A stretch of DNA of 64,000 nt from Brucellaceae bacterium (lineage in GTDB: Bacteria; Pseudomonadota; Alphaproteobacteria; Rhizobiales; Rhizobiaceae), in assembly GCA_020637775.1 (NCBI GenBank), contig JACKJV010000014.1:20550-84549 (forward strand). The letters run 5' to 3'. Below the pieces are notes generated by a model that saw only the letters and a program-made list of their open reading frames with translations, did not search any database and was not told the DNA's origin. The translations under genes and the position numbers were made by a program. Of the stretch, positions 1-64,000 are shown piece after piece. The first letter of the stretch is position 1, and every line of letters starts with the position of its first letter.

Positions 1-575
1 ATGACGAGGGAAATCACGCCGACCGCGGCGCCTATGCCCAGCAGCACGCCATCGCGTTCGGACAAGGCCAGGGCAAGGAGGGTGGCGGCAAAGGCGGGCA
101 GCCAGTTGCCGAGCGGTACGGGAAGGATCACGGCTATGGCGAGCACAAAGATGGCAAGGCCAAGCATTCGGTCAGCCTGGCCGCGCGACAGCGGCCAGTA
201 GCGCGGCTTGATGAAGCGCTCCAGGCGCTCCAGGCGCGGTACAAGCCTGGAGATTGCGTAGTCAACCTTTTCGCGCGCCAGGCTCTTGGAGAGAACGTAG
301 CGGGGGAGCCAGACCGTCTGGCGCGACAGGACCATTTGTGCCGAGACGATGGCCAGTGGAATGCCAAGGATGACGGACGTGCCGGGCGGAAGCGGCAACA
401 GGTTGATCGCGCCGCAGACGATCAGCATGGCCGCGAAGGAGCGGTCGCCGAGCGCATCCCTGATGGCGGCGACCGAAAGCGGGCCGTCCGTCGAGGCAGC
501 AAGTTCCCGCAACACGGTCGATAGCCGGCGTGGCGGGTCTTGGGGCGGTTGCACCGCGATGAACTGGTTGGTCAT
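1..575 (-). CDS. ExoD-like exopolysaccharide synthesis membrane protein (3' end outside window)
   Basis: The reading frame starts at the ATG at 575 and stays open to the window edge, giving about 191 residues; the C-terminus is cut off. The translation begins MTNQFIAVQPPQDPPRR and carries two related hydrophobic motifs, LPLPPGTSVILGIPL near residue 63 and LPVPLGNWLPA near residue 155. This duplicated pattern is typical of the ExoD family, integral membrane proteins of about 200 residues first linked to exopolysaccharide and alkali tolerance in rhizobia. The biochemical function of ExoD proteins is not settled. Upstream (576-653) is a short AT-rich gap that probably holds the promoter. Confidence 0.85.
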   Translation of the reverse strand, partial: MTNQFIAVQPPQDPPRRLSTVLRELAASTDGPLSVAAIRDALGDRSFAAMLIVCGAINLLPLPPGTSVILGIPLAIVSAQMVLSRQTVWLPRYVLSKSLAREKVDYAISRLVPRLERLERFIKPRYWPLSRGQADRMLGLAIFVLAIAVILPVPLGNWLPAFAATLLALALSERDGVLLGIGAAVGVISLV

Positions 576-653
576 GCTGTACCGGTTCGTCTCTACCTGG
601 CTGCCTTTGCAGCAGGGGATTGTCACATAGTTCCGGAATATGAAAACCACAAG

Positions 654-1274
654 TCAGCTTGACGCCGCATCGAGAAGCGCACCGGTCAGATCGCCATAAC
701 CGGTGAAGCGGCGTTCGTAGTCCAGACCCAGGAAATCCGCTGCCCAGCGCGCCTTGGCATCAAGCGCGGGGTCTTCGCTCTGGGCGAGATAGACCAGCTT
801 GGTGTAATTGCCGAACATCATGGCGATGAGTTCGGGATGGCGGTCGAGTTTCAACGGCTCCATGATGAAGGCTTCGAACTGGCGGGCGATCAGGTCTGTC
901 AGATAGAAGACGGTGACATCGTCTTGGCTCTCACGCAGGAACCTCTCGGTGCCGGTGTAGAATGCGTAACAATGGGGTCCCTCGATACGCGCCAGTCCCT
1001 CTTCCTGACAGATCCGGTCGAGTTCGCCCTGCGTGCCGCATTCGGCATAGCCGATGAAAATGCGGCTGAAACCTTCAGCGCGCGCCTCGGCGATCTTCTC
1101 ACGCATGGCCGGTGCGATCCGCCCCGGCGTGTTGTGCCAGATGGCTGGCAGACAAGTCAGGTCGATATGGTCCAGCCCGTTGGCTTCGCATATGGCCACG
1201 ATCTCCCGCGCTATGGCGCCGCATGCGATGACGCGCACACCATCGCGGGGGATAGGTGCGGGAAGGGCGGTCAT
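654..1274 (-). CDS. DUF1638 domain protein of the methyltransferase cluster
   Basis: The 206-residue soluble protein begins MTALPAPIPRDGVRVIACGAIAREI and contains GYAECGT near residue 75 and HCYAFYTG near residue 100, the Cys/His-bearing pattern I associate with DUF1638. DUF1638 genes commonly sit beside corrinoid proteins and MttB-family methyltransferases in alphaproteobacteria, as here (corrinoid protein at 1915, methyltransferase at 2907). The start overlaps the stop of the upstream DUF4893 gene by 4 bp (ATGA), so translation is probably coupled. A role in handling the corrinoid or the methyl acceptor is inferred from context only. Confidence 0.85.
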   Translation of the reverse strand: MTALPAPIPRDGVRVIACGAIAREIVAICEANGLDHIDLTCLPAIWHNTPGRIAPAMREKIAEARAEGFSRIFIGYAECGTQGELDRICQEEGLARIEGPHCYAFYTGTERFLRESQDDVTVFYLTDLIARQFEAFIMEPLKLDRHPELIAMMFGNYTKLVYLAQSEDPALDAKARWAADFLGLDYERRFTGYGDLTGALLDAASS

Positions 1275-1855
1275 CGTCTCAATTCCATGATGTCGAAGCG
1301 CGACTCCAGATGCGGCGCGGGAAATTCCAGCCGCAGCCGGCCGTCATCGAGCAGAAAGGCAAAGGCGACTTCATCGCGCTCGTTGTTTTGCGGGTAGGGC
1401 AGGGGTTCCTCGTAGGAATAGTGGCCGGCGCCAAGGAAGATCAGGCGCTTGTCGCCGTCATCGAAGAAGTGGCCCGTCACCCGTTGCGAACCGGTCAGTT
1501 TTTCCAGATACAAGCCAGCGCCACTTTCGGTAATGCGGCACCGGAACCAGGAATAGGTCACCAATGCGGCCGGCCCGTCCAGCTTGGTGATACGGCATTG
1601 CCAGTTGCCGGTCAGGTCTGCTCCGGAAAAGGAAACCGGATCACCATCGAGAATCTCGTCGAGTTGCGCAATGTCGGCGGGCGCACCACGGGCACGGGCA
1701 ACCGCAATGGCGCGGGTGCGGGTCTCATCGAAGGCGGCAAGTCGCTGCCGGTCAATGTCAGTGATGAGGGACTCGATCCCGCCCGTGGCGTTGGCCGGTC
1801 CGGCGGAACCGGCCAGGGCCATCAGGACGACTGAAGCGATTGCGGCGCGAGTCAT
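1271..1855 (-). CDS. Secreted DUF4893 domain protein
   Basis: The 194-residue protein opens with a signal peptide (MTRAAIASVVLMALAGSAGPANA). The mature part has the pattern I recognise as DUF4893: a charged helix (DRQRLAAFDETRTRAI), the core NWQCRITKLDG...YSWFRCRI with two cysteines, LEKLTGSQR, and the terminal RFDIMELRR. A GGAG ribosome-binding site lies about 9 nt before the ATG. It sits between the corrinoid protein and the DUF1638 gene on the same strand and overlaps the latter by 4 bp. Its function is unknown; a periplasmic location is inferred from the leader. Confidence 0.85.
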   Translation of the reverse strand: MTRAAIASVVLMALAGSAGPANATGGIESLITDIDRQRLAAFDETRTRAIAVARARGAPADIAQLDEILDGDPVSFSGADLTGNWQCRITKLDGPAALVTYSWFRCRITESGAGLYLEKLTGSQRVTGHFFDDGDKRLIFLGAGHYSYEEPLPYPQNNERDEVAFAFLLDDGRLRLEFPAPHLESRFDIMELRR

Positions 1856-1914
1856 GCCATGCCTCTCCTTTCAGGAGCTGGCGCAGGCACGATCGGGACC
1901 GCGGGTGGCCAGTC

Positions 1915-2616
1915 TCAGCCGGCCGCTGCCTGATTGTGCTTGCGCTTCATGAAGTCTTTCGCCGTTTCCACCGCAACCGCGGCGTCACGGCAATAGGCGT
2001 CCGCACCCACGGCCTTGCCGAACTCCTCGTTGAGAGGGGCGCCGCCGACCAGCACGACATAGTCGTCGCGAATGCCCTTTTCCTTCATCGTGTCGATGAC
2101 GACCTTCATGTAGGGCATGGTGGTCGTGAGCAGCGCTGACATGCCCAGAATGTCCGGATTGTGCTTCTCGATGGCTTCAAGGTAGTTCTCGACAGGGTTG
2201 TTGATGCCGATGTCGATCACGTCGAACCCTGCGCCTTCCATCATCATGCCAACCAGGTTCTTGCCGATGTCATGGATATCGCCCTTGACCGTGCCGATGA
2301 CCATGGTGCCGAGCTTCGGCGCGCCGGTTTCCGCCAGCAGCGGGCGCAGGATGGTCATTCCGGCCTTCATGGCATTGGCGGAAAGCAGCACTTCCGGCAC
2401 GAAGAGAATACCGTCGCGGAAGTCCTCGCCAACGATGCGCATTCCTTCGACGAGTGCCTTGGTCAGCACGTCATAGGGCACCCAGCCGCGATCGAGAAGA
2501 ATGCGCGTACCTTCCTCTATCTCTTCCTTGAGACCGTCGTAGAGGTCGTCCATCATCTGCTGGACAAGTTCCTCGTCATCGAGTTCCGACAGGATGATCT
2601 CGTCGTCGCCAGCCAT
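1915..2616 (-). CDS. Cobalamin-binding corrinoid protein (methyltransferase partner)
   Basis: About 233 residues. The N-terminal helical cap (about residues 10-90, with LLDRGWVPYDVLTKALVEGM) is followed by a Rossmann-like B12 domain with the signature GDIHDIGKN; its His is the lower axial ligand of cobalt. SALLTTTM and VGGAPLNEEFG complete the B12-binding fold. Such proteins carry the methyl group between an MttB-family demethylase and an acceptor methyltransferase. The start at 2616 is preferred over 2634 because an AGAGGG ribosome-binding site lies 7-8 nt before it. The gene is divergent from the MttB-like gene at 2907, its likely partner. Confidence 0.93.
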   Translation of the reverse strand: MAGDDEIILSELDDEELVQQMMDDLYDGLKEEIEEGTRILLDRGWVPYDVLTKALVEGMRIVGEDFRDGILFVPEVLLSANAMKAGMTILRPLLAETGAPKLGTMVIGTVKGDIHDIGKNLVGMMMEGAGFDVIDIGINNPVENYLEAIEKHNPDILGMSALLTTTMPYMKVVIDTMKEKGIRDDYVVLVGGAPLNEEFGKAVGADAYCRDAAVAVETAKDFMKRKHNQAAAG

Positions 2617-2775
2617 GGTCAAATCCCTCTTCAAATGTCGCGCGGCACACCGATGACCGCTTCATCATGCGAATATCCGGCTCCCGTGCCGGAGGGATGC
2701 ACGAATTGCGACGCGGCCGGATGCAAAATGCGACCGCCCGCATCCTGATTGTCGGATATAGCGCTTGTGACGCCG

Positions 2776-2790
2776 TGGCAAGGGAGTTGC
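2776..2790 (+). promoter_or_regulatory. Candidate sigma-54 promoter upstream of the MttB-like gene
   Basis: TGGCAAGGGAGTTGC matches the -24/-12 consensus TGGCAC-N5-TTGC at every defined position except the last base of the -24 box, with correct spacing. It lies 117 bp before the ATG at 2907. If used, transcription would start near 2802. No clear activator-site pair was recognised between 2635 and 2775, although half-sites TTGCG and TGCAA occur there 11 bp apart. This is motif matching only. Confidence 0.45.
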
Positions 2791-2906
2791 GCAAGCCCGA
2801 CGAACCGATGCAGGCCGGTGCAGCCGCCTCGTGTCGCCGGTAGCCAAGTCCTTGACGCGGCTGGGGCAGGTGTGGCCGCGGGGCGAGCCGTAGACTTATC
2901 CGGACA

Positions 2907-4535
2907 ATGCCCGTGACGGGTGCCGATTTCGAGACAACGGTGACAGGAATGACCGAGGATACCGACCAGCTGACGACCAGTGCCGCCAGTGCACCGCGCG
3001 AACGCCGCGGGAGGGGTGAACGTTCAGGTGCGGCGGCCCGCCGGGCGGCGCGTTCGGGTGGCGGACCGGGCCAGTCGCTCACCTACATCACCCGAAAGGT
3101 CCCGACCTACGAAGTCCTCTCGGAGGAGGGGCTGGCGATCATCGAATCCAATGCGGACACCATTCTGGAAGAGGTGGGAATCGAGTTTCGCGATGATGCG
3201 GAGGCGTTGCAGATGTGGCGCGACGCTGGCGCCGACGTGAAAGGCGAGCGGGTACGGTTTCCCAAGGGCCTCTGCCGCGAACTGCTCAAGTCAGCGCCCT
3301 CTTCCTTCACGCAGCATGCGCGCAATCCCGCCAAATCAGTGCAGATCGGCGGCGACAGCACGGTTTTCGTTCCCGTCTACGGCCCGCCTTTCGTCCGCGA
3401 TCTCGAGGGCAATCGCCGTTATGCCACGATCGAGGACTTCCAGAATTTCGTGAAGCTGGCCTACATGGCGCCGTCCATGCACCATTCTGGCGGCACGGTC
3501 TGCGAGCCGGTCGACGTGCCGGTGAACAAGCGGCACCTGGACATGGTGATGGCGCACATGACGCTGTCCGACAAGCCGTTCATGGGATCGGTCACCGCCC
3601 CTGAGCGTGCGCAGGACACCGTGGACATGTGCAAGATCCTGTTCGGCGAGGAATTCGTCGACAACAATGCGGTCGTCATCAACCTGATCAATGCCAATTC
3701 GCCGATGGTGTTCGACGACACGATGGTGGGCGCGGCCAAGGTTTATGCGCGCAACAACCAGGCCTGCATCGTCACGCCCTTCATCCTTGCCGGTGCGATG
3801 AGCCCGGTCACCGTGGCGGGAACGCTGACGCAGGTGCTGGCTGAAGTGCTGGCAGGCGCGGCCTTCACGCAGCTCGTGCGTCCGGGGGCACCGGTGCTCT
3901 TCGGCACGTTTGCCTCCTCGATCTCCATGCAGTCGGGTGCGCCCACCTTCGGCACGCCGGAGCCTTCGCTCGTCTCCTACGGCGCTGCGCAACTGGCGCG
4001 GCGTCTCGGCCTGCCTTTCCGCACCGGCGGATCGCTGACCGCCTCCAAGGTGGCCGATGCGCAGGCTGCCTATGAAAGCGCCAATACACTCAATTCCACC
4101 CTGCTGGCGGGTACGAATTTCGTGCTGCATTCGGCGGGCTGGCTGGAGGGCGGGCTGGTCTCGTCCTATGAAAAGTTCATGATGGACATCGATCAGCTCG
4201 GCATGATGCAGCGCCTGGCGCAAGGCATCGACCTTTCGGAAAACGGGCAGGCCATGGATGCGATCCGCGAGGTCGGCCCCGGTCAGCACTATCTTGGCTG
4301 CGCGCATACCCAGGCCAATTTCCAGGAAGCCTTCTACCGCTCCTCGATTGCCGACAACAACTCCTTCGAGCAATGGCAGGCAGAAGGCCAGAAACCGGCC
4401 CATCAGCGTGCCAATGAGCTGGCACAGAAATGGCTCGATGCCTATGAGGCTCCGTTTATCGATCCTGGTATCCTTGATGGCCTGACCGATTTCGTCTCGA
4501 AGAAGAAGGAATCGATGCCGGACGCCTTCACCTGA
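2907..4535 (+). CDS. MttB/MtgB-family corrinoid-dependent methyltransferase (non-pyrrolysine)
   Basis: The 542-residue protein belongs to the trimethylamine methyltransferase superfamily, which moves a methyl group from a quaternary amine to a corrinoid protein. The frame runs through without an in-frame amber codon, so it is the non-pyrrolysine type; characterised relatives act on glycine betaine, proline betaine or carnitine. Family features include GIEFRDDAEALQMWRDAGADV near residue 90 and the TIM-barrel segments MHHSGGTVCEP and AGAMSPVTVAGTL. The first 55 or so residues form an Arg/Ala/Gly-rich tail not seen in core members, so translation may start at the second ATG (2949). Neighbours (corrinoid protein, DUF1638, betaine-homocysteine methyltransferase at 9477) point to a betaine substrate, by inference. 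Confidence 0.9.
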   Translation: MPVTGADFETTVTGMTEDTDQLTTSAASAPRERRGRGERSGAAARRAARSGGGPGQSLTYITRKVPTYEVLSEEGLAIIESNADTILEEVGIEFRDDAEALQMWRDAGADVKGERVRFPKGLCRELLKSAPSSFTQHARNPAKSVQIGGDSTVFVPVYGPPFVRDLEGNRRYATIEDFQNFVKLAYMAPSMHHSGGTVCEPVDVPVNKRHLDMVMAHMTLSDKPFMGSVTAPERAQDTVDMCKILFGEEFVDNNAVVINLINANSPMVFDDTMVGAAKVYARNNQACIVTPFILAGAMSPVTVAGTLTQVLAEVLAGAAFTQLVRPGAPVLFGTFASSISMQSGAPTFGTPEPSLVSYGAAQLARRLGLPFRTGGSLTASKVADAQAAYESANTLNSTLLAGTNFVLHSAGWLEGGLVSSYEKFMMDIDQLGMMQRLAQGIDLSENGQAMDAIREVGPGQHYLGCAHTQANFQEAFYRSSIADNNSFEQWQAEGQKPAHQRANELAQKWLDAYEAPFIDPGILDGLTDFVSKKKESMPDAFT

Positions 4536-4741
4536 AAGGATGAGACCGAAACGGCTGGCCGTGCCCGGATCGCTTCCATGATCCATGAGGATGTCTGGCG
4601 GCGACCGGTGCGCGGGCTCTAGCCGGGCGGTTTTGTCGCCGCGCGGCCCCGACATGCTTTGACCGGCTCACGAAAACCACTAGGCTTCGTCTGATTGACC
4701 GGCTGGCGGTTTCGCTGGCCCCCACGCAAACGGAGAGCCGC

Positions 4742-5476
4742 ATGCATCTGAAAACGCTGTCGATTACTACCGGCGCCGGAACCTGCCCGGCAAAACTTTT
4801 CCTGCCGGACGGGCCAGCGGCGGCGAGCGTCCTTTTCTTCATGGATGCCTTCGGCCCCCGCCCGGCGCTGGATGCCATGGCCGGGCGGCTTGTCGGCGAA
4901 GGTTATGCGGTGTTGCTGCCGGATCTGCTCTATCGGTGCGAGGACCGTTCTGCCTTCGATGCGCGCACGACCTTTTCCGACCCTGAACGCGGGCCGCTGC
5001 TTAAATCCATGCTGGCGGCCACCCCGCAGGCTGTGACGATCGAGGACTGCGCCTATTTTCTGCTAGCACTCGATTCGGAAGGCCTGACCGGGCCTGTCGG
5101 TGTCACCGGCTACTGCATGGGCGGGGCACGGGCGCTCAACGCCGCCGCGCATCATCCCGACCGTATCGTGGCGGCGGCAAGCTGGCATGGCGGAAACCTT
5201 GCCGGGGACATTCCGGACAGTCCGCATCTCCATGCCGGCAGTATCCGCGCCCGGGTCCATGTCGGCGTGGCTGGCGACGACGGCAGTTTCCCGCCGGCGC
5301 AATCCGCACTCTTCGCCCAGGTTTTCCGTGAGGCCGGTGTCGACTACACGCTGGAGAACTATCCCGCCTGCCGCCACGGCTGGTGCGTTCCCGATCATAC
5401 CGTTTATGACGAAGAAGGTGCCGAGCGGCACTGGAAGCGCCTGCTCACGCTATTCGAAGAGACCCTGAAAACCTGA
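4742..5476 (+). CDS. Dienelactone hydrolase family protein
   Basis: The 244-residue alpha/beta hydrolase has the dienelactone hydrolase triad: Cys nucleophile in GYCMGG near residue 123, Asp in VAGDDGSF near residue 180, and His in CRHGWCVPD near residue 218. The family hydrolyses cyclic esters such as dienelactone in aromatic degradation, but many members have other ester or thioester substrates and nothing nearby fixes the substrate here. A GGAG ribosome-binding site precedes the ATG. It ends 12 bp before the Fe-S protein gene on the same strand, so the two are probably co-transcribed. Confidence 0.9.
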   Translation: MHLKTLSITTGAGTCPAKLFLPDGPAAASVLFFMDAFGPRPALDAMAGRLVGEGYAVLLPDLLYRCEDRSAFDARTTFSDPERGPLLKSMLAATPQAVTIEDCAYFLLALDSEGLTGPVGVTGYCMGGARALNAAAHHPDRIVAAASWHGGNLAGDIPDSPHLHAGSIRARVHVGVAGDDGSFPPAQSALFAQVFREAGVDYTLENYPACRHGWCVPDHTVYDEEGAERHWKRLLTLFEETLKT

Positions 5477-5488
5477 CGCGGCGCGATC

Positions 5489-6175
5489 ATGGCGACAGGC
5501 AAGCACCTGCTTGAGGACATTGCCGGCGCGCTGGCGCCCTTCGGCCTGATGGTGCGGGGCGGCTTCGATTTCCGGGCGGACGATGCCGCGCCTGCCGGTC
5601 CCGGCGGACGCATGGCGCGCAGCGTTCTGCTCGTCGGACATGCCGGAGGCTCGATCTGGGCTCCCTTTTCCGCTTGGCGCGCACAGCGGTCTGGCGAGGC
5701 CGGCAATCCGCTCGATGCATGGTCGAGGCAGGTCATCGGCGGCGTGGCCGGGCTTGCGGGCGCGCACGCGGTTTTCCCCTCGGATCCGCCCTATCTGCCT
5801 TTCCAGCAATGGGCCATGCGGGCGGAAGGGCTGTGCCCGTCGCCACTCGGAATACTGATGCATCCGGCCTACGGCTTGTGGCATGCCTATCGCGGTGCAA
5901 TCTTGTTCAACGAGGCTCTGGCCTTGCCGCCCGCGCGGCCCGTGGCGCATCCGTGCGATTCCTGCCATGGCAAGCCCTGTCTCGGCGCCTGTCCGGTCGA
6001 AGCCTATTCGCCGGCCGGATTCGACGTGCAGGCCTGCCGCAGCCATGCCAGTTCCCTGGCCGGAGACGCCTGCCGGGGTGGTTGCCTCGCCCGGATGGCC
6101 TGTCCGGTTGGCGCCAGTTACCGGTATTGCGAAGAGCAACAGCGCTTTCATCAACGGGCGTTCCTTGGCGCCTGA
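5489..6175 (+). CDS. 4Fe-4S ferredoxin-like protein
   Basis: A 228-residue soluble protein with two cysteine groups in the C-terminal third: HPCDSCHGKPCLGACPVEAY near residue 155 and GDACRGGCLARMACPVGA near residue 193. This gives up to eight Cys for two Fe-S clusters. The N-terminal half resembles the stand-alone ferredoxin-like proteins related to the epoxyqueuosine reductase C-terminal region, but no corrinoid domain is present. The physiological partner is unknown. It directly follows the dienelactone hydrolase gene. Confidence 0.8.
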   Translation: MATGKHLLEDIAGALAPFGLMVRGGFDFRADDAAPAGPGGRMARSVLLVGHAGGSIWAPFSAWRAQRSGEAGNPLDAWSRQVIGGVAGLAGAHAVFPSDPPYLPFQQWAMRAEGLCPSPLGILMHPAYGLWHAYRGAILFNEALALPPARPVAHPCDSCHGKPCLGACPVEAYSPAGFDVQACRSHASSLAGDACRGGCLARMACPVGASYRYCEEQQRFHQRAFLGA

Positions 6176-6229
6176 TCATTTTTTCACCTTGCACCCAAGG
6201 ATCGCCTTGCCTGCCGCGTCCAAAGGCCG

Positions 6230-6808
6230 ATGATGCATGCGATGAGCGAAATGGCCGGTCACGGTTCGGACGTGCAGGAAACGGCGCTTGCGGCGGCGGG
6301 CGGCGATCGTGCGGCCTTCGCCCGGCTTGTCAACGACCACTATGATCTGATCCACCGTATCGCCTTGCGCTGGAGTGGAAACCGCGCCGATGCCGAGGAC
6401 ATCGCCCAGTCGGTCTGCATGAAGCTGGGTGGCGCGATCAGGAAATTCCGTGGCGATGCGGCTTTCACCACATGGCTCTACCGCATGACGATCAATGCCG
6501 CGCGGGATCACCATCGCGCAGCGAGGCGGGATGAGCGCCATGCCCACGCCCTCGCCATGCAGGCGCTGGTGGATCATCAGTCCACTACGCCGGATTGGCC
6601 GCCGGAAGACGAGACGCAGGCGCTCTGGGCGGCCGTGCGTGACCTGCCGGACAAGACGCGCGAGGCCGTGATGCTGGTTTACGCGGAAGAACTGAGCCAT
6701 GCCGAGGCTGCCCGGATCCTCGATTGCAAGGAGGCCACGGTTTCCTGGCATGTCCATGATGCGAAAAAACGCCTGGCCGCGCTTTTGCGGCCCGGCGGGG
6801 AGACGTGA
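6230..6808 (+). CDS. ECF-type RNA polymerase sigma factor
   Basis: The 192-residue protein has region 2 (YDLIHRIALRWSGNRADAEDIAQSVCMKL, FTTWLYRMTINAARD) and region 4 with a helix-turn-helix (LPDKTREAVMLVYAEELSHAEAARILDCKEATVSWHVHDAKKRL). It is the size of a minimal extracytoplasmic-function sigma factor. ATGs at 6230, 6233 and 6242 are all possible; AAAGG at 6222 best serves 6230 or 6233. The stop overlaps a GTG of the next gene and the likely ATG of the VWA protein is only 2 nt past it, the position normally held by an anti-sigma gene. Confidence 0.93.
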   Translation: MMHAMSEMAGHGSDVQETALAAAGGDRAAFARLVNDHYDLIHRIALRWSGNRADAEDIAQSVCMKLGGAIRKFRGDAAFTTWLYRMTINAARDHHRAARRDERHAHALAMQALVDHQSTTPDWPPEDETQALWAAVRDLPDKTREAVMLVYAEELSHAEAARILDCKEATVSWHVHDAKKRLAALLRPGGET

Positions 6809-6810
6809 CC

Positions 6811-8859
6811 ATGACCGGTGACGAAACGTTGAAACAATTGGCAGCGCGTGGCCATGCGGCACCGCGCCCGGAGGCGCGCGAGCGTGCCGTGATGGCGGCC
6901 ATGGAGGCCTATGACGCCGCCGCCACCGATGCAGATAAAAAAACTTCGGCCGCCCCCCAAGGATCGGTGGGACAGGGGCGTCTCATCTCCATCGCAAGCA
7001 GAGCATGGAGAAACGTCATGAACCCGAAATCCCTTGCCGGGCCGGTCGCCGCCGCCATTCTTGTCCTCCCCCTTGGCGGCTATCTCGGCTGGCAGATGAT
7101 GGAGACATCCCCGCTGGTCCGCAGTCAGCAACCTGCGGGCATGGGCGACATGGCAAGCAGCAAGTCAGACGCGCCGAAGGGCGAGCCGGAGGTGGCAGCA
7201 AGCACGAAGGACGATGACGCCAATGCACCATCGCTGCCTGAGAGCGGGCTGGCGGCCGGACAGCAGGTTCCGGCTGCGCCGCGCGAGGAAGCCCTGATGC
7301 GGCCGATCCCGGCCTTGCAGGATGCCGTCAACGGGTCGAGCGCCCCGGGAAACCCCGGTCCCTCAGCAGCCAAGCAGATGATGCGCAGCATGCCGCTGCG
7401 TCCCGATATCGCGCCCGTTCCACGGTCGGAAAACCGCGACCGGGTGGAGGCGTTCGACGGCAATCCGGTGCGCGCGGCGCAGGAACATCCGGTCTCGACC
7501 TTCTCGATCGATGTCGATACCTCGTCCTATGCCTTCATCCGTTCACAGCTCAATGCGGGGCGTCTGCCAGCGCCTGACACGGTGCGGGTAGAGGAGCTTA
7601 TCAATTATTTCCCCTACGACTGGCCGGTTGCCGACAATGCCGGTCAGCCCTTCAAGCCGACGGTCACAATCGCGCCGTCGCCCTGGAATGCCCATCGAAA
7701 GCTGATGCATATCGCGATCAAGGGCTATGAGGTGCAGGCGGAGACGCGTCCGCGCGCCAATCTGGTTTTCCTGGTCGATACGTCCGGTTCCATGAATGCG
7801 CCGGACAAGCTGCCGCTGCTGAAGACCTCGTTCCGATTGCTGCTGGGCAAGCTCGATGCCCGGGACACGGTTTCCATCGTGACCTATGCGGGCTCGGCCG
7901 GCGTGGCGCTGGAGCCGACTGCGGCCTCTGACAAGGCGGCAATCCTGGCGGCCATCGATGCGCTCGGCGCGGGCGGGGCCACGGCGGGAGCCGCGGGAAT
8001 CGAGACCGCTTACCGGCTTGCCGAGCAGAACTTCCTGGAGGATGGCGTCAACCGGGTGATGCTGGCGACAGACGGAGATTTCAATGTCGGGCCTGCGTCG
8101 GACGAGGAATTGAAGCGCATGATCGAGGACAAGCGCAAGAAGGGTGTCTTCCTCTCGGTTTTCGGGTTCGGGCGCGGCAACTACAATGACCAGCTCATGC
8201 AGGTGCTGGCGCAGAACGGAAACGGTTCCGCTGCCTATATCGATACGCTCGGCGAGGCGCAGAAGACGCTCGTCGAGGAGGCGACGTCCACGCTGTTTCC
8301 GATTGCAAAGGACGTGAAGATCCAGGTGGAGTTCAATCCGGCCATGGTCGCGGAATACCGGCTCGTCGGCTACGAGACGCGGGCGCTGAACCGCGAGGAC
8401 TTCAACGACGACCGCAAGGATGCCGGCGACATCGGCTCCGGCCATTCGGTGACCGCGATTTACGAGATCACGCCGAAGGGCAGCCCGGCACAACAGATCG
8501 ATGAGCTGCGTTACCAGACCGCGCCGGCGGAAACGGCCGGCGATGGCGGGTCCGGCGAATATGGTTTCGTCAAGATCCGCTACAAGCAGCCCGACAGCGA
8601 CACGTCGAGCCTCATTACCCGACCGGTCACCGGGGACGACGAGATTGCATCGCTGGACGAGGCGTCCGACGATTTGCGCTTCTCTGTGGCGGTGGCGGGA
8701 TTCGGCCAGAAACTGCGCAAGGCGAGCCAGGTCGACGATACCGGCTGGGATGCGATCGCGACGCTGGCGGCCAGCGCGCGCGGCCCGGATCCCTATGGCT
8801 ATCGCGCGGAATTCCTGCGGCTCGTGCAGATTGCGAAATCGCTGGAGAACGCACCGTGA
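6811..8859 (+). CDS. Membrane-anchored VWA (YfbK-type) protein coupled to the sigma factor
   Basis: 682 residues from the ATG at 6811, which has a GGGGAG ribosome-binding site; the GTG at 6805 is less likely. The order is a short cytoplasmic N-terminus (1-75), one membrane segment (about 76-96), a low-complexity linker, a von Willebrand N-terminal region (HPVSTFSIDVDTSSYAFIRSQL), a VWA domain with the metal-site motif DTSGSM near residue 322, and a YfbK-type C-terminal domain ending near YRAEFLRLVQIAKSL. The N-terminus (ARPEARERAVMAAMEAYD-like helix before the membrane span) sits where an anti-sigma domain would be. Regulation of the preceding ECF factor is inferred from coupling, not shown. 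Confidence 0.9.
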   Translation: MTGDETLKQLAARGHAAPRPEARERAVMAAMEAYDAAATDADKKTSAAPQGSVGQGRLISIASRAWRNVMNPKSLAGPVAAAILVLPLGGYLGWQMMETSPLVRSQQPAGMGDMASSKSDAPKGEPEVAASTKDDDANAPSLPESGLAAGQQVPAAPREEALMRPIPALQDAVNGSSAPGNPGPSAAKQMMRSMPLRPDIAPVPRSENRDRVEAFDGNPVRAAQEHPVSTFSIDVDTSSYAFIRSQLNAGRLPAPDTVRVEELINYFPYDWPVADNAGQPFKPTVTIAPSPWNAHRKLMHIAIKGYEVQAETRPRANLVFLVDTSGSMNAPDKLPLLKTSFRLLLGKLDARDTVSIVTYAGSAGVALEPTAASDKAAILAAIDALGAGGATAGAAGIETAYRLAEQNFLEDGVNRVMLATDGDFNVGPASDEELKRMIEDKRKKGVFLSVFGFGRGNYNDQLMQVLAQNGNGSAAYIDTLGEAQKTLVEEATSTLFPIAKDVKIQVEFNPAMVAEYRLVGYETRALNREDFNDDRKDAGDIGSGHSVTAIYEITPKGSPAQQIDELRYQTAPAETAGDGGSGEYGFVKIRYKQPDSDTSSLITRPVTGDDEIASLDEASDDLRFSVAVAGFGQKLRKASQVDDTGWDAIATLAASARGPDPYGYRAEFLRLVQIAKSLENAP

Positions 8860-8927
8860 CAAGCGGCTGCGCCTGGAACGGCTCTCGCGGCGTCGCGTTT
8901 GAAGGCAAGAAGGTGAATCAAGTCCGG

Positions 8928-8985
8928 GTGTTGCACGGCTTTGTTCAAACGGTGAATCAGGTTGTGCAACACGCCGCGCGCGGCG
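8928..8985. repeat. Inverted and direct repeats in the 8860-9023 intergenic region
   Basis: GTGTTGCAC (8928-8936) and GTGCAACAC (8964-8972) are a perfect 9-bp inverted repeat with a 27-bp spacer. A 9-bp direct repeat GGTGAATCA occurs at 8912 and 8951, and the GC palindrome CGCCGCGCGCGGCG follows at 8972-8985. It could be an operator for the gene at 9024 or an RNA structure after the VWA gene. No regulator was identified. Confidence 0.5.
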
Positions 8986-9023
8986 TCCGGAAAACCAGGC
9001 TTGGCAAAAAGGGAGCAGATCGG

Positions 9024-9452
9024 ATGGCAATCGACAGGCGGATGGTGCTGGCAGGAAGTCTCCTCGGTGGTCTTCTTGCCGTCAGCGGACCGGCGGAGGT
9101 GAGGGCCGAGAACGATCTTTGCCCCGTGGTAGCATCGCAGGACTGGGAGGCGTGGCTCTCGCGCACGCCGTTCTCCGGTGACCGGTTGATGCTGCATGTG
9201 CGCGGCACGGTTTCCCTGCCGACACCGGGCTACACGGTCAACCTGCGCGAGGGGCCGCTCACGCGCTCCTTCCCGCCAACCCAGATGGTCGTTCTGGAAG
9301 TGCGGGAGCCGATCAACCGGATCGGCACCCAGGTGGTCGACGACCGTCGAGTCAGCGTCATCCTGCCGGGCCAGGAAAACTACAAGTCCGTGCGCGTGGT
9401 CTGCGGAAAGACGCTGCTGCATGAGTTCAGCGACGTTCCGCTCCTGCGCTGA
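9024..9452 (+). CDS. Secreted hypothetical protein
   Basis: The ATG at 9024 follows a GGGAG ribosome-binding site and gives 142 residues with a leader of Tat-like look (MAIDRRMVLAGSLLGGLLAVSG, two arginines before the hydrophobic stretch). The mature part is a small beta-rich domain (RGTVSLPTPGYTVNLREGPL, QMVVLEVREPINRIGTQVV) with cysteines in DLCPVV and RVVCGKT that could form a disulfide. I do not recognise a named family. It is 165 bp downstream of the VWA gene on the same strand. Confidence 0.75.
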   Translation: MAIDRRMVLAGSLLGGLLAVSGPAEVRAENDLCPVVASQDWEAWLSRTPFSGDRLMLHVRGTVSLPTPGYTVNLREGPLTRSFPPTQMVVLEVREPINRIGTQVVDDRRVSVILPGQENYKSVRVVCGKTLLHEFSDVPLLR

Positions 9453-9476
9453 TCGTTTCCGGTTCAGGCCAATGCC

Positions 9477-10499
9477 TCAGCCGCGGCGGCGGCCGCGCCG
9501 TTCGCGCCCTGCGCTGTCGCCGGTTCCCGCGCCACTGGCATCGGCCTGCTTGTTGCGCATCGGACCAACCTTCGCGACGATTTCCTCAATGGTCGGGCGC
9601 GGTGCGCGGGCATGGCTGTCTATCGCCTGGCGCATGGCGGCAAGATGCTCGCAACGTGTGCCGCAGCATCCGCCGATGATCCGCGCACCCGCATCCATGG
9701 CGAGGCGGGCATATTCGGCCATGAGGTCCGGCGTGCCCGAATAGACGATCTCGGTGCCCTTGAATTCCGGGATGCCGCAATTGGCCTTGACCACGATGGC
9801 GGCTTCGGGATCGGCGCCGGACATGTCGAGCAGGGTGGAGAGCATGTCGGATGCCCCTACGCCGCAATTGGCGCCCACCGCGACGGGCGCTTCGCCAAGG
9901 CCATCGGCAACGTGATGGATGTCTTTGGGATGCAGGCCCATCATCGTGCGACCGGCCGTATCGAAGGAGCCCGTGTAGACATATGGAAGGCCAACACGAT
10001 TGGCGGCTTCCACCGCCGCGCGGATTTCCTCCGGCGCGCTCATGGTTTCGATCCAGGCGACATCGACGCCACCATCCTTCAGCCCCTGCATCTGCTCGGC
10101 AAAGGCATCCGCTGCTTCGTCATGGGTCAAGGCGCCGAGCGGTTGCAACAGTTCGCCGGTCGGGCCGACGGACCCAGCCACGATGACCTTGCGCGGCGCC
10201 TTGTCGGCGACGGCGCGGGCAAGCCGGGCGGCCTTCATGTTGAGTTCATGGACACGGTCCTGGCCATTGTGAAGCTTCAGACGATGGCGCGTGCCGCCGA
10301 AACTGTTGGTCAGTATGATATCCGATCCGGCATCGACGAAGTCCTGATGCAGTTTCGTGATCCTGTCGGGATGGTCGGCGTTCCAGAACTCCGGCGCATC
10401 GCCCGATTCCAGGCCCATGGCAAAGAGGTTTGTGCCGGTGGCGCCATCGGCGAGGAGAACGCCTTTTTCAGCCAGCAGATCGGAGAGCGCGTTTGTCAT
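9477..10499 (-). CDS. bmt: Betaine-homocysteine S-methyltransferase-like protein
   Basis: The 340-residue protein is a homocysteine S-methyltransferase TIM barrel: DGATGTNLFAMGL at the N-terminus, the zinc ligands Cys in VGANCGVG near residue 215 and Cys-Cys in GGCCGT near residue 286. This family moves a methyl group from betaine (or S-methylmethionine) to homocysteine, making methionine. A rhizobial homologue called Bmt is known as a betaine-homocysteine methyltransferase; the symbol rests on that resemblance. The corrinoid methyltransferase module 5 kb away makes betaine use plausible. The C-terminal Arg/Gly-rich tail (about 25 residues) is probably disordered. Confidence 0.82.
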   Translation of the reverse strand: MTNALSDLLAEKGVLLADGATGTNLFAMGLESGDAPEFWNADHPDRITKLHQDFVDAGSDIILTNSFGGTRHRLKLHNGQDRVHELNMKAARLARAVADKAPRKVIVAGSVGPTGELLQPLGALTHDEAADAFAEQMQGLKDGGVDVAWIETMSAPEEIRAAVEAANRVGLPYVYTGSFDTAGRTMMGLHPKDIHHVADGLGEAPVAVGANCGVGASDMLSTLLDMSGADPEAAIVVKANCGIPEFKGTEIVYSGTPDLMAEYARLAMDAGARIIGGCCGTRCEHLAAMRQAIDSHARAPRPTIEEIVAKVGPMRNKQADASGAGTGDSAGRERRGRRRG

Positions 10500-10584
10500 G
10501 GCAGGATTCCTGACGTTTGGAAAAAGCAGTCATAACCACATAAAGAAGTCTTTATATCTTTGCAAGGCGCCCTGCTGCCCGCGG

Positions 10585-11937
10585 TCAGGCGTAGCGGCGG
10601 CTTTCCGCTTCGCCTGCCTCGTCTTCCAGCCCGAGCTTGCGGTAGGTTGCGGCGAGCATCCGGTTGAGCGGAATGCCGCAGGGATCGTAAAGGCGGCGCA
10701 TTTCCATCATCTGTTGTGCCTGCACGAGATTGCCGGCCTTGCGATGCGCATCCAGCAGGATCTGTTCAAACAGGTCACGCTGTGCATGGCTGCCGCCCGC
10801 TTCGGCCATGCGTGGCAGGGCAAGCGCCATCAACCGCGCCGCTTCGCCATGACGGCCTTCCATATGCGCGGTGATCGCGCGCGCCGCAGGCAGGGCGACA
10901 TCGCGCCAGACCGCAACATCGAAACCGGTTTCGTCCAAGGCGCGCTCCTCGATGGCCTGCATCAGTGTTGCTGCCTCGCCAAGGCTGGCCCGTTGCAGCC
11001 CGTAAAGGTATTGCAGCGTCAGAAACGCGTTGATCGTGTCACCGTGGCGGGGCTTGAGCCATTGGGCGAGGTCGGCCCATCGGTCACCCACATCCATGCC
11101 CGCCATTTCCATGCGTGCCAGCAGGGATACGGCGCCGACCTGGTCCTGGCTGTAGCTTTTCTCGACGCCCCAGCAATGCGCGTCATACATCGGGAATACC
11201 GATGCCTCGTCGCCCATTGACAAGGCGAACAGGGCGCGATGCCACCAGTTGTGCGTATACATGAAGGAATTGAGCCCGTCCCAATATGGCGCCACGCGAT
11301 CCATGAAGCGGGCGCCTTCCGGCACGCGGCCCTGTGTCAGCATGACATGGGCAAGCGCGTGGTGGGCCCAGGGCTCCGCCGGATCAAGTTCCAGCGCTGC
11401 ATTTGCGGCGGCTTCGGCCTTGTCCAGCAGGTGGCATTGCTCATAGGCAAAGGCGGTCATGGCATGAAAATGCGCATTGTCCGCATTGCGGTGGCGAACA
11501 GTGCGGGCGAGACGCAGCATGGCCGGGGCATCGCCACGGTTGAAAGCGAGATACTGTCCAAGCTTCATGGCAGCGAGATCGTTCGGCCAATCGCGCACAT
11601 GGCCGGCGATCCGGCTTTCGGCGCGCAACGGGTCACCGGATGCCCAGTCCTTCAGGATGGCGTGCAGATTTCGTTCGCGAGCGTTTGCCCCTGTCGACAA
11701 TGCTTCGCCGGCCGCAACGAAGCGGCTGGCATGGGCCGGCGCATCCGGAGACTCAAGGAACATCCAAAGCAGCCCGGCATAGGTCTGGGCAAGCGGGCAT
11801 TCCGGCTCGGCTTCGGCTGCCGCGAGAATGTTAACGGCCCGGGGGTGATAGCCCAGAAAACCGGATACGAAGTCGCAAATGCCGGCATGGGCTGCTGCGC
11901 CGGCCTTGCTGACCGGATTGCCGAGAGGATCTTGCAT
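10585..11937 (-). CDS. TPR-repeat protein, TTC38-like
   Basis: About 450 residues of helical repeats. Recognisable TPR-like units include AFAYEQCHLLDKAEAAANAAL followed by ELDPAEPWAHHALAHVMLTQG near residue 185, and the histidine/tryptophan-rich stretch THNWWHRALFALSMGD typical of the tetratricopeptide repeat protein 38 family. No signal peptide or enzyme domain is seen. The start at 11937 is chosen over the longer frame from 12018 because AGGGAG lies 7 nt before it. It is divergent from the SH3 protein gene at 12115. The function of this bacterial family is not known to me. Confidence 0.85.
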   Translation of the reverse strand: MQDPLGNPVSKAGAAAHAGICDFVSGFLGYHPRAVNILAAAEAEPECPLAQTYAGLLWMFLESPDAPAHASRFVAAGEALSTGANARERNLHAILKDWASGDPLRAESRIAGHVRDWPNDLAAMKLGQYLAFNRGDAPAMLRLARTVRHRNADNAHFHAMTAFAYEQCHLLDKAEAAANAALELDPAEPWAHHALAHVMLTQGRVPEGARFMDRVAPYWDGLNSFMYTHNWWHRALFALSMGDEASVFPMYDAHCWGVEKSYSQDQVGAVSLLARMEMAGMDVGDRWADLAQWLKPRHGDTINAFLTLQYLYGLQRASLGEAATLMQAIEERALDETGFDVAVWRDVALPAARAITAHMEGRHGEAARLMALALPRMAEAGGSHAQRDLFEQILLDAHRKAGNLVQAQQMMEMRRLYDPCGIPLNRMLAATYRKLGLEDEAGEAESRRYA

Positions 11938-12114
11938 GGCGGGTCTCCCTGGATGCCCGACGATGGCAAAGCCTGGCCCGACGGTAAAGACCGATTGCCC
12001 CGGACCTGCCCGATTCATTCCGTTGTGCCGCCATATTCCTGTGCGAGCGAAGATGCGGCGCGGGAAGCATCACAAGAAGACGGGCAGCCCTCACGGGGCG
12101 CAGGGAGAAGCGAG

Positions 12115-12969
12115 ATGAGCAATTTTGCCGGGCAGTGGCCAAAGCAGCATGTATCCGAACAGGGAACCGGTACCGGCAGGCCGGGTTTCGGCCTTGCCGG
12201 ACTGGTGGCATCCGCCGCCGTTCTTGCCGTTCTGGCGGGCTTCGGCGCCATCGCCTATGTCGCCGGAAGCGGACCCAAGGGTAGCGGGCATGTCATGGCC
12301 AGCCGGGCGGTTGCCGGAATTGCAGGCGCGGCTTCTTCTGCGTCGACGGACAAGGTGGCAAGTGCGCTTTCCCTGTCGGCTGATGATGAACGGGCGCCGC
12401 CGCCGTCACCGGATGAGGCGGCTGCCGGCAATCCTGGAACGCGGGAGGCCTTGCCGCCACAAATGTCCGGCAACGGCCAGGAAACACTCACTCCGGCGCC
12501 TGTCAGAACCGTCAAGGTGGCGCCCGACGGGCGGCTTCATCAGCAAATGGACGGACTGGATGCAGATGATCCGCGCTGGGCGCAGGATCTCGAACAGCCC
12601 GTCAACAAGGGCGAACAGGCCTTGGCAAGGCTGCTGCTGGAAGCCAGGGACGATACGCAGATGCCGGCAGACAATTCGCTTACGGCGGCCATCGCGCCAG
12701 TCGAACGGAAACTGGCAACACCTTCGCGTCCTGCGCCCGGCGATGCAAACCGCGACGAAGCCGCACATGACGCGGCCGCAACCTCCGGTGCCACTGGCTA
12801 TGCGCGGCAATATGTGAACATGCGCGCAGGGCCGAGCAACGATGCCGATGTGCTCAAGGTGATACCCGCAAAGGCCAGGCTGACCATTCACGGCTGCAAG
12901 GGCTGGTGTGAAGTCAGCCATGATGGTCAGCGGGGTTTCGTTTACAAGAGCTTCATCAGGCGCGGCTGA
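12115..12969 (+). CDS. Membrane-anchored bacterial SH3-domain protein
   Basis: 284 residues with a GGGAGAAG ribosome-binding site. A single membrane segment near residues 26-50 (FGLAGLVASAAVLAVLAGFGAIAY) is followed by a long Pro/Ala/Ser-rich linker and a C-terminal SH3b domain (about 225-284: YVNMRAGPSNDADVLKVIP, GCKGWCEVSHDGQRGFVYKSFI). SH3b domains of this type bind peptidoglycan or act as periplasmic adaptors. An N-in, C-periplasmic arrangement is expected. The partner is unknown. Confidence 0.85.
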   Translation: MSNFAGQWPKQHVSEQGTGTGRPGFGLAGLVASAAVLAVLAGFGAIAYVAGSGPKGSGHVMASRAVAGIAGAASSASTDKVASALSLSADDERAPPPSPDEAAAGNPGTREALPPQMSGNGQETLTPAPVRTVKVAPDGRLHQQMDGLDADDPRWAQDLEQPVNKGEQALARLLLEARDDTQMPADNSLTAAIAPVERKLATPSRPAPGDANRDEAAHDAAATSGATGYARQYVNMRAGPSNDADVLKVIPAKARLTIHGCKGWCEVSHDGQRGFVYKSFIRRG

Positions 12970-12989
12970 GTTCTGTTTCGCAACGCTGT

Positions 12990-13062
12990 TTGCGATTTGC
13001 AAAGTGCCTTGCCGCGCGTCGATCGCGTTTTGCATTGCGCACCGATGATTTGCGTTTTGCAA
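12990..13062 (+). promoter_or_regulatory. Array of three LuxO-operator-like sites
   Basis: Site 1 (12990-13002) is TTGCG-ATT-TGCAA, site 3 (13050-13062) is TTGCG-TTT-TGCAA, and site 2 (13030-13042) is TTGCA-TTG-CGCAC, whose complement reads GTGCG-CAA-TGCAA. The centres are 12996, 13036 and 13056, that is 40 and 20 bp apart, close to whole helical turns. They lie about 60-120 bp upstream of the sigma-54-like promoter, the usual place for enhancer-binding proteins. The described LuxO consensus is TTGCA-N3-TGCAA. The sites are directly visible; the identity of the binder is inferred. Confidence 0.6.
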
Positions 13063-13114
13063 ATCCCGTCTGGCTCTTTGCTTTTAAAAAGCAAGGTTTC
13101 CCGGCCTTTTCAAC

Positions 13115-13130
13115 TTGGCACGATCCTTGA
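13115..13130 (+). promoter_or_regulatory. Candidate sigma-54 promoter
   Basis: TTGGCACGATCCTTGA fits the -24/-12 consensus TGGCACG-N4-TTGC with one mismatch, A for the C of the -12 box. That base is normally well conserved, so the match is good but not perfect. The predicted start is near 13141. The enhancer-like sites just upstream make it more credible than the motif alone. Confidence 0.5.
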
Positions 13131-13140
13131 AATGTTCCGA

Positions 13141-13306
13141 GTGTCGCGAGTTTTTGCCCTGCTGCCGGGCAATCATCGCCGGGGGGCGGCTTGATTGCCA
13201 ATGCGGCTTACAGGCGGCAGGGACGCGGATCGGGTGTGTGCGGTCCCGAGGGGGCAAGCCGGCGGATGGTGTGGGGCTTTCATCCGCCGGCTTCGCTCGC
13301 GTTCTT
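13141..13306 (+). ncRNA. Candidate structured small RNA (Qrr-like control suspected)
   Basis: The transcript predicted from the sigma-54-like promoter would contain a hairpin TTGCCC/GGGCAA (13154-13172), a small GCC-rich hairpin (about 13179-13191), a GGGAC/GTCCC stem (13220-13247), and a 13-bp perfect stem AAGCCGGCGGATG/CATCCGCCGGCTT (13256-13268 and 13281-13293). The last is followed after an 8-nt GC-rich stretch by TTCTTTT. A strong stem then a delayed U-run is a mediocre intrinsic terminator, so read-through into the aminotransferase gene is possible and the segment may instead be a long structured leader. Coordinates are predictions. Confidence 0.4.
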
Positions 13307-13358
13307 TTCCTGAAGCCCCGGTAATTCCCGATTGCAATTGCGGATTGACTCCGCAATC

Positions 13359-13460
13359 ATGTTTCCCATGAAGCTGAAACCTTCGCTCAGAACCCTGCAT
13401 GCCGAGTTGCTGCGCCTATGCGCGCGCATCGGCTATTCCCCGCCGGCATTTCCCGTCTGA
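13359..13460 (+). CDS. Possible small protein or leader peptide
   Basis: An ATG at 13359 (or in-frame at 13368) opens a frame of 33 (or 30) codons, MFPMKLKPSLRTLHAEL and on to TGA at 13460. It has an amphipathic basic helix but no convincing ribosome-binding site; a hairpin at 13337-13357 lies immediately before it. It ends 53 bp before the aminotransferase start. It could be a leader peptide or chance. Confidence 0.2.
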   Translation: MFPMKLKPSLRTLHAELLRLCARIGYSPPAFPV

Positions 13461-13513
13461 CATCACCTGTCGTTTTTTCTTGATCGCCTGATTCAATCAG
13501 CGGGGACAAGCCC

Positions 13514-14899
13514 ATGACATATCAAAACTATTCGCTGGAGCAGCTGCAGGCCATCGATGCGGCGCACCACCTGCATCCCTTCACCGACCACAAGGATCTG
13601 CGCGCTGCGGGCAGCCGCATGATCGTGCGCGCCGACGGCGCGTTCATCCATGACAGCGAGGGCAATGCCATCCTCGACGGCATGGCTGGCCTCTGGTGCG
13701 TCAATGTCGGTTACGGCCGCGACGAACTGGCCGAGGCGGCCTATACGCAGATGAAGGAATTACCCTATTACAATTCGTTTTTCCGGTGCACGACACCGAC
13801 GCCGGTGCTGCTTTCACAGAAGCTTTCCGAGATTGCGCCTGAACATGTGAACCAGGTCTTCTACGGATCTTCCGGTTCTGAATCGAATGACACGGCGCTG
13901 CGGCTCGTCCGCCATTTCTGGGCGCTTGAAGGCAAGCCCGAGAAGCAGATCATCATTTCGCGCCAGATGGCCTATCACGGTTCCACCGTGGCCGGCGCTT
14001 CACTGGGCGGCATGAGTGCGATGCATGCCCAGCTCGGTGCGCCTGTGCCGGGCATCGTCCACGTCATGCCGCCCTATGCCTTCGAGCTGAAGCAGGACGG
14101 CGAAAGCGACCATGATTTCGGCTTGCGGGCGGCGCGGGCCGTTGAAGACGCAATCCTGGAGCATGGGGCGGACAAGGTCGCCGCATTCATCGGCGAGCCG
14201 GTCATGGGGGCGGGCGGCGTGAAAATCGCGCCCGACAGCTATTGGCCCGAGATTCAACGGATATGCCGCAAGCATGACATCCTGCTCATGCTGGATGAAG
14301 TGATCACCGGCTACGGCCGGACGGGCAACTGGTTCGCCGCCCAGACACTGGGCATCGAACCGGACACGATCACCACCGCCAAGGCGCTGACATCGGGCTA
14401 TCAGCCTCTCTCGGCCTTGCTCGTCGGGGAACGTATTTCCCGTACGCTGATCGAGAAGGGGGGCGAATTCTTCCACGGCTATACCTATTCGGGCCATCCG
14501 GTTGCTTGTGCCGTCGCGTTGAAGAACCTGGAAATCATCGAGCAGGAGGGGCTGATCGAACGGGTGCGCGACGATACCGGCCCCTATCTCGCCAGCCAGC
14601 TTGCCGAGCGGATTTCCCCGCACGGGATCGTGGGCGAGGCGCGCTCCATCGGCCTGATGGCGGCCATCGAGATCGTGAAGGACAAGGCCAGCGGCCAGCG
14701 GTTTCCCGGCGCGGGGGCGGCGGCCGTCTGCGTGCGCGATCACGCCATTGCCAATGACATGATGATGCGCGCTGTCGGCGATACGATGATCCTGTCGCCG
14801 CCGTTGATCTGGACCCGCGAGACGATCGACATGGCAATGGACCGCATTCTTGCTGCGCTTGATGCAGCGGAGCGGGATCTGAGGAGCAGGGAGGCGTGA
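13514..14899 (+). CDS. Class III omega-aminotransferase (putrescine/beta-alanine:pyruvate type)
   Basis: The 461-residue PLP enzyme has the class III pattern: YGSSGSESNDTALRLVRHFW for the phosphate-binding region near residue 118, AYHGSTVAGASLGG, the cofactor Asp in LMLDEVITGYGRTG near residue 262, and the Schiff-base Lys in TAKALTSGYQPL near residue 293. Close families use putrescine, other polyamines, taurine or beta-alanine as donor and usually pyruvate as acceptor; the exact donor cannot be read from sequence. The gene lies about 370 bp downstream of the sigma-54-like promoter, which could serve it if transcription reads through the hairpins. Confidence 0.88.
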   Translation: MTYQNYSLEQLQAIDAAHHLHPFTDHKDLRAAGSRMIVRADGAFIHDSEGNAILDGMAGLWCVNVGYGRDELAEAAYTQMKELPYYNSFFRCTTPTPVLLSQKLSEIAPEHVNQVFYGSSGSESNDTALRLVRHFWALEGKPEKQIIISRQMAYHGSTVAGASLGGMSAMHAQLGAPVPGIVHVMPPYAFELKQDGESDHDFGLRAARAVEDAILEHGADKVAAFIGEPVMGAGGVKIAPDSYWPEIQRICRKHDILLMLDEVITGYGRTGNWFAAQTLGIEPDTITTAKALTSGYQPLSALLVGERISRTLIEKGGEFFHGYTYSGHPVACAVALKNLEIIEQEGLIERVRDDTGPYLASQLAERISPHGIVGEARSIGLMAAIEIVKDKASGQRFPGAGAAAVCVRDHAIANDMMMRAVGDTMILSPPLIWTRETIDMAMDRILAALDAAERDLRSREA

Positions 14900-14912
14900 T
14901 CATCGGCGGTTC

Positions 14913-15305
14913 ATGGCCATGGGTGCGAACGTGAGAAAGCGTTCGCCACAGCGGCAAGGCGGGCATGGCCGGCGGACGGGCAAGGGGTCGTCCGCCGATC
15001 TCCTGCTGGCGCCGTTCGTTGTCGTCATGCGCCTGCCGGTCCTCTACGCCGAAGCCGCGAGCGGCGGAATTGGACGAACGGAATCGCATCTCGCGGTCAA
15101 CGAGAAGATCACCGCCGGCGTGGAAGGCATCTGGGAAGCGCAGCTTTCCATGCTGAACGCCGCGTTTGATTTCTGGCCCGATGTGCTTTCCGGCCGGCAC
15201 CCGGTCGATCTCCTCGCCGATAGCTGGGTCCAGGCATCCCGCGCCGCGCTTCGGCCTGCCTCGCTGACGGTTCGCCGCAATTTCGACCGGTTGAGCCGGG
15301 GCTGA
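14913..15305 (+). CDS. Small hypothetical protein (phasin-like helix content)
   Basis: 130 residues with a basic N-terminus (KRSPQRQGGHGRRTGKG) followed by a helical region (LLLAPFVVVMRLPVLYAEAAS, NEKITAGVEGIWEAQLSMLNAAFDFWPDVL). The amphipathic Ala-rich helices and the final SLTVRRNFDRLSRG resemble phasin-like or polyhydroxyalkanoate-granule helper proteins, but the match is weak. It follows the aminotransferase by 13 bp on the same strand and is convergent with the M50 protease gene. Start choice is uncertain because no strong ribosome-binding site is seen. Confidence 0.6.
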   Translation: MAMGANVRKRSPQRQGGHGRRTGKGSSADLLLAPFVVVMRLPVLYAEAASGGIGRTESHLAVNEKITAGVEGIWEAQLSMLNAAFDFWPDVLSGRHPVDLLADSWVQASRAALRPASLTVRRNFDRLSRG

Positions 15306-15308
15306 ACG

Positions 15309-17414
15309 TCAGAAACTGCTTTCCCGCACAAGGATGGCGGCAACGCGCCGGAAAAAACCGGCCGCCAGGCTCTCCCGCTTTGCGTCGAGCAGGACGGTTC
15401 CGCGCATTTCGTAGGTGACGCCCAGCGAATCCATGGCTTCGAGCTTGCCGGCATACCAGCTCCCGGCAATGGCATCCCGGGCATCGCGCTGCGTCCGGAC
15501 ACTGCCGCCGTGTTCGGCGGCAAGCAACGGGCCGGGCAGCGTGTTCATGGGGGCCGGAGAGATGTCGGTCAGTGTGACATCAATTGCCGGTGTCTCAGGT
15601 TCAGAGGCGATGAAGCGGCCGATTGCACCGGGGGAAAGCCGGTGAATGGCCGCTTCCGGGATCGTGGCGACCAGTGCAGGGGCAGCGGTGCCAGCGATCA
15701 CGGCGAGGCGGGCGGATGGCGCGACCCAAAGCCCGGGCTGGAGATCGGGCAGGGTATTGGCAATGCGCCCGGAAATGGGCGCCCGGATTTCCAGCGCTGT
15801 CTCCAGCGCTTCCAGACTGGCGATTTCGCTTCTTGCCGAAGCCAGTTCATTTTCGATCACGCCGCGCTGCGAGAGATCGCGGTCATCGGCGGCCATGCGG
15901 GCAAGGCGTGCGCGCGCCAGGGTCATGCGGGCGAGTGCCACTTGCTTGCGATGGACCAGATCCGGCGCTTCGAGCCGGTAAAGCAATTGCCCCTCCTGCA
16001 CGATTTCGTTGTCGGCGGTCAAAACATCGACCAGTCTGGCCTTGGCTGACGCATGCAGTGGGAAGGTGGGCGCGGCCCGCAGAAGCGCCGGCGCTGCAAT
16101 TCTTCCCTGCCAGGGTACGAAAAGCGCACAAAGGACGGTCGCGAGAATGAATGCGTTGCGGGCAAGTGTCCGGTTGAGCGTTATCCGCTTCCGGTTCTTC
16201 CACCATTCGGCAAGTTCGCGAAACACCGGCATTGCGATGAAGACAGCGATTTCGAGGCAGAAAAGGACAATGCCGATCACCTTGACCGTCATGTGGTAGA
16301 CGAGAAGCGCAATACCGGCGAACAGGAAAAAGCGGTAGACCCAGGTCGCCCAGGCATAGACGATGACGACATGCCGTGTCGCGGGCGCGAGCGGTTCTGG
16401 TGCCGGATCGCTCCACCCGAACAGGAGTTCGCGCAAGCGCCACCGTGCCATGGCAAAGCTGCGGTTCTGCAGATTGCGGAAGTCCATGCTGTCAGCCAGA
16501 AGGTAATATCCGTCAAAGCGCATCAGCGGATTGAGATTGACGGCAAGGCTGGTCAGCCATGACAGGGTGGCCGCTGCAAAGACCGCGCCGCGCAGCGGCC
16601 CGTCCGGCAGCAGCGCCCAGAGAAGAGTGCACCAGGCGGCAATGACCAGTTCCGTGAAGATGCCGGCCGCATCGATCATCACGCGCTGGCGCGCCGGCAG
16701 CCGCCACGCGCTCGTCGTATCGGTGTAGAGGATGGGAAACAGCACGATGAAGGCTATGCCGATGGTCGGCACCGGTGTGCGATAGCGCCGCGCCATGAAG
16801 GCGTGGCCGAGTTCGTGCAGCGACTTGATGACAACGAGGCTGGCGCCGTAGATCAGAAAGCCCTCGAAGGTCAGGAAGTCAATGAATGTGCTTGCAAAGA
16901 CATCCCATTGCCGGGATGCAAGCCAGAGACCGGCCAATGCGGCCAGTGCCGAGAGAATGGCGAATGCGCGGGTGAAGAGCGGCGCCACCAAGGGCCAGAG
17001 ACGGTCGAGGAATGCCTGGGGCCGGAAGAGCGGCAGGCGAAAGAAGATATAGGCATGGGCGGCGCGGGAGAAGATCCCCTTCTGGCTTCGCCGTGCATTG
17101 GCGGCCCGTGCTTTCCATTCACCGGGTTCCGGCGTGGTCAGTTCGTTCGCCGTCAGATAGCGCACCATGGTATCGATGTCTTCGGGTGTGGCCGGCCGGC
17201 CGGTCATCTCCTCGTGCCGTCGCATGATCCGGCTCTTGCTGCCTGCGCCCCAGACGGCGAGTAGATCGAAGGCCGCCCGGGGCAACCTGAAAAACCGCTG
17301 GCGCACCGGATCCTCGATCAGCCAGGCACGTATGCCATGCCTGTCTTTGGGCGCTTCATGCACGCGCAGATCCGGGCGCAGGGCAGGCACTGGCATGTCT
17401 TCAGCCGGCGTCAC
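15309..17414 (-). CDS. Site-2 protease (M50)-HlyD fusion membrane protein
   Basis: A 701-residue protein. The first 95 residues (RPDLRVHEAPKDRHGIRAWL, FFRLPRAAFDLLAVWGAG) look like a PqqD-type winged-helix or peptide-recognition domain. A polytopic M50 domain follows, with HELGH near residue 201 and the second metal motif NPLMRFDGYYLL near residue 298. After a further membrane segment near residue 430 comes a HlyD/biotinyl-lipoyl adaptor region with coiled coil (about 455-640). The start is GTG at 17414; ATG at 17396 is an alternative. It is the last gene of a three-gene operon of HlyD-type proteins. Substrate and secretion partner are unknown. Confidence 0.85.
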   Translation of the reverse strand: MTPAEDMPVPALRPDLRVHEAPKDRHGIRAWLIEDPVRQRFFRLPRAAFDLLAVWGAGSKSRIMRRHEEMTGRPATPEDIDTMVRYLTANELTTPEPGEWKARAANARRSQKGIFSRAAHAYIFFRLPLFRPQAFLDRLWPLVAPLFTRAFAILSALAALAGLWLASRQWDVFASTFIDFLTFEGFLIYGASLVVIKSLHELGHAFMARRYRTPVPTIGIAFIVLFPILYTDTTSAWRLPARQRVMIDAAGIFTELVIAAWCTLLWALLPDGPLRGAVFAAATLSWLTSLAVNLNPLMRFDGYYLLADSMDFRNLQNRSFAMARWRLRELLFGWSDPAPEPLAPATRHVVIVYAWATWVYRFFLFAGIALLVYHMTVKVIGIVLFCLEIAVFIAMPVFRELAEWWKNRKRITLNRTLARNAFILATVLCALFVPWQGRIAAPALLRAAPTFPLHASAKARLVDVLTADNEIVQEGQLLYRLEAPDLVHRKQVALARMTLARARLARMAADDRDLSQRGVIENELASARSEIASLEALETALEIRAPISGRIANTLPDLQPGLWVAPSARLAVIAGTAAPALVATIPEAAIHRLSPGAIGRFIASEPETPAIDVTLTDISPAPMNTLPGPLLAAEHGGSVRTQRDARDAIAGSWYAGKLEAMDSLGVTYEMRGTVLLDAKRESLAAGFFRRVAAILVRESSF

Positions 17415-17417
17415 GGT

Positions 17418-18866
17418 TCATATTCCCAATTTCTGACGCAATGCCGCGATGGGACGGCGGAACAGAAAGTAGCCCAGAGAGACCGATGGCCCGAAAATCT
17501 GTGCGGTCCCGCGCAATCCTGCACGCAAACCGGCGCTGCCACCATCGAGGGCTGCCAGAACGGGATAGACAAGGCGGTTGTCCGGTGTCGGTTCTGCCAG
17601 ATAGGCGGCGCGTTCGATCCGTGCCGCGACCGGCGAGAGCGGGTCGGAATCCAGGAAGAGCCGCAATTCGCCGTCTCCCGCGAGCGCTGCGGTATCCCCG
17701 ATTGCCAGCTCGATCTTCACGCGCAGGCGCGCCGGATCCGCAATCTGCAAGATGCGTTCGCCGGTGGACACCGGTTTGCCGGTCCAGTCGTCCCTGTTGG
17801 AATAGAGCACAAGCCCGTCCGACGGCGCGCGGATGCCGGCCCTGTCAAGCCGGCCGCGCGCTTCCGCCAGTTCCGCTTCGGCCATGCGCCGTTCGGCTTC
17901 CGCGATCGCCAGGTCGTGCCGCATTTCGCGCGAGGTGAAGGCGCCCTGGCGGGCCCGGCGCTCGCGTGCAGCCGCGATGTCGAGTGCTCTTGCCGCCACG
18001 TCGAAACGGCCCTTGAGTTCGGTATCGTCGAATTCCGCGAGCAGGTCACCGGTTCGCACCGGCTGATTCGGGTCGACGAGGAGCCGGCGGACCACGCCAT
18101 CGATCGGCGCGGCTACGACGATCGGGTCGCGCGGCACGATTTCAGCGGGCGCCAATACGGTCAACGGCACCGGGATGAAAAGAGCCAGCGCCGCAAGCGC
18201 GGCGAATGCCAAGGCAAACTGGCGGCGCCGCGCCAGCAGGATCTGCCGCCCCCGGCGCTGTGCGAAGGGTGTAAGGGCATGGCCATAGGCAGAAGCCAGG
18301 CGGCCGGCGATCACCAGGTCGGCATCGCCGGGGGCCTTGGCAACAGGCGCGACCAGGCAACCGGCCATCCTGCCGCCGGTGATGCGGAGCGGCATAGCGA
18401 GCAGGAGCGTCGTCGCGCTGCCCGGCAATCGTGTCTTCAGCCGCAAAAGGACCGGACCGCCTTCGGCCAGTCTGCCGGCTTCCAGTGCGACTGCCCGCTC
18501 CAGCGCCGCGGCAAGTGCGGACTGCCGGTCGGGCTGGGCAAGCCCGGAGGCGTGGCGAAGGACCACGCGCCCATGCCAGGCACGATAGAGCAAAAGGTAA
18601 CAGGCAGATGCCCAGGGGAGAATGCGGCCGGTTTCGTCCACGATGTACTGGCCCAGTTCGGCCTCTGTCGCCGCTTCGCGCAAGCCTCCCTCGATCTCAA
18701 GCAGCAATTGCAGCCGGGAGGGCGCGGTCTGCCCGATTCCGGCCCGCGCTCCGGCCCCTCCTGCCTTCAGGCGCCCTGTATCTTCCGGCGGCAGCGGGCC
18801 GCTTGCGGCGCCTGCGCCCTGCGGCGTCACCTTCAGGCCGAAATCCTTTCGCACGGGCGCGTTCAT
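17418..18866 (-). CDS. GAF-like/HlyD membrane adaptor protein
   Basis: 482 residues from the ATG at 18866, with a GGGGGAA ribosome-binding site. The N-terminal 180 residues (LLLEIEGGLREAATEAELGQYIVDE and ACYLLLYRAWHGRVVLRHASGL) have the shape of a GAF-like sensory domain. One membrane span (about residues 218-238, FALAFAALAALALFIPVPL) is followed by a HlyD-type lipoyl/coiled-coil adaptor (VAAPIDGVVRRLLVDPNQPV, RAPSDGLVLYSNRDDW). It ends 3 bp before the M50 gene and begins 4 bp after the stop of the gene at 18871, so the operon is tightly coupled. Confidence 0.83.
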   Translation of the reverse strand: MNAPVRKDFGLKVTPQGAGAASGPLPPEDTGRLKAGGAGARAGIGQTAPSRLQLLLEIEGGLREAATEAELGQYIVDETGRILPWASACYLLLYRAWHGRVVLRHASGLAQPDRQSALAAALERAVALEAGRLAEGGPVLLRLKTRLPGSATTLLLAMPLRITGGRMAGCLVAPVAKAPGDADLVIAGRLASAYGHALTPFAQRRGRQILLARRRQFALAFAALAALALFIPVPLTVLAPAEIVPRDPIVVAAPIDGVVRRLLVDPNQPVRTGDLLAEFDDTELKGRFDVAARALDIAAARERRARQGAFTSREMRHDLAIAEAERRMAEAELAEARGRLDRAGIRAPSDGLVLYSNRDDWTGKPVSTGERILQIADPARLRVKIELAIGDTAALAGDGELRLFLDSDPLSPVAARIERAAYLAEPTPDNRLVYPVLAALDGGSAGLRAGLRGTAQIFGPSVSLGYFLFRRPIAALRQKLGI

Positions 18867-18870
18867 CGTG

Positions 18871-19626
18871 TCATTCCCCCGCCGGGGCTGCACGAGCAAA
18901 GCGTGCCGTGCCGCTCATGCCCGGCAGGATGCCGCCATCGGTCACGTCGAGCGTTCCGGTCAGGCGGATCGTCTGGCTGACAGGGTCCACTTCCGCGCCG
19001 ATCCGCTCCAGATGACCCAGAACGGTCGCTCCTGTCTCATCGACAGTGAAGTCGAAGCGGTCCCCGTCGCTGAGCCAGCGAAGCCAGCGCGACGGAGCCA
19101 CGAAATCGATTTCAAGGTTGCGGTCGTCCACTATGATGACCAGCGGCTTTCCGGGCTCGGGCATTTCATGGGCTTCACCGAGAAGCTCGACCACCCTTCC
19201 GTCAAAGGGTGCCTCGATGCGGCAGCCGGCCATTCGCGCTTCCGCCAGTTCAAGCTCGGCTTGTCCTTTCTCGCGGGTGGCGGATGCGAGGGCGACGTCG
19301 CCCTTGCCGGCGGCGCCGAATTTCTGCAAATGCGCCTGCTGGTTGTATTCGATCGCCGCGGCACGGGCGGCCGCGCTTGCTGCGCGATGCTCGGCTTCCA
19401 GACGGCTGCAATCGAATTCCAGCAACACGTCCCCCTTGCGAAAGCCCATACCGTCTCGCAGTGGTGCCCTGGCAAGCGGCACGGTGAGGTCCGTGGCGAT
19501 CTCCACCCTTGCCTTGGAGCGCACGACGCCGCGCAGTTCAGCCGCGGGATCGTTGTCGCCGCCATGCGCGGCAGCGCTGAACAGCAGCAGGACGGCGGCG
19601 GCAATGGAAAGGATGGAGCGTGTCAT
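18871..19626 (-). CDS. Periplasmic HlyD/RND-type adaptor
   Basis: 251 residues with a cleavable leader (MTRSILSIAAAVLLLFSAAAHGG) and a GGGGACC ribosome-binding site. It has the membrane-fusion-protein order: barrel-sandwich half (GVVRSKARVEIATDLTVPLARAPLRDG), a helical hairpin (about 75-125), the second lipoyl half (CRIEAPFDGRVVELLGEAHEMPEPGKPL), and a beta-barrel. It is the first gene of the operon with the GAF-HlyD and M50-HlyD proteins. No ABC or RND pump gene is adjacent, which is odd for adaptors. Confidence 0.87.
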   Translation of the reverse strand: MTRSILSIAAAVLLLFSAAAHGGDNDPAAELRGVVRSKARVEIATDLTVPLARAPLRDGMGFRKGDVLLEFDCSRLEAEHRAASAAARAAAIEYNQQAHLQKFGAAGKGDVALASATREKGQAELELAEARMAGCRIEAPFDGRVVELLGEAHEMPEPGKPLVIIVDDRNLEIDFVAPSRWLRWLSDGDRFDFTVDETGATVLGHLERIGAEVDPVSQTIRLTGTLDVTDGGILPGMSGTARFARAAPAGE

Positions 19627-19660
19627 CTGGTCCCCGAGATCATGAATCACGGGAAGAATA

Positions 19661-19685
19661 GTTGTATTTATCTGAAAGATACAAC
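19661..19685. promoter_or_regulatory. Imperfect 25-bp palindrome (probable operator) before the HlyD operon
   Basis: The half-sites GTTGTATTTATC (19661-19672) and GAAAGATACAAC (19674-19685) pair at 10 of 12 positions around a central base. The palindrome starts 35 bp upstream of the HlyD start at 19626. A similar element (TTGCAT-N11-ATACAACC) is found before the gene at 30680-32062. The rest of 19686-19965 shows no gene and nothing else I can name beyond AT-rich stretches. Confidence 0.5.
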
Positions 19686-19965
19686 CTTAAATTTGTGCGC
19701 CGATGGCAAAAACCGCGCCCGCCTGCTGCGGCGGAACGCGGTCTTGCCACTCGATACGCATGGCTCCCGCCCGGTAAACGGCACGCAGGGCCGGGAAACG
19801 CTTTGCTCCGGTACGCGATACCTGATCCGGAGCGGCAAGGCGGTATTCATTCGCCTTGTCATTCCTTTTAAAGCGGTATCGTTACCGGCTGGTTAGCGAG
19901 GCCTTAAGCAAATCTAAATCGTGCAATTTTTTCGGTTTTTACGCGTTTACGCGGGTTAACGGATG

Positions 19966-20850
19966 TCAACCTTCCTTGCCGCGCAGGAAATTGATGATGC
20001 CCGAGAAATCGGTATCGGCGTGGCCCTGCGCATTGAACAGCGAATAGAGCTGGGCGGCTTCGGCGCCGAGCGGCGTGGAGGCGCCGGCCGCCTGGGCGGC
20101 TTCCTGGGCAAGGCGCAAATCCTTGAGCATGAGGCCAGCCGCGAAGCCGGGCTTGTAGCCGTTGTTGGCAGGCGAGGAGGGCACCGGTCCGGGCACCGGG
20201 CAATAGGTGGTCAGCGACCAGCACTGGCCGGAGGACGTGGACGCGACATCGAACAATGCCTGGTGTGACAGTCCCAGCTTCTCAGCCAGTGCGAACGCCT
20301 CGCCGACGCCGATCATGGAAATGCCGAGGATCATGTTGTTGCAGATTTTCGCCGCCTGGCCATTGCCGGCATCGCCGCAATGTACGGCCTTCCTGCCCAT
20401 CAGCGCGAGATAGGGTTCGGCGCGCTTGAAGGCCGCTTCCGAGCCGCCGCACATGAAGGTGAGCGTACCGGCCTGCGCACCGCCGACGCCACCGGAAACC
20501 GGCGCATCCAGCGATTGCATGCCGGCGGCTTCGGCAATGGCATGGGCCTTGCGCGCCGATTCGACATCGATGGTGGAGGAATCGATGAACAACGCGGCGC
20601 GGTCGGCGGCCGCCACGATCTCGTTGTAGACGGAAAGCACATGCTTGCCCGCCGGCAGCATGGTGATGATGACATCGGCCTCGCGCACCGCGGCAGCCGC
20701 ACTGGCCATCACGGTGACGCCATTCTCACCTGCGACCCGCAGGTTTTCCGGCACAAGGTCGAAGCCCTGTACCTGGTGGCCACCCTTGACGAGATTGGCC
20801 GCCATGGGATTGCCCATGTTGCCGAGGCCGATGAATGCGATCGTGGTCAT
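19966..20850 (-). CDS. mmsB: 3-hydroxyisobutyrate dehydrogenase
   Basis: The 294-residue beta-hydroxyacid dehydrogenase has the NAD-binding start IAFIGLGNMGNPMAANL, the substrate motif SLDAPVSGGVGGAQAGTLTFM near residue 115, and the catalytic Lys in GNGQAAKICNNMILG near residue 170. It oxidises 3-hydroxyisobutyrate to methylmalonate semialdehyde in valine breakdown. The acyl-CoA dehydrogenase gene 33 bp upstream, earlier in the same pathway, supports the assignment. Confidence 0.93.
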   Translation of the reverse strand: MTTIAFIGLGNMGNPMAANLVKGGHQVQGFDLVPENLRVAGENGVTVMASAAAAVREADVIITMLPAGKHVLSVYNEIVAAADRAALFIDSSTIDVESARKAHAIAEAAGMQSLDAPVSGGVGGAQAGTLTFMCGGSEAAFKRAEPYLALMGRKAVHCGDAGNGQAAKICNNMILGISMIGVGEAFALAEKLGLSHQALFDVASTSSGQCWSLTTYCPVPGPVPSSPANNGYKPGFAAGLMLKDLRLAQEAAQAAGASTPLGAEAAQLYSLFNAQGHADTDFSGIINFLRGKEG

Positions 20851-20883
20851 GTCCTGTCTCTCCTCCTTGGCGCCTGTCGAGGC

Positions 20884-22050
20884 TCAGCGTCCGATCATGT
20901 GACGGGCGACGATCATGCGCATGATCTCATTGGTTCCTTCGAGAATCTGGTGGACGCGCAGGTCGCGCACCAGTTTCTCCATTCCGTAATCGTGCAGATA
21001 GCCGTAGCCGCCATGAACCTGGAGCGCATCGTTAGCGATCCGGAATCCGGCATCGGTGACGAAGCGCTTCGCCATGGCGGACCATTTGGAGGCATCCGGG
21101 CTCTTGCGGTCCAGCTTGGAAGCCGCGGTGTAGAGCAATTGCCGGGCGGCCGAGAGTTCGATCTCCATGTCGGCCAGCTTGAACTGCAGGGACTGGAACT
21201 GGTTGATCGCCTTGCCAAAGGCCTGGCGTTCGCCGGCATAGGCCAGCGCCTTCTCGATGGCGGCGGTTGCGCCGCCCAGCGAGCAGGCGGCGATGTTGAG
21301 GCGGCCGCCGTCAAGCCCGGCCATGGCGATGCGGAAGCCCATGCCTTCATCGGACAGGCGGTTCTCCACGGGCACGCGGCAATTGTCGAAAATCACCTGT
21401 GCGGTGGGCTGCATGTGCCAGCCCATCTTGTTCTCCGGCGCACCGAAGGAAAGGCCGGGCGTGTCCTTCTCCACCACGATGGTGGAAATGCCTGACGGGC
21501 CGTCGCCGCCGGTACGCACCATCGCCACGTAGATGTCATTGGCGCCGGCACCGGAAATGAACTGCTTGGCGCCGTTGATCACATAGTGATCACCGTCGCG
21601 GACGGCCTTGGTCTTCAGTGCGGCTGCATCTGACCCCGCGCCCGGTTCGGTCAGGCAGTAGCCGGCCAGCAACTCCATCGACGTGAGCTTCGGCAGGAAG
21701 CGCTGGCGCTGTTCCTCGTTGCCGAATGTGTCGATCATCCAGGCGGCCATGTTGTGGATCGAGATGAAGGAGGAGAAGGCCGGGCAGGCGGTGGACAGGG
21801 CCTCGAAGACCAGAACCGCATCCAGCCGGGACAGGGCGGAACCGCCGACATCGTCGCGCACATAGATGCCGCCGAAGCCGAGCGGCCCGGTCTCGCGGAT
21901 GACGTCATCGGGGAAATGGCGCGCCTTGTCCCATTCCAGCGCATGGGGCGCCACACGGTCATCGGCGAAGGAGCGGGCCATGTCCTGAATGGCGCGCTGA
22001 TCCTCGTTCAGCTCGAACTGCCCTGCGGTCATGACGACGCTCGCGTCCAT
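20884..22050 (-). CDS. Isobutyryl-CoA dehydrogenase-like acyl-CoA dehydrogenase
   Basis: 388 residues from the ATG at 22050, which has a strong AGGGAGGA ribosome-binding site. Acyl-CoA dehydrogenase signatures are YCLTEPGAGSDAAALKTKA near residue 130, AYAGERQAFGKAINQFQSLQ, and the C-terminal QVHGGYGYLHDYGMEKLVRD. The family makes an alpha-beta double bond in short branched acyl-CoAs using FAD. Position just upstream of mmsB makes isobutyryl-CoA the most likely substrate. The hydratase and hydrolase of the pathway are not in this window. Confidence 0.88.
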   Translation of the reverse strand: MDASVVMTAGQFELNEDQRAIQDMARSFADDRVAPHALEWDKARHFPDDVIRETGPLGFGGIYVRDDVGGSALSRLDAVLVFEALSTACPAFSSFISIHNMAAWMIDTFGNEEQRQRFLPKLTSMELLAGYCLTEPGAGSDAAALKTKAVRDGDHYVINGAKQFISGAGANDIYVAMVRTGGDGPSGISTIVVEKDTPGLSFGAPENKMGWHMQPTAQVIFDNCRVPVENRLSDEGMGFRIAMAGLDGGRLNIAACSLGGATAAIEKALAYAGERQAFGKAINQFQSLQFKLADMEIELSAARQLLYTAASKLDRKSPDASKWSAMAKRFVTDAGFRIANDALQVHGGYGYLHDYGMEKLVRDLRVHQILEGTNEIMRMIVARHMIGR

Positions 22051-22161
22051 GATGTCCTCCCTGTGTTCAGGTTTGCCGGTCACCAATCTAGACCAAGCCA
22101 CGGTGCGCGCAACATGCCCTGCATGTACACATTCGCCGCACAGCCGATGTGCGCCGGCTCA

Positions 22162-22941
22162 TCAAAGCAGTTGGCGCAGCGGATTGTCGGCCTCCATCAG
22201 GAGCCGGATGGCCAGCACGGTGCAGGTGGCAACGAGTAGCGGCTTGATGATGCGCGCGCCGTTCCTCATGGCGAAATGGGCGCCCAGACGGGCGCCGGCA
22301 AACTGCATGATGCCCATCACGATGCCGGCCTTCCAGGCAACGACACCAACAGCGGTGAAGGCGGCAAACCCGCCGATATTGGAGGCGAAGTTCATCACCT
22401 TGGTATGGGCCGTGGCCTTGAGAACGCCGTAACCGGCGAGGCCGACATAGGCCAGCATGAAGAAGGAGCCGGTGCCGGGCCCGAAGACGCCGTCGTAGAA
22501 GCCGATCAGCGGTACCGCTGTCAGTGAGAAAAGAAACGGCCCGATGCGTTGCGCCCGGTCGATGTCGGAGAGCGATGGCTTGAAGGCAAAATAGAGCGCG
22601 ATGGCGACGAGAAGGATCGGCAGAACGGCCTTGAGTACCGTGTCCGGCAGCACCGTGGCGAGCAGGGCGCCGGCCATGGCGCCGAGGCAGGAGGCCAGCG
22701 CGGCGGGCAATTGCCTGCGAAGCTGGACGTGACCCTTCGAGGCGTAGGCGAGCGTTGCAGAGCCGGAGCCGAACAGGCTTTGCAGCTTGTTCGTGCCGAG
22801 CGCAACCACGGGATCGAAGCCGGCCAGCAGCAGCGCGGGAACGGTGATCAGCCCGCCGCCGCCGGCAATGGCGTCGATGAAGCCGGCCAGGAAGGCGGCG
22901 AGGGCGAGCAGGGCTGCGATTTCAAGCGAAAGGTCGATCAT
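22162..22941 (-). CDS. TSUP-family (TauE/SafE) membrane permease
   Basis: 259 residues with about eight hydrophobic segments and the family pattern GGGGLITVPALLLAGFDPVVALGTNKLQ near residue 25 and FDGVFGPG-like FYDGVFGPGTGSFF near residue 150. TSUP proteins export sulfite or organosulfonates or take up small anions; the substrate is not predictable. It stands alone, convergent with nothing, and is divergent from the TerB gene at 23069. Confidence 0.88.
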   Translation of the reverse strand: MIDLSLEIAALLALAAFLAGFIDAIAGGGGLITVPALLLAGFDPVVALGTNKLQSLFGSGSATLAYASKGHVQLRRQLPAALASCLGAMAGALLATVLPDTVLKAVLPILLVAIALYFAFKPSLSDIDRAQRIGPFLFSLTAVPLIGFYDGVFGPGTGSFFMLAYVGLAGYGVLKATAHTKVMNFASNIGGFAAFTAVGVVAWKAGIVMGIMQFAGARLGAHFAMRNGARIIKPLLVATCTVLAIRLLMEADNPLRQLL

Positions 22942-23068
22942 GAGGCATCCAGGCCGCGAAGTGCAGGCGCGGCGGTTTGCAGCATGGCCGCTGATCTTGC
23001 GCAAGCGAAATCAGCCGTTACCATCATCGCTGTGTGCAGGACAACAGGATTGGGTGGGGAAGAACAGG

Positions 23069-23485
23069 ATGACGCCGAGCATCATAGACAGACTGGTGGC
23101 GTTTTTCGAAGGCGACCCGGCGGTTCGCAAGGTGGCGCAGGATCCGTCGGTCACGGCGGAATTGCTGTTGCTTTTCCGCGTCGCCCTGGCCGACGGGAAG
23201 GTGGAACAGGCCGAAATGGACATGCTGAAACGCATCGCCGAGGAGGCCTTTGGTATCGGTCCGGAGAGCTTTCCCGATGTGGTGCGCTATCTGCACGAAT
23301 TCGGCTACGAGACAACCGGCAAGCAGGCAGCGGAGGTGTTCCGCTCGATGTCCTACGAACGCAAGAAGGCGCTGGTGGAGCATATGGAAGCGATTGCGCG
23401 CTCCGATCACAGTCTTGACGAGCGGGAGGCCGGCCTGATCCGTCGCACGATCGAAAAGCTCAACGAAGCGTCTGGCGGCGCCTGA
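23069..23485 (+). CDS. TerB-family protein
   Basis: 138 residues with an AGAACAGG-type weak ribosome-binding site preceded by GGGGA. The all-helical TerB fold is visible: LLLFRVALADGKVEQAEMDMLKRIAEEAFG near residue 37 and MEAIARSDHSLDEREAGLIRRTIEKL near residue 105, each with an acidic DG(K)-x-E-type turn that can bind metal. TerB-type proteins are linked to tellurite resistance and membrane stress, but single-domain members like this are of unknown role. The gene is convergent with the ABC transporter operon. Confidence 0.87.
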   Translation: MTPSIIDRLVAFFEGDPAVRKVAQDPSVTAELLLLFRVALADGKVEQAEMDMLKRIAEEAFGIGPESFPDVVRYLHEFGYETTGKQAAEVFRSMSYERKKALVEHMEAIARSDHSLDEREAGLIRRTIEKLNEASGGA

Positions 23486-23489
23486 ACGG

Positions 23490-25136
23490 TCAGGCCATTT
23501 GCAGGCGGCGGGCAATGGCACGTTCGAGATCCGGTGCGGCATCAACAAGCGCCCGCGTTGCTTCATGCCGCGGATTCGACAGGACATCGGCGGTGCGGCC
23601 ACGTTCGACGATTTCGCCATCATGCATGACCATGACATCGTCGGTAATGGCACGGGCGACGGTGAGGTCATGGGTGATGAAGAGATAGGCCAGGCGGAGT
23701 TTGTCGTTGAGTTCGGCAAACAGGTCCAGGATCTGGGCACGGATGGAAACGTCGAGTGCGGATACCGGCTCATCGGCCACGATCAGCGCGGGCCGGGTGA
23801 TGATGGCGCGGGCGATGGAAATGCGCTGGCGCTGACCGCCTGAGAATTCGTGCGGATAGCGGTCCATGCTGTCCGGCGGCATATGCACTTCGCGAAGGGC
23901 CTCGGCCACCCGGTCGCGGCGCTCGGTCCCGGAGGGCTGGCGATCGAGGAGATGGAGCGGTTCGGCGACCAGCCGTTCCACCTTGTGACGCGGATTGAAC
24001 GAGCCATAAGGATCCTGGAAGACGACCTGCATCTGCCGCCGGAAGGGGCGAAGGGCCTCGCCTTCCAGATGCGACAGATCCTGACCGGCCAGCCTGATCG
24101 CGCCACCGGTGGGATGGTCGAGGGCCAGGATCATGCGCGCCAGCGTGGACTTGCCGCAGCCTGAACGTCCGACAAGCGCGACCGAATGGCCGGGCTCCAT
24201 GGCAAAGGAAACATCATTGACGGCGCGGAACGATTCGGGCTTGCGAAACAGCGACGTGCGCCGGGCCGGATAATCCTTCACGACGTTCTCCACGGCCAGG
24301 AGCGGCGGCGCGTCGCGGGTTTTCGACGGCTGTGGCGCGACGGCTTGCCTTGACGCCGGAACATGCATGGAGGCCTCGGCCAATTGCCGGGTATAAGGGT
24401 GGGCCTGGCGCCGCAGCGTATGTGCCGTCTCGCCCTGCTCCATCACCTCGCCATGGCGCATGACGGTGATGCGGTCGGCCATGTCGGCCACGACAGCAAG
24501 GTCGTGGCTGATGAGCAGGAGGCCCATGCGGTTTTCCTCGACCAGATCGCGCAGCAGGTCGAGGATCTGCGCCTGAAGCACCACGTCCAGCGCCGTGGTC
24601 GGTTCGTCGGCGATCAGCAGGCGCGGCTTGAGGGCGCAGGCAATGGCGATGACGACACGCTGGCGCTGCCCTCCCGACAGTTCATGCGGAAAGCGCGACA
24701 GCGGAAACTTCGCTTGAGGCAGGCCGACCCTGTCGAGGATGGCGGCGGCGCGCGACTCTGCCTCGGCGCGGGAGCAGCGTGTGTGCCAGCGGATACCCTC
24801 GGCAACCTGTTCGCCAATGGTCTTGACCGGGTTGAGCGCCGTCATCGGTTCCTGGAAGACCATGCCGATATCGTCGCCGCGCAAGGCGCACATCTCGCTC
24901 TCGGTGCGCGTCAGCAAATCCTGCCCGTCAAAGAGAATGCGGCCGGAGGTTCGCGCGGCATGCGGCAGAAGCTGCATGATGGCGAGCGCCGTCATGGATT
25001 TGCCCGAACCGGACTCGCCGACAAGGCCCAGCACCTCGCCCTTGCCGACATGCATGTCGACATGCGTGAGGATCGGCGTTTCGCCGATGAAGAGCGACAG
25101 GTTCTCAACATGCAAAAGGTTGTCCGCCACCGACAT
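23490..25136 (-). CDS. Dipeptide/oligopeptide ABC transporter, fused DppD-DppF-type ATPase
   Basis: 548 residues with two complete nucleotide-binding domains. Domain 1 has Walker [10 protein letters not shown], signature LSGGQRQRV and Walker B LLIADEP; domain 2 has [18 protein letters not shown] and LIVADEP. Each carries the oligopeptide-type C-terminal extension. The fusion replaces the separate D and F subunits. Translation starts at the ATG at 25136, which shares one base with the stop of the permease gene (TGATG). Substrate is probably a peptide or similar solute delivered by the binding protein at 27041. Confidence 0.93.
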
Positions 25137-26008
25137 CAGCGCTCCCGCCGCGTCTTGGGGTCGAGCAGGTCGCGCAGGCCATCGCCCAGCAGATTGAGTC
25201 CCAGTACCGTGATGACTATGGCCAGGCCCGGAAAGATCGCCATGTGCGGGGCGACGATCATGCGCGTCTGTGCCTCGAACAGCATGCGTCCCCAGCTTGG
25301 CATGGGCGGTTGCGCACCAAAGCCGACATAGGAAAGGCCGGCCTCGGCAAGGATGCCGAGCGCGAACTGGATCGTGCCCTGCACCAGCAGGATGGAAGCG
25401 ATGTTGGGCAGGATGTGCTCGATGGTGATCTGGGTCGCGTTCTTGCCGGAGGCGCGCGCGGCGAGGATGTATTCGCGTGGCCAGATGGACAGTGCGCCGG
25501 CGCGGGCGACCCGGGCGAAGACCGGGATGTTGAAAATGCCGATGGCGATGATGGCATTGATGGCGCCGGGGCCGAAAATGGCCGTGATCATGACCGCCGA
25601 CAGCAGGGCGGGGAAGGCGAAGACCACATCGTTGAAGCGCATCAGCGCCTCGTCGACCCACCCGCGCCGCGCGGCAGCCCAGCAGCCGAGCGGCACGCCC
25701 ACACCCATGCCGATGGCCACGGCGACGAAGGCGACGGCAATGGAATTGCGGCTGCCGACCATGATCATGGAGAAGATGTCGCGGCCGAAATGATCCGTGC
25801 CAAAGAGGTGCTCTCCGCCCGGCGGTGCCATGCGGTTCGTCACCGGCAGATCGGTCACGTCATAGGGGGTCCAGACGAAGGAAACGAGCGCCATCAGGGC
25901 GATCAGAGCGGTGATGACGAGGCCGAGCAGGAATGACCGGTTGGCGAGCGCCTTTGCGGCAAAGGCGCGCCAGGATTCGGTTTCGTCCATCGGGGCGGTT
26001 GTGGTCAT
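25136..26008 (-). CDS. Dipeptide/oligopeptide ABC transporter permease, DppC type
   Basis: 290 residues with an N-terminal OppC region, the first membrane span near residues 27-48, then a five-span BPD_transp_1 domain. The EAA coupling motif is REYILAARASGKNATQITIEHILPN. The motif GTDHFGRDIFSMIMVGSRNS preceding the second span is typical of DppC/OppC. The start at 26008 overlaps the stop of the DppB gene by one base (TGATG). Confidence 0.93.
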   Translation of the reverse strand: MTTTAPMDETESWRAFAAKALANRSFLLGLVITALIALMALVSFVWTPYDVTDLPVTNRMAPPGGEHLFGTDHFGRDIFSMIMVGSRNSIAVAFVAVAIGMGVGVPLGCWAAARRGWVDEALMRFNDVVFAFPALLSAVMITAIFGPGAINAIIAIGIFNIPVFARVARAGALSIWPREYILAARASGKNATQITIEHILPNIASILLVQGTIQFALGILAEAGLSYVGFGAQPPMPSWGRMLFEAQTRMIVAPHMAIFPGLAIVITVLGLNLLGDGLRDLLDPKTRRER

Positions 26009-26952
26009 CAGCGCGCCCTCAGGCGTGGATCGACCACGGCATAGGACAGATCCACGAGGACATTGACCACGATGACCGAGGCGACGAGCAGCATGATGAC
26101 GCTTTCGACAACGATGAGATCGCGTTGCGTGATGGCCTGGAACAGCAGGCGGCCGAGGCCGGGCAGGTAGAACACGTTCTCGATGATGATGGTGCCGGCG
26201 AGCAGGAATGCGAATTGCAGGCCCATGATGGTCAGCACCGGAATGAGCGCGTTGCGCAGGGCATGGCGCCAAAGCACCCGGGGGCGGGGCAGGCCCTTGG
26301 CACGGGCCGTGCGGATGTAGTCCTCGCCAAGAACCTCGATCAGGGCCGAGCGCGTGACGCGCGCCAGAATGGCCGCCTGTGGCAGGGCCAGCGCGATCGC
26401 CGGCAGAAGCAGGGCCTTGATGCCAGTCCATATGCCGTTGCCCCAGCCCGGAAACCCGCCGGCGGGCACGAGGCGCAGCCAGACGGCGAAAACGTAGACC
26501 AGCAGAAGGGCCAGCCAGAAATTCGGGATTGCAACGCCCACCTGGGCAAAGCCCATGGTCGCCGTATCGGCCGCGCGGCCGCGCCGGGCGGCGGCAAACA
26601 GGCCGGCGGGAATGGCGATGGCCGTCGAAAGCGCCAGGGCAAGAACCGCGAGCGGCAGGGAGACGACCATGCGTTCAGTCACGAGATCGATCACCGGCAC
26701 CGAATAGGTGAGCGAGCGGCCGAAATCGCCGGTTGCGAAATCCGCCAGCCAGGAGACGTAACGTGTCAGCAGCGGCTGGTTGAGCCCCATCTGTTCGCGC
26801 AGCGCCTGCACGGCATCTTCGGTCGCATTCATGCCAAGCATGAGGCGGGCCGGATCGCCCGGCACGACTTCAAGCACCGCGAACACCACGACGGATGCAA
26901 ACAGCAGCGTCAGAATGCCTATGAAAAGGCGTTTGAGCAGATAGGCGGTCAA
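26008..26952 (-). CDS. Dipeptide/oligopeptide ABC transporter permease, DppB type
   Basis: 314 residues with the DppB pattern: N-terminal span (YLLKRLFIGILTLLFASVVVF), VVPGDPARLMLG, the long periplasmic loop, then the membrane domain with EAA motif EDYIRTARAKGLPRPRVLWRHALRN. The C-terminal YAVVDPRLRAR is typical. It lies 88 bp downstream of the binding-protein gene on the same strand, with the other permease and the ATPase overlapping after it. Confidence 0.93.
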   Translation of the reverse strand: MTAYLLKRLFIGILTLLFASVVVFAVLEVVPGDPARLMLGMNATEDAVQALREQMGLNQPLLTRYVSWLADFATGDFGRSLTYSVPVIDLVTERMVVSLPLAVLALALSTAIAIPAGLFAAARRGRAADTATMGFAQVGVAIPNFWLALLLVYVFAVWLRLVPAGGFPGWGNGIWTGIKALLLPAIALALPQAAILARVTRSALIEVLGEDYIRTARAKGLPRPRVLWRHALRNALIPVLTIMGLQFAFLLAGTIIIENVFYLPGLGRLLFQAITQRDLIVVESVIMLLVASVIVVNVLVDLSYAVVDPRLRAR

Positions 26953-27040
26953 TGGCCCTTACCCTTGCCCTCGGGCAGGCTGGACGTTTCAGGCAGGAGG
27001 CGGCCGCCGCAAGTCGCGGCAGCCGTCAATGCACGGACGG

Positions 27041-28525
27041 TCAATCCGTCCACTTCACCTTGGTCAGGTCGTTGGCCTGGATGGGCGAATTTTCCCAGAG
27101 GCCTTCCACCTTGGCATCCCAGACGCCGATTTTCGGCAGTTCGAACAGGAAGCCGTTGACCGCATCCTCGGCAAGGATCGTCTGGGCCGACTTGAGCAGT
27201 TCGGAACGCTTCGCCGGATCGGCGGTGACGTCCAGTTCGGCCATGACCTTCTTGAATTCCGGGTTGTCGTAGTTGAAGTAGTAGTCGTCGCGGGCATAGA
27301 TGCCGATGTCGTTGGGCTCGGTATGCGACACGATGGTCAGGTCGTAGTCCTTGCCCTTGAAGACCTGTTCGAGCCATTGCGCCCATTCCACGGGAATGAT
27401 TTCCAGCTCGATGCCGACTTCCTTGAGCTGCGAGGCTATGATCTGGCCGCCATCACGCGCATAGGCCGGCGGCGGCAGCTTGATCGTCGCCTTGAAGCCG
27501 TTTTCGAGGCCGGCTTCCTTGAGCAGTTCCTTCGCCTTGGCGATGTCGTGCGGGTACATGCCGGTCAGGTCGACGTAGTCCTTGTTGGCGGGCGAGAAGT
27601 GGGTGCCGATCGGCACGCCATTGCCGCCGGCCGAAGCGCCTTCGATGATCGCCTGGCGGTCCAGCGCATGGGCGATCGCCTGGCGGACCTTCAGGTTGTC
27701 GAAGGGCGGCTTCTTGTTGTTGGTGGACAGGATGGTCTCGCCCTCGGTGGCGCCGATGACCACGGCAAAGCGCGGATCGGCCTGCACCTGGGGCAGGGCA
27801 TCGCCGGCCGGGAACTGCGGGAAGGCCTGGACGTCGCCCGACAGGAGCGCGGGCACGGCGGCGGCGGCATCGGGCACGATGCGGAACTCCGCCTTTTCAA
27901 GCGATACCGGCTCGCCCCAGTAGTCCGGGTTCTTCACGATGGTGATCGATGAGCCCTTGGCCCAGTTGCCGAACCTGAACGGCCCGGTTCCGACCGGGTT
28001 TTCCTTGTTCGTTTCCGCCGACTCCGGCGCCACGATCACGGCGTCGCCCCAGCCCATGTTGTAGAGGAAGGCGCCCTGCGGCTGCTTGAGCGTGACCTTG
28101 ACGGTCGAGGGGTCCACGACTTCGACGGAGTCGATGGCGGAAAACAGGCCCTTCTGGGCGTTGGTCGAATCTTCGGCGCGCGCGCGGTCGAGCGAGAACT
28201 TCACGTCCTCGGCGTCGAATTCGGAGCCGTCGTGGAATTTCACGCCGTTGCGCAGCTTGAACGTATAGGTCTTGCCATCTTCCGAGATGTCCCAGTTTTC
28301 GGCGAGGCCAGGCATGACCTGGCCGTCCGGGCCGATGCGGGTCAGGCCCTCGAAGACATTGGCGTAGACCACCTCATCGACAGCGGCGGCGGCCGATGCG
28401 GTCGGATCGAGATGCGGCGGTTCCAGCACGATGCCGAGCACGAGATCGCTGCGCGCAGCGAAGGCGGTGACGCCCGAGGCGAGCACGAGCATGCCCGCCG
28501 CCAGGATTGATTTCATGTTTCTCAT
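27041..28525 (-). CDS. Solute-binding protein of the dipeptide/oligopeptide ABC transporter
   Basis: 494 residues from the ATG at 28525, with AGGTGAGG 7-8 nt before it. A leader (MRNMKSILAAGMLVLASGVTAFA) precedes a family 5 binding protein: EPPHLDPTASAAAAVDEVVYANVFEGL, LRNGVKFHDGSEFDAEDVKFSLDRA, GTGPFRF and NPDYWGE. Family 5 proteins bind peptides, nickel or other solutes. The M20 peptidase gene at 28630, 104 bp upstream on the same strand, suggests an acylated peptide or similar cargo, by inference. Confidence 0.92.
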   Translation of the reverse strand: MRNMKSILAAGMLVLASGVTAFAARSDLVLGIVLEPPHLDPTASAAAAVDEVVYANVFEGLTRIGPDGQVMPGLAENWDISEDGKTYTFKLRNGVKFHDGSEFDAEDVKFSLDRARAEDSTNAQKGLFSAIDSVEVVDPSTVKVTLKQPQGAFLYNMGWGDAVIVAPESAETNKENPVGTGPFRFGNWAKGSSITIVKNPDYWGEPVSLEKAEFRIVPDAAAAVPALLSGDVQAFPQFPAGDALPQVQADPRFAVVIGATEGETILSTNNKKPPFDNLKVRQAIAHALDRQAIIEGASAGGNGVPIGTHFSPANKDYVDLTGMYPHDIAKAKELLKEAGLENGFKATIKLPPPAYARDGGQIIASQLKEVGIELEIIPVEWAQWLEQVFKGKDYDLTIVSHTEPNDIGIYARDDYYFNYDNPEFKKVMAELDVTADPAKRSELLKSAQTILAEDAVNGFLFELPKIGVWDAKVEGLWENSPIQANDLTKVKWTD

Positions 28526-28629
28526 CGAAGACCTCACCTGTTTCCCCATCTTGTTATCTGGACCGCCACAGCGGCCTTGGCGCGAAGTAAATCAGCAATA
28601 TCGAAGCTTGTCAGCAGGATTTGCCGCGT

Positions 28630-29928
28630 TCACTCCGATTCAGCGGACTGGTTGGCGAAAAGCAGACGCGCCAGGCCAAGTGCCATGACGGTTGCGGATT
28701 CGACCATGTCGTCAATGCCCACCCATTCGTCCGGCTTGTGCGCCAGATCCAGGATGCCCGGGCCATAGGCGATGGCGTCGTGCAGATGGCCGATGCGGGC
28801 CATGTGCTTCTGGTCGTAGGTGCCCGGTGAAATGACGTAGTCGGGATCCTTCCCGAAGACATCGCGCACGGCCTGTGTCACGGCTTGCACCACGGGCGCA
28901 TCCTTCTCCGTCATCAGCGGCAGGACTTCCATGACGTCGCGAATGGAAAAGTCGAACTTCGGCCGTTCGCGCTTCAGCCGCTCCAGAATGGCGACGACCT
29001 CGCGTTTGACCTCGGCGATGTCCTCTTCCAGCAGGAAGCGGCGGTCGATGGTCAGGCGGCAACTGTCGGGCACATTGGGCGAGGGCAGGCCGGAATAGTC
29101 GTCCGTCTGGCCACCATGGATCGAATTGATGTTCATGGTGGAGCGGCGCGCGCCTTCGGGCACCACCGGCATGCGGGTCTGCTTGCGGTCAAGCACCGGG
29201 AAAAGGTCGTCCTCGAAAGCAGACAGGACAGCACCCATGTGGCGCACGGCGCAATCGCCCAGAAATGGCATCGAACCGTGGGCGATCTCGCCTTTTGTCT
29301 CGATCTCCGCCCACCATACGCCGCGATGGCCGAGGCAGATGCGATCCTTGTTCAGCGGTTCGGGAATGATGACATGGTCGACGCGCGGACGGGAGAAATA
29401 GCCCTTTTGCGCCAGGTAGGCGACGCCGCCGAAACCGCCGGATTCCTCGTCCACCGTGCCGGAAATCTCAATGGCGCCGGGATATTCCGGAAACAATGCC
29501 AGAAAGGCATCGACGGCTATGATGGACGCCGCAAGGCCGCCCTTCATGTCACAGGCGCCCCGGCCATAGACCCGGCCATCCTTTACCACCCCCTCGAAGG
29601 GATCGACCGTCCATCCGTGGCCGGCCTCAACCACGTCGATGTGGGAATTGAAGTGGACGACGGGGCCAGGACGACCGCCCTCCCGGCGGGCCACCACATT
29701 GACGCGCGGATAGGCATCGCTGTCGCCCGGTGTGCCTGCGCCGCGAATGTATTCGATGGCAAAGCCCCGGGCTGCCATTTGCGCCCCGACGAATTCGGCG
29801 CAGGGCCGGTAAGCCTCGCCGGGCGGGTTGACCGTGGGAAAGCGGATGAGGTCGCGGGTCAGCGCGACCAGTTCATCGCGGCGGTTTTCGATTTCGGCTG
29901 CAAGCCGTGTTTTCAGCGGTTCTGTCAT
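28630..29928 (-). CDS. M20 metallopeptidase, ArgE/DapE type
   Basis: 432 residues. The metal-site pattern of M20 enzymes is present: HFNSHIDVV near residue 95 (H ligand and Asp), GRGACDMKGGLA (bridging Asp), the general base pair in TVDEESGGFG near residue 163 and IIPEPLNK near residue 190, and the late His in GTYDQKHMARIG. Members deacylate N-acyl amino acids or split dipeptides. It probably processes what the downstream ABC transporter brings in. The start at 29928 gives the family length. Confidence 0.88.
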   Translation of the reverse strand: MTEPLKTRLAAEIENRRDELVALTRDLIRFPTVNPPGEAYRPCAEFVGAQMAARGFAIEYIRGAGTPGDSDAYPRVNVVARREGGRPGPVVHFNSHIDVVEAGHGWTVDPFEGVVKDGRVYGRGACDMKGGLAASIIAVDAFLALFPEYPGAIEISGTVDEESGGFGGVAYLAQKGYFSRPRVDHVIIPEPLNKDRICLGHRGVWWAEIETKGEIAHGSMPFLGDCAVRHMGAVLSAFEDDLFPVLDRKQTRMPVVPEGARRSTMNINSIHGGQTDDYSGLPSPNVPDSCRLTIDRRFLLEEDIAEVKREVVAILERLKRERPKFDFSIRDVMEVLPLMTEKDAPVVQAVTQAVRDVFGKDPDYVISPGTYDQKHMARIGHLHDAIAYGPGILDLAHKPDEWVGIDDMVESATVMALGLARLLFANQSAESE

Positions 29929-30131
29929 GGCGCGATTTGAATGCCAGAATCGCGTTTTGGCAAGCCGCAGAAATCCGAAGCGCGCACGGTCGCCCTTGCC
30001 GCCGGCATCGGCCCGTCCCGGCATCGCCGGTAACCATGAAGACAATTCACATTGACGTGTAATGAAGATCACAGGAAATTACCGTACTGTAATCTAGGGT
30101 GACGGCGTCATAAGGTGAGAGGGTAGGTTTC

Positions 30132-30563
30132 ATGCGTAAATTCATCACGATGGTTTCAGCGGCAATCATGCTGGTCATGGGCGGAACGGCTGCTTCTTTT
30201 GCGGCAAGCCTGGTGGCGCATATCGATGTCTCGGCACAGACGATGACGGTCAAGAAGCACGGGCGCGTGGTGGGGCGCTGGAAGGTCTCCACGGCGCGTC
30301 GCGGCTACTACACGCCGCGCGGCACATACAGGCCGACCCGCATGCACAAGATGTGGTATTCGCGTAAATACGACATGTCGCCAATGCCGCATTCGATCTT
30401 CTTTCGCGGCGGTTATGCCATCCATGGCACCGGCGCGGTGAAGAATCTCGGCCGTCCTGCTTCGCATGGATGCGTGCGGCTGGCGCCCAAGAATGCCGCG
30501 CAGCTTTATCAGATGGCGCGCGAAGTGGGGCCGCGTAACGTGCGGATCGTCATCACCAATTGA
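30132..30563 (+). CDS. Small L,D-transpeptidase (YkuD family)
   Basis: 143 residues with a leader (MRKFITMVSAAIMLVMGGTAASFA) and a GAGAGGG ribosome-binding site. The YkuD domain shows HIDVSAQTMTVKKHGR, TPRGTYRP, YAIHGTG and the catalytic SHGCVRL near residue 115. It forms 3-3 crosslinks in peptidoglycan or attaches proteins to it in the periplasm. The 203 bp upstream hold its promoter; it is divergent from the M20 gene. Confidence 0.93.
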   Translation: MRKFITMVSAAIMLVMGGTAASFAASLVAHIDVSAQTMTVKKHGRVVGRWKVSTARRGYYTPRGTYRPTRMHKMWYSRKYDMSPMPHSIFFRGGYAIHGTGAVKNLGRPASHGCVRLAPKNAAQLYQMAREVGPRNVRIVITN

Positions 30564-30679
30564 CCTTTCGGAAATCCGGCCTGCAATCCGGCCGGCATCG
30601 CGTTTGGTGGCGTGACCGGTCCGCGTGCGCATGTGCCGCGGGGTCGAACCGGGGGTGACCGGACTGTTCCGGTTCCCGC

Positions 30680-32062
30680 TCAGGCCATGCCCGGCATTGC
30701 CGGTTCCAGTTTCGATGTGCGGATCCGGTCGTCGTCCTCGAGATAGGAGCCGACCCGGAATTCGTAGATGACGAGCGGTTCGGGCCCGGTGTTGCGCAGG
30801 GCGTGTACCGCGCCCGGCGGAATGGTCAGATGGTCGCCGGGCCCCATGTTCTCGACCCGGCGGTCGACTTTTGCGATCGCTGCGCCCGAACTTACCGACC
30901 AGGTTTCGGTGCGGCGGAAATGGCATTCCGGCTGAAGCGACATTCCAGGCGAGACTTCAAGCCGCAGGATCTTGATCCCGTATTCCTCCTCGACAAGCTG
31001 TTCGTTTCCCCATGCGCGCAGGAACGAGCCCGGTGAACGGGGTGCGTCGCTGAGGCCGGGCCTGGGAAAGAAGCGGGCCGCCGCCGCCTCGTGGCCCGTC
31101 GCGCAAATGAATATGCCGGCGCCGCCCTGGATGACGCGGTGGGGCGGCAAACCGGAGACCCCGACGTGGATGGGGCGCAGCGTTTCGTCGGCGGCGGGTT
31201 CGATATCCGCCCATCCGCGCAACGTCCTGATCTGCTCGCCGGCAGCGTTGAGAACGATGTCCTGCGGCCGTACCCCGACCAGATCGGTGACGCTGTGGCT
31301 GGCCACAAGCGACAGGAAGCCGGGATGGGGGCGGATGATGGCGCCGTTGCGATCCGCGTGCTGCAAGGCGCTGACCGCCGATTTGAGCAGCATGGGCGCG
31401 GCCTCCCGAAGCGCGTCGGAAAAGCCGTGGCTGTGACACAGGACCGGGCCGGTCGGCACATGAAGATCGTTGGCCGCCAGCGCTGTCTCGCGCGCCTCCT
31501 TCTCTTCGGGGGGGAGGATGACTTGCGCATGGTGCAGACGCCCGCCGATGAGAGCACCCCGGACATAGGCCGGCGCCGTGTCGTCCTGGCGGGCATGGCG
31601 GGTGAAGATCATGGCCTGCTTGCCGGATGGAAAGGTCGCGGCGGCCTGCGCCAGGATATCGGCGGGCGAGCCGCCGCTGTCGACGTGCAGGCTGGCCGGC
31701 AGGAAAATAGCGCAGGAGCGCCGGCGGCGGGCCGCGATCTCCAGCATAGCCAGCGCGGCGGCGGTGCCGTTGCGGGTGTCGGAGGGCACGACAAGCACCA
31801 GAAGACCGCGCTCGCGCCAGCAGGCGGTCTGTTCCGTTGCAGCGCGCAGGGCCAGTTCACCGACAATCAGTATGGGCGGCGCGAAACGCGGGTCATCGAG
31901 CAGTTGTTCCAGCAATTTTTCCACCGGCGACTGTGCCGCGCCGGAGCGCCGGAAGCACCAGGGGCGTTCCGGCGTGGAGCGCGGCCAGAAGCCCGGAAGG
32001 GGATTGGAGGCGATGATCACCGGCACCGGCTTGGCCGCAGCTTCCGCGATTGTTTCGAGCAT
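30680..32062 (-). CDS. Degenerate mannose-1-phosphate guanylyltransferase/isomerase-like protein
   Basis: 460 residues with the layout of type II mannose-1-phosphate guanylyltransferase plus mannose-6-phosphate isomerase. The GDP-mannose pyrophosphorylase signature GGxGTRLWPLSR is replaced by SNPLPGFWPRS near residue 18, keeping only the WP-R part, so the nucleotidyl-transfer site is probably dead. The C-terminal cupin (about 370-455, VSPGMSLQPECHFRRTETW, MGPGDHLTIPPGAVHALRN, FRVGSYLEDDDRIR) keeps one His and the Glu of the metal site. A GGAG ribosome-binding site precedes the ATG. It may be a regulator or sugar-binding relative. It shares an upstream palindrome with the HlyD operon. Confidence 0.75.
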   Translation of the reverse strand: MLETIAEAAAKPVPVIIASNPLPGFWPRSTPERPWCFRRSGAAQSPVEKLLEQLLDDPRFAPPILIVGELALRAATEQTACWRERGLLVLVVPSDTRNGTAAALAMLEIAARRRRSCAIFLPASLHVDSGGSPADILAQAAATFPSGKQAMIFTRHARQDDTAPAYVRGALIGGRLHHAQVILPPEEKEARETALAANDLHVPTGPVLCHSHGFSDALREAAPMLLKSAVSALQHADRNGAIIRPHPGFLSLVASHSVTDLVGVRPQDIVLNAAGEQIRTLRGWADIEPAADETLRPIHVGVSGLPPHRVIQGGAGIFICATGHEAAAARFFPRPGLSDAPRSPGSFLRAWGNEQLVEEEYGIKILRLEVSPGMSLQPECHFRRTETWSVSSGAAIAKVDRRVENMGPGDHLTIPPGAVHALRNTGPEPLVIYEFRVGSYLEDDDRIRTSKLEPAMPGMA

Positions 32063-32077
32063 TATAGGCACTCCAGA

Positions 32078-32101
32078 TTGCATATTTCTATATATACAAC
32101 C
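32078..32101. promoter_or_regulatory. Palindrome-like element upstream of the degenerate GMP gene
   Basis: TTGCAT (32078-32083) and ATACAACC (32094-32101) form partial dyad symmetry in an AT-rich tract, matching the arms of the palindrome at 19661-19685 (spacing differs by one). It lies 16 bp upstream of the start at 32062, where it would overlap the promoter. Binding factor unknown. Confidence 0.35.
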
Positions 32102-32201
32102 AAAAATCGTTTCCGGCGCGTTAAGGCGCGCCATGGGCGCATGCCGTAGCGGTATTGCATGGCCGGACGTCTGGCGGGTTTCGTGCCGCGCGGGGCAGCG
32201 T

Positions 32202-33155
32202 TCAGGCGGGGGTCTTGCGGCGTCGCGCCTGGGGGGCCGGCTTCCAGCGCTTGTGGAACCACATCCACTGGCCGGGGTCCTGGCGGATCCAGTCTTCCAC
32301 GATGCTTGTGACCTGCTGCGTCACGCCGTGGACATCCACGCGGCCATTGGCATCACGAACCGGGTCGATGGCCTCGAAAAGGGTCAGGTGAAAGCGGCCG
32401 CCGGGCAGGCGGATGCAGCGGGCGGGATGGATGGCGCAGTCGAACTGGCGGGCCAGCTTGCCGAGAAGCGGGCTGGTGGAGGCTTCACGGCCGAAAAACT
32501 CGACCATTCGACCGCGCATGAAATACTGGTCCACCAGCATGCCGGCCTTGCCGCCATTTTCCAATACGCGGGCGAGCGCGAAAGAGGCGCCGGCGCGGGA
32601 GGGGACCAGCGCGCCCATCGCGGTGTGGCGAGCTGAAAGAAGGCGTTCGGCAAGATAGGGGTTGTTGGGCGGGCGGAACAGGGCGGTCACTTCCAGCCCG
32701 TGGGTCATGGCGGCAACCGGCAGGAGCTCGAAATTTCCCATATGCGCCGTGAAGAAGATGGCCGGCCGGCCGTCTGCCGCCCGCAACCGGTCGAAGATCT
32801 CCGCGCCGTCTATGGTGACACGGCCGGCATGCGGATTTTCAGGATCGAAATCGAGGATCTTGTCGAGAAAGACGTATTCGCCCATCAGGCGGGCCATGTT
32901 GCCCCACATGTCCAGGGCGATGGCCTGCAACCCGGCCTCGTCCTTGTCCGGAAAAGCCTGGCGCAGATTGTCCATGGCAACCTTGTGGCGGCCGGACATG
33001 GGGCCGAAGCGGCGGGCCAGCCGTTCCAGGAGGGCGAGCGACCGGTCTGCCGGCAGAAGCTTGATCAGCCAGAGCAGGCCGAGCGTCAGCCGGGCGACAA
33101 TCCAGTATTCGACATTCTTGAGGCGGCGCAGAACACGATAGACGAGCATCTTCAT
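32202..33155 (-). CDS. lpxXL: VLCFA lipid A acyltransferase (LpxXL-like)
   Basis: 317 residues of the LpxL/HtrB lysophospholipid acyltransferase family: a membrane-proximal N-terminus, the catalytic HX4D/E pattern in TAHMGNFELLP near residue 142, and DQYFMRGRMVEFFGREASTSP near residue 215. The position at the end of the acpXL cluster identifies it as the enzyme that moves the 27-hydroxyoctacosanoate-type chain from AcpXL to lipid A in rhizobia. It acts at the inner membrane. It follows the dehydrogenase gene by 18 bp. Confidence 0.9.
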   Translation of the reverse strand: MKMLVYRVLRRLKNVEYWIVARLTLGLLWLIKLLPADRSLALLERLARRFGPMSGRHKVAMDNLRQAFPDKDEAGLQAIALDMWGNMARLMGEYVFLDKILDFDPENPHAGRVTIDGAEIFDRLRAADGRPAIFFTAHMGNFELLPVAAMTHGLEVTALFRPPNNPYLAERLLSARHTAMGALVPSRAGASFALARVLENGGKAGMLVDQYFMRGRMVEFFGREASTSPLLGKLARQFDCAIHPARCIRLPGGRFHLTLFEAIDPVRDANGRVDVHGVTQQVTSIVEDWIRQDPGQWMWFHKRWKPAPQARRRKTPA

Positions 33156-33173
33156 GGCGCGCGCCCCGACCGG

Positions 33174-34202
33174 TCAGGAAACCCGCAGGATGATCTTGCC
33201 GAAGACGTCGCGCGTCTCCATGCGCTTCAACGCGACGGCAATATCCTCGAAGCCGCATTCGGTGTCGATGACGGGTTCGGCCAGCCCGCGCGCCATTTTC
33301 TGCATGGCGTCGGCCATGTTCTCCATACGGCAGCCGAAGGAGCCGAAGATCTTCAATTGCTGCTGGAAAAGCTGCATCAGGTTCATGGACGTGGACACGC
33401 CGGAGGTGGAGCCGCATGTCACGAGGCGGCCGCCGCGCTTCAGGCAGAGCATGGAGCCTGCCCATGTGTCGGCGCCGACATGCTCGAAAACCACGTCCAC
33501 ACCCTTCTTTTTCGTCAGCTTCCGCACGACGCCCTCGAAACGGTCCTCGCGATAATTGATGACGTGATCGGCGCCCAGTGCCCTGGCCGGTTCGATCTTG
33601 GCGTCCGACCCGACCGTGGTGATGACCGTGCAGCCCATGCGCCTGGCCAATTGTATGGCAGCCGTGCCAATGCCCGATCCGCCGGCATGAACAAGAATGG
33701 TCTCTCCCGGTTCGAGCTTCGCATTGTCGAAAAGCATGTGTTCGACCGTGCCAAAGGTGACGGGAGCCAGGGCCGCGCCGACATCCGACACGCCAGGCGG
33801 GGCGGGAATGAGCAGACGGGCGGGAATGTTCATGCGTTCCTGGGCGAAGCCGTCGAGATGAAAGCCATGCACGCCGCTGACGTGTTCGCAGAGGTTGTCC
33901 CGGCCTTCGCGGCAGGGGCGGCAATGACCGCAGGTGCGGGCACCGTAGATGGAGACAAGCTGGCCGGGCAGAACATTGGCAACGCCGGGACCGATCGCCT
34001 CGACCTCGCCGGAGGCTTCCGCGCCGATCACCAGCGGCATCTTGCGCTTGGCGAAGGCCATGCCGCGCCAGCCCCAGACATCGATGTGGTTGAGCGCGAC
34101 AACCTTCACGCGGATCGTGGCCTCGCCGGGACCGGGCGCAGGAGGGGCGGGCAGATCAACGATTTCCAGCTTGCGGTCTTCGACGAGTTGCAATGCACGC
34201 AT
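33174..34202 (-). CDS. Zinc-type alcohol dehydrogenase/enoyl reductase of the VLCFA cluster
   Basis: 342 residues of the medium-chain dehydrogenase/reductase family. The structural zinc site is TCGHCRPCREGRDNLC near residue 95 (four Cys) and the NAD(P)-binding motif is VHAGGSGIGTAAIQLA near residue 165. Rhizobial acpXL clusters carry such a gene (adhXL or fabXL) between fabF1XL and lpxXL, where it is thought to act in chain elongation, probably as a reductase. It is separated from fabF1 by 121 bp, the widest gap in the cluster. Confidence 0.88.
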   Translation of the reverse strand: MRALQLVEDRKLEIVDLPAPPAPGPGEATIRVKVVALNHIDVWGWRGMAFAKRKMPLVIGAEASGEVEAIGPGVANVLPGQLVSIYGARTCGHCRPCREGRDNLCEHVSGVHGFHLDGFAQERMNIPARLLIPAPPGVSDVGAALAPVTFGTVEHMLFDNAKLEPGETILVHAGGSGIGTAAIQLARRMGCTVITTVGSDAKIEPARALGADHVINYREDRFEGVVRKLTKKKGVDVVFEHVGADTWAGSMLCLKRGGRLVTCGSTSGVSTSMNLMQLFQQQLKIFGSFGCRMENMADAMQKMARGLAEPVIDTECGFEDIAVALKRMETRDVFGKIILRVS

Positions 34203-34323
34203 GGCCCGAGCATCCTGGCTGAAGCGGCCGTTGCGACCGCGAGGTGTTATGGTCTGCCCGGCGCCGAAACGCTTCCGGCATCCAGCGGTTGCCGCCGCCA
34301 GGCCTGGGCAATGTGAGGGGCGT

Positions 34324-35598
34324 CTAGACCGGTTCGCGCGCCATGACAAGGCAGGTGTTCTGCCCGCCAAAGCCGAACGAATTGGACAACACGGTGGAAA
34401 TTTCCGCCGTGCGTCCCCTGTTGGGCACGCAATCGACCGGAATGGCCGGGTCGGGATTGTCGTGGTTGATCGTCGGCGGCAGGAAGCCTTCCTGCATGGT
34501 GAGGATCGAGAAGGCGGCCTCGATCGCGCCAGCGGCCGAGAGCGTGTGGCCGATCATCGACTTGTTGGAGGAGACGGGTATGGCGGCCATGGCGTCACCG
34601 AAAACGGTGGACAGCGCCAGATACTCCATCTTGTCGTTTTCCGGTGTCGATGTGCCATGGGCGTTGATATAGCCGACAGGCGTGCTGCCCATGCCGGCAT
34701 CGGCCAGGGCCGCGCGCACGGCGCCGATGGCCGGCGATGCATCGGGCTTGGAGCGGGTGCGGTGGAAATCGTCGGCCTTTTCGCCGCAGCCGCCGAGAAT
34801 GCCGAGCACCTTCGCGCCGCGCGCAACGGCGCTTTCCAGCGATTCCAGAACCAGCGTGGCCGACCCTTCGGCCAACACGAAGCCGTCGCGGTCCTTCGAG
34901 AAGGGCTTGGAAGCCTTTTCCGGTGCTTCGTTCTGGGTGGACAGGGCCGAAAGCAGGGAGAAGCGGATCAAGGCTTCCGCCGTGGCAGAACCATCGGAAC
35001 CGATGGCGAGCGCCCGGTCTGCCTCGCCGCGGCGGATCGCCTCGACGCCGCACTGGATGGCGGTCGCGCCCGAAGCGCAGGCGGTCGACAGGGTCACCGG
35101 CAGGCCGCGCGTGCCAAAGCGGTCGGCGAGGCGCTCCGCGATGGTGCCGAACATGGCGCGAGAGAACAGATCGGGATGCTTGCCGGCGCGGGCTGCGGCC
35201 AGCATGCGCTGATAGGGCGTGCCGTCGCTGCCGCCAAGTTCGGCAAGCTCGAAACGGTGGCGCCATTCGGTCTCGACGGGCGGAGCGGCAAGAAACAGCG
35301 GGCCGCCGAAGGCGTCCTGCGGCAGACCGGCCTGGGCAATGGCTTCCAGTGCCGTGGTCTCGGCCATTTCATGGGTCAGGGGACCGGGGCCGTCGCTGGA
35401 GGAGGCAAGGAAATCCACCATGCCCGAAATGCGCGTGCGCAGCCCGTCGGTGGGGAAGCGGGTGATCGCCCCGATGCCGGAACGGCCCGAGGCCAGCGCC
35501 TGCCAGTTTTCCGCGCGTCCCACGCCCAGCGACGTGATGATGCCGATACCGGTGACTGCGACGACCGGCCGGCCGAGATGATCCGTGAACTTCGTCAT
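34324..35598 (-). CDS. fabF1XL: Beta-ketoacyl-ACP synthase, VLCFA cluster (catalytic subunit)
   Basis: 424 residues of the KAS II family with the full triad: Cys in LSTACASGATAIQ near residue 168, His in NAHGTSTPENDKMEY near residue 306, and His in MIGHTLSAAGA near residue 343. It elongates the long acyl chain on AcpXL. It is 14 bp downstream of the second synthase-like gene (fabF2XL), which lacks the Cys, so the two probably work as a pair. A start at 35598 gives the normal family length. Confidence 0.92.
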   Translation of the reverse strand: MTKFTDHLGRPVVAVTGIGIITSLGVGRAENWQALASGRSGIGAITRFPTDGLRTRISGMVDFLASSSDGPGPLTHEMAETTALEAIAQAGLPQDAFGGPLFLAAPPVETEWRHRFELAELGGSDGTPYQRMLAAARAGKHPDLFSRAMFGTIAERLADRFGTRGLPVTLSTACASGATAIQCGVEAIRRGEADRALAIGSDGSATAEALIRFSLLSALSTQNEAPEKASKPFSKDRDGFVLAEGSATLVLESLESAVARGAKVLGILGGCGEKADDFHRTRSKPDASPAIGAVRAALADAGMGSTPVGYINAHGTSTPENDKMEYLALSTVFGDAMAAIPVSSNKSMIGHTLSAAGAIEAAFSILTMQEGFLPPTINHDNPDPAIPVDCVPNRGRTAEISTVLSNSFGFGGQNTCLVMAREPV

Positions 35599-35612
35599 CG
35601 CATCCTTTTCCC

Positions 35613-36782
35613 TCAGGCCTTGCGGACTGAAACCATGCCTTCGCCGGAGATGAAACCGATGGCCGTTGCCAGGATTTCGTTGGCCGGTGCGTCCGGAGCC
35701 ATCTCGCCTTCGGCGAAAGGCTCGACCGACAGGCCGGCATCCAGTGCCAGCGCGGCCAGTGCAATCGCGAAGGGGAATTGCGCTTCCTTGAAATGGCCGG
35801 TCAGGCTGGAAAATCCGCGCAGCGCCAGGCCCGACAGAGCCGAGGCTTCCGCCGCCGTCGGCTCGGCCGCGCCCGAAGCCGCCGAAATCGCGATGCGGGC
35901 ATCCGGCGCGGCATCCCTTGCCATGGCGGCGATGGCGGCTGAAAGATCGTCGCGGGTGCGGCGTACGCGGCCGGCCTTCACATCGCCGAGAGCAGCATAG
36001 ACATGGGCACCGCGCCTTTCGGCATGGGACCGCTCTTCCAGCACCAGGAACACGCCGCCCGAACCGGGGATGATGCCGCCACCTTCCGCGCCGCCGCGCT
36101 TCCACACCGGCGCCCAGGGTGCGCGGTGCAGGTAGCCGCCCAATTCATAGGCCAGCAGCATGTCGGGATGTTCGCAATTGTAGGAAGCGCCGACCAGCGC
36201 ATGGGTGGACTGACCGGCACGGATGCGGGCGACCGTCATGTCCACGGCGGAGACGCCGGCGCCTTCTTCGCCCATGAAGGTGCGTGAGGAGCCGGTCACC
36301 TTGTGGACGATCGAGATGTTGCCTGCCAGCAGGTTCGACAATTGCGCAAGAAAGAGGGTCGGGCGCAGTTCCGTGGTCAGCTTCTCGTTGAGCAGGTTGT
36401 CGCGGTCTGCTCTGTCGGCGGCCGCCTCGATGATGAGCGAGTCGGCGGCCTCGTCACGCTCGCCGCCGCCGGCAGCCACGATCATGTCCATGGTCGCGCA
36501 AAGCGCTTCATCGCCCTTGACGCCGGCATCGTCGAGCGCGAGCCCGGCGGCATAGGTGCCGATACGCTGCCAGGTCTCCATCTGTCGCTGGTCGCCACGC
36601 TTGGGGATCTGCTGCCCCCAGTCGATCGCGGGCAGCGGATGGACCGCGTAGGGCGCGAAGGCCTGCGTGTCGAGCTTCGGCGCCCGGGGCCCCGCCGTCA
36701 GGGCAGCGCGGTGGACTTCCTTGCCCTCGCCGAGACAGGAGACGATGCCGATGCCGGTGATGACTGCGTCGCGTTGGCTCAT
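35613..36782 (-). CDS. fabF2XL: Beta-ketoacyl synthase-like partner lacking the active-site Cys
   Basis: 389 residues with the thiolase-fold start AVITGIGIVSCLGEG and the C-terminal GHFKEAQFPFAIA. Where active synthases have TACASG this protein reads SSRTFMGEEGAGV near residue 165, with no Cys, and the NAHGT segment is replaced by ISAASGA. Only the last His is kept. This mirrors chain-length factors of type II polyketide synthases. It is expected to form a heterodimer with fabF1XL and set chain length. It follows acpXL by 19 bp. Confidence 0.88.
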   Translation of the reverse strand: MSQRDAVITGIGIVSCLGEGKEVHRAALTAGPRAPKLDTQAFAPYAVHPLPAIDWGQQIPKRGDQRQMETWQRIGTYAAGLALDDAGVKGDEALCATMDMIVAAGGGERDEAADSLIIEAAADRADRDNLLNEKLTTELRPTLFLAQLSNLLAGNISIVHKVTGSSRTFMGEEGAGVSAVDMTVARIRAGQSTHALVGASYNCEHPDMLLAYELGGYLHRAPWAPVWKRGGAEGGGIIPGSGGVFLVLEERSHAERRGAHVYAALGDVKAGRVRRTRDDLSAAIAAMARDAAPDARIAISAASGAAEPTAAEASALSGLALRGFSSLTGHFKEAQFPFAIALAALALDAGLSVEPFAEGEMAPDAPANEILATAIGFISGEGMVSVRKA

Positions 36783-36801
36783 GACGGGCGTGGCCTGTTC
36801 G

Positions 36802-37083
36802 TCAGGCCGTCTTTTCGGCGACCAGCGAATCGATCTTGGCGCAGAGGTTCTTCATGACGAAATACTCGTCGGTCGACGCCTTGCCGTCATTGACTTCCTG
36901 AGTCCAGGTTTCCAGCGGGATCTTGATGCCGAATTCCTTGTCGATGGCAAAGACGATATCCAGGAAATCGAGGCTGTCGATGCCCAGATCGTCGATCGTG
37001 TGGCTTTCCGGCGTGATCGTGTCGCGCTCGATCTCGCTGGTCTCTGCGATGATGTCGGCAACCTTGTCGAAAGTGGATGACAC
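36802..37083 (-). CDS. acpXL: VLCFA acyl carrier protein AcpXL
   Basis: 93 residues, acidic, with the phosphopantetheine Ser in [14 protein letters not shown] near residue 38. It is longer than the usual 78-residue ACP and has the AcpXL C-terminal extension ([18 protein letters not shown]). It carries the C26-C30 hydroxy fatty acid of rhizobial lipid A. The start is GTG at 37083, with AGAGGA 9 nt before it. It heads the cluster fabF2XL-fabF1XL-adhXL-lpxXL. The fabZXL dehydratase usually found after acpXL is absent. Confidence 0.95.
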
Positions 37084-37243
37084 GGAAAAAGTCCTCTTGA
37101 TGGATTCTCATTCGCTTGACGCGTGGCATTAAACGGTTTTTCGCGTCGGGAAAAGGGCAAAGCCTCAAATCGGCCCTGCCGGCGCTGCTTGCGCTGCGGC
37201 AAGCCTGCTTGCCAGCCCGTTGCGCGGGCGGTACTGCGACGCC

Positions 37244-38191
37244 ATGAACGACTCGGCAGTGACCATATTATACGTCTTCGGGCTGGTCGGGCTCGGCTGG
37301 CTGTCAGCGCGATTCGGCGTGCTCAGGAAGGGCACCGGGGAGGGACTGGCCGATTTCGCCGTCACCATCGCCGCGCCGGTGCTGCTGTTCCGCACCATGG
37401 CGGGCGCCGACTTCTCCGGCTCGGCGCCGTGGCTGCTCTGGGCGGTGTATTTCGGCGCCGTCGCGCTGACATGGGCTGCGGGGCACGGGACGATCCGCGC
37501 GGTTTTCGGCCGGGACAGGCGCGCCGGTGTCGTTGCAGGTGTCTCATCGGCCTTTTCCAACCTCGTGCTGCTTGGCATCCCCCTCATTCTCAGCCTGCTC
37601 GGCCAGTCGGGTTTCGAAACGCTGTCGCTCATCATCGCGGTGCATCTGCCGGTCATGATGTCGGCGTCGATCATCCTTTTCGAATGGGCCAGCCGGGACA
37701 GCGGGACGGTGAACATGCGCGATGTGGTGCGCACATTCCTGCGCCGCCTCTTCGTCAATCCGCTGATTCTAGGCATCCTGGCCGGACTGGCATGGCGCCT
37801 GACCGGCCTCGACATGCCGGCGCCCCTGCCGCGCATGGTGGATGCGCTGGCCGGTGTGGCCGGGCCGGTGGCGCTTTTCGCCATGGGCATGTCGCTGAAC
37901 GATTTCGGACTGGCCGGAAACCTGCGGGCAGCCGCCGCGCTGGCCGGGCTGAAGCTTTTCCTCATGCCCGCAATCGCGCTCGGGCTTGCCTGGGTCGCCG
38001 GTCTTCCGGCGCCCGTGGCAGAGGTTGCAGTCATGGCGGCCGCGCTGCCGGCCGGCGTCAATTCCTACCTGATCGCGACCCGTTTCGGAACGGGCCAGGC
38101 GCTGGCGGCCAGCGCCATGACCCTGGGCACTGCCACGGCGCTGTTCTCGACGGCGGTCTGGATCATGCTGGCGCGGGCGGTTTTCGGCTGA
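37244..38191 (+). CDS. AEC-family (auxin efflux carrier-type) transporter
   Basis: 315 residues with about ten hydrophobic segments in two halves, typical of the AEC family: TILYVFGLVGLGWLSARFGVL at the start, SSAFSNLVLLGIPLILSL in the middle and AAALPAGVNSYLIATRFG near the end. AEC proteins export or import organic acids such as malate or malonate; the substrate is not predictable. It is divergent from acpXL across 160 bp. Confidence 0.9.
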   Translation: MNDSAVTILYVFGLVGLGWLSARFGVLRKGTGEGLADFAVTIAAPVLLFRTMAGADFSGSAPWLLWAVYFGAVALTWAAGHGTIRAVFGRDRRAGVVAGVSSAFSNLVLLGIPLILSLLGQSGFETLSLIIAVHLPVMMSASIILFEWASRDSGTVNMRDVVRTFLRRLFVNPLILGILAGLAWRLTGLDMPAPLPRMVDALAGVAGPVALFAMGMSLNDFGLAGNLRAAAALAGLKLFLMPAIALGLAWVAGLPAPVAEVAVMAAALPAGVNSYLIATRFGTGQALAASAMTLGTATALFSTAVWIMLARAVFG

Positions 38192-38345
38192 AGCGGAACG
38201 TTGCAAGCACCGGTCTTGATGGCCGGGGAAATTCGTCGCATCGTCCGCGCCGACGGGATCAAACCGGCGCGCCATCGCGTTGGCCGGTGACGTATTTTTC
38301 ATGCCGGTGGGCAGGAATGCCACGGCAGCAAGAGGGAGTGAGACC

Positions 38346-39803
38346 ATGCTCAAGAAATCCAGCGCATTCCTGCGCGAGGCCAATTTCATCAACGGGGAAT
38401 GGGTGCAGGCCGATTCCGGCGCCATGATCGATGTCGTCAACCCGGCCAGCGGAGAGCGCATCGGGGGCGTGCCGAAATCCGGCAAATCCGAAACCCGGCG
38501 CGCCATCGAAGCGGCGGAGGACGCCTTCCACGCCTGGAAGAAGACGTCCGCGCTGCACCGTTCGCAAATGCTGCGCAAGCTGCATGATGCGATCATGGAC
38601 AACCAGGACGAACTGGCCGAACTGCTGACGATGGAGCAGGGCAAGCCCCTTGCCGAGGCAAAAGGCGAGGTGGGCATGTCGGCGGCCTATGTGCTGTGGT
38701 ATGCCGAAGAGGGGCGGCGCGTCTATGGCGACGTCGTGCCGTCGCCCTGGGCGGACCGGCGCATTCTGGTGACCAAGGAGGCCACAGGCGTCATCGGTGC
38801 CATCACGCCCTGGAACTTTCCCTCGTCCATGCTGGCGCGAAAGATCGGCCCGGCACTGGCAGCGGGATGCACGGCAGTGGTCAAGCCTGCCTCGCAGACG
38901 CCGTATTCGGGCATTGCCTGGGGCGTGCTCGCCGAGCAGGTCGGCTTTCCCAGGGGCGTGCTGAATGTCGTGACGGGTTCGGCCAGCGAGATCGGCCAGG
39001 AAATCTGCGAGAATCCGCTGATCAAGAAGATCACCTTCACCGGCTCGACCGATGTCGGCAAGATCCTTCTCAAGCAGGCGGCATCGACCGTGAAGAAGGT
39101 GTCGATGGAACTGGGCGGCAATGCTCCCTTCCTGATTTTCGACGATGCCGATATCGACCGTGCCGTGGAAGGATCCATTGCAGCCAAGTACCGCAATTCC
39201 GGGCAGACCTGCGTGTGTACGAACCGGTTCTTCGTGCAGGACGGCATTTATGACGCATTCGTTGAAAAGCTGGCGGCTGCAACCAGGAAGCTGAAGGTCG
39301 GCCCCGGTCTGGAAGAGGGGGTGAACCAGGGGCCGCTGATCGACATGAACGCGGTGGAAAAGGTGGAAGACTTCATTGCCGATGCCGAAAGCAAGGGCGG
39401 CAAGATCCTGGCCGGTGGCAAGCGGCACGAACTGGGCGGCACGTTCTTCTCGCCAACCGTCATTGCCGAGGCGACCACCGACATGAAGTTCATGAAGGAG
39501 GAAATCTTCGGCCCCGTGGCGCCGGTCTACCGGTTCAAGACGGAGGACGAGGCGATCGCCATGGCCAATGATACCGAATTCGGCCTTGCCTGCTATTTCT
39601 ACACCCAGCACATGGGCCGTGCCTTCCGGGTCATGGAAGGCCTGAAATACGGATTGATCGGCATCAACGAGGGCATCATCACCACCGTGGAAGCGCCCTT
39701 CGGCGGCCTGAAGGAAAGCGGGCTGGGCAAGGAAGGCGGCCATCAGGGCATCGAGGATTATCTCGACACCAAATATGTCTGCATCGGCGGACTGGGCCTT
39801 TAG
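38346..39803 (+). CDS. gabD: NAD(P)-dependent succinate-semialdehyde dehydrogenase
   Basis: 485 residues of the aldehyde dehydrogenase family with a GAGGGAG ribosome-binding site. Key residues are Glu in MELGGNAPF near 255, Cys in GQTCVCTNRF near 289, and the folding motif GVITPWNFPSSMLARK-like AITPWNFPSSM near 157. The second Cys next to the catalytic one (CVC) is a mark of GabD, which oxidises succinate semialdehyde to succinate in GABA and putrescine breakdown. The aminotransferase at 13514 could feed the same pathway, by inference. Confidence 0.9.
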   Translation: MLKKSSAFLREANFINGEWVQADSGAMIDVVNPASGERIGGVPKSGKSETRRAIEAAEDAFHAWKKTSALHRSQMLRKLHDAIMDNQDELAELLTMEQGKPLAEAKGEVGMSAAYVLWYAEEGRRVYGDVVPSPWADRRILVTKEATGVIGAITPWNFPSSMLARKIGPALAAGCTAVVKPASQTPYSGIAWGVLAEQVGFPRGVLNVVTGSASEIGQEICENPLIKKITFTGSTDVGKILLKQAASTVKKVSMELGGNAPFLIFDDADIDRAVEGSIAAKYRNSGQTCVCTNRFFVQDGIYDAFVEKLAAATRKLKVGPGLEEGVNQGPLIDMNAVEKVEDFIADAESKGGKILAGGKRHELGGTFFSPTVIAEATTDMKFMKEEIFGPVAPVYRFKTEDEAIAMANDTEFGLACYFYTQHMGRAFRVMEGLKYGLIGINEGIITTVEAPFGGLKESGLGKEGGHQGIEDYLDTKYVCIGGLGL

Positions 39804-39809
39804 GTGAGC

Positions 39810-40583
39810 CTAGCCTGCTGCTGCCAGCGACAGTGCGAAGGCGGCGAGCGAAAGGGCGGCGGCCATGCGGGCCGTCGCCGCGTGCATGGACGTGCGGGCG
39901 GGTGGAAAGCGATAAGCCAGGGCCAGGAACAGCGGAAAGCTGCTGGCGACAACCCCGTAGAGGACAACGCCGGTCAGGTTGTTGAACCGGCTCGCGCTCA
40001 GCATCGTTTCCGGCACCACGGCGACGGCGGTTCGCCATGACCCGCCGAAACTGCCGGCAAGGCGCGCATAGGCGGCGTAGATGCCGGCGGAAATGCCGCC
40101 GAAGAGCGCAATCCTTGCAGCGAAATCCATCAGCGTGAACACAAGGAGGCGCGGCGGCCGGGCGATGGCGACGGATCGCGCGGCAAGGCCGAGCGCGGTG
40201 AAGGAAAGGTAGTTCACCACGAAGGCAACCACGCTTTGGCTGGCAATGAAGCGGCTGACGAAGGCCCACAGCCCGCCGCTGGAACCGAAGGCGGCAAAGT
40301 AGGGCGGCAGGCCGGCAATGAACGCCAGCAGCGCGATGGCCGTACCGGTCAGCGTGGCCACAAGAGTGGCGGCAAGGAATCGGCGCATGGGAGTCCGCGG
40401 CCCGATCCAGTAGTCGAGCAGACCATGGATTTGCAGGGCAACGGGATCGTGATGGCTGGCGGGAAGCCTGGCGAGAACGGCCTGCGTCCGCTGCCCGGAA
40501 AGCACGGCTCCGGCTGCGAGGCGAACGAGCGCGTAGACACCGGCTGCGCCAAGGGCGGCGGCTGCAAGGTCTGTCGGCATCAT
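39810..40583 (-). CDS. Hypothetical integral membrane protein
   Basis: 257 residues from the ATG at 40583 with a weak AAAGGG ribosome-binding site. Six or so hydrophobic segments are visible (for example LAATLVATLTGTAIALLAFIAG, VVAFVVNYLSFTALGLAA, MAAALSLAAFALSLAAAG) with a cytoplasmic-looking loop AVLARLPASHHDPVALQIHG after the first. I do not recognise a family. It is convergent with gabD and follows the regulator gene region on the minus strand. Confidence 0.75.
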   Translation of the reverse strand: MMPTDLAAAALGAAGVYALVRLAAGAVLSGQRTQAVLARLPASHHDPVALQIHGLLDYWIGPRTPMRRFLAATLVATLTGTAIALLAFIAGLPPYFAAFGSSGGLWAFVSRFIASQSVVAFVVNYLSFTALGLAARSVAIARPPRLLVFTLMDFAARIALFGGISAGIYAAYARLAGSFGGSWRTAVAVVPETMLSASRFNNLTGVVLYGVVASSFPLFLALAYRFPPARTSMHAATARMAAALSLAAFALSLAAAG

Positions 40584-40627
40584 GGGCGCAACCCTTTCGC
40601 GGGCCGGTTCATCGTGCCGGCAGGCTA

Positions 40628-41080
40628 TCACCGCTCCTTGACCGTCTCCATGGCCACGAATGTGGATGTTTTCGAAACATGGGGGAGGGATGAGATCTTT
40701 TCGCCCAAGACCGTGCGATAGGCTGCGATGTCCGTGGTGCGAATCTTGAGAAGATAATCGAAACTGCCGGCGATCATGTGGCATTGCTCGATCTCGGCAA
40801 CATTCTGGACGGCCCGGTTGAACGCATCGAGGGCGTGGCTGCGCGTGTCGGTCAGGGAAACCTGCACGAAGGCGATATGGCCCTGGCCCATGCGCTCGGC
40901 ATCGACAAGGGCGACATAGCCACGGATATAGCCCTCGTTTTCCAGCCGCTTCACCCGCGCCTGAACCGGCGTCTTCGACAGGCCTGCCTGTTCGGCCAGC
41001 GCGGCCATGGAAATGCGTCCGTCACGGGCAAGAATCTTGAGAATGGTGCGGTCTATGCGGTCCAGTTGGTCCATAGTCAT
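40628..41080 (-). CDS. putR: Lrp/AsnC-family regulator of putA (PutR-like)
   Basis: 150 residues with an N-terminal helix-turn-helix (LDRIDRTILKILARDGRISMAALAEQAGLSKTPVQARVKRLENEGYI) and a C-terminal ligand-sensing RAM domain. It is divergent from putA with a 130-bp shared promoter region, the standard arrangement for PutR, which activates putA in response to proline in rhizobia and agrobacteria. Starts at 41080 (ATG) and 41074 (ATG) are both possible. The symbol rests on context. Confidence 0.87.
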   Translation of the reverse strand: MTMDQLDRIDRTILKILARDGRISMAALAEQAGLSKTPVQARVKRLENEGYIRGYVALVDAERMGQGHIAFVQVSLTDTRSHALDAFNRAVQNVAEIEQCHMIAGSFDYLLKIRTTDIAAYRTVLGEKISSLPHVSKTSTFVAMETVKER

Positions 41081-41210
41081 CAATTTTCCAGTTCAAATGG
41101 TGTTTATTTTCAATTAAATTTGGTCGAATAGACTTCCTGTAAGCCATTGGCAAGCCAAAAGGTCTGTGGTCACGTGGTATTCTGGAAAAAACCGATTGTG
41201 GAGGCCCGCC

Positions 41211-44200
41211 ATGACCAAGCCTGATCTCGACCACATCCGCGCCGGGATGCGCACGCACATGATCGCCGATGAGAGCGCCGCCGTCATGCGGCTGATCGAG
41301 ACTGCGGACCTGTCTGAAGGCGACCGGTCGGCGATTTCGGCGCGTGCAGCCGGCCTGGTGCGCACGGTGCGATCGTCCTCGGCGCCGACCATGATGGAAA
41401 GCTTCCTGGGCGAATATGGCCTCTCCACCGGCGAGGGCGTGGCCCTGATGTGCCTGGCGGAAGCGCTGCTGCGCGTGCCCGACGCCGAAACCGTGGACGA
41501 CCTGATCCGCGACAAGATCACACCGCATGACTGGTCGGCGCATCAGGGCCATTCCTCGTCCATCATGGTCAACGCCTCGACATGGGCGCTGATGCTGACG
41601 GGCCGCGTGCTGGACGACGAGGAGGAGCGCGGCATCGAAGGCACCCTGCTTTCGCTCGTGCGCCGTCTGGGCGAGCCGGTGATCCGGCGGGCCGTGGGGG
41701 CCGCGATGCGCGAGATGGGCGACCAGTTCGTGCTGGGCCGCAATATCGGCGAAGCGGTGAAGCGCGGGCGCGACCTGATCGCCAAGGGCTACCTCTATTC
41801 CTATGACATGCTGGGCGAGGCGGCGCGTACGGCGGAGGATGCCGAGCGCTACTTCGACGCCTATGCCGGCGCTATCGCGGAACTGGCGCGGTCTTCCAAC
41901 AGGCCAGACATTCGCCACAATCCCGGCATTTCGGTCAAGCTGTCCGCGCTGCATCCACGCTACGAGGCGGTCAAGCGCGAGACCATGCTGCCGGAGATGA
42001 CAGAGCGGCTTCTGGCGCTTGCCAAGGCAGCAAAAGATGCCCGCATGGGGCTCAACATCGATGCGGAAGAGGCCGACCGGCTGGATATCTCGCTGGACGT
42101 GATCGAGCGGGTGCTTTCCGATCCGTCGCTCGAAGGCTGGGACGGTTTCGGCGTGGTGGTGCAGGCCTACGGGCCGCGCGCGCCCTTCGTGCTGGACTGG
42201 CTTCATGCGCTTGCCACGAAGCATGACCGGCACATCATGGTGCGGCTCGTCAAGGGCGCCTATTGGGACAGCGAGATCAAGCGGGCGCAGGTGATGGGAT
42301 TGCCGGGCTACCCGGTCTTCACCCGCAAGACCCACACCGATGTTTCCTACCTGGCATGCGCGCGCAAGCTCCTGTCCATGACAGACCGCATCTATCCGCA
42401 ATTCGCCACGCACAATGCCCATACGGCCGCCGCGATCCTGGCCATGGCTCCGGACAAGGACTGTTTCGAGTTCCAGCGTCTGCACGGCATGGGCGAGACG
42501 CTGCATGAGGCGATCCGCAAGGGCGAGGGCACGCGCTGCCGCATCTATGCTCCGGTTGGCCAGCACTCCGACCTGCTGGCCTATCTGGTGCGACGCCTGC
42601 TTGAAAATGGCGCCAATTCCTCCTTTGTCCACCAGATCGTCGACGAGGACGTGCCGCCGGAAGAGATCGCCCGCGATCCGATTGCCTCGGTGCTGGAAAC
42701 GGGGGCTGCACCGAACCCGGCCATTCGCCGCCCGGCCGATGTCTTCAAGCCTGACCGGGCCAATTCGCGCGGGCGCGATTTCACCGATCCGCTCGACCTG
42801 GCCGCGATGGAGGCCGCGCGTGCGCCCTTCATGGCGCCGCATCAATGGCAGGCACGGCCCACCGTGCCGGGGCGCGCGGCATTTGGCGATGGATACCCGG
42901 TGACCAATCCGGCCGTGCCCGGCGACACGGTGGGCGGGTGTTTCGACGCCACGCGGGACGATGTGATCGCCGCGCACGATGCGGCGCGCGAGGCACAAGG
43001 GGAATGGGAGGCGCTGGGCGCGCGCCAGCGTGGCGCCATCCTTTCGGACGCCGCCGCGCTTTATGAAAAGCATGCCGAGGAATTCTTCGCGCTTTGTGCC
43101 CGCGAGGCCGGCAAGACGCTGGCCGATGCCATTGCCGAAGTGCGCGAGGCCATCGACTTCCTGCACTACTACGCAGCGCAGGCGCCGAAGACAGAAGCCG
43201 GATCGCGGGCGCGCGGCGTGATTGCCTGCATCTCGCCGTGGAACTTCCCGCTGGCGATCTTCACCGGCCAGGTGGCTGCGGCGCTGGTCACCGGCAATGC
43301 GGTTCTGGCAAAGCCGGCCGAACAGACCCCCTTGATCGCGGCGCGGGCGGTCGAGCTTCTGCATCAGGCCGGGGTTCCGGCGGGCGTACTGCAATTGCTG
43401 CCGGGCGATGGCGAGGCGGTGGGCGCCACGCTGACTGCGCTGCCGGGCCTGAACGGGGTCTGCTTCACCGGGTCGACCGAAGTGGCACGCATCATCGAGC
43501 GGCAATTGGCGAAAACCGGTACGGCGGACGCCATGCTGATCGCGGAGACGGGCGGGCTGAACGCCATGATCGTCGATTCCACCGCCCTGCCTGAACAGGC
43601 TGTGCGCGATGCCGTGGCCTCGGCCTTCCAGAGCGCGGGCCAGCGCTGTTCAGCGCTGCGCGTACTCTACGTCCAGGAGGATGTGGCCGCAAAGGTGACA
43701 ACCATGCTGACCGGCGCCATGGAGGCGCTCAGCGTGGGTGATCCGTCGGACATCGCCACCGATGTAGGTCCGGTGATCGACGAGGAGGCGCGCGCTTCCA
43801 TCGCCGCCTATTGCCAGGAAAAGGCTGGCGAAGGCCGCCTCGTGGCGAAGCTGGACGTGCCGGCAGACGGCCTGTTCGTGGCGCCGCACATCCTTCGGGT
43901 GCGCGGAATCGAAGAGATGGAGCGGGAGATTTTCGGCCCTGTCCTGCATCTGGCCACCTTCAGGGCCGATCAGCTCGATTCGGTGATCGCGGCCATCAAT
44001 GCCAAGGGCTATGGTCTGACCTTCGGCCTGCATACGCGCATCGATGACCGCGTGCAGCATGTCGTCGACCGCATCCATGCCGGCAATGTCTATGTGAACC
44101 GCAACCAGATCGGCGCCATTGTCGGCTCGCAGCCCTTCGGCGGCGAAGGCCTGTCGGGCACGGGGCCGAAGGCGGGCGGGCCGCTCTACCTGCGCCGGTT

Positions 44201-44831
44201 CCGCAAGGTTCCTGCCGATGGCGAGACCGGCGCATTGGAGGGTGATCCGGTTTCCGGACTGCCGATGCCGGATGCCGAGGCGGCGCTGCAATGGGCGGGT
44301 CGGACAGACCGGATCGCGCATCTGCGCAAGGTGCTGCGCGGGCGCGCCGCGCCGGCCGTGGCCGCGGCAGCCGGTGTCGACCAGGGGCCTGTCGATCTGC
44401 CGGGCCCGACGGGTGAGGGCAACAGCCTGACACTGGCGGCGCGCGGGCTGGTGCTGTGCCTTGGACCTTCGCCGGACGTGCTGCTGGACCAGGCGGTTCA
44501 GGCGCTGGCCTTCGGCAATGCTGTCGTGGCCATTGCGCCGGATGCGAACGAGGCCCTCAAACCGCTCATGGGCCAGGGGCTGCCGCTGGCGGTTGCCAAT
44601 GGCATCGTGGCGGAGAGCCTGCTTGGCGAGGCAAGGCTGGATGCGGTGGCGCTGCATGCCGGTGAAGACGATCTGCGGCGTGTGCGTCAGGCGCTGGCGG
44701 CCCGGCCGGGAGCCATCGTTCGGCTGATCGACGAGCGGCTGGCGCCATCGGCCTATGTGCATGAGCGGGCCTTGTGCGTGGATACGACGGCGGCGGGCGG
44801 CAATGCCTCGCTTCTGGCGGCGGCGGGCTGA
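41211..44831 (+). CDS. putA: Bifunctional proline dehydrogenase/glutamate-semialdehyde dehydrogenase
   Basis: 1206 residues with a GGAGG ribosome-binding site. The proline dehydrogenase barrel occupies about residues 85-470 (LVKGAYWDSEIKRAQ near 345). The aldehyde dehydrogenase follows, with Glu in IAETGGLNAMIVDS near 779 and Cys in SAGQRCSALRVL near 812. The C-terminal 150 residues are the extra PutA cap. It lacks the N-terminal ribbon-helix-helix found in autoregulating PutA, fitting control by the divergent Lrp-type gene. It makes glutamate from proline at the membrane, passing electrons to quinone. Confidence 0.96.
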   Translation: MTKPDLDHIRAGMRTHMIADESAAVMRLIETADLSEGDRSAISARAAGLVRTVRSSSAPTMMESFLGEYGLSTGEGVALMCLAEALLRVPDAETVDDLIRDKITPHDWSAHQGHSSSIMVNASTWALMLTGRVLDDEEERGIEGTLLSLVRRLGEPVIRRAVGAAMREMGDQFVLGRNIGEAVKRGRDLIAKGYLYSYDMLGEAARTAEDAERYFDAYAGAIAELARSSNRPDIRHNPGISVKLSALHPRYEAVKRETMLPEMTERLLALAKAAKDARMGLNIDAEEADRLDISLDVIERVLSDPSLEGWDGFGVVVQAYGPRAPFVLDWLHALATKHDRHIMVRLVKGAYWDSEIKRAQVMGLPGYPVFTRKTHTDVSYLACARKLLSMTDRIYPQFATHNAHTAAAILAMAPDKDCFEFQRLHGMGETLHEAIRKGEGTRCRIYAPVGQHSDLLAYLVRRLLENGANSSFVHQIVDEDVPPEEIARDPIASVLETGAAPNPAIRRPADVFKPDRANSRGRDFTDPLDLAAMEAARAPFMAPHQWQARPTVPGRAAFGDGYPVTNPAVPGDTVGGCFDATRDDVIAAHDAAREAQGEWEALGARQRGAILSDAAALYEKHAEEFFALCAREAGKTLADAIAEVREAIDFLHYYAAQAPKTEAGSRARGVIACISPWNFPLAIFTGQVAAALVTGNAVLAKPAEQTPLIAARAVELLHQAGVPAGVLQLLPGDGEAVGATLTALPGLNGVCFTGSTEVARIIERQLAKTGTADAMLIAETGGLNAMIVDSTALPEQAVRDAVASAFQSAGQRCSALRVLYVQEDVAAKVTTMLTGAMEALSVGDPSDIATDVGPVIDEEARASIAAYCQEKAGEGRLVAKLDVPADGLFVAPHILRVRGIEEMEREIFGPVLHLATFRADQLDSVIAAINAKGYGLTFGLHTRIDDRVQHVVDRIHAGNVYVNRNQIGAIVGSQPFGGEGLSGTGPKAGGPLYLRRFRKVPADGETGALEGDPVSGLPMPDAEAALQWAGRTDRIAHLRKVLRGRAAPAVAAAAGVDQGPVDLPGPTGEGNSLTLAARGLVLCLGPSPDVLLDQAVQALAFGNAVVAIAPDANEALKPLMGQGLPLAVANGIVAESLLGEARLDAVALHAGEDDLRRVRQALAARPGAIVRLIDERLAPSAYVHERALCVDTTAAGGNASLLAAAG

Positions 44832-44844
44832 AGAGGCGAGCGGT

Positions 44845-44871
44845 TTCAGGCGGTTGGGACGACCGCCTGAA
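44845..44871 (+). terminator. Hairpin downstream of putA
   Basis: TTCAGGCGGT (44845-44854) and ACCGCCTGAA (44862-44871) form a perfect 10-bp stem with a 7-nt loop, 14 bp past the putA stop. No T-run follows, so it is either a weak terminator or an RNA-stabilising hairpin. Confidence 0.5.
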
Positions 44872-44930
44872 GCCAGGGGAAAAGCCACCTGCATCTTGCT
44901 TTCGCCGCCGGACTGGCCGATAGGCATGGC

Positions 44931-45665
44931 ATGACCGGTGTCATCCTCGCCATTGTCGGACTGGCCCTGGGCGGCCTGCTCAAGGGAGCAACGGGCGCCG
45001 GCGCGCCCATTCTCGCCGTGCCGATCATGGCGATCTATTTCAACGTTCCGGTCGCCGTCGCCATATTCGCGGTGCCCAACCTGCTGGCCAATGTCTGGCA
45101 GGCGTGGACCTATCGCAGCCAGCGATTGCCACCGCGTTTCATGATTTCCTTCGCCGGGGGCGGCGCGCTCGGAACCTTCATCGGCACCGTCCTGCTGGCC
45201 AACCTTCCGGGCCATGCGCTGACGCTCGTGGTGGCGCTGTCGGTCTTCGTCTATGTCGGTTTCCGGCTGGCGCGGCCCGGCTGGGTGCTGCTCTACCCGC
45301 TGGCCGAGAAGCTGGCGCCGTTCTTCGGTACGCTGGCAGGGGTCCTGTTCGGCGCGTCAGGCCTGTCGGCGCCGGTCTCGCTCAGCTTTCTGAACGCCAT
45401 GAAACTGGAGCGGCGGACCTTCGTCGCCACCGTTACCGTGTTCTTCGTCATGATGGGCGTGGTTCAGATCCCGATGCTGTTTGCCTATGGCATCATGGAC
45501 GGGCAACGCTTCCTCCTGAGCACGGCGGCAATCCTGCCGATCTTCGCCGGCATGCCGGTTGGCGCCTGGCTGGCGCGCCACATCTCACGCGAGACCTTCG
45601 ACAAGATCATCCTCGCGGTGCTGACGCTGATAGCAATCCGTCTGCTTCTCCAGGCGACCGGATGA
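44931..45665 (+). CDS. TSUP-family membrane permease
   Basis: 244 residues with about seven hydrophobic segments and the family start ILAIVGLALGGLLKGATGAGAPILAVPIM plus GTLAGVLFGASGLSAPVSLSFL near residue 138, the second conserved half. It belongs to the sulfite exporter TauE/SafE group. It lies 99 bp after putA and convergent with the hydrolase gene. The anion carried is unknown. Confidence 0.87.
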   Translation: MTGVILAIVGLALGGLLKGATGAGAPILAVPIMAIYFNVPVAVAIFAVPNLLANVWQAWTYRSQRLPPRFMISFAGGGALGTFIGTVLLANLPGHALTLVVALSVFVYVGFRLARPGWVLLYPLAEKLAPFFGTLAGVLFGASGLSAPVSLSFLNAMKLERRTFVATVTVFFVMMGVVQIPMLFAYGIMDGQRFLLSTAAILPIFAGMPVGAWLARHISRETFDKIILAVLTLIAIRLLLQATG

Positions 45666-45668
45666 CGT

Positions 45669-46544
45669 TCACGGCGACAGGAAGTCCAGGATCGCCGTTG
45701 CCGTGGCATCCGGTGCGGTATCGGGAAAGAAGTGACCGCCGGTCATCGCGCTGCCGGTCACGTCGTCGCAGCAGCGGCGCCACTCGGCGGTGACATCGAA
45801 CTGCCTGGCCATCAGCCCCTCGGCCCCGTAGAGTGCCTGGACGGGGCAGGTGACGCGCATGTCGCGGCCGGCTTCGTCCATCGGCCAGTCCACCAGCCAG
45901 GCGGCACGGTAGTCTGCGCACATGGCCCGAATCGATTCCGGGTCGCGCCAGCAGCGGCGGTATTCGGCAAGCTGGCCGTCATCGAATGCGGCGATGCCGT
46001 CCGGCCCCCAGCCCGAAAGGCAGTTCTCGAAGAACAGATCGGGATCATGGCCGATCATCGTTTCCGGGAAGGGGAAAGGCTGGGCGAGAAAGAACCAGTG
46101 ATAATAGGCGTGAGCGGTTTTGGGGCCACCTTCGGCAAAGACCGTTCGGGTGGGGATGATATCCATGACGGTGAGGGTGCGCACCCGGGCCGGATGGTCC
46201 AGCGTCAGGCGGTGTGCCGTGCGCCCGCCCCGGTCGTGCCCGACCAGGTGGAAGCTGTCATGGCCGAGCGCCTGCATCAGCGAAACCATGTCGTCGGCCA
46301 TGGCGCGGAAACAGTAATTGCCGCTCTCGGGTCCGTTGTCCGGCTTCGACGAATCGCCATAGCCGCGCAGGTCGGCGGCCACCACGGTGAATTTTTCAGC
46401 CAGTTGCGGCGCTATTTTCGCCCACATGGCCTTTGTCTGCGGAAAGCCGTGCAGAAGAAGAACCGGCGGACCGTCGCCGGCCGTCACATAGGCGATATTG
46501 GCCATGCCGGTCTCATGCCGGCCGTGGCGAAAGCCCTCGAACAT
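45669..46544 (-). CDS. Alpha/beta hydrolase, haloacetate dehalogenase-like
   Basis: 291 residues with an AGGAGGGAAG ribosome-binding site. The nucleophile is Asp in GHDRGGRTAHRL near residue 105, not Ser, with the His in GGHFFPDTAP near residue 270. The halide-pocket pattern YYHWFFLAQPFPFPE near residue 148 (His-Trp) and the Tyr in ADYRAAW agree with fluoroacetate dehalogenases, which hydrolyse C-F or C-Cl bonds of haloacetates. Epoxide hydrolases share the fold, but the His-Trp pair favours the dehalogenase group. Native substrate untested. Confidence 0.85.
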   Translation of the reverse strand: MFEGFRHGRHETGMANIAYVTAGDGPPVLLLHGFPQTKAMWAKIAPQLAEKFTVVAADLRGYGDSSKPDNGPESGNYCFRAMADDMVSLMQALGHDSFHLVGHDRGGRTAHRLTLDHPARVRTLTVMDIIPTRTVFAEGGPKTAHAYYHWFFLAQPFPFPETMIGHDPDLFFENCLSGWGPDGIAAFDDGQLAEYRRCWRDPESIRAMCADYRAAWLVDWPMDEAGRDMRVTCPVQALYGAEGLMARQFDVTAEWRRCCDDVTGSAMTGGHFFPDTAPDATATAILDFLSP

Positions 46545-46657
46545 GGATCGCTTCCCTCCTCCTGTCGTTCCAAGGCGGGGAAACTAGTCCTGCCCGAGTT
46601 GACGGGCAAGGCCGGGCGGTCTTTCCTTGCGCCCGATACCGAAACCGGAGGACTGGA

Positions 46658-47749
46658 ATGCTGGAGGGCGTGCGAATCATCGAGGTCGAGGGATTGGGGC
46701 CGGGGCCGTTCTGCGGCATGCTGCTGGCGGATCTGGGAGCCGATGTCATCGTGGTGCATCGGCCGGACGGTTCGATGGCGCCCGGCGCACCAGCGGAGAA
46801 CCTGCTGGATCGCGGCAAGCGGTCCATCGCGCTGGATCTGAAAAGCGCCGATGACAAGGCCATCTTCCTCGACCTCGTCAAGACCGCCGACGGACTGATC
46901 GAGGGATTCCGGCCGGGCGTGATGGAGCGGCTCGGGCTTGGACCCGAAGATTGCCACGGGGTACGGCCGTCGCTTGTCTATGGCCGCATGACCGGATGGG
47001 GTCAGGACGGCCCGCGCGCGCTGCAGGCCGGCCACGATCTCAACTATGCCTCGCTTTCGGGAGCGGCATGGTATGCCTCGCCGGCGGGCGAATGCCCGTT
47101 CACGCCGCCAACGGTGGTGGGGGACATCGGCGGCGGCGCGCTCTATCTGGCCATCGGCATGCTTTCGGGCATTTTCAAGGCGAGGGTGGGCGGGCAGGGC
47201 ACGGTTGTCGATGCGGCCATCGTGGACGGTTCGGCGCACATGATGAACCTGCTGATGTCGCTGAAACAGGCGGGCGGCCTGGCGATGGAACGCGGACGCA
47301 GCCTGCTCGATGGCCCACACTGGAGCCGGACCTATCGCACCAAGGATGGCGGCTTCTTCTCTGTCCAGAGCCTCGAGCCCAAATTCTACGCCATCCTCCT
47401 GGAAAAGCTTGGGCTTTCCGACGACCCGGATTTCCGTCACCAGTTCGACCAGCGCCGCTGGCCGGCGCTGAACCGGCGCCTGGAAGCCTTGTTTGCCAGC
47501 CGTACGCGGGCCGAATGGGCGGAATGCTTTGCGGGGTCGGATGCATGCGCGGCGCCGGTTCATGCTCCGCAGGAGGCGATGGACGATCCGCACATGGCAG
47601 CACGCGGTGTCTGGCAGGCGCCGGGCGGTGTCCTGCAGGCCGCGGCCGCGCCGCGTTTCGACGGCAGGCCGGCACCCGCGCCGCGCCCTTCGCCCGCCCG
47701 TGACGGAGACCGCGATGCCATCCTGGCGGAGGTCGGCCGGGCCTTGTGA
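46658..47749 (+). CDS. CoA transferase family III (CaiB/BaiF), racemase-like
   Basis: 363 residues with a GGAG ribosome-binding site. Family III features are LEGVRIIEVEGLGPGPFCGMLLADLGADV at the start, the DLKSADDKAIFLDLVKTADGLIEGFRPGVMERL region, and the catalytic-Asp-bearing GHDLNYASLSGA near residue 125. The YASL segment resembles alpha-methylacyl-CoA racemases rather than transferases. Substrate is unknown. It is divergent from the dehalogenase-like gene and followed by a ferredoxin reductase gene. Confidence 0.88.
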   Translation: MLEGVRIIEVEGLGPGPFCGMLLADLGADVIVVHRPDGSMAPGAPAENLLDRGKRSIALDLKSADDKAIFLDLVKTADGLIEGFRPGVMERLGLGPEDCHGVRPSLVYGRMTGWGQDGPRALQAGHDLNYASLSGAAWYASPAGECPFTPPTVVGDIGGGALYLAIGMLSGIFKARVGGQGTVVDAAIVDGSAHMMNLLMSLKQAGGLAMERGRSLLDGPHWSRTYRTKDGGFFSVQSLEPKFYAILLEKLGLSDDPDFRHQFDQRRWPALNRRLEALFASRTRAEWAECFAGSDACAAPVHAPQEAMDDPHMAARGVWQAPGGVLQAAAAPRFDGRPAPAPRPSPARDGDRDAILAEVGRAL

Positions 47750-47828
47750 AGACTTGCCAAGGGCGCACCGGCATTCCAAAACCGCGCAAGCGGAGACTGG
47801 CATGTCTCATCATGAAGGAGAAGCGAGC

Positions 47829-49061
47829 GTGACGGATCGGATCATCATCGTCGGTGCAGGCCATGGCGGGGTGCAGGCCGCGGCAAGTCTCAGGCAGGAG
47901 GGCTGGCAAGGCGAAATCGCAATGATTTCCGAGGATGCGGATCTGCCCTATCACAAGCCGCCGCTTTCCAAGGCTTTCCTCAAGGCCCCCGATGCCGGCC
48001 TGCAATTGCTCAAGGGGGAGGGCTTCTATACCGACAATGCGATAGACCTGATGCTTGGCCAGACGGCGATGGGCATTGACAGGAAGGCACAGACCGTCAC
48101 GCTGGATGACGGGCAGGTCCTGTCCTACACTTGGTTGCTGCTGGCGACCGGAGCCGGGCCGCGGCGACTGACATGCCCGGGGCACGATGCGCGCGGCGTG
48201 TTCTACCTGCGCAATGCCAATGACGCGCGAGCGCTGCGCGACGCCAAGGCGCATGCGCAGGACATTGCCGTGATCGGAGGCGGTTTCATCGGGCTGGAGG
48301 CGGCGGCGACGTTTGCGCAGGCGGGCAGGGCGGTGACCGTGGTGGAAATGGCCGACCGGCTGCTGGGACGCGCCGTTTCGCCGGAAGTCTCGGCGCACAT
48401 GAAGGCCTATCACGAGAGCCTCGGCATCACCGTGCTCACGGATACCGGGCTCGAGGCGATTGCCGTGGAGGGCAGCGACGTGGCCGGGGTGCGCGTGGCC
48501 GGTGGGCGGGTCATCCCCGCCGACATCGTGATCGCGGGCATCGGCGCAATGCCGGAGACCGGGCTGGCGGTTGCCGCAGGGCTGGACACGGATAACGGCA
48601 TTGCCGTCGACGGGCGGCTTGCGACCTCTGATCCGGCCATTTTCGCGATTGGTGATTGCGTCAGCTTCCCGCATGCGGCCAGCGGTCGGCGGCTGCGGCT
48701 GGAATCGGTGCAGAACGCGACCGACCAGGCGCGCCATGTGGCGAAAACCATGCTTGGCGCCAAGGAAGCCTTCGATGCCGTGGCCTGGTTCTGGTCCGAC
48801 CAGGGCGAGCGCAAGCTGCAGATGGCCGGGCTTTCCGCCGGGGCTGACCGGCGGCTCGTTTCCGGCGATACCGACAGCGGCGCTTTCTCGGTCTATCATT
48901 TCGCCGGCGACAGGCTGCTGGCCGTCGACAGCGTGAACCGGCCTGGCGATCACATGCTGGCGCGGCGCATCCTGGCGGCTGGCTATTCGCCGGGCGACGC
49001 GGAAATCGCTGCCGGCGCGGCAGCGCTCAAGGCGGGGCTGCAGGCCCATCACGCCGCTTGA
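47829..49061 (+). CDS. FAD-dependent ferredoxin/rubredoxin reductase
   Basis: 410 residues from the GTG at 47829, which has AAGGAG 8 nt upstream; an in-frame ATG at 47802 lacks a site. The two Rossmann motifs are IIIVGAGHGGVQAAASL near the start and IAVIGGGFIGLEAAATFAQAG near residue 150, and FAD contact IFAIGDCVSFPH lies near residue 272. The C-terminal reductase domain has FWSDQGERKLQMAGL. Such enzymes pass electrons from NAD(P)H to a ferredoxin for P450 or ring-hydroxylating systems. No oxygenase gene is adjacent. Confidence 0.9.
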   Translation: MTDRIIIVGAGHGGVQAAASLRQEGWQGEIAMISEDADLPYHKPPLSKAFLKAPDAGLQLLKGEGFYTDNAIDLMLGQTAMGIDRKAQTVTLDDGQVLSYTWLLLATGAGPRRLTCPGHDARGVFYLRNANDARALRDAKAHAQDIAVIGGGFIGLEAAATFAQAGRAVTVVEMADRLLGRAVSPEVSAHMKAYHESLGITVLTDTGLEAIAVEGSDVAGVRVAGGRVIPADIVIAGIGAMPETGLAVAAGLDTDNGIAVDGRLATSDPAIFAIGDCVSFPHAASGRRLRLESVQNATDQARHVAKTMLGAKEAFDAVAWFWSDQGERKLQMAGLSAGADRRLVSGDTDSGAFSVYHFAGDRLLAVDSVNRPGDHMLARRILAAGYSPGDAEIAAGAAALKAGLQAHHAA

Positions 49062-49174
49062 TGAGGCCGGCGGGTCGATCAGAATATTCTTCCATAACGT
49101 GTGGCTGTTTCGTCATTTCGCCCCATTGGCAAAGCCGCGCATATGACCTATGTCCGGACCAGTTGCAGTGAACG

Positions 49175-50329
49175 ATGGTGAATGCCGTGGCCGATCTCCA
49201 GTCCCAAGTCGTCGAACAGCTCAAGCGCGTTGCCGGGCCGGATGGTTCGGGCAATATTGTCGACCTCGGGATGACGTCGCAGGTCGTCATCATCGACGGA
49301 AAGGCCTTTTTCTCGATTTCCGTGCCAGCCGAGCAGGCTGAACAGCTGGAGCCGCTGCGCGAGGCGGCCGAAACGGCGGCGTTGCAGGTGGACGGGATCA
49401 CCTCCGCCATGGCTGTCCTGACGGCCGAACGCAAGCCCGGCGCGGCACCGTCGCAGCCGCCGAAAATGCCGCCGGAGCCGCAGGCACCGCCCAGGCCGGC
49501 CAACCAGGCGCCGCAGCCCAAGCCGGCCGGGATTCCCGGCATCAAGGCAATCATCGCTGTCGCATCGGGAAAGGGCGGTGTCGGCAAGTCGACGACGACC
49601 GTCAATCTTGCACTTGGGCTGAAGGAACTCGGCCTTGCCGTCGGCATTCTCGACGCGGACATCTACGGGCCGTCCATGCCGCGCCTGCTGAAGCTGTCGG
49701 GCAATCCGGAACTTGCATCGGCCAAGAAGCTCAAGCCGATGGAGCGCTACGGGCTGAAAGTCATGTCCATGGGTTTCATGGTGGACGAGGACACGCCGGT
49801 GATCTGGCGCGGACCGATGGTGATGTCGGCGCTCAAGCAGATGATGAACGAAGTGGAATGGGGCGAACTCGATGTGCTGGTGGTCGACATGCCGCCCGGC
49901 ACGGGGGACGCGCAACTGACCATGGCGCAGTCGGTGCCCCTGGCCGGCGCGGTGATCGTCTCGACGCCTCAGGACCTTGCGCTCATCGATGCCCGCAAGG
50001 GGCTGAACATGTTCAATCGCGTCGATGTGCCTGTGCTCGGCCTCGTGGAAAACATGAGCTATTTCATCTGCTCCAATTGCGGCGAACGGCATGACATCTT
50101 CGGCCATGGCGGCGCACGCGATGAAGCCGGGCGCATCGGGGTGCCTTTCCTGGGCGAAGTGCCGCTGGAAATGACGATCCGCGAGACATCCGATGCCGGC
50201 TCGCCGGTCGTTGTCTCGGCGCCGGACGGGCCGCATGCACAGATTTATCGCGATATCGCGGCGCGCGTCTGGGAAGGGGTAACGGCGGCGCAGGGGGCAT
50301 CCAAGGGGCCGAACATCGTCTTCGAATAG
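49175..50329 (+). CDS. mrp: Mrp/ApbC/NBP35-family Fe-S carrier ATPase
   Basis: 384 residues. An N-terminal DUF59/MIP18-like domain (about 1-85) is joined by a Pro/Ala-rich linker to a P-loop ATPase with the deviant Walker A ASGKGGVGKST near residue 130, DADIYGPSMPRLL, and DMPPGTGDAQLTMAQ. The CxxC in FICSNCGERHDIFGHGG near residue 300 binds the Fe-S cluster at the dimer interface. It inserts clusters into apoproteins in the cytoplasm. It is convergent with the MgtC gene. Confidence 0.95.
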   Translation: MVNAVADLQSQVVEQLKRVAGPDGSGNIVDLGMTSQVVIIDGKAFFSISVPAEQAEQLEPLREAAETAALQVDGITSAMAVLTAERKPGAAPSQPPKMPPEPQAPPRPANQAPQPKPAGIPGIKAIIAVASGKGGVGKSTTTVNLALGLKELGLAVGILDADIYGPSMPRLLKLSGNPELASAKKLKPMERYGLKVMSMGFMVDEDTPVIWRGPMVMSALKQMMNEVEWGELDVLVVDMPPGTGDAQLTMAQSVPLAGAVIVSTPQDLALIDARKGLNMFNRVDVPVLGLVENMSYFICSNCGERHDIFGHGGARDEAGRIGVPFLGEVPLEMTIRETSDAGSPVVVSAPDGPHAQIYRDIAARVWEGVTAAQGASKGPNIVFE

Positions 50330-50350
50330 GCCGCGTCCGAACCCCCGGCT

Positions 50351-50806
50351 TCACGGCTCCAGCCGCTTGATGATCACCAGAACGATGACCGCCATGACCG
50401 TGGCGGCAATCGCGACGAGATAGAGCCCGGCACCGACGGACAGGCCGACGGCGCCGGCCAGCCACATGCCCGCACCGGTTGTCAATCCGCGGACATTGCC
50501 GCGCGCATGGATAATCGATCCGGCGGCCAGGAAGGCGACGCCCGCAGTCACGGCCTCGATCACGCGAATCGGATCGGTTCGTCCGCCGTCCATGCTGAAG
50601 CGTTCAAACAGTTCGAGGGCGATGAGCGTGAACAGGCAGGCGGCCAGCGAGACAAGGATATGGGTGCGCAAACCGGCGGCGTGATCGCGGGCCTCGCGGT
50701 CCAGCCCGATGACGGCGCCAAAGGCTCCTGCCATGGCCAACCGCGTGAAAGCCGTGCCTACAGGCATGGCCATCGTGTCGTGAAGGGCGGCTGGCAGATA
50801 TTCCAT
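50351..50806 (-). CDS. MgtC/SapB-family membrane protein
   Basis: 151 residues from the ATG at 50806 with an AAAGGAGT ribosome-binding site. The hydrophobic N-terminal MgtC domain shows RLAMAGAFGAVIGLDREARDHAAGLRTHILVSLAACLFTLIAL and VTAGVAFLAAGSIIHARGNVRGLTTGAGMWL. It lacks the cytoplasmic ACT-like C-terminus of virulence-type MgtC. Roles in magnesium or phosphate homeostasis are known for the family. It is downstream of the znuA gene on the same strand. Confidence 0.9.
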   Translation of the reverse strand: MEYLPAALHDTMAMPVGTAFTRLAMAGAFGAVIGLDREARDHAAGLRTHILVSLAACLFTLIALELFERFSMDGGRTDPIRVIEAVTAGVAFLAAGSIIHARGNVRGLTTGAGMWLAGAVGLSVGAGLYLVAIAATVMAVIVLVIIKRLEP

Positions 50807-50838
50807 CGCGGACTCCTTTCGCAGGCCGCACGGGAGCC

Positions 50839-51843
50839 TCAGCTCTCGCCGGCCAGGCAATCGTGCAGCGCCTTCGCCATATTGCCGATCAAGGCAAAAT
50901 AGAGATCGGGCCCTGCCGGCAGGCTCGCGCCGAGCGGATCGATCACACCACTGCGCGCCGGTGTCCCTTCGATAACCGTCTGGATGAGTTTCGGTTCAAA
51001 CTGCGGTTCGGAAAAGACGCAGGCGGCGGAAAGCTGACCGATCTTGGCGTGAATGGCGGCGATGCGCTCCGCACCGGGCGCATGTTCCGGCGAGAGGGTC
51101 ACGGAACCCGCGGCCTGAAGGCCGAACCGGTTCTCGAAATACTGGTAGGCATCGTGGAAGACGATGAATGGCCGGTCGCGAACCGGATCGATCTTTGCTT
51201 GCACGTCGCCGATCAGGGCGTCGAGGCGCTGGCGCGTGGATGCGGCATTGGCGCGGTAGGTTGCCGCATTGCGCGGATCAGCGGCCGCAAGGCGAGCAGC
51301 GATCTCGTCGACCAGGGCCTTGGCATTCACCGGATCAAGCCAGACATGGCCGTCCACGCCATGTTCCGCCTGGCCGTGCCCTTCATCTTCGTGGCCGTGC
51401 CCCTCGGCTGCATGGTCATGGCCTTCGGCAGCGTGATCGTGTTCGTTGTCAGGTTCATCCGCATCATGCTTGTGGCGCTCGAAGGTCGTGCCTTCGCGGT
51501 AGGGCAGGTGGACGAGACCGGCCACATCGAAAAGTTCGACAGCCTCGGCCTTCGCCGCAATGGTCTCCAGCGGCTTTTCCAGGAAGGCCTCCAGGGTCGG
51601 GCCGACCCAGAAGACGAGATCGGCTTCCTGAAGCAGGCGGGCCTGCGAAGGCTTGAGGGCATAGGTGTGCGGCGAGCCGGCGCCTTCGACGATCAGGCCC
51701 GGTTCGCCTGTTCCCTGCATGACGGCGGCAACCAGCGAATGAACCGGCTTGATGGAGGCCGCCACCGTGATATCGGCCAAGACAGGGTGCGGCGCGGCGA
51801 ACGCAAATCCCGAAGCGAGAATAAGTGAGGCGAGGCGCTTCAT
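50839..51843 (-). CDS. znuA: Zinc ABC transporter substrate-binding protein
   Basis: 334 residues with a leader (MKRLASLILASGFAFAAPHPVLA). Zinc ligands are His in SIKPVHSLVAAVM, His in DGHVWLDPVNAK near residue 168 and His in FHDAYQYFENRFG, and a His/Asp/Glu-rich loop (about 122-162, with repeated HDHAAEG and GHGHEDEGH) marks it as ZnuA. It captures zinc in the periplasm for ZnuBC. It is divergent from znuC with two Zur-box-like sites between them. Confidence 0.95.
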   Translation of the reverse strand: MKRLASLILASGFAFAAPHPVLADITVAASIKPVHSLVAAVMQGTGEPGLIVEGAGSPHTYALKPSQARLLQEADLVFWVGPTLEAFLEKPLETIAAKAEAVELFDVAGLVHLPYREGTTFERHKHDADEPDNEHDHAAEGHDHAAEGHGHEDEGHGQAEHGVDGHVWLDPVNAKALVDEIAARLAAADPRNAATYRANAASTRQRLDALIGDVQAKIDPVRDRPFIVFHDAYQYFENRFGLQAAGSVTLSPEHAPGAERIAAIHAKIGQLSAACVFSEPQFEPKLIQTVIEGTPARSGVIDPLGASLPAGPDLYFALIGNMAKALHDCLAGES

Positions 51844-51876
51844 CTTTGAACCTTTGCAACTGACGGAGGGGCTTAT

Positions 51877-51894
51877 GTAATGTTATTTTGTTAC
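51877..51894. promoter_or_regulatory. Zur-box-like site 1
   Basis: GTAATGTTATTTTGTTAC in the znuA-znuC gap keeps the GTAATGT half of the reported agrobacterial Zur box and ends in TTAC, giving GTAA/TTAC dyad ends. It lies about 34 bp upstream of the znuA start. Confidence 0.5.
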
Positions 51895-51902
51895 GCGATT
51901 GT

Positions 51903-51919
51903 GTAATTGTATAACGTAT
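51903..51919. promoter_or_regulatory. Zur-box-like site 2
   Basis: GTAATTGTATAACGTAT reads ATACGTTATACAATTAC on the other strand, 13 of 17 positions identical to the corresponding part of the agrobacterial Zur box I recall (ATATGTTATTACATTAC). With site 1 it would allow zinc-dependent repression of both divergent promoters by the zur product. Confidence 0.6.
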
Positions 51920-51989
51920 GCGATAGAAAGGCGCAAGGGCGCCGGGCAAAAGCGCGGGCCCGCGCAACCGACACCGGAAACCGTTCTTC

Positions 51990-52871
51990 ATGGCCGCATC
52001 GCCTTCCAGTCTCTTCACTCTCGAACAGGCCGGGATTTACCGTTCCGGACGCTGGCTGGTGCGCGGTGTCGACCTGTCGCTTTCAGCGGGCGAAATCGTG
52101 ACGCTTGTCGGGCCAAACGGGTCCGGCAAGTCGACGACAGCCAAGATGGCGCTCGGCATCCTGCGTCCCGACGAAGGTGCGGTGCGGCGGCGCGCCGGAC
52201 TGGTCGTCTCCTATGTGCCGCAGAAGGTGTCGGTGGACTGGACCCTGCCGCTCCATGTCAGCCGCTTCATGCATCTGACCGGCAAGGTCAGCGAGGACGA
52301 GGCAAGGCGGGCGATGGACGCCACGGGCATTGCGCATCTGCACAAGGCGGAGGTTCGCACGCTGTCCGGCGGCGAGTTCCAGCGGGTGCTTCTGGCGCGT
52401 GCGATCGCCCGCAAGCCGGACCTCCTGGTTCTCGACGAGCCGGTGCAGGGGGTCGATTTCACAGGCGAAATCGCGCTATACGAGTTGATCGGGCAGATCC
52501 GCAACGATCTGGGCTGCGGTGTGCTGCTGATCTCGCATGATCTGCATGTCGTCATGGCAGCAACGGATCGCGTGCTTTGCCTGAACGGCCATGTCTGCTG
52601 CTCGGGCACGCCCAAGGCCGTTGCCTCAAGCCCGGAATACCGCCGGCTGTTCGGCCGCCAGGCCGCGCCGGCACTGGCCATCTACGAGCATCACCACGAT
52701 CACACGCATCTGCCGGATGGCCGGGTGCGCCATGCTGACGGCACGGTCACCGACCATTGCCATCCAGGTGACGGGCATCACCACCATGAGCATCGTCATG
52801 GGCCGGACCTGACGCATGGCGGCGGCCACGACGCGCCGGAAGACGGACACGGGACGGGCCGGAATGCTTGA
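51990..52871 (+). CDS. znuC: Zinc ABC transporter ATP-binding protein
   Basis: 293 residues with Walker A GPNGSGKST near residue 40, signature LSGGEFQRV, Walker B LLVLDEPVQGVDF and the switch His in LLISHDLHVVM. The C-terminal 65 residues form a His-rich tail (YEHHHDHTHLPDGRVRHADG and further His clusters to the end) that could bind zinc. It is divergent from znuA and overlaps znuB by 8 bp. Confidence 0.95.
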   Translation: MAASPSSLFTLEQAGIYRSGRWLVRGVDLSLSAGEIVTLVGPNGSGKSTTAKMALGILRPDEGAVRRRAGLVVSYVPQKVSVDWTLPLHVSRFMHLTGKVSEDEARRAMDATGIAHLHKAEVRTLSGGEFQRVLLARAIARKPDLLVLDEPVQGVDFTGEIALYELIGQIRNDLGCGVLLISHDLHVVMAATDRVLCLNGHVCCSGTPKAVASSPEYRRLFGRQAAPALAIYEHHHDHTHLPDGRVRHADGTVTDHCHPGDGHHHHEHRHGPDLTHGGGHDAPEDGHGTGRNA

Positions 52872-53688
52872 CGATTTCTTCATCCGCGCCCTTCTGGCGG
52901 GCATGGGCGTCGCGCTCGTGGCGGGGCCGCTCGGCTGCTTCATCGTCTGGCGGCGGCTCGCCTATTTCGGCGACACGCTCTCTCATGGAGCGCTTCTCGG
53001 CGTGGCGCTTGGCCTCCTGCTGCAAGTCGACCTGACCCTGGCGGTCTTTGCCGTGTCTGCGCTCGTTTCGCTCGCCCTTCTGGTTCTGCAGCGCAGGGCC
53101 AGCCTTTCCTCCGACGCGTTGCTCGGCCTCCTGTCGCATTCCTCGCTGGCGCTGGGGCTTGTCGTCCTCGCCTTCATGACCTGGGTGCGCGTGGACCTGA
53201 TGGGGCTGCTGTTCGGCGATATCCTGGCGGTATCGAAATCGGACCTGGTGTTGATCTGGGGCGGCGGCCTGGCCGTGCTGGCCGTTCTGGCCGCAGTCTG
53301 GCGGCCGCTTTTCGCAGCCACCGTGAACCCGGAAATCGCCGAGGCGGAAGGCATGCGGCCGCAACGCGCCAACATCGTCTTCATGCTGCTGATGGCCGGC
53401 GTGATCGCCATTGCCATGAAGATCATCGGCGTGCTTCTGATCACCGCGATGCTGATCATCCCGGCGGCGACAGCCAGACGGTTTGCCTCCGGGCCGGAGC
53501 AAATGGCGCTTCTGGCCTCCGCGATCGGCGTGGCGGCGGTTGCCGGCGGCCTGTTTGGCTCGCTGCAATGGGATACGCCGTCGGGACCTTCCGTCGTGGT
53601 CGCCGCGCTGATGCTGTTTGCGCTGTCGCTCGTGCCGCTTGGCTACGGGATGGCCGGCGGCGGCAGGAAGGGAGAAGGTCATGGCTGA
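52864..53688 (+). CDS. znuB: Zinc ABC transporter permease
   Basis: 274 residues of the ABC-3 family from the ATG at 52864, inside the end of znuC. It has about eight membrane segments and the family patterns GCFIVWRRLAYFGDTLSHGALLGVALG near residue 20 and MKIIGVLLITAMLIIPAATAR near residue 185. It forms the channel for zinc with ZnuC. Its stop overlaps the zur start by 8 bp. Confidence 0.95.
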   Translation: MLDDFFIRALLAGMGVALVAGPLGCFIVWRRLAYFGDTLSHGALLGVALGLLLQVDLTLAVFAVSALVSLALLVLQRRASLSSDALLGLLSHSSLALGLVVLAFMTWVRVDLMGLLFGDILAVSKSDLVLIWGGGLAVLAVLAAVWRPLFAATVNPEIAEAEGMRPQRANIVFMLLMAGVIAIAMKIIGVLLITAMLIIPAATARRFASGPEQMALLASAIGVAAVAGGLFGSLQWDTPSGPSVVVAALMLFALSLVPLGYGMAGGGRKGEGHG

Positions 53689-54091
53689 CCAAGATCATGC
53701 AATGCCTGACCTGACGCGCAACCAGGCGCTTGTGCTGGAAACCCTGTCGACTTCGGAAGGGCCGCTCAGCGCCTACGGGATTCTCGACAAGCTGCGCGAT
53801 GCCGGCTTTCGCGCGCCCTTGCAGGTGTACCGGGCGCTGGAAAAGCTGGTGGAACTGGGCATGGTACACCGGCTGGAAAGCCTCAATGCCTTCGTTGCCT
53901 GCCGCCATCCGGGTTGCGAGAGCCACGAAACCATCGCTTTCGCGATTTGCGATTCATGCGGTCAGGTCCGCGAGATCGGCGATGCGGATCTGGGCGCGCG
54001 CCTGCGGGTCATCGCCCGGCAGGCGGGCTTCCGCCCGGCGCGTTCCGTGGTGGAAATGCATGGTCTGTGCCGCAATTGCCAGTCCGGCTGA
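53681..54091 (+). CDS. zur: Zinc uptake regulator, Fur family
   Basis: 136 residues with a GGGAGAAGG ribosome-binding site. The winged-helix part has LETLSTSEGPLSAYGILDKLRDAGFRAPLQVYRALEKLVELGMVHRL. The C-terminal half has the structural zinc pairs CDSC and CRNC and the sensing His/Cys in CRHPGCESHE. Placement as the last gene of znuCB-zur and the Zur-like boxes upstream support zinc rather than iron or manganese sensing. Confidence 0.95.
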   Translation: MADQDHAMPDLTRNQALVLETLSTSEGPLSAYGILDKLRDAGFRAPLQVYRALEKLVELGMVHRLESLNAFVACRHPGCESHETIAFAICDSCGQVREIGDADLGARLRVIARQAGFRPARSVVEMHGLCRNCQSG

Positions 54092-54151
54092 GCCGGACGT
54101 GTGGCGATGCGAAAATGTCGCAAGGGAATCGTGCGGAAGTCTCTCAGCTCA

Positions 54152-54165
54152 TTGATTTATGTCAA
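54152..54165. promoter_or_regulatory. FNR/Dnr-type box upstream of the cytochrome c peroxidase gene
   Basis: TTGATTTATGTCAA matches TTGAT-N4-ATCAA at 9 of 10 defined positions. It lies 60 bp upstream of the ATG at 54226, a position fitting activation under low oxygen, as known for bacterial cytochrome c peroxidases. Confidence 0.7.
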
Positions 54166-54225
54166 TATTCTGAAGTCTTCATGGTGGAGACTGCCCCCGT
54201 AACCGGAACCAAAAGGGGGTTCACC

Positions 54226-55275
54226 ATGAAACGGTTCAAAACGGTCTTGCTCGCGGCCGCACTGGCGAGCGCAAGTGCAGTTTCCCTGGCCACGGCGGAC
54301 GAGTTGCGCGAGAAGGCGATGGAGGCTTTCAAGCCCTTGCCATCAACGGTTCCCGCGGTTGCCGACAATCCGATCACGCCGGAAAAGATCGAACTCGGCA
54401 AGGCGCTGTTCTTCGATCCGCGCATGTCGGCTTCGGGCGTGTTCTCGTGCAATTCGTGCCACAATCTCGCGACCGGTGGCGATGACAACATGCCGACGTC
54501 AATCGGCCATGGCTGGCAGAAGGGGCCGCGCAATTCGCCGACCGTTCTCAACGCAGTCTTCAACATTGCCCAGTTCTGGGATGGCCGCGCCGACGACCTG
54601 AAGGCTCAGGCCAAGGGGCCGGTCCAGGCCGGCGTCGAAATGGCCAACACGCCCGATAACGTCATCGCCACGCTCAATTCGATGCCGAAATATGTCGAAT
54701 GGTTCAAGGCGGCCTTCCCGGAGGAAGCCGATCCCGTGACCTTCGACAATTTCGCCAAGGCCATCGAGGCATTCGAGGCAACGCTGACGACGCCGGCCCC
54801 GTTCGATGCCTATCTGAACGGTGACGACAACGCGATGAGCGCCATGCAGAAGGAAGGCATGGCGCTGTTCATCGACAAGGGCTGCACGGCCTGTCACAAC
54901 GGCGTCAACCTTGGCGGGAACGGCTACTATCCGTTCGGCCTGATCGAAAAGCCCGGTGCCGACATCCTGCCAGCCGGCGACAAGGGCCGATTTGCCGTCA
55001 CCGAAACCGCCGATGACGAATATGTGTTCCGCGCCGCTCCGCTGCGCAATATCGCGGAAACGGCGCCCTACTTCCATTCGGGCCTCGTCTGGGATCTCAA
55101 GGTCGCCGTGCAGATCATGGGTGAGAGCCAGCTTGGCGAGGATCTGACGGACGAGGAGGCCGACAAGATGGTGGCATTCCTCGAATCGCTCACCGGCAAG
55201 ATGCCGGAAGTGACCTATCCGGTGCTGCCTGCCGAGACGGCGTCAACACCGCGCCCGACGGGTGAGGTGAAGTAA
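54226..55275 (+). CDS. Di-heme cytochrome c peroxidase
   Basis: 349 residues with a leader (MKRFKTVLLAAALASASAVSLATA). Two heme c sites are visible, CNSCH near residue 70 and CTACH near residue 222. The surrounding family motifs are LGKALFFDPRMSASGVFSCNSCH, NAVFNIAQFWDGRADDL and AAPLRNIAETAPYFHSG. It reduces periplasmic hydrogen peroxide with electrons from cytochrome c. It has an FNR-type box upstream and a strong terminator downstream, so it is a single-gene unit. Confidence 0.95.
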   Translation: MKRFKTVLLAAALASASAVSLATADELREKAMEAFKPLPSTVPAVADNPITPEKIELGKALFFDPRMSASGVFSCNSCHNLATGGDDNMPTSIGHGWQKGPRNSPTVLNAVFNIAQFWDGRADDLKAQAKGPVQAGVEMANTPDNVIATLNSMPKYVEWFKAAFPEEADPVTFDNFAKAIEAFEATLTTPAPFDAYLNGDDNAMSAMQKEGMALFIDKGCTACHNGVNLGGNGYYPFGLIEKPGADILPAGDKGRFAVTETADDEYVFRAAPLRNIAETAPYFHSGLVWDLKVAVQIMGESQLGEDLTDEEADKMVAFLESLTGKMPEVTYPVLPAETASTPRPTGEVK

Positions 55276-55325
55276 CGGACAACGCGCCCGCACGGCCTCG
55301 GTGCCGTGAAGCGGAAAACCGATGC

Positions 55326-55360
55326 GCAGCCACGCAGCCCATGCGTGGCTGCATTTTTCT
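55326..55360 (+). terminator. Intrinsic terminator after the cytochrome c peroxidase gene
   Basis: GCAGCCACGCA (55326-55336) and TGCGTGGCTGC (55342-55352) form a perfect 11-bp stem with a 5-nt loop, followed by ATTTTTCTT. This is a textbook rho-independent terminator. Confidence 0.92.
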
Positions 55361-55368
55361 TCAATTGC

Positions 55369-55382
55369 TTGATTTTTATCAT
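55369..55382. promoter_or_regulatory. FNR-type box upstream of the sensory operon
   Basis: TTGATTTTTATCAT matches TTGAT-N4-ATCAA at 9 of 10 positions. It is 70 bp before the ATG at 55452, so the sensory operon may also respond to low oxygen. Confidence 0.65.
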
Positions 55383-55451
55383 TTCAATCAACGCGGTCTT
55401 TCCTCATCCTTCCTAAAAGGGTAATGTTGAAACAAAGAAGGGGGATGAAGG

Positions 55452-55913
55452 ATGGTGCGGATCCTTGGTTGTTTCCTGTCGCTGCTGATCCTTGCCTTGC
55501 CGGTTGCCGGCCGGGCTGGCGAACTGGAGGTTCGCGCAGGGGGTGTGGCAACAGTCTATTCGGAAGCAGAGCTGGAGGCGCTCGGCATGAGCTCCCTTGT
55601 GACCACCACGTCCTGGACCGATGGTCCGCAGTCATTCGATGGCGTTCTTCTTTCAAGGATCGCCGAAGTGCATGGCGTGAAGAACGGCATGATGAAAGTC
55701 ACGGCCATCAACGGCTATGAAGCCGAACTTGAGGTGTCGGAATTGCTGGCCTATCCGGTTCTGCTGGCCACGCGGCAAAACGGCAAGCGCATGCCGCTTC
55801 GCGAGAAAGGGCCTTTCTGGATCGTCTATCCGCGCGACGGATTTCCCGAATTCAATGATGAGCGGCACAATTACAAATGGGTGTGGCAAGTGCGCTCGCT
55901 GGAGTTCCAGTGA
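55452..55913 (+). CDS. Periplasmic molybdopterin-oxidoreductase-fold protein
   Basis: 153 residues with a leader (MVRILGCFLSLLILALPVAGRAG). The mature domain resembles the oxidoreductase molybdopterin-binding fold in a short form: EAELEALGMSSLVTTTSWTDG, FDGVLLSRIAEVHG, KVTAINGYEAELEVSEL, LATRQNGKRMPLREKGPFWIVYPRD and YKWVWQVRSLEFQ. The Cys that ligates molybdenum in SUOX/YedY enzymes is not seen, so it is probably a binding or sensing protein. Its stop overlaps the GTG start of the histidine kinase (GTGA), suggesting it supplies the signal. Confidence 0.8.
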   Translation: MVRILGCFLSLLILALPVAGRAGELEVRAGGVATVYSEAELEALGMSSLVTTTSWTDGPQSFDGVLLSRIAEVHGVKNGMMKVTAINGYEAELEVSELLAYPVLLATRQNGKRMPLREKGPFWIVYPRDGFPEFNDERHNYKWVWQVRSLEFQ

Positions 55914-58192
55914 GCATTCCGCATCGCTCCCGCCTTTTCACTGCCGCCCGCTCTATCGTTTTGCTGTGCCTCGGCGTTCTGCTGGCCTCCACCGCCAATG
56001 CATATTTCGCGCTGACGGAGGTCCAGGAGCGGATCACCTACCGGATTCCGGAAAACACCATCTGGGCGGCAACGCAGGCGGAAGTGGAACTGGCCCGGAC
56101 GCTGGCGCAATTGGCGCCCCGGTCAGCAGGCCTTGCACTGGACGAAAACCTGCCGCTCAGCAACCAGTTCGATCTCCTGTGGAGCCGTGCCACGCTTTAC
56201 CAGGCAGGCGTTCTGGCCGATGGTGTGCGCGCCGATCCTGAACTGGCGAAAACCTATGCCGATTTTCTGTCCGCGCTGAAGGCGGCGGATGCGTTGCTTG
56301 CATCGGCCAGCGCCGGTGACCGGAAAGCCGCTGCGCAGATGCGCGACCTTCTTGTGCCGCACAAGGCATCGCTGCGCAAGCTGACCATGGCCAGCCTGAA
56401 AAGCGACAGGGCGGAGCGGCAGATGCTGGCCCAAGATCACGAATTGCTGCAGCAGCAATTGTCGCACTTCGGAACCGCGGCGGCCATTCTGCTGTCGCTC
56501 ATGCTGGGCTATCTGTTCGTCAGCGAGCGGCGCGCGCGCTTTCACCTTGCCTATGCCAACAAGGTGCGCGCGCATCTGGAAGAAGCGCGGGAACGGGCGG
56601 ACAAGCAAGCCGAACAGATGCGCCTGCTGGCCCGCAAGGCGACAACCGCGTCGCAGGCGAAATCGGACTTCCTGGCGATGATGAGCCATGACATCCGCAC
56701 GCCGCTCAACGCCATCATCGGGCTTTCCGACATCATGGAGAAGGAGGAGACAGACCCGCACAAGCGCAAGCACATCTCCACCGTGCTGCGCGCTTCGGAG
56801 GGTCTGCTTTCCCTGATCAACGACATTCTCGACCTGACAAGGCTGGAGGCAGGCAAGCTGCGGCTGGAGCCGGCGGAGTTCTCGCCGGTGGACCTGGTCC
56901 ACGAGGTTGTCGAGGTGACGGGCGTACTGGCCGCCAGGAACCGCAACCGCGTGTCGGTGCAGGTCAATCAAGACATGCCTGAACGGATGATCGGCGACCG
57001 CGACCGCATCCGCCAGGTGCTGATGAACCTCGTCGGCAATGCCAACAAGTTCACGCGCAATGGCGATGTGATGATCGCGCTGGATTGTGCCGGAGAGCGC
57101 AATGGCAACGGGCTTGTGCGGTTCGCCGTGTCCGACAATGGCGAAGGGATCTCGGAGGGCTTGCGCCGGCGGCTTTTCCAGCCCTTCGAGCAGGGCGAGA
57201 ACAGCCGGGCAACCCATGGCGGGTCCAGCGGGCTGGGCCTTGCGATCTCGGACCGGCTCGTCCGGCTCATGGGCGGGCGCATCGTTGTCGACAGCACGCC
57301 GGGTTTCGGTTCGGTTTTCACGTTCGACATCGAGCTGGCCGTTGCCGGGCCTGAAACGACGATTGACGACGATGCGGGCGCAAACATCCGCCTTGACCTG
57401 ACCGGCAGGTCCGTCCTCGTTGTCGATGACACGGCGGCAAGCCTTCTCGTGGCGGAAACCATGTTCGCGCGCTTCGGGGCGGCAGTCGACACGGCCATCT
57501 GTGGCGAAGAGGCCGTGGAGCTTGGGCTTTCCAAAGCCTATGACCTGGTCATCCTCGATGTGCAGATGCCCGGAATGGACGGGCCGTCGGCAATGAAGGC
57601 GATGAAGCGCGCCGGAGCGAGCGCGGGCGCCATGTTCGTGGCGCTGACCGCCCAGAGCTTCCCGCGCGACCGGGCCAGGCTCATCAAGGCCGGCTTTGAC
57701 GCCTATGTCGCCAAGCCGGTGCGGATGCGCGATATCGAGTTGGCGTTGGGCCCATTGGTGAACGGCCGGAGCCGAGGCGGATCAGCGCAAGGCGCGGCGA
57801 CGCAGAGCGCCAGCGCGCCGGAGGAAGATGAAGCGCATCTCGATGCCGGTTTACTGCAATCCATGCAGGAGGATGTGGGCGAGGCGACCATGCGTCACCT
57901 CGTCAACCAGGTCGAAAGCGAGGTGGAACTGTGTATCGGCCGGCTGGAAGAGGCTTCCGCGGCGTTCAGCGGTGAGGATGTGCGAAAGACAGCGCACAAG
58001 CTCGCGGGGCTGCTTGGCCAGTTTGCCATGACGAAGGCGGCGCTGCTTGCGCGCGACCTTGAAAACGCCGCCGGCGAAGACATCGGAATTGACGACATTT
58101 CGGAAACAATCGCCGCGAGTCGCAACGGGATTCGTGCTTTACGCGCGCATCTTCATGGCCAAACAATTAACCACGAAGACAAAGCCGCCTGA
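55910..58192 (+). CDS. Hybrid sensor histidine kinase with receiver and Hpt domains
   Basis: 760 residues from a GTG coupled to the upstream gene. Two membrane segments (about 13-35 and 190-215) flank a helical periplasmic domain. After a coiled coil comes HisKA with the phospho-His in MSHDIRTPLNAIIG near residue 265, an HATPase domain (NLVGNANKFTRNG, DNGEGIS, GSSGLGLAIS), a receiver with Asp in LVILDVQMPGMDG near residue 555, and a C-terminal Hpt with His in KTAHKLAGLLGQF near residue 700. This His-Asp-His order fits delivery of phosphate to the LuxO-like regulator that follows. Confidence 0.95.
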   Translation: MSIPHRSRLFTAARSIVLLCLGVLLASTANAYFALTEVQERITYRIPENTIWAATQAEVELARTLAQLAPRSAGLALDENLPLSNQFDLLWSRATLYQAGVLADGVRADPELAKTYADFLSALKAADALLASASAGDRKAAAQMRDLLVPHKASLRKLTMASLKSDRAERQMLAQDHELLQQQLSHFGTAAAILLSLMLGYLFVSERRARFHLAYANKVRAHLEEARERADKQAEQMRLLARKATTASQAKSDFLAMMSHDIRTPLNAIIGLSDIMEKEETDPHKRKHISTVLRASEGLLSLINDILDLTRLEAGKLRLEPAEFSPVDLVHEVVEVTGVLAARNRNRVSVQVNQDMPERMIGDRDRIRQVLMNLVGNANKFTRNGDVMIALDCAGERNGNGLVRFAVSDNGEGISEGLRRRLFQPFEQGENSRATHGGSSGLGLAISDRLVRLMGGRIVVDSTPGFGSVFTFDIELAVAGPETTIDDDAGANIRLDLTGRSVLVVDDTAASLLVAETMFARFGAAVDTAICGEEAVELGLSKAYDLVILDVQMPGMDGPSAMKAMKRAGASAGAMFVALTAQSFPRDRARLIKAGFDAYVAKPVRMRDIELALGPLVNGRSRGGSAQGAATQSASAPEEDEAHLDAGLLQSMQEDVGEATMRHLVNQVESEVELCIGRLEEASAAFSGEDVRKTAHKLAGLLGQFAMTKAALLARDLENAAGEDIGIDDISETIAASRNGIRALRAHLHGQTINHEDKAA

Positions 58193-58286
58193 AGAACTTG
58201 AACAAGGGACATTGCGCATTAGAAATTGGTTAATGGCTTACCCGTAACTTCTCGGAGTGCGGAATAACACGCTGGGGGGCGTTGCA

Positions 58287-59772
58287 ATGAAAAACCCGAA
58301 GATCCTGGTGGTCGAAGACAGCACGGCGCTTGCGGAAACCTATCGCGGTTTCCTGCGTCCGGTTTGCGGCCAATGCGACCTGGCCGGCACGGGCGAAGAC
58401 GCCCTGGCGAAGATCTGCGAAACCGAATATGACTGCATCGTCCTTGACGTGAACCTGCCGGACATGAGCGGAATCGACATCATGGCCCGGCTGCAGGAGC
58501 GCGGCATAACCACCTCGGTCGTGGTCATCACGGCCAATGCCTCGATCAGCATCGCCGTGGATGTGATGCGTCTGGGCGCCTACGATTTCCTCGTCAAGCC
58601 CTTCAATGGCGAGCGCCTGTGCAAGACGGTCGGCAATGCGATCGATGCCCGGCGCGCGGACAAGCCTGCGGACAAGGCACCGGCCAGAGCCGCTGAAAGC
58701 GCGCCGGCACCGGCAAGCGACGATTGCGGCGAGGATGCCGGACTGGCCGGCTTCATCGGCCGGTCGCGCGCCATGCAGGGCGTCTACCGCATCCTGCAGC
58801 GGGCCGCGCCATCGAATGCCACCGTCTTCGTCACGGGTGAAAGCGGAACGGGCAAGGAGGTCTGCGCCGAAGCGCTGCACCGGCTGTCCGGCCGCGCCAA
58901 GGGGCCGTTCGTGACCATCAATGCAGCCGCTATTCCGAAGGATCTGCTGGAAAGCGAGATTTTCGGCCACGTCAAGGGTGCGTTCTCCGGTGCCACGGGC
59001 GACCGGCGCGGCGCTCTCGGCCGATGGCGGCACATTGTTCCTGGACGAAATCTGCGAGATGGACCTTGGCCTCCAGTCCAAGCTGCTGCGTTTCCTGCAA
59101 AGCAGGCAGGTTCAGCGGCTCGGCGAGGACAGGGTGCGCGTCAGCGACGTGCGCATCGTCTGCGCGACCAACCGCAACCCGGTGGAGGAGGTGAAGGCCG
59201 GCCGTTTCCGGGAGGATCTGTTCTACCGGCTGCACGTCATTCCGGTGGAATTGCCACCGCTTCGTGCCCGCGGCGAAGACATCGTGGAGATTGCACGATC
59301 CTTCCTGCTGCGTTTTGCGGAAGAGGACGGCAAGGATTTCAAGGATTTTTCGCCCGATGCCGCGGCCTTCCTGCTGTCCTATGACTGGCCGGGCAATGTG
59401 CGCCAGCTTCAGAACGTCATCCGCTCCGTCGTCGTGCTCAATGACGGTGAGACGGTGACTGCCGACATGCTGCCGCTGGACATGCTGGGAAGCGCCCGGC
59501 ACAGCGGCGGCGAGGACGGGCCGGCGGCGCCTGAACTGACACGTCCGCTAGCCGAGATCCTGGCAAGGGCGCGGCTGATGCCCGGTGAGGGGGCGTCCGG
59601 AGAGATCAGGCCCCTCGACGATGTCATCCGCGCCACGATCGAGGGCGCCATCGAGGCGTGCAACGGTTCGATCCCGCGTGCCGCGGCGGCGCTGGATGTC
59701 AGTCCCTCGACAATCTATCGCAGGATGGAGAACTGGCGGGCGGATGAAGGCGACACGAAGGCGGCCGGCTGA
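58287..59772 (+). pseudogene. LuxO-like sigma-54 response regulator, frameshifted
   Basis: The first frame (from ATG 58287) gives a receiver domain (Asp in CIVLDVNLPDMSG, Lys in FLVKPFN), Walker A GESGTGKE and the sigma-54 contact loop GAFSGA. At 59010-59019 the reading frame moves by +1: frame one reads GDRRGAL then nonsense to a stop at 59384, while the second frame gives ADGGTLFLDEICEMDLGLQSK, the rest of the AAA domain and a Fis-type helix-turn-helix (GSIPRAAAALDVSPSTIYRR). Compared with LuxO-type proteins about five bases are missing. Either the gene is inactivated or the sequence has an error. It follows the hybrid kinase by 94 bp. Confidence 0.88.
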
Positions 59773-59802
59773 CGGTCTGTTGCCCGTCTTCTCCGGGTCC
59801 CG

Positions 59803-61230
59803 TCAATTGCAATAGCGCGAGACGACCGGCGCCTCGCAAACCGCTTCGAATTCGTGCTGCCGGCGCAGCCGCGTATCCAGTATTTCGGCAGCCGCGGCCA
59901 GTCCGGCGCCCGCCACCAGGCCGGCGACGATGCCGACAACGAGAAACAGGATGCGGCCCGGCGTGACAGGCACGACCGGGTCCACCGGCGCGTCGATGAC
60001 CTTGATGCGCTCGGGTGCCTCGAACTTGCCGAGGGCACCGGTGATCTGGGCATTGTCAAAGCGCTTGGAGATGGAGTCGTGGCTTTCCTGAGCCATGCGG
60101 ATCTCTTCCTCGAGCCGCTTCTGTTCCTGCATGACCGGACCGGTCTCCGCGATGGCGGTATGGATGCTGTCGATCTCGGCCTCGATGGCTGACGTCTCCT
60201 CCTTCAGGCGCAGGTATTCGGCATTGCTTTCCTGCAGGCGGGTCATCTGCGAGACCAGAAGCGGAGGCGTCTTGCCGTCTTCCTGGGTGAGCGAACCGGC
60301 GGCGAGGTTCCAGAGCCGGTCTATGTCGGCGCTTTTCATCGCCTCGGCATCCTTGAGCAGCGCTTCGCGTTCGTCTTCCAGGCGGTCCAGCGTTCGCAAT
60401 TCGGCCTGGACGGCGGAATGCTCGTCCGTGTAGCGCGTCTTGAGTTCGCCAAGACGGCGGCGGGTCTTCAGAATGTCGTCCTCGATACGGCCGATGACCG
60501 GATTGGTCCCGATCAGGCGCTGGCGCACATCGCCCAGTTCCGCTTCGGCCGCCTTCAGTTTCATGCGGTTCTCGGAAAATTTCTGTTCAAGGCCGGCCAG
60601 CCGGGTGACAAGGCTGCTCTCCAGGGTTGGCAAGCGGTTGCGATTGCGCCGTTTGAACGCGGCATAGGCTTCCTGGGCTTCCGAGAGGCGCCGGGCGCGC
60701 GCTTCCAGTTCCTGGCTGAGAAAGACCTGGCTGTCGCGGATGGAACTGCGCTCGGGCGCCAGCAGCTTGTCGACAAAGTGATGCGACAGGGCGCGCAGCG
60801 TGTCCGCCATGCCGGTGGGCACGCTGCCGCGGATCGAAAAGGCAACAAGGTCATTGCCCATGAGGTCGACAGATATGGCGCCGGACAGGTTGCGGACCGC
60901 GTTGGCGCGCTCGGTCAGTGTCGACTGCGCCGAGATGTGCCCGGTATCTTCCAGCACTGCTTCGAGAATGTGGGCGGAGTGAACCAGGGTCTTGAGGGCG
61001 GGCATGCGCTCCTTGAGGTTCGGCCCCACGGCGAGATCGGTCAGGAAGGGATTGAGCTTTGCCGTCTCCTGGACGAGGATCGTCGAGCGGGCGACATAGG
61101 TCTTGGGCGCGAGACCGCCGGCCATGTAGGCGACAGGTGGCAGGGCGAGCACTGGCACGACGATCAGGTAGCGGCGGCGCCATGCGATGTCGAAGACCTG
61201 CAAGAGAAGACTGGGAATATCCCGGACCAT
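59803..61230 (-). CDS. GumC/Wzz-type polysaccharide chain-length/export protein
   Basis: 475 residues with a membrane span near residues 20-38, a large periplasmic coiled-coil part (about 150-390, for example SQELEARARRLSEAQEAYAAFKRR and RRLGELKTRYTDEHSAVQAEL), and a second span near residues 430-452 (ILFLVVGIVAGLVAGAGLAAAA) preceded by the proline-rich PVDPVVPVTPGR. This is a polysaccharide co-polymerase without a fused kinase domain. Its start shares one base with the stop of the lipoprotein gene (TGATG). It is convergent with the LuxO-like gene. Confidence 0.9.
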   Translation of the reverse strand: MVRDIPSLLLQVFDIAWRRRYLIVVPVLALPPVAYMAGGLAPKTYVARSTILVQETAKLNPFLTDLAVGPNLKERMPALKTLVHSAHILEAVLEDTGHISAQSTLTERANAVRNLSGAISVDLMGNDLVAFSIRGSVPTGMADTLRALSHHFVDKLLAPERSSIRDSQVFLSQELEARARRLSEAQEAYAAFKRRNRNRLPTLESSLVTRLAGLEQKFSENRMKLKAAEAELGDVRQRLIGTNPVIGRIEDDILKTRRRLGELKTRYTDEHSAVQAELRTLDRLEDEREALLKDAEAMKSADIDRLWNLAAGSLTQEDGKTPPLLVSQMTRLQESNAEYLRLKEETSAIEAEIDSIHTAIAETGPVMQEQKRLEEEIRMAQESHDSISKRFDNAQITGALGKFEAPERIKVIDAPVDPVVPVTPGRILFLVVGIVAGLVAGAGLAAAAEILDTRLRRQHEFEAVCEAPVVSRYCN

Positions 61231-62024
61231 CAGCCGGCGGCTCCCGCAAAGGGTTCGTATTCGACACGCATGGCGCCTGCACTCATGGACGGGTCATAGC
61301 CCATGCCCGGTTCTCCGCCTGTCACGGACGCCACGACGCGGGCAATCTGCTGGGCGCGCGCAAGCACCTCATAGCCCTCTCCGGCGATCCGGCCGACAAC
61401 GATGCGGCGGACAACGCGCCCGCCAAGCTTCCTGAGCCGCAATTGCATGACCGTTTCGGCGGGCAGTTGCGTCGTCGCGCTTTCCAGTTGGAACTCGATC
61501 ACGTCGGCGGGCTTGGGGCCGGTGCCCACGGCGGCGGTCGTGATCGTCGTGTCCGCTCCGGCAGGCGCGGGAGGCGTGCTTGCGCGGGCCTTGGCAAGCG
61601 CGGCATTCCATGTTGCCTCGGGCGTCAAATCCTGAGCAGCGGGTGACGGGCTTTCCGTCTGGCTCGACGGTTGCGCCATGGCGCGAACCGCCTGCAATTG
61701 CCGCGCCTGGTTGAACAGCGCGACCGCATTACCCTTGCCGGTTGACGGCACCCCTTCGGGACGGTCGGCGGCAAGGCGCGCCACCTGGCGGCGGTACTCC
61801 ATCTCGACGGCGGAGAGGGCCGGCGCCGTTTCGCGCTCTCCGGTCGCGGCGTCCATGTTTGCCTCCGGTTCCGTTGCCTCCGGCACGGATTGCCGCGCAG
61901 CGTCGGCGGCCAGGGCCAATTGCACCTCCTGCGGCAGCATGGCCGTCGCGTTTTGCGAAACACAACCTGAAAGCGCTGTTGCGGAAAGCAAAGCCATGGC
62001 GGGAATAAGCGTTCTGAGCCTCAT
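61230..62024 (-). CDS. Hypothetical lipoprotein of the polysaccharide cluster
   Basis: 264 residues from the ATG at 62024, with GGAGAC before it. A lipobox (TALSGC, Cys near 20) follows the leader MRLRTLIPAMALLSATALSG. The middle is Ala/Pro/Thr-rich and probably disordered. The C-terminal 100 residues (ADVIEFQLESATTQLPAETVMQLRLRKLGGRVVRRIVVGRIAGEG, MRVEYEPFAG) form a small alpha/beta domain. I do not recognise a family. Coupling to the GumC-like gene suggests an envelope role in polysaccharide export. Confidence 0.8.
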   Translation of the reverse strand: MRLRTLIPAMALLSATALSGCVSQNATAMLPQEVQLALAADAARQSVPEATEPEANMDAATGERETAPALSAVEMEYRRQVARLAADRPEGVPSTGKGNAVALFNQARQLQAVRAMAQPSSQTESPSPAAQDLTPEATWNAALAKARASTPPAPAGADTTITTAAVGTGPKPADVIEFQLESATTQLPAETVMQLRLRKLGGRVVRRIVVGRIAGEGYEVLARAQQIARVVASVTGGEPGMGYDPSMSAGAMRVEYEPFAGAAG

Positions 62025-62088
62025 CTCGGACGTCTCCTGACTGGATTTGACCGATGCGTTCCAAGAACCATGCCAGAGGCCTGGTGCC

Positions 62089-63222
62089 TCACAGCGCGTC
62101 GATGAGCTGGGCCAGGAAGGCGGCGCGGGCATCCCAGCTTTCACCCTTCAGGCGCGGGGCGAATTCGCGGGCGCGCTGGCCACCGGCTTCGGCGCGCAGG
62201 ATGGCACTGGCCAGGGTTTCGCCGCCGGCCGGGGTTTCCACCGGCGCTGCGATGGCGTCGATGGCAGGGAATTTCCAGGTCGCTGCCACCGGCCGGCCGG
62301 TGGCGAGATATTCGCGCAGCTTGAGCGGGTTGCACGCGGCGATCTGCCGGTTGCGCCGAAAGGGCAGGAGCGACACGGTCCAATGCTGCGACCATGCCGG
62401 CAAGTCATCATGCGGCAAGGGCGCAAGGCGCCGGACATTGGCCAGACCATCCAGGGCGGAGAGATCCGTTTCCGCGCGGCCGATGAGCACGAAGGTCCAG
62501 TCCGGCAGGCTGCGCGCCGCGGTGGCGATCGCTTCCACATCGATCCAGCCATTGAGCGAACCATAGAAGCCGGCAACCTTGCCGGGCGGCATGTCTGGCG
62601 CTGGTGCAACGGGATTGGCAAAAAGGTCAAAATCCACGCCATGGGGCAGGATCACGGTCTTGGCCGGGTCGAAACGGCGGGCGCTTTCCGGGCTTGCCGC
62701 CAGAACGAGGGCCGCACGCTCAGCCAGTTCCAGTTCCATGGCGAGAACGGGGCCGTGGTCAACGCCGTGCAGGGCCGCGAAATCATCACCGGCATAGTAG
62801 ATCACGGCCCGTTCGCCAAGCGTGCCGAGGAGGGGCAGGGCGGTGGGCAGCGATGTCCAGAGCACCGGCGCTGAAAGTCCCTGTTCGGTCATGGTCGCGC
62901 GCACCTGAGCACCGACCTGGCGCCGGTTGAAGGCGGCTGCCATACGGGAACCCGGCCACGGGATGGCGCGTGGCTCGATCATGGCGGTGAAGGGATGGCC
63001 GGGCCCGGCGGGCGAAATGCTGCGTGTTCGCGACGGTGCAGCCAGCCGCGCGGCCTTGGCGGCAAGACGCTGAAGGTCCGGCCATGACAGGCGCGGACGC
63101 CGCAGACCCAGCGAGTTGACCCACACGGTCTTTCGTTCCGCCGCCAGCCGGGAGACCAGATGCTGGGTCGATGAGGGGTGACGGCCCCAGTCTTCGCCGA
63201 AGACCACCAGATCATGCGGCAT
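62089..63222 (-). CDS. Glycosyltransferase, GT-B fold
   Basis: 377 residues. The N-terminus (DLVVFGEDWGRHPSSTQHLVSRLA) resembles TuaH-like or family 1/4 glycosyltransferases; GFYGSLNGWIDVEAIATAA near residue 215 and PLPHDDLPAWSQHWTVSLLPFR, NPLKLREYLATGRPVAA near residue 325 give the nucleotide-sugar-binding half. It probably adds a sugar in the polysaccharide pathway with the neighbouring GumC-like protein. Its start overlaps the end of the acetyltransferase gene by 11 bp. Confidence 0.87.
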   Translation of the reverse strand: MPHDLVVFGEDWGRHPSSTQHLVSRLAAERKTVWVNSLGLRRPRLSWPDLQRLAAKAARLAAPSRTRSISPAGPGHPFTAMIEPRAIPWPGSRMAAAFNRRQVGAQVRATMTEQGLSAPVLWTSLPTALPLLGTLGERAVIYYAGDDFAALHGVDHGPVLAMELELAERAALVLAASPESARRFDPAKTVILPHGVDFDLFANPVAPAPDMPPGKVAGFYGSLNGWIDVEAIATAARSLPDWTFVLIGRAETDLSALDGLANVRRLAPLPHDDLPAWSQHWTVSLLPFRRNRQIAACNPLKLREYLATGRPVAATWKFPAIDAIAAPVETPAGGETLASAILRAEAGGQRAREFAPRLKGESWDARAAFLAQLIDAL

Positions 63223-63934
63223 GGGCCAGCTTCCCGGCGGGCAGGTGCCGGAGGATACGCGCGGGCGATCCGGCAGCCAGAACGTAGGGCGGGAGGTCGC
63301 CTGTCACGATGCTGCCAGCCCCGACGACGGTGCCCCGGCCGATGGTCACCCCCGCCAGAACCGTCACGCCGGTTGCAAGCCAGACATCGCGTTCCAGCAC
63401 GATGTCGCCGCATTGGTCCGGTGTATCGGGCAGGCCGGCGGCGCGGTCTGCGGCATCCAGCGGATGGCCCGGATAGCCTGCCAGAAAGGCGCGCCCCGCG
63501 ATGCGGACATTGTCGCCAATGACAACCTTTCCGGCGACCGCGATGGTGGTTTGCCAGCCGATGTCGACATTGGACCCGACGACCAGTTTCGGCGGTTCCG
63601 GCGTTCCGGGCCGTCCGGTGATCGTCGTCTGGCCCGAAATGCGGACATCGCGTCCGAAGGCCATGCGCACGGGACCGATCACCAGCGGCATGCCGCCATA
63701 AATGAACAGGCCGGGTGCTTTCGTTGCCAGGCGTGCCTTGAACAGCGGCGTTGTCCAGGCCGCCCGCCAGACAGCCTGCCATGCTGCAAGCGTCATCCGG
63801 CGCGCCTCGTAGAGCGGGCGATGGATGGCGGGCACGACCGGAAGCGAAGCCGAACGGCAGCGCCTGACCGCCGCGCCGACGGTCCGGGCGAGTGGCGAGC
63901 GCCCGGCCTTGGCCCATTCGCGCAGCCCGTTCAT
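63212..63934 (-). CDS. Hexapeptide-repeat (LbH) acetyltransferase
   Basis: 240 residues. The C-terminal two thirds contain left-handed beta-helix repeats (VVGSNVDIGWQTTIAVAGKVVIGDNVRIAGRA; VLERDVWLATGVTVLAGVTIGRGTVVGAGSIVT), the fold of sugar O- or N-acetyltransferases. The N-terminal 60 residues are basic and may contact the membrane. It sits between the glycosyltransferase and the end of a GlmS-like gene, with 4-bp (ATGA) overlap to the latter. Decoration of an exopolysaccharide is likely. Confidence 0.88.
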   Translation of the reverse strand: MNGLREWAKAGRSPLARTVGAAVRRCRSASLPVVPAIHRPLYEARRMTLAAWQAVWRAAWTTPLFKARLATKAPGLFIYGGMPLVIGPVRMAFGRDVRISGQTTITGRPGTPEPPKLVVGSNVDIGWQTTIAVAGKVVIGDNVRIAGRAFLAGYPGHPLDAADRAAGLPDTPDQCGDIVLERDVWLATGVTVLAGVTIGRGTVVGAGSIVTGDLPPYVLAAGSPARILRHLPAGKLAHAA

Positions 63935-64000
63935 TCGACCGTCACCGACTTGGCGAGGTTGCGCGGCCGGTCGACATCCAGTCCGCGCATGGTTGCGGTA
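63931..64000 (-). CDS. GlmS-like aminotransferase, C-terminal end only
   Basis: Only the last 22-23 codons are in the window, reading MRGLDVDRPRNLAKSVTVE then stop. This closely matches the C-terminus of glucosamine-fructose-6-phosphate aminotransferase (GlmS), DVDQPRNLAKSVTVE in E. coli. The rest lies outside the window. Overlap with the acetyltransferase gene suggests it belongs to the polysaccharide operon, so it may be a paralogue rather than the housekeeping gene. Confidence 0.78.
   Translation of the reverse strand, partial: TATMRGLDVDRPRNLAKSVTVE

Follow-up and report, generated by a model that had tools for sequence, protein, structure and literature searches.

Could an array of LuxO-operator-like sites in front of a sigma-54-type promoter serve in an alphaproteobacterium as it does before the qrr genes of vibrios? 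The first-pass annotation of a 64,000-nucleotide stretch of DNA from a Brucellaceae bacterium (the window, analyzed here at its full length) had proposed such an enhancer/promoter unit, which raises the questions which activator would use it and which product it would control.

Site array and sigma-54-type box

Direct reading of the sequence confirmed that three sites and a promoter-like box lie where they had been proposed, with centers 40 and then 20 bp apart, and that the -12 box deviates at a conserved base, its last C (TTGA). The two good sites (12990 and 13050) read TTGCG-N3-TGCAA, each with one mismatch to TTGCANNNTGCAA and a G at position 5 in both; the box at 13116 reads TGGCAC-N5-TTGA, the -12 deviation being its one mismatch. 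In sequence comparison, the UAS pattern TTGCAWWWTGCAA is thus found upstream of a sigma-54 box. Array and box are located in a 544-bp gap between the SH3-domain gene and the class III aminotransferase gene (Table 1). A plasmid search with the array region gave no match. A 13-mer identical to site 3 precedes a gene judged by likeness to be PilZ-like in another genome of the family (G188).

Neither element is enriched on its own in the window: 8 operator near-matches were counted against a shuffle mean of 6.95, and 75 sigma-54 boxes (at most two mismatches) against a mean of 88.2. When the window was simulated 200 times with a Markov-1 model, 3 of the simulated sequences contained a box accompanied by one or more UAS (no more than one mismatch in each), and none contained a box with two such UAS. 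As the window has two good sites together with a box, the combination exceeds chance.

Table 1. Coordinates of the features discussed, in positions of the window.
Feature	Position	Strand	Remarks
SH3-domain protein gene	12115..12969	+	upstream of the array
UAS-like site 1, TTGCGATTTGCAA	12990..13002	.	-126 from TGG of the -24 box; sequence read directly
UAS-like site 2, degenerate, TTGCATTGCGCAC	13030..13042	.	-86; two mismatches to TTGCANNNTGCAA
UAS-like site 3, TTGCGTTTTGCAA	13050..13062	.	-66 from TGG of the -24 box
Sigma-54-type -24/-12 promoter, TGGCACGATCCTTGA	13116..13130	+	predicted start near 13142
Predicted structured non-coding RNA	13142..13294	+	fold z; 3' end uncertain, about 13294-13312
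5' hairpin of predicted RNA	13157..13222	+	fold; pairs kept against L001
Conserved linker CGGGYGUGYG..CCCGAGGGGGC, small predicted helix	13231..13255	+	
3' hairpin with UGUGGGGCUU loop	13256..13293	+	unit repeated in L001 and L002
Predicted sigma-70-type promoter (TTGCAA, 17 bp, AATCAT)	13332..13360	+	by eye; scanner does not list it
Conserved small ORF, 30 aa	13368..13460	+	before aminotransferase; related ORFs in array-less relatives
Class III aminotransferase gene	13514..14899	+	downstream gene
Hybrid histidine kinase gene, HisKA-HATPase-REC-Hpt	55877..58192	+	predicted phosphodonor; Hpt just below Pfam cut-off
LuxO/SypG-like sigma-54 activator gene	58287..59772	+	frameshifted near 59000; intact in both sister genomes
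Polysaccharide chain-length-determinant-like gene	59803..61230	-	beside activator; no Pfam hit

Conservation in sister genomes

The aminotransferase, used as query, matched 569 loci, and the 1500 bases upstream of the best 80 were searched for exact TTGC-N5-GCAA sites and for sigma-54 boxes carrying no more than one mismatch. One or the other was present at 8 of these 80 loci, but only the two closest among them combine both elements at the position orthologous to the array, namely those of MAG SP17 (locus L001 of genome G001, 93%) and Zhengella mangrovi (L002 of G002, 88%). At L003 neither is present at this place. The MAG SP17 box is perfect (TGGCACGATGATTGC). The Zhengella box (TGGCATGAACCTTGA) has two mismatches, and its site TTGCAAATTGCAA, at -66, is perfect at the fixed positions. 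Tested against GG in the -24 and GC in the -12 element at the proper spacing, the -12 box reads TTGA in the window and L002 and TTGC in L001; the same TTGA mismatch recurs before the UDP-sugar dehydrogenase gene of G202.

Conservation in relatives that keep the activator gene, on which the first-pass annotation had staked its proposal, was therefore borne out at short range: the array is present in 2 of 2 sister genomes of the genus with an intact activator but in 0 of 4 more distant holders of an ortholog (G095, G181, G090, and G011), where it is absent before the related aminotransferase. Because these four lack the array, the RNA arm described below looks confined to Zhengella-type genomes.

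The activator gene and its neighbors

The putative activator gene lies 45 kb from the array and adjoins the gene for the Hpt-domain hybrid kinase. The frameshift near 59000 could be a real loss or an assembly error; unless it is the latter, the promoter would be silent in the window's strain, as its activator is broken. The G002 protein has the REC - AAA+ sigma-54 - Fis HTH architecture, whereas the frame is interrupted in the window. Intact orthologs share 76% (G001) and 77% (G002) identity over the first 235 residues, whereas the eight remaining genomes of the same ten-genome set gave best matches of 38-42%. In a sample of 199 genomes of the family, 38 pass E 1e-90, and a gap in the scores sets apart ten ortholog holders (E < 1e-137, the query's own genome counted).

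The nearest solved structure to the G002 protein is LuxO (438.6 bits, the next protein reaching 300.6), and LuxO is also the best NCBIfam model (NF041946). However, the scores of 584 bits (G002) and 576.5 bits (G001) stay below the model's cut-off of 800, and filing the protein as LuxO proper was dropped on this ground. Given the sub-cut-off score, the Hpt hybrid kinase and polysaccharide-type neighbors, and the STAS gene behind a promoter in Zhengella (see below), a comparison with SypG is at least as good; it is drawn from gene context, not from the SypG sequence. A gene of G002 (L097:7804-9231) that resembles the chain-length-determinant-like gene of the window matches TIGR03007 below the cut-off of that model. 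Both sister genomes encode a sigma-54 (RpoN) domain and Hfq.

Similar promoters around activator orthologs

With at most one mismatch each in box and UAS, a criterion fixed after a first look at these regions, 11 promoters of this kind were found in 422 kb around the activator orthologs, in 7 of 10 genomes (G002, G001, G181, G090, G188, G202, and G184), against none in 949 kb of background comprising 98 loci, including short neighborhoods of 18 other activators. Among the 11 are the G001 counterpart of the window's promoter, a pair in G002 built on a single palindromic site, and one poor box facing the other way (L137:7107). G095, searched over a 6.6-kb contig, G011, and G118 have no such promoter at this limit; the latter two have a box with two mismatches. 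Allowing two mismatches in each element gave 34 in the ortholog neighborhoods and 6 in the 98 background loci. Several of the promoters around orthologs have two sites, near -86 and -66.

The genes behind these promoters are partly of polysaccharide type. Pfam types just after them are STAS (G002, G181), glycosyltransferase (G002), and PilZ/HlyD and UDP-sugar dehydrogenase (G202, where a third gene has no Pfam hit); similar genes in G090, G188, G184, and G118 were assigned by likeness. Behind the G011 promoter is a phosphonate-binding protein (Pfam), a class that is not polysaccharide-type. At L138:3754 (G011), L140:17831 (G184), and L142:7849 (G118), the promoter points toward a gene that resembles those for phosphonate-binding proteins and runs divergently from the activator gene. 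One site in Zhengella, perfect at all fixed positions, has the STAS gene on one side and, on the other, a divergently oriented glycosyltransferase gene from a polysaccharide cluster; the STAS ortholog of G001 (76% identity) is preceded by a TGGCAT-N5-TTGC box and degenerate sites, as judged by eye. On contig C33 of G002 (about 9-33 kb), a Syp-type set of STAS, hybrid kinase, activator, and polysaccharide genes lies together, the likeness being judged on these components of a syp locus of 18 genes.

Simple pattern searches are not diagnostic of the circuit on their own. They matched 3 of 10 genomes in one set, two of which (G004 and G005) have no activator ortholog, and 4 of the 10 ortholog holders, with chance-like matches in G090, G188, and G118; among the 199 genomes, 8 matched, 5 of them non-holders, and the backward control matched 2.

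Predicted structured RNA

From the promoter to the aminotransferase, the window, Zhengella mangrovi, and MAG SP17 have a stretch of about 370-445 nt in which no gene is obvious. In the window, this interval holds no plus-strand ORF of at least 60 aa; mechanical ORFs of 81 and 90 aa lie on the minus strand over the RNA region, and plus-strand ORFs over the hairpins in L001 (94 aa) and L002 (111 aa) were taken as chance. What is conserved is a predicted RNA made of a 5' hairpin and a G-rich hairpin unit, the latter duplicated in both relatives; in L001 (4655-4783) the duplication is in tandem and near-exact.

The region folds better than shuffled sequences in all three genomes (z of -2.48 in the window, -5.72 in L001, and -4.66 in L002). 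Of the 23 pairs in the 5' hairpin, 20 are retained in L001, three of them by two-sided changes, and the three broken pairs are at its tip, while slid controls keep 4-13 pairs with zero or one two-sided change; the 5' hairpin of L002 has a different sequence. In the 3' unit, 6 of 17 pairs show two-sided changes, with a slightly unfavorable covariation term (+0.6). A model of the unit detects two copies each in G001 and G002, both of which supplied copies for the model, and one strong match in the window (71.8 bits, the next at 21.2), but none in the other 197 genomes of the family, where stricter filters applied. When the L001 unit was compared as DNA with the ten ortholog holders, again only G001 and G002 matched; three genomes, the window's included, carry the predicted RNA. 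GGGGC occurs 3, 5, and 4 times in the window, L001, and L002, counts that 5000 pieces drawn at random from the window reached in 6, 0, and 0 cases, respectively.

No Rfam family reached its gathering score in the window, and the region and its orthologs gave weak matches to other families; a known RNA family, Qrr included, was set aside as it fits neither the window nor the orthologs. Translation from an ATG in the 3' hairpin, preceded by GAGGGGG as read by eye, was also discarded, the frames being inconsistent across the three genomes. A duplex-energy scan for targets, covering start regions in the retrieved DNA (ten best per list), yielded no gene recognized in all three lists. No terminator was called at the 3' hairpin, and a clean U tract is missing in the window and in Zhengella, making read-through into the aminotransferase possible.

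Downstream genes and alternative explanations

The main rival to a free RNA supposes such read-through. The sigma-54-type promoter could give rise to an mRNA for the small ORF and the aminotransferase with an extended, structured 5' leader, in which the hairpins would be a control element. RNA region and aminotransferase are on the same strand, 398-470 nt lie between the TGG and the aminotransferase start, and the hairpin is followed by no clean U tract in 2 of the 3 genomes. By contrast, behind the 13 other promoters examined this distance to the gene is 43-82 bases (with four starts picked by eye). The small ORF and aminotransferase also occur as a pair in relatives that lack the array, several of which show promoter-like boxes immediately upstream of the small ORF, again by eye; comparable boxes are seen in the window and, in the same sigma-70-type layout, in L001, and are less clear in L002. 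The aminotransferase thus seems to have its own promoter, and these boxes in relatives favor a separate RNA transcript; we regard the leader as rather unlikely. The idea that the aminotransferase is the sole target of the array is weakened by the same array-less relatives. Across the 84 loci scanned, a small ORF resembling TPSPRTLHAELLRLCARIGYSPP precedes the aminotransferase in 56, as a rule with some 50 bases between the two. Further downstream in the window (15309-19650, minus strand) is a secretion-type gene cluster with peptidase- and HlyD-like members, as judged from translations.

Two other explanations concern the sites themselves. They could be used by another sigma-54 activator, NtrC-like, FlbD-like, or a paralog, and candidates abound, since G001 and G002 have 33 and 46 response regulators and activators, respectively, that match at E up to 0.001. 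The combination of site and box is nevertheless concentrated around the ortholog and absent from the background with its 18 other activators, and this makes a different activator improbable. That the palindromes are a chance occurrence in an intergenic region would accord with the lack of enrichment of lone sites and boxes, but we consider it very improbable, with the two-site combination missing from every simulation and the array kept in two sister genomes, one of them with a better box.

Proposed circuit and relation to known systems

The reading that we favor, and hold to be probable, is that array and box serve as the regulatory region for a predicted structured small RNA, which a LuxO/SypG-type activator would switch on together with exopolysaccharide genes. 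The Hpt-domain hybrid kinase would phosphorylate the activator, the activator would bind the sites, spaced by about two and four turns of the helix, and sigma-54 polymerase would then fire. The RNA, which judging from the shared sites is likely made together with slime polysaccharide, would end at or near its G-rich hairpin, and its repeated GGGGC motifs may act either on C-rich partner RNAs, Hfq being present, or on some protein distinct from CsrA.

In V. fischeri, SypG is described as activating the sigma-54 promoters of syp as well as qrr1 via sites overlapping TTGCAWWWTGCAA (PMC10162802), and the STAS protein SypA is assigned to the syp locus (PMC4517449). The parallels are the 13-bp TTGCA-N3-TGCAA-type sites upstream of a sigma-54 box at qrr1 and syp (PMC10162802), the activator type, the Hpt-domain kinase, and polysaccharide genes, STAS included, behind the same type of site; the predicted RNA gene would be the second target here. 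In contrast to V. fischeri, the host is an alphaproteobacterium, the activator scores below the LuxO cut-off, the good sites of the window have G at position 5, and Rfam gives no Qrr match; a LitR-type target is not among the features matched. The proposed LuxO-qrr-type unit thus held up as far as it is conserved and recurs near activator orthologs, whereas the activator falls short of LuxO proper, SypG being at least as apt a comparison. The product, left unnamed in the first-pass annotation, would on the present evidence be a structured RNA.

The likeness to the Vibrio Qrr small RNAs lies in promoter design and in a predicted non-coding product; the RNA itself differs, having G-rich hairpin units that are repeated in the relatives and no Rfam Qrr match. 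Protein-sequestering RNAs of the CsrB/RsmY type have repeated G-rich motifs in hairpin loops, in varying copy number. There the motif is GGA, here GGGGC, and titration of CsrA by the G-rich loops was rejected, since CsrA was found in neither of the two sister genomes searched.

More broadly, and tentatively, we propose an alphaproteobacterial Qrr-like circuit, a possibility to which we give slightly less than even weight: a SypG/LuxO-type phosphorelay would make exopolysaccharide and an unrelated small RNA with tandem G-loops through the same sites, the wiring being either ancestral with the RNA replaced, or arisen twice. A literature search over titles and abstract openings found no such circuit described in Hyphomicrobiales, though one may still be in print. 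The findings would extend the LuxO/SypG site code from the Vibrionaceae to a family of the Hyphomicrobiales and add a predicted structured RNA that contains a repeated unit and lies outside Rfam families. With its predicted targets named, the circuit may allow the production of slime and of a regulatory RNA to be tested as a single switch outside Vibrio.
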